Source: Thiotrichaceae bacterium (GTDB taxonomy: Bacteria > Pseudomonadota > Gammaproteobacteria > Thiotrichales > Thiotrichaceae). Taken from it: DNA of 14,231 bases. Positions 1 to 14,231 of this stretch are shown here, in pieces. Under the pieces are notes generated by a model. It had not been told where the DNA came from. It was given only the letters and a program-made list of their open reading frames with translations, and searched no databases. Every line of letters begins with the position of its first letter. The first letter of the stretch is position 1. The stretch spans positions 1 to 14,231 of the forward strand of contig JALVDG010000097.1 in the NCBI GenBank assembly GCA_027009095.1, written 5' to 3'. The position numbers and the translations under genes are program-made.

Positions 1-133
1 AGCTGATTTGGGTAGCTTTTTTTACAAACACTTGAAGCTTGATCTGAATCACTCAGATCAGAGACGCTAAATGACTTCATGGTCTGCTTGGTCTCATCTA
101 TCTAAGTACAACTAAAATGGCTAACATTACTTA

Positions 134-1261
134 TTAGGAATGTGCTGGAATTTTTGCTCTATTTTTATCATAAATTTCCTGATAGTGTGCTTTGTAAATA
201 TCGCCCATTACATCAAAAGAAAAATGCTTTTTGGCGTATTGCATCGCAGTTGCTCCCATTTTTTCTCTCAACTCTAATGAATCTATCAGTAGCTCTGTAA
301 ATTTTTCTAACTCTTCTTCGGTATTTCCCACATAACCTGTTTTTTCGTGCTGTACTACTTCATCATTACCAGGAATATTGGTCACAACAGCAGGAATACC
401 TGCAACTTGGGCCTCTAATAAAGCCAGTGATAAACCTTCGTATAGTGATGTTTGGAGAAAAATATCCAAGCTAGAGACTTCTTTTAGTGCATCTTCACGA
501 CTTAATAAACCTGTTACTTTAACTCCTGCATCATGTAGATTTTTAACGTCATTATCTTCGCCACCACCAATCCAGATAAATTCGACATCACTACGTTTAG
601 CATTAATTGATTTAGCGATACTCGAAAATACCCACGGTGCTTTTTGTTCTGATATGCGTCCTAATACACCAATTTTTACTTTCTCATTTTTTTGCGAGTA
701 GTCTTTAGGAATTATTTGATCGACATCAATACCATTACTAATTCTTAGTAGTCTTTGTGTATTTCCAAAGGTTATTTCTTTTAAGATAATATCGTATTCT
801 TTCTTAGAGCAGGCCACGATAGTGCCGCCAAGCCAATACCCTATCAACTCCAGAATTTTATATATCTGACGCTTTGTAAATTGCTGGATCAAAGGATAAT
901 GGATAGCATGCGAGGTATATAACAAAGTATGATTTTTTCTCAGAAGAAAACCTGCCGCACGAGCTAAAAAACCACTTTTAGATGAGTGTGTATGAATCAC
1001 ATCGGGAGATATTCTTTTTAAGTGCTTATAAAGACCAATAAGGGCTTTTATGTCCATCACAGGATCAATCGCTCGGCTCATTTGCACGTGAATTAAATTA
1101 ACACGAGGATCAAACATTTCACGCCAGTTTTCAGGTGTTTCTTCACGAATGGAGTGTAATACCGTTACTTTGTAACCTGCCTCGACTAGCTTATTTGACA
1201 TATCTATAACCCAGATAAATACGCCATGTCCCATTGGTTCTATTACATGAGCTATATGCAT
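134..1261 (-). CDS. GT4-family glycosyltransferase
   Basis: This 375-residue protein has the two-Rossmann-domain layout of retaining GT-B glycosyltransferases of family GT4, which move a sugar from an activated donor to a lipid-linked or glycan acceptor at the cytoplasmic face of the membrane. Seen: an N-terminal Rossmann start (IAHVIEPMGHGVF, residues 3-15), HTHSSKSG (90-97), the domain-2 strand IGVLGRISEQKAP (197-209), and the C-terminal donor-site motif YEGLSLALLEAQ (274-285) with the paired glutamates E275 and E283. The start is well supported: GGAGGAG lies about 4 bases before the ATG. It begins 15 bp after the stop of the upstream gene on the same strand, so the two are almost certainly co-transcribed. 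The gene ends with two tandem stops (TAA TAA). Donor and acceptor cannot be read from the sequence; a surface polysaccharide or lipid role is inferred. Confidence 0.9.
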   Translation of the reverse strand: MHIAHVIEPMGHGVFIWVIDMSNKLVEAGYKVTVLHSIREETPENWREMFDPRVNLIHVQMSRAIDPVMDIKALIGLYKHLKRISPDVIHTHSSKSGFLARAAGFLLRKNHTLLYTSHAIHYPLIQQFTKRQIYKILELIGYWLGGTIVACSKKEYDIILKEITFGNTQRLLRISNGIDVDQIIPKDYSQKNEKVKIGVLGRISEQKAPWVFSSIAKSINAKRSDVEFIWIGGGEDNDVKNLHDAGVKVTGLLSREDALKEVSSLDIFLQTSLYEGLSLALLEAQVAGIPAVVTNIPGNDEVVQHEKTGYVGNTEEELEKFTELLIDSLELREKMGATAMQYAKKHFSFDVMGDIYKAHYQEIYDKNRAKIPAHS

Positions 1262-1276
1262 CGTCTCCTCCCATTC

Positions 1277-2851
1277 TTATCGATTGTCAACAATGACGTC
1301 ACAAACCGTGATATTTTCATTGAAATTTAAAGTGTGTAAGCCCTTTAAGCGTTTGTCCCACTCAGGAAAAATACGACTGACTACGTTTTCTGAATAATTT
1401 GTTTTTGTTAATTCCGTAATTTCACAAAGATTTAAACCTGCACCATATGAAGCCGCGCAGTTTTGTGAAGGTCTGTATAATTTTCCTTTATGAGTAAACA
1501 ACTTACCTGCTGGTCGTGCAGTAGCTGCATCAGAAATAATAGGATTTAAAGGATGTGCTTGCCAGTTATCACTCAAGGGATTATCAGCGTAAAACAAGCA
1601 TAAATCTTCAGTACTTGAGGATTTTTCATCATCAGCAACACAAGCAAATAACCACCAAATACCATCATATTCAAACAGGGTTGAATCATAGGCATAAATA
1701 TGTCTTATGAGTGTTTTTTCAAACTCCCACTGATAAGGAAATGCTGTTGCTTTATAAAGCTCTACACACTGTTTATCACCAGACTCTGGAATGAGATAAA
1801 ACTCATCTTCATACTCAAAAATAAAGGGATAAGATAAGTGATAAGGCTTTTCTAGAATCTTTTTAGGCGTGCTATGAGTACCATCATCATATAATTCCAT
1901 ACAACATAAATGCCCAAGATCACGCTCAAATATCAACTCTTCAAAGAAAATATAATTTTTATTATCATAGCTAATAACAAATGGATCAGCCCAAAATCTA
2001 TCTTCTGGTGGCTGTAACATTTTAAAAGAAGCAATATCTAAATTAGGGTTTGATGAATTATCAGGCTTGTTTCTACCATAAATCAAAGACCACTGTTCTT
2101 TTGCCCTGTATTTATGATCCATTTTTTTACTTATGCGCTTTATGGATTGCCATAAAAGACTAGTTGAGTCTTTCTTTGATAAATTATCTTTCAACTCTTT
2201 TCTATGGGTGAATCCTAAAGAATCTGGTATACCTTTTTCTCTAAGTTGATTAAGGTAATGAGGGATAAAATAAGATGTTTTATGCAAGCAGCGCTCAGCA
2301 GTACGACATATTGATGCCATATCAACGCTACTATTAGACTGGTATAAGGTAATATTTGGGGTGTTGCTTAGTGTCTCTATTTGTAGACCAATTGTCACAA
2401 CATCATTTTCAGAGATAAAATCATTTACTGCTGTCAGTTGAGACTTTATTTTTACATTATCACCAATAAAAATAGACCAAACTCCTAGTTTTGGCTGAAC
2501 TAATAAATCATCAGGTAGTAATTCTTCTGTAAAGTTAAGTACAAAATCTATATCAGTAAGATCAATAGATGCAGAGCTAGATAGATCAACAGGCTCTATA
2601 TTAGGAACCAATCCATCTATATTTTTTTCTTCAAAGAAGTGCGGTTGACAGTGATATAAATATCGCTCTATATGATGCAAAAATTGAACAGCAAGAGGGC
2701 GCTTACTTGCTAAAGAATGATGTTTTAATAAGCTAGAAAGACTCACTCCTTCTATGTTAAGAACGTTTTTCAGTACTTCGTATTGCCATGAATAAATAGA
2801 GTTATCCCGTGCAATCACTGCAATATTGTATTTTTCAGCCTGAGTTGTCAT
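1277..2851 (-). CDS. Formyltransferase-like plus GINT1-N-like propeller protein (putative surface-glycan enzyme)
   Basis: The 524-residue protein has two parts. Residues 1-200 look like a formyltransferase-type Rossmann domain: NIAVIARDNSIY (9-20), then DFVLNFTEELLPDDLL (102-117) and KLGVWSIFIGD (121-131). In active formyltransferases that last stretch carries N-x-H-x-S; here it reads VWSIF, so catalysis is doubtful. Residues 280-524 have the repeated blade motifs of the domain found at the N-terminus of plant glucosamine inositolphosphorylceramide transferase 1, a GH43-like beta-propeller: RFWADPF (285-291), SYPFIFEY (340-347), IPESG (354-358), YDSTLFEYDGIWW (388-400), ARPAGKLF (445-452), LYRPSQNC (458-465) and GLHTLNF (504-510). 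No signal peptide is visible. It is followed after 15 bp by a GT4 gene, suggesting a joint role in glycan assembly or modification. No clear ribosome binding site precedes the ATG; the start is kept because the Rossmann strand begins at residue 9. The precise reaction is unknown. Confidence 0.75.
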   Translation of the reverse strand: MTTQAEKYNIAVIARDNSIYSWQYEVLKNVLNIEGVSLSSLLKHHSLASKRPLAVQFLHHIERYLYHCQPHFFEEKNIDGLVPNIEPVDLSSSASIDLTDIDFVLNFTEELLPDDLLVQPKLGVWSIFIGDNVKIKSQLTAVNDFISENDVVTIGLQIETLSNTPNITLYQSNSSVDMASICRTAERCLHKTSYFIPHYLNQLREKGIPDSLGFTHRKELKDNLSKKDSTSLLWQSIKRISKKMDHKYRAKEQWSLIYGRNKPDNSSNPNLDIASFKMLQPPEDRFWADPFVISYDNKNYIFFEELIFERDLGHLCCMELYDDGTHSTPKKILEKPYHLSYPFIFEYEDEFYLIPESGDKQCVELYKATAFPYQWEFEKTLIRHIYAYDSTLFEYDGIWWLFACVADDEKSSSTEDLCLFYADNPLSDNWQAHPLNPIISDAATARPAGKLFTHKGKLYRPSQNCAASYGAGLNLCEITELTKTNYSENVVSRIFPEWDKRLKGLHTLNFNENITVCDVIVDNR

Positions 2852-2871
2852 ATTTTTATTATTATTTTTTA

Positions 2872-2893
2872 GTAACTGCTACTGGGTAGTTAC
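2872..2893. repeat. 22-bp palindrome resembling two joined GTAAC-family element ends
   Basis: GTAACT at 2872-2877 pairs with AGTTAC at 2888-2893. Read from the right end on the minus strand it begins GTAACTACCCAG, matching 11 of 12 bases of the terminal repeat GTAACTACTCAG at 11362. Read from the left it begins GTAACTGCT, matching the internal end-copy at 9456. It may be an extreme deletion derivative of that family, or a chance hairpin. It lies about 20 bp before the start codon at 2851, where it could fold in the 5' leader. Confidence 0.4.
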
Positions 2894-2930
2894 ATTTTGT
2901 TTCTTGGCAATGATTTATTTAAAGCCCCTC

Positions 2931-2960
2931 ATTATATGACTTAATGCTTTGCCTGACTGC
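2931..2960 (-). promoter_or_regulatory. Possible promoter of the 2851-134 gene pair
   Basis: A perfect -10 hexamer TATAAT lies on the minus strand at 2936-2931, about 80 bp upstream of the ATG at 2851. No convincing -35 hexamer sits 16-18 bases farther up, so this is a weak call. The gap between the upstream gene's stop (2980) and 2851 shows no obvious terminator, so read-through from the EAL-type gene is also possible. Confidence 0.3.
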
Positions 2961-2979
2961 TTATTTCTGACAGAATGTT

Positions 2980-4716
2980 TTAACTAACGGCTTGTTTCTG
3001 ACAAAAGGAAGCTCCCGACATATCAAAAAGTTTTTTCATCTGCTGTCCTGAGTTATAAGGCGTTATTACTTTAATATTATTTTTCTCTAATGTTTTTATT
3101 GCATTAGCTAATTTCATTACCTGTTGCTTATTTTTTATATTATTCATAACCCATTTTTTTGAAAATCTTACATATTTTGGCTTAATAAAGCTTAATAGTG
3201 CTTTTGTATGGTGATCTATCTCAAAATTATCAACACCTATAGCACAATCGAGACGCTCTAAAACTTGCTTTAAGTTTTCAATATTTTTCTCTTTATCAGC
3301 AAATCCTTCTGCTAAGGATAAGAGAAAAGTACATCCAGTTGCATTATTAGCTAATCGAAGCAAGCCAGTTTTAAGCCAATTAACTAACATACTGTCTTTT
3401 AGTGAAGATTCTGTCAAAGGTATTAATAACTCCATATTTTTCGATTTACCTTGTCTTAAACGCTGGAATAAAAGAACAAGCATTAGCTGATCCCAAAATA
3501 TATCATGGTATTTTTTAGGTAATTTACTTGATATTTTCTTATGTTCTAGCTCTGATACATTCAAATCGACCATGTATTGTCTGCCTGAATTATTTTTCTT
3601 ATTTAAGTATTCTAGCTGAGAGAGATTAAGTGATACTTCTCTTCTTTCTAAAACGTGTTTCAATAAAGCATTAAAATGCTTAGGTCGCTTAGTTTTGTAT
3701 ACTTCTTTACTTATTCGTCGTTGATTCAAATCTTTTTGTACCCGATTTTTTGCCCTATTAGCGGTATTTTCTTTCACTATAATAGGATCGGTCACCTTGC
3801 TAGTGTTAGATGACACAGATGAGTCGCCATCCCAAGGAGAAGAAGGCTTTTCATTTATAGACATATCAGCAGAATCATCAACCCCTAACGCTTTTACCTT
3901 TTTTAAAGGAAGTCTATTACTTGAGCCTAACCGCCTTACCCAAAGTTGATAACAACGAGTACCACAAAATACGGTTGGTATCAGGCGAATACTGGCACGA
4001 AAATCCTTACCTTTTAATGGATGTAAGGTAACAATTAATGCAGATGCCTTTATATTTCGCTCATCATACTGACGTACAAAATCAAAAAATACAGCTCTTT
4101 CATCCTCAAGAATTAAATCGGAAACTGCTGTTAGCTTTAAACTATGCAACGAACCATGTGAAAATAAATTAAGGTAGGTTTCATTAGCATAGAGGTGCAT
4201 GTCATCCATTATATAAGCGACAGCCTCAGAGCTAGAATCAACTAACCAATGACAACGTTGCTCCGAAACACGTAGTAATGACTTACAACTACGAAATTCT
4301 GATTTCAAATAGGCGTATTGAGTTAAAAATTTCAGAGCAAGATTAGATGTTGAGCCAGCTGGACTATAGTGCAAATTACAAACCTGCACACCTTTATAAC
4401 CTGCTTTAGAGACCAAAGCGGATTGGGGCTTCTCATCATTTAATGAAATTAAAATAGCTTCAGAGGCATTTTTTCTCATCAACTCTGCTAAGCCTTCAAG
4501 TGATAAACCACTCTCTTTAAAAAGAAAAACCATACTTAATTTCTTATTAAGCAGAGCCTTTTTCACCTTTACAACATCATTATCGATTAAATCAATTTTG
4601 ATATTTTCTGGGTATTTGCTTAACGTCTGTACAAGCGCTGGATAGCGCCCTATTTGACCTCTTATAACAAGACAATGTAATTTTTGTTGATTCATGCCCC
4701 CAAAGTAAATGATCAC
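2980..4716 (-). CDS. REC-like / PAS / degenerate EAL signalling protein (FimX-like)
   Basis: The 578-residue cytosolic protein has no membrane segment. Residues 11-135 resemble a receiver fold (CLVIRG, then VFLFKESG and ILISLND strands) but lack a clear phospho-acceptor aspartate. A PAS-like domain follows at about 145-265 (HWLVDSSSEAVAYIMDDM). A polar, Ser- and Lys-rich linker occupies 266-345 where a GGDEF domain would be expected. Residues 347-575 align in pattern with an EAL domain: GVDNFEIDHHTKALLSFIKP (494-513) is the counterpart of the DDFG segment, and IKVITPYNSGQQMKKLF (548-564) of the final strands. The catalytic EAL and DDFGTG residues are absent, so c-di-GMP hydrolysis is unlikely; binding without catalysis, as in FimX, is the natural inference. 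The track start is GTG at 4716; an ATG at 4695 (residue 8) is an alternative, although its G-rich stretch is only one base upstream. Neither has a good ribosome site. Confidence 0.75.
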   Translation of the reverse strand: MIIYFGGMNQQKLHCLVIRGQIGRYPALVQTLSKYPENIKIDLIDNDVVKVKKALLNKKLSMVFLFKESGLSLEGLAELMRKNASEAILISLNDEKPQSALVSKAGYKGVQVCNLHYSPAGSTSNLALKFLTQYAYLKSEFRSCKSLLRVSEQRCHWLVDSSSEAVAYIMDDMHLYANETYLNLFSHGSLHSLKLTAVSDLILEDERAVFFDFVRQYDERNIKASALIVTLHPLKGKDFRASIRLIPTVFCGTRCYQLWVRRLGSSNRLPLKKVKALGVDDSADMSINEKPSSPWDGDSSVSSNTSKVTDPIIVKENTANRAKNRVQKDLNQRRISKEVYKTKRPKHFNALLKHVLERREVSLNLSQLEYLNKKNNSGRQYMVDLNVSELEHKKISSKLPKKYHDIFWDQLMLVLLFQRLRQGKSKNMELLIPLTESSLKDSMLVNWLKTGLLRLANNATGCTFLLSLAEGFADKEKNIENLKQVLERLDCAIGVDNFEIDHHTKALLSFIKPKYVRFSKKWVMNNIKNKQQVMKLANAIKTLEKNNIKVITPYNSGQQMKKLFDMSGASFCQKQAVS

Positions 4717-5101
4717 AAGAGATTGTTCATCTTCTGTGCAGATTACTGTTGCAACTTAGGTGACTAGAGGCAAATTACTAAGAAAAATAGCAAATTATAA
4801 TCAATTAATTTTATAAAAATTATACTTCTTTATTTTAAATTTTCTACCGAGCAAGAGCTTACGCATCAGCACTTTAATGTACAACATCTCTTTCCAAATA
4901 CTATTTTTATAACAATTAAGCTCTCTTTATCGGAATTTATCCCTATACTTATCGCGATGGACTCACCAAAGATAAATCTTATACTTTAAAGTACACCAAG
5001 CTATTTTCAACACGATGTCCTCAAAATAATCATTTCTTTTATTTATTTGTAACTATAATCAGGACTAATTTTAAATTAGCAAAAATCAAACGGCAAAAAA
5101 T
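4717..5101. promoter_or_regulatory. Divergent intergenic region with candidate permease promoter
   Basis: This 385-bp AT-rich gap separates the minus-strand EAL-type gene from the plus-strand permease and must hold both promoters. A perfect TATAAT on the plus strand at 5054-5059, 42 bp before the permease ATG, is the best -10 candidate. The matching -35 region (about 5031-5036) is poor, suggesting an activator or a leader with weak basal expression. The permease ribosome site is weak (ACGG at about 5089-5092). I see no RNA gene or riboswitch fold in this gap. Confidence 0.35.
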
Positions 5102-7075
5102 ATGACAAAACTCACACTGAAAGACTCTACTAAAACACTAATAAAAAAGCGTTTAGCATCTGTTGCTCTTTTTATTCTTCTAGCCCTCTTTTTGGCTTAT
5201 AAAGTACCAAGTATCGAGATAGCTTGGGTTAGTGCTATTTTACTTCTCACTATTTATTTATTTGCCTTTGAAATTGTTGATGTTGATATTGCAGCGGTCA
5301 GTATTATGGTCTTGCTAGGCTTAAGTGGCTTATTTGCCCCCTTGATGGGAATAGATAAGGGCTTAGTTGACCCTAATCATCTCTTTGATGGCTTCTCTAG
5401 TAATGCGGTTATGTCCATTATTGCGGTTATGATTATTGGTGCAGGCTTAGATAAAACTGGTATTATGTCGAAAGTTGCTGCCTTTATTTTAAATGTTGGC
5501 GGTACCTCTGAAAAACGGATTATCCCGATTGTTTCGACCACCGTTGCTTTTATTTCATCTTTTATGCAAAACGTTGGGGCAACAGCACTCTTCTTACCTG
5601 TTGTGGCTCGTATCTCTGCTCGTTCAGGCTTACCCATGTCACGTTTATTAATGCCGATGGGTTTTTGCGCCATATTAGGTGGAACAGTAACAATGGTTGG
5701 CTCCTCTCCACTTATACTGTTGAATGACCTCATTGCGACCTCTAACTCAACCCTTCCAGCTGATCAGCAAATGGAATCATGGAGCTTATTTTCTGTCACT
5801 CCTATTGGCATCGCTTTAGTCACTACAGGGGTTCTGTATTTTGTATTCGCAGGACACCTCGTTTTACCTGTTACTAAAAGTGAAAGCAACCCTACAGGCT
5901 CCGATGCCATGAAATATTTTCATGATGTTTATGGTATCAACTATGAGCTTTATGAAGTAGTGGTTCCTAAAGGTTCAGATCTTATTGGGCAACACCTGGA
6001 TGATATTGAAACAGCTTATCGAGTCAGAATTATTGCAACCAAATTACCGGGGCAAGAAACCAGAGTAGGACCAGGTGCTTTAGATCGTGATACAGGATTA
6101 CAAGAAGGTATCGTATTAGGTGTAGTGGCAGAACCTAATGACTTAAAGCACTTTATCGATAAATATCAACTAAAACAACGTGATGAATTACGCACTTTCT
6201 CTGAGGCACTATCTACCAGTAAAGCAGGCATTGCTGAAATTGTTATCCCACCTAGTTCTAAATTAATCGGTAAAAGTGCGCGCGATGTATGGATGCGTAA
6301 AACTTATGGTATTGCGATGGTGGGGTTACACCGCGATGGTGAAACCATGCGTGAAGGTGAAGATATACGCAATATGCCTTTACACTCAGGTGATACACTG
6401 GTTGTCCATACCACATGGGAAACCTTAATGCGTTTAGAAAAGGATAAAAACTTTGTTGTCATTACCACAGAATATCCTCGTGAGGAACTACGCCCTAAAA
6501 AAGTCGTATGGGCGGGTGTTTTCTTTGTAATTGCACTTAGCATGGTGTTATTTACTGATGTTAAATTATCAATTGCCCTGTTGACGGGAGCGATTGGTAT
6601 GGTGCTATCGGGGGTACTTAAAATTGATGAAGCCTATGAAGCAGTATCTTGGAAAACCGTATTCTTATTGGCGAGCTTAATACCTCTAGGAATAGCCGTT
6701 GAACAAACAGGTACAGCCAAATGGATCGCAGATCAAACACTTGCTATTGTTGGTGATATGCCTATCTGGATTATTCAACTCTCAATTGCAATATTAGCAA
6801 CCTTCTTTACCTTAGTCATGTCAAATGTAGGCGCAACAGTATTACTGGTACCGTTAGCTGTTAACATAGCTAGAGGCGTAGGCGCAGACCCTGCTTTATT
6901 TGCTTTAACAGTAGCAATAGCAACCTCAAATTCGTTTATTATTCCCACTCATCAGGTAAATGCCCTCACAATGGGACCAGGTGGTTATCGAGTCCCTGAC
7001 TTTATACGTGCTGGTACTATTATGACAGTCTTATTTTTAGTTGTTATGATGGTGATGTTAAATTTAATCTACTAG
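5102..7075 (+). CDS. SLC13-family anion permease with two RCK_C domains
   Basis: The 657-residue inner-membrane transporter has two hydrophobic halves around a soluble insert. Half one (about 17-255) carries SFMQNVGATALFLPV (153-167) and GGTVTMVGSSPLILLND (193-209). Half two (about 468-655) carries the matching SNVGATVLLVPLAV (574-587) and SNSFIIPTHQVNALTMGPGG (609-628). These paired SNxGAT / GSSP-type motifs are the substrate and cation sites of the divalent-anion/sodium symporter (DASS) family. The insert holds two TrkA-C (RCK_C) domains at about 280-355 (YEVVVPKGSDLIG) and 373-455 (IAEIVIPPSSKLIG), probably regulatory. Length and layout fit SLC13 permeases often annotated as sulfate or other dicarboxylate/inorganic anion carriers; the substrate cannot be told from sequence. 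It is monocistronic by context. Its stop codon TAG lies inside the CTAG boundary of a palindromic element at 7072. Confidence 0.9.
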   Translation: MTKLTLKDSTKTLIKKRLASVALFILLALFLAYKVPSIEIAWVSAILLLTIYLFAFEIVDVDIAAVSIMVLLGLSGLFAPLMGIDKGLVDPNHLFDGFSSNAVMSIIAVMIIGAGLDKTGIMSKVAAFILNVGGTSEKRIIPIVSTTVAFISSFMQNVGATALFLPVVARISARSGLPMSRLLMPMGFCAILGGTVTMVGSSPLILLNDLIATSNSTLPADQQMESWSLFSVTPIGIALVTTGVLYFVFAGHLVLPVTKSESNPTGSDAMKYFHDVYGINYELYEVVVPKGSDLIGQHLDDIETAYRVRIIATKLPGQETRVGPGALDRDTGLQEGIVLGVVAEPNDLKHFIDKYQLKQRDELRTFSEALSTSKAGIAEIVIPPSSKLIGKSARDVWMRKTYGIAMVGLHRDGETMREGEDIRNMPLHSGDTLVVHTTWETLMRLEKDKNFVVITTEYPREELRPKKVVWAGVFFVIALSMVLFTDVKLSIALLTGAIGMVLSGVLKIDEAYEAVSWKTVFLLASLIPLGIAVEQTGTAKWIADQTLAIVGDMPIWIIQLSIAILATFFTLVMSNVGATVLLVPLAVNIARGVGADPALFALTVAIATSNSFIIPTHQVNALTMGPGGYRVPDFIRAGTIMTVLFLVVMMVMLNLIY

Positions 7076-7237
7076 TACTCCAACCGTTATATTGACGGAT
7101 ACAGCGAGTCAGAAAGCGGTTAGCCACTAGGCGCACTTTTTGTGAATGGTTATTCCCCTTCATAAAAAGTGCAACAACGTGGATGACCGCTTTCTGGCTC
7201 GTCCTGCAGGAGCAATATAACGTGGTTGGAGCACTAG
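7072..7237. mobile_element. 166-bp palindromic MITE-like element (CTAG family, long copy)
   Basis: Both ends are CTAG followed by near-identical inverted repeats: left CTAGTACTCCAACC then GTTATATTG; right, read inwards, CTAGTGCTCCAACCAC then GTTATATTG. The palindrome continues inwards: CAGAAAGCGGT pairs with ACCGCTTTCTG (about 7111-7195), and GCACTTTTTGTGAA pairs with TTCATAAAAAGTGC, closing on a loop TGGTTATTCCC (7147-7157). No reading frame fills it. Other copies at 8377 and 12947 share the terminus. It starts on the stop codon of the permease gene, so the mRNA 3' end can fold into one long hairpin that may terminate or protect the transcript. TA or CTAG duplication at the edges would fit an IS630/mariner-type or IS5-type origin; which one is inference. 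Confidence 0.8.
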
Positions 7238-7482
7238 AATCAGATTTATTCTGATACTGGGTTAGGACGGGCTATTCAAAAACTATTGACTTTGGTTATC
7301 AAGGTCAATAGTTGCCATCAAGAAGATTTAAACTTTCTCCTCCTAGGCGAACAGACTTTTTATCTGTTATCTTTATGACCAACTGATTAATTGCGCTCTA
7401 TGCGGTGTTTGTAGGTATAAGTGAGCACCTCTAATGCAGTAGTCGGAAAAAATATATAATATTTCTTCTATATTGCGTAATA
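7238..7482. other. Intergenic region with small hairpins, no gene seen
   Basis: Between the 166-bp element and the SH3-like gene there is no credible reading frame. It holds three short perfect hairpins: ATCAGA/TCTGAT (7239-7255), the stronger stem at 7281-7313 listed separately, and AACAGA/TCTGTT (7351-7369). Nothing else is recognisable. Confidence 0.5.
7281..7313 (-). terminator. Likely intrinsic terminator for the SH3-like gene
   Basis: AACTATTGAC (7281-7290) pairs perfectly with GTCAATAGTT (7304-7313), and TTTG/CAAG extend the stem to 14 pairs with one wobble around a 5-base loop. On the minus strand the stem is followed by TTTG, giving a short U-tract. It lies about 170 bp past the stop of the minus-strand gene ending at 7483, rather far for its terminator, and has no U-tract on the plus strand. 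Confidence 0.4.
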
Positions 7483-8268
7483 TCAGTAACTAACGCTTGC
7501 CCAGTAATTGTTCCGACTAGAGCGGTGAATTTTCTTAATATTTACTTGATCCCCCGCACTCAATACATCAACTAATTTCCCTAAACCTGTTTTCATAGGG
7601 CGGGATGCTCTCAAATTAATACGTGTTGATTTTACTGTATAAGTGCGACCAACTTGAGGTAAATTACCCCCCGAATTTAGACTCCCACCTACCAGACTTC
7701 CATTTACATAACGTCCTAGATAGATCCAACCCGATATACCTTTGCTTTTAGTAGTGTTTGTCTTAGGTTGTTCATTTAATATTTCATTAATCAAAGACAT
7801 ATAATCTTGATCAAAAATAGGAGGATTCTGCTTAGTTTTAGCTACTTTCTTTTTGTGATGACGTTTTTTTGATTTTTTTCTAATATTTTTTTTAGTTTTT
7901 GTAATGTTAGACACTATCACTGCGCTGTTATCAACAGTTAAAGATGATGTATCTGTCACTATTTTTTTCTCAGCGGGAGCTGTTTCTTCACCAACCACAA
8001 CAGCCTTTATTTCTTTAGCAGGTGCTTCTTCGGTAACTACTTTGGTAGATTCATTTTCTATATCAGTTTTCTCTACTACAGGCACAGTAGTGGAAACTTT
8101 TGGCGCTGTAGTTGCCTTGAGTGATTTAAGTTGTTCCATAATTGCATCAACAGACGTACTTGTATCTGCACTGGCGACTAAAGGCACAGCAAAATATGTA
8201 ACAAAAATAGATGCTGAGAATAATGCTAAATGGATTTTTTTCGATTTATAAACAGATATTTTATTCAT
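7483..8268 (-). CDS. Exported SH3-like protein with Lys-rich linker
   Basis: From the chosen start the product has 261 residues. A signal peptide is clear: Lys-rich n-region (MNKISVYKSKKIH), hydrophobic core (LALFSASIFVTYFAVPLV) and cleavage after ASA. An acidic/Thr-Val-rich stretch follows, then a very basic segment (KKNIRKKSKKRHHKKK, residues 140-155 counted from 8310), then GWIYLGRYVNGSLVGG and a C-terminal SH3-like fold (VGRTYTVKSTRINLRASRP ... NNYWASVSY). Such domains often bind peptidoglycan or other envelope ligands; the basic linker could contact anionic cell-wall or nucleic-acid polymers (inference). The frame can be opened to an ATG at 8310, but that adds 14 residues ahead of the signal peptide, and a candidate -10 (TATAAA, minus strand, 8317-8312) would place transcription start downstream of it. 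It is a single gene with a mobile-element remnant upstream at 8377. Confidence 0.7.
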   Translation of the reverse strand: MNKISVYKSKKIHLALFSASIFVTYFAVPLVASADTSTSVDAIMEQLKSLKATTAPKVSTTVPVVEKTDIENESTKVVTEEAPAKEIKAVVVGEETAPAEKKIVTDTSSLTVDNSAVIVSNITKTKKNIRKKSKKRHHKKKVAKTKQNPPIFDQDYMSLINEILNEQPKTNTTKSKGISGWIYLGRYVNGSLVGGSLNSGGNLPQVGRTYTVKSTRINLRASRPMKTGLGKLVDVLSAGDQVNIKKIHRSSRNNYWASVSY

Positions 8269-8311
8269 AGAATATAATTTGGCTTCAATAGGTAAATGGA
8301 ATAGAGTCATT

Positions 8312-8317
8312 TTTATA
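8312..8317 (-). promoter_or_regulatory. Candidate -10 box of the SH3-like gene
   Basis: TATAAA on the minus strand, about 45 bp before the ATG at 8268. A partial -35 (TTCAAC) lies about 20 bases farther up, wider than ideal. It overlaps the zone just before the alternative ATG at 8310 and so argues for the 8268 start. Confidence 0.3.
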
Positions 8318-8376
8318 GGGTGATACCAAACAGGCTGGTTGAACCTTCACCTAACCTATTAAAATCCCCCCATAAA

Positions 8377-8482
8377 CTAGTACGTTTTGACAAGGGAATA
8401 ACCATTGTCTGCAACCCATGCCTTGTCTTGAACGCTTTGGTTTGCTTCTGTATCCGTCAATATAACGTGGTTGGAGTACTAG
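8377..8482. mobile_element. 106-bp remnant of the CTAG-family palindromic element
   Basis: The right end, read inwards on the minus strand, is CTAGTACTCCAACCAC then GTTATATTGACGGATACAG, identical to the left end of the copy at 12947. The left end is CTAGTAC followed by GTTTTGAC, as if about 9 bases of the terminal repeat were deleted. The 13 bases GGGAATAACCATT (8394-8406) match, in reverse complement, the central loop of the 166-bp copy (7145-7157), at nearly the same distance from the intact end (77 against 73 bp). It is therefore one full arm, the centre and a truncated second arm. It lies upstream of the SH3-like gene, within its possible promoter zone. Confidence 0.7.
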
Positions 8483-8591
8483 TTCTTAAAGAACTGCGAC
8501 TTAGTATTATAGTACATACAAGCTAAAAACAAGCACAAAGAATAAAATATGCTCATATGAAATTTAAACAAAATTAGGATTATTTCCATAC

Positions 8592-9353
8592 CTAATACAT
8601 CATCGCGGCAAAACGCTCTCCTAAGACCAACTGTCCTTGGGTACTAAAGTGAACTTGATCACTTATTTTATTTAAATCATCAGTAGGAATTATATGGATA
8701 AATTCTGATGACTGTGCAATATGTTCTTGAGCTAACTTCACTTCAGGTACAGCAGGTCTAAATGAAGTTGGAATACTAATACGAGCAAGAACAAAGACTA
8801 ATTTATCATTTTTAAAATCATGCTTTAGCATTTTAATAAAAGTCTTCATGTTTTTTTCATATGCACTTGCTAACTGTTTTGATTTAGCATCACGCTCACC
8901 ATGCATCCATAGTACACCGTCAATTTTAGGAAGTACCCCCTTATTAGATTTTTTTACTTGTTTTATTAGAGTATCGTAGTGCTTCCCTGCGTCTCTCGAA
9001 ACCCAGTCTTTCATTAACGAACCACCAGGAGCAAATTTAATAAGACGAATAGAAGAGTTAGGATATTTTTTTACAATCGATTTAGCAAAAGTAACTTCAG
9101 GACCAAACTTATTTAACGTTAAAAGGGATGTTAATTCACCATTCAAATAAAACTGCACATGACTATCTAGTACTTTTTGTTGCTCATTTAGCTCACTAAC
9201 TAAACCTTGCCCAGCCATATTCGACTGTCCCAAAAGTAAATATGTGCGTTGTTTTTTTGTAGGAATAGTAGATGTTTTAGTTTCGGCAACTGATACAGAA
9301 AAGATAAATAAAAAAAAGAGTGTACTAAGGGGTAATATTACTTTTTTTAACAT
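8592..9353 (-). CDS. Exported SGNH/sialate O-acetylesterase-like hydrolase
   Basis: The 253-residue protein has a Sec signal peptide (MLKKVILPLSTLFFLFIFSVSVAE) and then a SASA-type SGNH hydrolase fold, which removes acetyl or other acyl esters from carbohydrates in the periplasm or outside. Seen: block I LLLGQSNMAGQG (39-50) with nucleophile Ser44; GPEVTFAK (84-91); KFAPGGS (106-112); the block III region LWMHGERDA (148-156), where relatives usually have WHQGE-D; and the C-terminal DQVHFS (232-237) supplying Asp/His of the triad. All catalytic elements appear present, and the length is normal for a single-domain member. The substrate is unknown; a glycan ester is most likely. Neighbours on either side are separated by repeat elements, so it is probably transcribed alone. 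Confidence 0.85.
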   Translation of the reverse strand: MLKKVILPLSTLFFLFIFSVSVAETKTSTIPTKKQRTYLLLGQSNMAGQGLVSELNEQQKVLDSHVQFYLNGELTSLLTLNKFGPEVTFAKSIVKKYPNSSIRLIKFAPGGSLMKDWVSRDAGKHYDTLIKQVKKSNKGVLPKIDGVLWMHGERDAKSKQLASAYEKNMKTFIKMLKHDFKNDKLVFVLARISIPTSFRPAVPEVKLAQEHIAQSSEFIHIIPTDDLNKISDQVHFSTQGQLVLGERFAAMMY

Positions 9354-9396
9354 GAATAGCCTTTGTTTTAATTATTTCAAAAATATGTGAATAATT

Positions 9397-9419
9397 GTTT
9401 TAAAAAGATTTTTTAAAAC
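9397..9419. repeat. 23-bp AT-rich palindrome upstream of the hydrolase gene
   Basis: GTTTTAAAAA and its exact complement TTTTTAAAAC flank a GAT centre. It lies 44 bp before the start of the 9353 gene. It could be a regulator site or part of the promoter, or fold as a weak A-U hairpin. Composition alone makes such palindromes fairly likely here, so confidence is low. Confidence 0.3.
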
Positions 9420-9433
9420 ATCATTCTTTATAA

Positions 9434-9574
9434 GTTACCACTCAGCATAATCGGTAACTGCTCAGATTGCGCTCTATTTTGTTCGAGTTCAAGATAAAAG
9501 GGCGGATTATAAGCCATAAATGAACACTTTTAACGTAGAAACCAGGCAAAATAGAGTGCAAGCTGATTAGTTAC
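9434..9574. mobile_element. 141-bp MITE-like element (GTAAC family, copy A)
   Basis: The ends are GTTACCACTCAGC and, read inwards from the right, GTAACTAATCAGC. A second end-like block GTAACTGCTCAG lies 20 bp inside the left end. CTCTATTTTG (9472-9481) and its complement CAAAATAGAG (9547-9556) mark the inner limit of the inverted repeats. By hand alignment it is about 85% identical over its full length to the copy at 11362. The flanks CTTTATAA and CTTATAAA look like a decayed 8-bp target duplication. It ends 8 bp before the truC stop codon, on its downstream side, so it lies at the 3' end of the truC transcript. No reading frame is present. Confidence 0.8.
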
Positions 9575-9582
9575 CTTATAAA

Positions 9583-10311
9583 TTACTTATTATATTTGGG
9601 CAAGAAAAATATACTATCAACAACTACCTGAAAGTCATCCTGTAACCGAGCTTTTATTGAAATTTTATTTCCTGATAGTGGATGTTTTAAGCTAAGGCTA
9701 TCTGCATGTAGTAATAAACGATGGCAATTAAACTGCTCTCGAAATAAAGTATTGTGCTTACCGTCACCATGCGAGGTGTCGCCTATTATAGGGTGGAATA
9801 TATGCTTTAAATGACGGCGAAGTTGATGCTTTCGACCTGTTTCTGGTATTAAATTTAACAAAGAATAACGAGCGGTTGGGTAGCGACCTACTGCAAAGGG
9901 TAGTTCAGCTGTTGCTTGGCATTGGTAATTTGTTATCGCTTCTTGTGCTTCTTTATCTTGCTTTGCCTTTGAATCAGTCATTTTATCGAGCTGTTCTTTT
10001 AAGGCATAGTCAATCCTTCCCTCTTTCTCTGTATAGCCTCGTACAATAGCGATATAGCTTTTTTGTATCTGCTTTTCTGTAAATTGTTGTGATACATTTT
10101 TGGCAATGTTTTTATCTAAGGCAAATAACAATACACCTGATGTCGGTTTATCCAAACGATGCACAGGGTAAACATACTGACCTATCTGGTCGCGCGTTTG
10201 TTGAATGGCGAACTCTGTTTCATGACGGTCTATCATGCTTCGATGTACTAATAAGCCAGAGGGTTTATTTATCGCAACAAGAAAGTCGTCTTGATAGAGT
10301 ATTTCTAGCAT
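9583..10311 (-). CDS. truC: tRNA pseudouridine(65) synthase TruC
   Basis: The 242-residue RluA-family enzyme isomerises uridine to pseudouridine; the E. coli orthologue acts at position 65 of tRNAs in the cytoplasm. The match is recognisable from the first residues (MLEILYQDDFLVAINKPSGL, as in E. coli TruC) and through HRLDKPTSGVLL (51-62) with catalytic Asp54, GRYPTARYSL (142-151), GRKHQLRRHLKH (159-170), HPIIGDTSHGD (173-183) and the closing LLLHADSLSLKHPLSG region. Length is near the family norm, slightly shorter at the C-terminus. The start is fixed by this alignment although the ribosome site is weak. No gene overlaps it; a MITE-like element sits directly downstream and a 432-bp non-coding stretch upstream. 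Confidence 0.95.
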   Translation of the reverse strand: MLEILYQDDFLVAINKPSGLLVHRSMIDRHETEFAIQQTRDQIGQYVYPVHRLDKPTSGVLLFALDKNIAKNVSQQFTEKQIQKSYIAIVRGYTEKEGRIDYALKEQLDKMTDSKAKQDKEAQEAITNYQCQATAELPFAVGRYPTARYSLLNLIPETGRKHQLRRHLKHIFHPIIGDTSHGDGKHNTLFREQFNCHRLLLHADSLSLKHPLSGNKISIKARLQDDFQVVVDSIFFLPKYNK

Positions 10312-10461
10312 ATTAAAGGGGTTTCAATAAAAAAATCAAAATAATTGAGCCGTTACAGAAACTAAATTCGCAACTATTAGCAAATGGATCTAGTCACAGT
10401 AAAAAAGCCTGAATAAGTGACCTCATTTTTGCTATAAAACGAGCCTATAAAAATACAGCGC

Positions 10462-10516
10462 GTCATAGAACTTCCCGACTTTTCCAGAAAGTCGTACCCC
10501 ATGAAGGTTTTATGAC
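10462..10516. repeat. Nested stem-loop
   Basis: The outer arms GTCATAGAACTTC (10462-10474) and GAAGGTTTTATGAC (10503-10516) pair with one bulge and two mismatches. Inside them CGACTTT (10476-10482) and AAAGTCG (10488-10494) form a perfect 7-bp stem with a 5-base loop. The nesting suggests a real RNA fold or a palindromic repeat. The transcribed strand is unclear. Confidence 0.4.
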
Positions 10517-10646
10517 ATTTTAAGCATGTGACTTAAGGTGTTCACTACTTAATAAATATCTACATGGACGTAGGGGATGCTGTAAAAACGATAGCTTGAG
10601 TGAGGTCTCTTATACAGACTTAGTGTTTAGCTTGCACATAAATAGA

Positions 10647-10700
10647 AAGGAGTTAGCTTTAGCTAGTGTGGGTTCGCACAAGCTAAGGCTTGAACTCCTT
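10647..10700 (-). terminator. Long hairpin downstream of the DUF3501 operon
   Basis: AAGGAGTT (10647-10654) pairs exactly with AACTCCTT (10693-10700). The stem continues inwards through TTAGCTAGTGTG / CACAAGCTAA with few mismatches, to a GGTTCG-like apex. It begins 44 bp past the DUF3501 stop on the minus strand. The minus-strand trailer is pyrimidine-rich (CTCCTTTCTATTT), but not a clean U-run. It probably ends or stabilises the operon transcript. Confidence 0.5.
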
Positions 10701-10743
10701 GGATTTAGAAATTATTTATCTGAAAAATAATAAAAGGTATTAA

Positions 10744-11337
10744 TTAGCTTAAATCACCTGCTAAAGACTTACGCACATTTTCTGCAACGGGTTCTAAAGC
10801 ATAATGATAGTTTTCATGCTCTATACCCATATTAATTGCTGCACCTGCTTTTACAGCACTCGACATTTCGTCACTCAGTTCAAAACGCATAAAATGCACG
10901 GAGGAAGTTTTATCTTCGGTTTCACGCTCTAGGTCTTCATTTGAAACAGGATAAACCTTGTCAAAACCTTCGACTTGTACCCATGTTTTTTTATCAATCC
11001 CTAGTAGTTTTCCCAGTGCAGTTGCACGCTCATCGGGGTCACTATACTCAAGCATTAAGGTCGCTTTCCAGTTGCTACCTGTTGGAATTAAGGGGTTATA
11101 AGCATCAAGCTCTTCCTGGATACCTTCTGCATCAAATATTTTCTCTGCACGCAACATTTCTTGTATTTGATACTGCATAGTCAAACGATCTTCAAAAAGT
11201 AAAGAGGCATTATCTCCAATGGCTACACGACGGTTTTTCTTATGTGCCATTACTTTTTGACGATATTCATTACGCATCTCATTGTATTGCTCAAGACTGT
11301 ATAAATCATCGCGACTTAGTTTATTTTGGGTTGTCAT
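10744..11337 (-). CDS. DUF3501 family protein
   Basis: The 197-residue soluble protein matches the DUF3501 family along its whole length. Landmarks are KLSRDDLYSLEQY (6-18), KVMAHKKNRRVAIGDNASLL (28-47), FEDRLTMQYQIQEMLRAEKI (48-67), the strongly conserved EELDAYNPLIPTGSNWKATL (74-93), and EDKTSSVHFMRFELS (141-155). The biochemical role is unknown. In many proteobacteria it is encoded directly after rubrerythrin and a CCG-type Fe-S protein, as here, implying a shared stress or redox function. The ATG has AGGA 11 bases upstream. Between its start and the preceding gene sits a 142-bp mobile element that moved the two genes apart from an original spacing of about 15 bp. Confidence 0.92.
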   Translation of the reverse strand: MTTQNKLSRDDLYSLEQYNEMRNEYRQKVMAHKKNRRVAIGDNASLLFEDRLTMQYQIQEMLRAEKIFDAEGIQEELDAYNPLIPTGSNWKATLMLEYSDPDERATALGKLLGIDKKTWVQVEGFDKVYPVSNEDLERETEDKTSSVHFMRFELSDEMSSAVKAGAAINMGIEHENYHYALEPVAENVRKSLAGDLS

Positions 11338-11353
11338 TGTGTGATTAATCCTT

Positions 11354-11361
11354 TAATCCGA
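11354..11361. repeat. Target-site duplication, left copy
   Basis: TAATCCGA, repeated exactly at 11504-11511. The two copies flank the 142-bp element at 11362-11503. Eight base pairs is the duplication length known for the IS66 family. Confidence 0.85.
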
Positions 11362-11503
11362 GTAACTACTCAGTATAATCAATAACTGCTCAGTTTGAGC
11401 TCTATTTTGTTCGAGTTCAAGGCAAAAGGGCGGAGTTTATCAGTATAAATGAGCACTTTTAACGCAGAAATCGGGCAAAATAGAGTTCAAGCTGAGTAGT
11501 TAC
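11362..11503. mobile_element. 142-bp MITE-like element (GTAAC family, copy B)
   Basis: Perfect 12-bp terminal inverted repeats: GTAACTACTCAG at 11362-11373 and CTGAGTAGTTAC at 11492-11503. The right arm continues inwards as CTTGAACTCTATTTTG and matches a second, inner end-like block on the left (TAACTGCTCAG, then TTTGAGCTCTATTTTG), so the left end seems to carry a 20-bp partial duplication of the terminus. An exact 8-bp direct repeat flanks it. Terminal GTAA and an 8-bp duplication are IS66-family traits, so a non-autonomous IS66-type element is the best guess. There is no coding content. It sits within the rubrerythrin operon between the Fe-S and DUF3501 genes, and its first base completes the Fe-S gene's stop codon. 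Confidence 0.85.
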
Positions 11504-12834
11504 TAATCCGAAATGCCATAAGCTAGGCGTAATAAGGTAAGTGGATGATATGGTTTAGAATCATCCTTGAGCCCTGTTGCTATTTGATGACCTGCCATTG
11601 GACAATCACTACTGTAATAGTCCGACTGAGCCTTTTGTACTTTGCTGACAACAGGACGACAAATTTTCATCGACATATCGTGAAATTCACTTTTTACAGC
11701 AAATGTTCCGTCATGCCCCGAACAACGCTCGATAGTGTCAATACTAGTATCTTGAATGAGTGTAAGTAATTCACGCGTTTTTAAACCAATATTTTGTACT
11801 CGCAAATGACAAGCAGCGTGATAACTAATCTTTCCTAATGACTGGCTAAAATCGGTATTTAGCTTGCCTTCTTTATGACGCAGCATAAGGTATTCAAACG
11901 GGTCAAAGATATGTGCTTTTACTTTCTGCACCTGCTCATCATCAGGGTACATCAGTGGAAGCTCTTGTTTAAACATCAACACACAAGAAGGCACTGGGGC
12001 GATAATATCGTAGCCTTCATCAATCATTTTAGCTAATACAGGAATATTGAATTCTTTGGACTCATTCACTGCTTTAAGATCGCCTAATTCTAGCTTAGGC
12101 ATGCCACAACACTTTTCTTTTTCGACAAAAGTGACAGGGATTTTATTATGATCTAATACTTTAAAAAGGTCTTCGACGATATGTGGCTCATTGCGATTAC
12201 CATAGCAAGTGGCATAAATAGCCACTTTTCCTGTCGTTCTACCGACTGCTTCTGCGGTGTAATTTGAGCTATGATTAGCTAAACGCTTACGCGCAGTCTT
12301 ACTGTGATATTCAGGAATAGTGGCATCTGGATGTACACCTAATACTTTGTCTAAGCCTTTACGCACTAGCGCATTTTTATTCGCCGTATTCACTATTTGT
12401 GAAATAACAGGAATACCCGCTAAATTGCCCACAGTATCCGTTGCACTGAGTATTTTATCGCGTGTTTTTACCTCACCTTTTTTATGCTTAATGGCTTTTG
12501 CACGTAACATTAAATGCGGGAAGTCAATATTCCACTCATGGGGCGGAATGTACGGACATTTTGTCATATAACACAGGTCACAGAGATAGCACTGATCAAC
12601 CACTTTCCAGTAATCTTGTTTATCAACACCATCTACTTCAAAGGTTTCTGACTCATCAACAAGATCAAATAAAGTAGGAAACGATCCGCATAAGCTAACG
12701 CAACGACGACAACCGTGGCAGAGATCAAAGACACGTTCTAGCTCTTTATTTAAGGATGACTCATCATAAAAATCATCTGATTTCCAATCAAGAGGATGAC
12801 GTGTTGGGGCTTGCAGACTACCTTCGCGTGCCAT
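11503..12834 (-). CDS. CCG-domain Fe-S oxidoreductase (HdrD/GlpC-like)
   Basis: The protein has 443 residues from the chosen start. An N-terminal ferredoxin-like region has two cysteine clusters: CHGCRRCVSLC and CYLCDLCYMTKCP, enough ligands for two [4Fe-4S] clusters. Two CCG-type (DUF224) repeats follow, as in heterodisulfide reductase D and GlpC. The first has YATCYGNRNEPH and EKCCGMPKLELGD; the second has SYHAACHLRVQNIG and ERCSGHDGTFAVK, where CCG is replaced by CSG. It probably passes electrons to or from rubrerythrin; the partner is inferred from operon order. A GTG nine bases earlier (12843) is open, but GGAG sits 8 bases before ATG 12834 and overlaps that GTG, so ATG is the true start. 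The C-terminus ends GISD; a mobile element inserted in the stop codon and left the protein intact. Confidence 0.9.
   Translation of the reverse strand: MAREGSLQAPTRHPLDWKSDDFYDESSLNKELERVFDLCHGCRRCVSLCGSFPTLFDLVDESETFEVDGVDKQDYWKVVDQCYLCDLCYMTKCPYIPPHEWNIDFPHLMLRAKAIKHKKGEVKTRDKILSATDTVGNLAGIPVISQIVNTANKNALVRKGLDKVLGVHPDATIPEYHSKTARKRLANHSSNYTAEAVGRTTGKVAIYATCYGNRNEPHIVEDLFKVLDHNKIPVTFVEKEKCCGMPKLELGDLKAVNESKEFNIPVLAKMIDEGYDIIAPVPSCVLMFKQELPLMYPDDEQVQKVKAHIFDPFEYLMLRHKEGKLNTDFSQSLGKISYHAACHLRVQNIGLKTRELLTLIQDTSIDTIERCSGHDGTFAVKSEFHDMSMKICRPVVSKVQKAQSDYYSSDCPMAGHQIATGLKDDSKPYHPLTLLRLAYGISD
11504..11511. repeat. Target-site duplication, right copy
   Basis: TAATCCGA, identical to 11354-11361. 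It lies inside the last codons of the Fe-S gene (ISD and the first two bases of the stop, on the minus strand). Confidence 0.85.
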
Positions 12835-12925
12835 ATAAATCACTCCGCTTTCGCTGTATAAAAATAATTAGTTAAATTGTTAAAACTTAACTAATTACTC
12901 TTTTTAAGGAAGCTATACATTAAGT

Positions 12926-13011
12926 AATCCCCCTTTCTCGCTATCACTGTACTCCAACCACGTTATATTGACGGATACAGCGTGATTGGAGTACTAGGAA
13001 AAAGGGTGATT
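12926..13011. repeat. Operon-gap hairpin split by the minimal CTAG element
   Basis: AATCCCCCTTTCTC (12926-12939) and GAAAAAGGGTGATT (12998-13011) are inverted repeats with two mismatches over 14 bases. They lie on the two sides of the small element at 12947-12997. Removing the element leaves a hairpin with a loop of about 11 bases containing CTAG, the element's boundary sequence. In the mRNA this stands between rubrerythrin and the Fe-S gene and could reduce read-through or protect the rubrerythrin 3' end. Confidence 0.5.
12947..12997. mobile_element. 51-bp minimal copy of the CTAG-family element
   Basis: The left end TACTCCAACCAC followed by GTTATATTGACGGATACAG is identical to the intact arm of the 8377-8482 copy. 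The right end, read inwards, is CTAGTACTCCAATCACG. The arms meet directly; the whole centre is missing. The left border is CTG rather than CTAG, one base having been lost. It sits in the 184-bp gap between the rubrerythrin and Fe-S genes. Confidence 0.75.
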
Positions 13012-13018
13012 GTCCAAA

Positions 13019-13438
13019 TTAAGCGTCTAGATTATCTAGTGCTTTTTGGAAACGATTTGCATGAGAGCGTTCTGCTTTTGCAAGCGTCTCGAACCAATCA
13101 GCAATCTCGTCAAAACCTTCTTCACGAGCATCTTTTGTCATGCCTGGGTACATATCGGTGTACTCATGCGTTTCACCAGCGATAGCAGTCTTTAGGTTGT
13201 CCTCAGTAGAACCGAAAGGCAGACCAGTTGCTGGGTCTCCTGTCTCTTCTAAATACTCTAAATGCCCATGAGCATGTCCTGTTTCACCTTCTGCTGTTGA
13301 ACGGAAAACAGCGGCAACATCGTTATATCCTTCAACATCAGCTTTTGCTGCAAAGTATAGGTAACGGCGGTTTGCTTGAGATTCACCTGCAAAAGCATCT
13401 TTTAGTGCTTGCTCAGTTTTAGTTCCTTTAAGAGACAT
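13019..13438 (-). CDS. Rubrerythrin, diiron domain only
   Basis: The 139-residue four-helix ferritin-like protein reduces peroxide at a non-heme diiron site in the cytoplasm. Ligands expected for the family are visible: Glu19 (FAGESQANRRY), Glu52 and His55 (AEGETGHAHGH), Glu89 and Glu92 (AGETHEY), and Glu123 and His126 (AERSHANRF). The C-terminal rubredoxin domain of classical rubrerythrins (CxxC pairs) is absent, so electrons must come from another protein; the Fe-S protein encoded next is the obvious candidate (inference). The frame extends 20 codons farther up, but AGGAGGAG lies just before ATG 13438 and the family N-terminus begins MSLKGTKTE, so this start is firm. It is the first gene of the operon and probably the most strongly translated. 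Confidence 0.95.
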   Translation of the reverse strand: MSLKGTKTEQALKDAFAGESQANRRYLYFAAKADVEGYNDVAAVFRSTAEGETGHAHGHLEYLEETGDPATGLPFGSTEDNLKTAIAGETHEYTDMYPGMTKDAREEGFDEIADWFETLAKAERSHANRFQKALDNLDA

Positions 13439-13732
13439 TGTCTCCTCCTGTATTTTTATCACTATTAACTCAAATATATTTTGAATATAAATACTCAAAA
13501 AATATCCGAGGCGGTAAGATAGAATATTAGACTCGTTCTAGCTAGTAGAATCTTTAGATTATTATGATTTATAAAAACGAATACACTTCAATTAGCTATT
13601 TTGCACGCTTAATATCTCTAAGTCGGAAATTTAAGACCGTTAATTAACTCACCCTTAGCTGACCTTATATTTTTAATTACCATCCTATCCATATGGATTT
13701 TGTAAGAATTTAAGTTCACGTAGAGGAAGCAA
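13439..13732. promoter_or_regulatory. Divergent promoter region of rubrerythrin operon and PLOD-like gene
   Basis: This 294-bp AT-rich gap must hold promoters in both directions. Short inverted repeats are present: TCAAA/TTTGA (13470-13484), TTCTA/TAGAA (13536-13550) and AATCT/AGATT (13549-13560). Any could be an operator for the stress-type operon. No clear -35/-10 pair stands out and I could not identify the regulator. Strong ribosome sites sit at both edges (AGGAGGAG for rubrerythrin, GAGGAAG for the plus-strand gene). Confidence 0.4.
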
Positions 13733-14231
13733 ATGAGCGATATAATAGATAAAAAAAGAAATAACACCGATACTACCCTTAAAACCAAAAAAAATAAGCC
13801 AAATAAAAATTTATCAGAAGTAACGAGTGATAAAATAAATTTAGGCTCATGGGTTGATAACTGGGATGCTTGGGTCGAGAAATATATTGCCTCTGGCACT
13901 GGTGCAAAAGAGTTTGATCTAATATTAGAGAAACTAGGGCCTGATATTTATCACTTCCCACTATTTACTGACGCTTTTTGTAAAGAAGTCATTGACGTTG
14001 CAGAATACATGTCGGACTGGACAGTTAAACGCCATGATTTTTATCCTACAACCGATGTTTTGCTGGCAGATATTGGCTTAGAGCCTTTATATCGAAAGGT
14101 GTTAGAAGAGTTTTGCCACCCCATTGCCAGACGCGAATGGCGACTAGAAGGAAAGCGCTGGATAGATACAATTACCGATGAAAGCTTTATGGCGCGTTAT
14201 CGTGCAGAAGATCAACAGTTTTTATCTATTC
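13733..14231 (+). CDS. Procollagen-lysine hydroxylase-like 2OG-Fe(II) dioxygenase (5' part, cut by window edge)
   Basis: An open frame runs from ATG 13733, preceded by GAGGAAG, to the right edge: 166 codons without a stop. The N-terminal 35 residues are polar and Lys/Asn-rich, followed by GSWVDNWDAWVEKYI. From residue 69 the pattern follows the C-terminal lysyl hydroxylase domain of animal PLOD enzymes: GPDIYHFPLFTDAFC (69-83; PLOD has PDVYWFPLFS), then YPTTDVLLADIGL (104-116; PLOD has VPTVDIHMKQIGF), then ARYRAEDQQFL (154-164; PLOD has VRYKPDEQPSL, just before its iron-binding HHD). The catalytic HxD...H and the 2-oxoglutarate arginine would lie beyond the edge and cannot be checked. It would hydroxylate a lysine or related substrate using Fe(II) and 2-oxoglutarate; the substrate is unknown. 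It is divergent from the rubrerythrin operon. Confidence 0.7.
   Translation, partial: MSDIIDKKRNNTDTTLKTKKNKPNKNLSEVTSDKINLGSWVDNWDAWVEKYIASGTGAKEFDLILEKLGPDIYHFPLFTDAFCKEVIDVAEYMSDWTVKRHDFYPTTDVLLADIGLEPLYRKVLEEFCHPIARREWRLEGKRWIDTITDESFMARYRAEDQQFLSI

Follow-up and report, generated by a model that had tools for sequence, protein, structure and literature searches.

How does a gene keep its reading frame closed when a transposable element lands inside its stop codon? The question is raised by the window studied here, that is, the whole 14,231-nt stretch of Thiotrichaceae DNA that was analysed, in which a short repeat separates two minus-strand genes of a presumed operon. The upstream gene (11503–12843) encodes a 446-aa GlpC-like Fe-S/cysteine-rich (CCG) protein (PF02754, 4e-12; the best NCBIfam match, NF008369, scored 224.5 bits, under its cut-off of 278), and the next gene (10744–11337) encodes a 197-aa DUF3501 protein (PF12007, 4.9e-74). 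The Fe-S reading frame ends in a TAG at 11505–11503 of the minus strand, of which TA belongs to a target duplication and G to the repeat itself, and the codon that follows, already inside the repeat, is an in-frame TAA.

The repeat is a non-autonomous transposon, or MITE, of 142 bp at 11362–11503, placed on the plus strand when oriented with its doubled end at the left. It lies between two perfect copies of the 8-bp target duplication TAATCCGA, the left one now on the DUF3501 side (11354–11361) and the right one on the side of the Fe-S gene (11504–11511), as the preliminary description of this DNA had already stated. The element is a long palindrome running from the outer left terminal inverted repeat GTAACTACTCAG (11362–11373, plus strand) to the right terminal inverted repeat CTGAGTAGTTAC (11492–11503, plus strand), and it holds neither a transposase gene nor, among the reading frames listed, any ORF of at least 80 aa. 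The 12-bp end motif occurs twice at the left end, 20 bp apart, and the inner repeat ATAACTGCTCAG (11382–11393, plus strand) is where the left end of a shorter class of copies sits.

Removal of the element and one duplication copy by script restored a junction that reads GGC ATT TCG GAT TAA, followed by 15 nt (AGGATTAATCACACA) and the DUF3501 ATG. The stop of the empty site is TAA and the present one is TAG, and both versions of the Fe-S protein end in ...LLRLAYGISD. The insertion split the TAA stop of the Fe-S gene after TA, and the terminal G of the element made TAG; this is automatic and needs no special mechanism, because the element simply starts with G after TA. The distance from the Fe-S stop to the DUF3501 ATG grew from 15 to 165 nt, an increase of 150. 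The ancestral gene end, the conversion of TA to TAG with an unchanged protein and the 150-bp growth of the gap had all been proposed in the preliminary description, and the script, the reading frames and the measured distances reproduce them. The AGGA at 11349–11352 (minus strand), a candidate ribosome-binding site 11 nt before the DUF3501 ATG, was left untouched and is plausibly still used, and the two genes are plausibly still co-transcribed. We also observed that AGGA sits in the loop of a small hairpin, GATTAA-AGGA-TTAATC (minus strand, 11343–11358), which is found in the present and the reconstructed sequence and is absent from the congener G002.

Relatives show what this junction looks like when uninterrupted. 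A search for DUF3501 gave a match in 31 of 57 genomes, the genome under study included, and in one of eight congeners, some of which are incomplete. In that congener, G002, the Fe-S protein has the same end ISD, encoded up to GAT TAA, followed by ATCTCAGACTAAAGGAATAACCCA and ATG without any insert, and the short gap carries TAAAGGA before the DUF3501 gene; no match to the element family was found in the G002 genome. The Fe-S tail lies upstream of DUF3501 in 28 of 29 loci of relatives (a different ORF takes its place at L040), and in 27 of these 28 its stop and the beginning of the DUF3501 match are no more than 98 nt apart, less than the length of the element, against 341 nt at L053. The insertion is present in one of the 30 loci examined. 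The insert-free junction of the reconstructed site reads ATTTCGGATTAAAGGATTAA. Its central 18 bases, searched among the congeners with up to three mismatches, gave 26 matches in nine genomes of the genus, compared with 18 for the reversed control, and the sole exact match was the right-hand junction of the window itself, recreated by the duplication. The preliminary description had proposed an empty site in relatives as a check: an uninterrupted orthologous junction exists in G002, and an identical one was not found either by reading that junction directly, which differs, or by the 18-base search in congeners. Comparative sequence evidence of this kind supports the insertion with an orthologous rather than an identical empty site.

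The element at 11362–11503 is one of many. The 27-mer of its right end, with up to three mismatches, has 113 matches in the 2.39-Mb genome of 461 contigs, some of which are both ends of one palindromic copy, and its reversed control has none. In 210,788 fetched bases from 78 contigs we counted 105 copies or pieces. Perfect 8-bp duplications flank 27 of 166 left/right end pairs in this fetched part of the genome, where 0.38 were expected from shuffled right flanks, and a further 15 pairs have duplications with one mismatch (0.71 in shuffles); perfect repeats of 9 or 10 bp were absent, and those of 5, 6 and 7 bp occurred once each, which marks a fixed target length of 8 bp. One of the 27 is a 212-bp entry with other ends (C417), which was dropped from the placement counts given below, and this leaves 41 copies in the genome with an 8-bp duplication of at most one mismatch; the element itself matches at least 40 places in the genome. 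Most of the copies fall at 140–143 bp (23 copies) or 121–123 bp (nine), three are 72 bp long and one 478 bp, and those of 121–123 bp start at the inner motif and have duplications of their own. Dispersed copies, together with the G002 junction as the empty site for the copy at 11362–11503, complete the picture of a MITE. Beyond this genome, family matches, several of them short, were found in 12 of 56 others searched (13 of 57 with its own genome), and loci from seven of these contain 37 further copies with duplications. Records with the exact conserved core come from MAGs labelled Thiotrichaceae, Gammaproteobacteria and, in one case, Aquificaceae, and also from Pleionea sp. CnH1-48, in a search that possibly left out records near the genome itself; no plasmid or phage copies were found at E 1e-3.

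Several other repeats deserve description. A second copy of the element lies in the window at 9434–9574 (plus strand); its two parts show 86% and 90% identity, and its flanks CTTTATAA and CTTATAAA look like a decayed duplication. On the right the 8-bp flank directly adjoins the stop codon of the 9583–10311 gene, presumably a pseudouridine synthase as judged by eye. The 478-bp version (C444, 17800–18277) has the same ends and the perfect duplication AAATCAAG around a mostly different interior. In Pleionea sp. CnH1-48 (L227, about 3900–4800) the conserved core forms a tandem array with a 90-bp period and lacks GTAAC ends. A different repeat family occupies 7080–7240 of the window, with pieces at 8448–8482 and 12949–12997; over both strands it matches the genome 45 times, with strong matches at about 12 distinct places.

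Which transposase moved these copies? The closest candidate is a complete 1473-bp IS66 element (L184) in G011, a genome of another genus in the same family, which encodes one 472-aa transposase (PF03050, E 8.5e-41; NF033517, 274.9 bits with a cut-off of 180). On both sides it carries 12-bp ends identical to the GTAACTACTCAG of the MITE, within the perfect duplication GATTTTTT; the sequence shared by the two elements is confined to the outer 12–16 bp, and G011 gave no family match among the 15 of 25 candidates scored. IS66 ends are described as starting with GTAAGCG and bordered by 8-bp repeats (PMC11946415), and classical ends are 20 to 30 bp long. The MITE has the 8-bp duplication and the GTAA start, and GTAACTACTCAG does not share the GCG. 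We call it IS66-type rather than classical IS66 because of this difference, and other IS66 elements deviate from GTAAGCG as well (GTAACCCTTCAC in L183 and GTATCTGCTCAA in L195, both with related ends and perfect 8-bp duplications). Since both the ends and the duplication length match an IS66 element in a genome of the same family, the parent of the MITE family is likely an IS66-type element. A resident parent was also considered and rejected: the element has no gene of its own, and PF03050 had no match in this genome in a search of 35 genomes that left out G022, G028, G033 and G034, all rich in the element. Mobilisation would therefore have come from an element since lost, unassembled or visiting. 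A further observation concerns the 212-bp C417 entry (16265–16476), which has ends like GTAACTTCTCAT and the duplication TTGGTTTA; its start resembles, by eye, IS66 fragment ends in the congeners G005 and G007, and it is perhaps a second IS66-type MITE.

An IS1-like parent would be the alternative to this IS66-type one, and it is suggested by a single place in the genome (L113, contig C201, 1501–1770) where the right end of the MITE is fused to a decayed gene with several broken frames, which by eye is reminiscent of an IS1-like zinc-finger transposase. There the minus strand reads KCTRCDSIKLKKNG...KFYCHDCGKYG and REIGRSLGV in broken frames into the right end of the family. We consider an IS1-like parent improbable: the IS1 catalytic domain (PF03400) has no match in this genome, three IS1-like loci of relatives (L199–L201) lack the GTAACTACTCAG ends, and the stretch shared at L113 opens with a short word of common occurrence, in keeping with a chance fusion; membership of the IS1 family was rejected on the first two grounds. 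Less credible still, and in our judgement close to negligible, is an assembly artefact in which the repeat was wrongly joined into the gap. Draft genomes of short contigs with some 100 copies or pieces of a repeat do invite such errors, but here the element lies within a 14.2-kb contig, the flanking genes adjoin in relatives too, and misassembly would not yield perfect 8-bp duplications at many separate copies. The same duplications allow a third alternative to be weighed, namely that the family selects stop codons or gene 3′ ends and that the Fe-S stop was hit by site selection. Empty sites were rebuilt for 78 insertions (41 here and 37 in relatives), and each was set against randomly drawn positions in its own gap. 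ORFs were called mechanically at 90 aa or more, with thresholds from 60 to 120 aa compared, and some of the counted genes may be spurious. Ten insertions inside called ORFs were set aside. At least one of these, C18:10365, does coincide with a stop codon but is covered by a downstream ORF that was called too long, and it is missing from counts in which it would have favoured targeting. Among the remaining 68, the duplication overlaps a stop in 11, with 5.55 expected from uniform placement (P 0.015), and the excess is strong at first in this genome (8 of 38 against 2.91, P 0.005; against 3.96 with target weighting, P 0.027). Weighting by target composition raises the overall expectation to 7.36 (P 0.088), and relatives show 3 of 30 against 2.65 flat or 3.4 weighted (P 0.51 and 0.72). 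With ORFs of at least 60 aa there are 10 of 64 against 7.92 weighted (P 0.25), and at 120 aa 10 of 68 against 6.07 (P 0.057); of the 64 insertions placed, convergent gaps received 13 and divergent gaps also 13. A/T prevails at two bases on either side of the duplication (92% and 82% over the 78 sites, 96% and 85% over the 14 in G044). Stops rich in A/T, together with a tolerance for insertions that do no harm, can account for most of the excess. Because the excess is weakened by composition weighting and absent in relatives, we see no firm targeting and rate site selection as unlikely, a little less so than an IS1-like parent.

Untargeted insertion suffices in any case, given what the ends do. 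A GTAA-ended element that lands behind the TA of a TAA or TAG stop gives TAG, and therefore neither repair nor targeting is needed; it follows from the sequence that GTAA yields TAG when it comes after TA, and NNG TAA wherever two codon bases precede it. Twenty-four gene approaches were found, defined as open frames of about 100 codons or more that reach the duplication or the element, some of them perhaps not genes. The stop lies unchanged within the duplication in 11 and was completed or supplied by the element in 13, six of the latter being the TAA of GTAA. The window is the one case of a split stop codon among the 78 insertions with duplications.

It could also be argued that the insertion was kept for a function, with its hairpin setting the Fe-S:DUF3501 ratio through slowed transcription, RNase III cutting or lost translational coupling across a gap that has grown from 15 to 165 nt. 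The minus-strand RNA across this gap is predicted to fold at −51.4 kcal/mol (z −5.2), and the full-length hairpin covaries across genomes. An alignment of 14 copies, drawn from seven genomes, has 96.3% of its cells paired, 14 of 46 pairs changed on both sides (8.8 in shuffles) and a covariation of 0.285, against 0.152 in shuffles (none of 500 as high) and 0.076 at most when slid; the structure itself was derived from this alignment, an advantage to it over the slid control. Further pair types number 31, not above shuffles (31.9). Against a function stand the single occurrence among 30 loci, a number of terminator-like sites at chance rate (3, with 2.6 in shuffles), the fact that the two such sites in the element are one 5-pair stem on both strands, and the lack of a clear orientation preference in tandem gaps (23 same, 15 opposite). 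We regard retention for a regulatory role as doubtful. Two more specific candidates were rejected, a terminator or promoter role of the element, for which counts equalled shuffles, and a known RNA family, for which Rfam gave two weak matches far below gathering scores (E up to 1, window 9300–11700).

A related reading is that, besides being a DNA transposon, the family is maintained as a structured RNA of one strand or as a single-strand hairpin. Its core hairpin covaries between genera, and on one strand departures from Watson-Crick pairs are G-U more frequently than A-C, an imbalance that double-stranded DNA by itself would not favour. One-step departures from the majority pair, counted over 104 copies, were G-U in 152 cases (24 at one pair) and A-C in 85 among 72 copies here, and 52 and 16 among 32 copies of relatives; with register positions outside the predicted pairs the counts were 153 to 92 and 53 to 22. 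The majority pairs in this genome include five G-U and no A-C. We treat the G-U excess only as a lead, because the pairs were predicted on the counted strand and the copies share descent, and maintenance as RNA is, like a regulatory role, a tentative proposition that we doubt. If true, the GTAA ends, which bring translation in one frame to a halt within two codons, would turn the family into an unusually harmless passenger of gene ends. Should the strand bias of its hairpin prove genuine, the family would become a candidate for a transcribed repeat RNA.

To return to the insertion itself, we consider it very probable that an IS66-type-mobilised MITE inserted in the Fe-S stop codon and completed that stop with its own G. 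Against this account weigh the lack of an identical empty site in the G002 junction and the 18-base search, the IS66 points given above (no PF03050 match in this genome, only the outer 12–16 bp shared with L184, no family match in G011, no GTAAGCG start) and the draft state of the genome in 461 contigs. An IS66-type transposase, from an element presumably no longer in this assembly, would have moved the 142-bp MITE of a large family into an 8-bp target made up of the last two Fe-S codons plus the TA of the stop. The target was duplicated, and the Fe-S reading frame passes into the element behind TA, where G completes TAG and TAA follows as the next codon. Neither the protein end nor the start region of DUF3501 has changed, and the gap is longer by 150 bp, a strong hairpin included.

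Insertion in this stop is an ordinary kind of event, brought about by one of many copies of the element. It nevertheless offers a clean example of a mobile element that enters an operon with neither protein changed, and a general and checkable rule, that any GTAA-ended element landing after the TA of a stop codon produces TAG. It also ties a high-copy repeat in MAGs labelled Thiotrichaceae and Gammaproteobacteria to IS66-type ends. Earlier papers already describe MITEs located at the ends of genes as well as repeats that carry stop codons in every frame (PMC5896051, PMC2229807), and the literature searched, seen in part, gave no description of this MITE family. Among known systems, the single-gene form of IS66 in G011 resembles the MITE in its 12-bp ends and 8-bp duplication, with an A/T-rich target at L184, whereas the MITE lacks the gene, and neither its interior nor its long inverted repeats beyond those ends match anything in L184. 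RUP, MITEPsy1 and the Thiomargarita MITEs are likewise short, with inverted repeats, many copies, duplications and no transposase. The hupL MITE of Thiomargarita, which has hits in 260 of 439 contigs, is bounded by repeats of 10 bp (PMC4853749), and MITEPsy1 by repeats of 4 nt (PMC3189936), in contrast to the 8 bp found here. The nearest parallel in position is QMITE2 of Coxiella burnetii, which lies at the 3′ end of enhC and likewise bears on where a reading frame stops; there the presumed effect of the MITE is a gain of 33 residues in a single strain (PMC5896051), whereas the Fe-S protein described here ends exactly as before.
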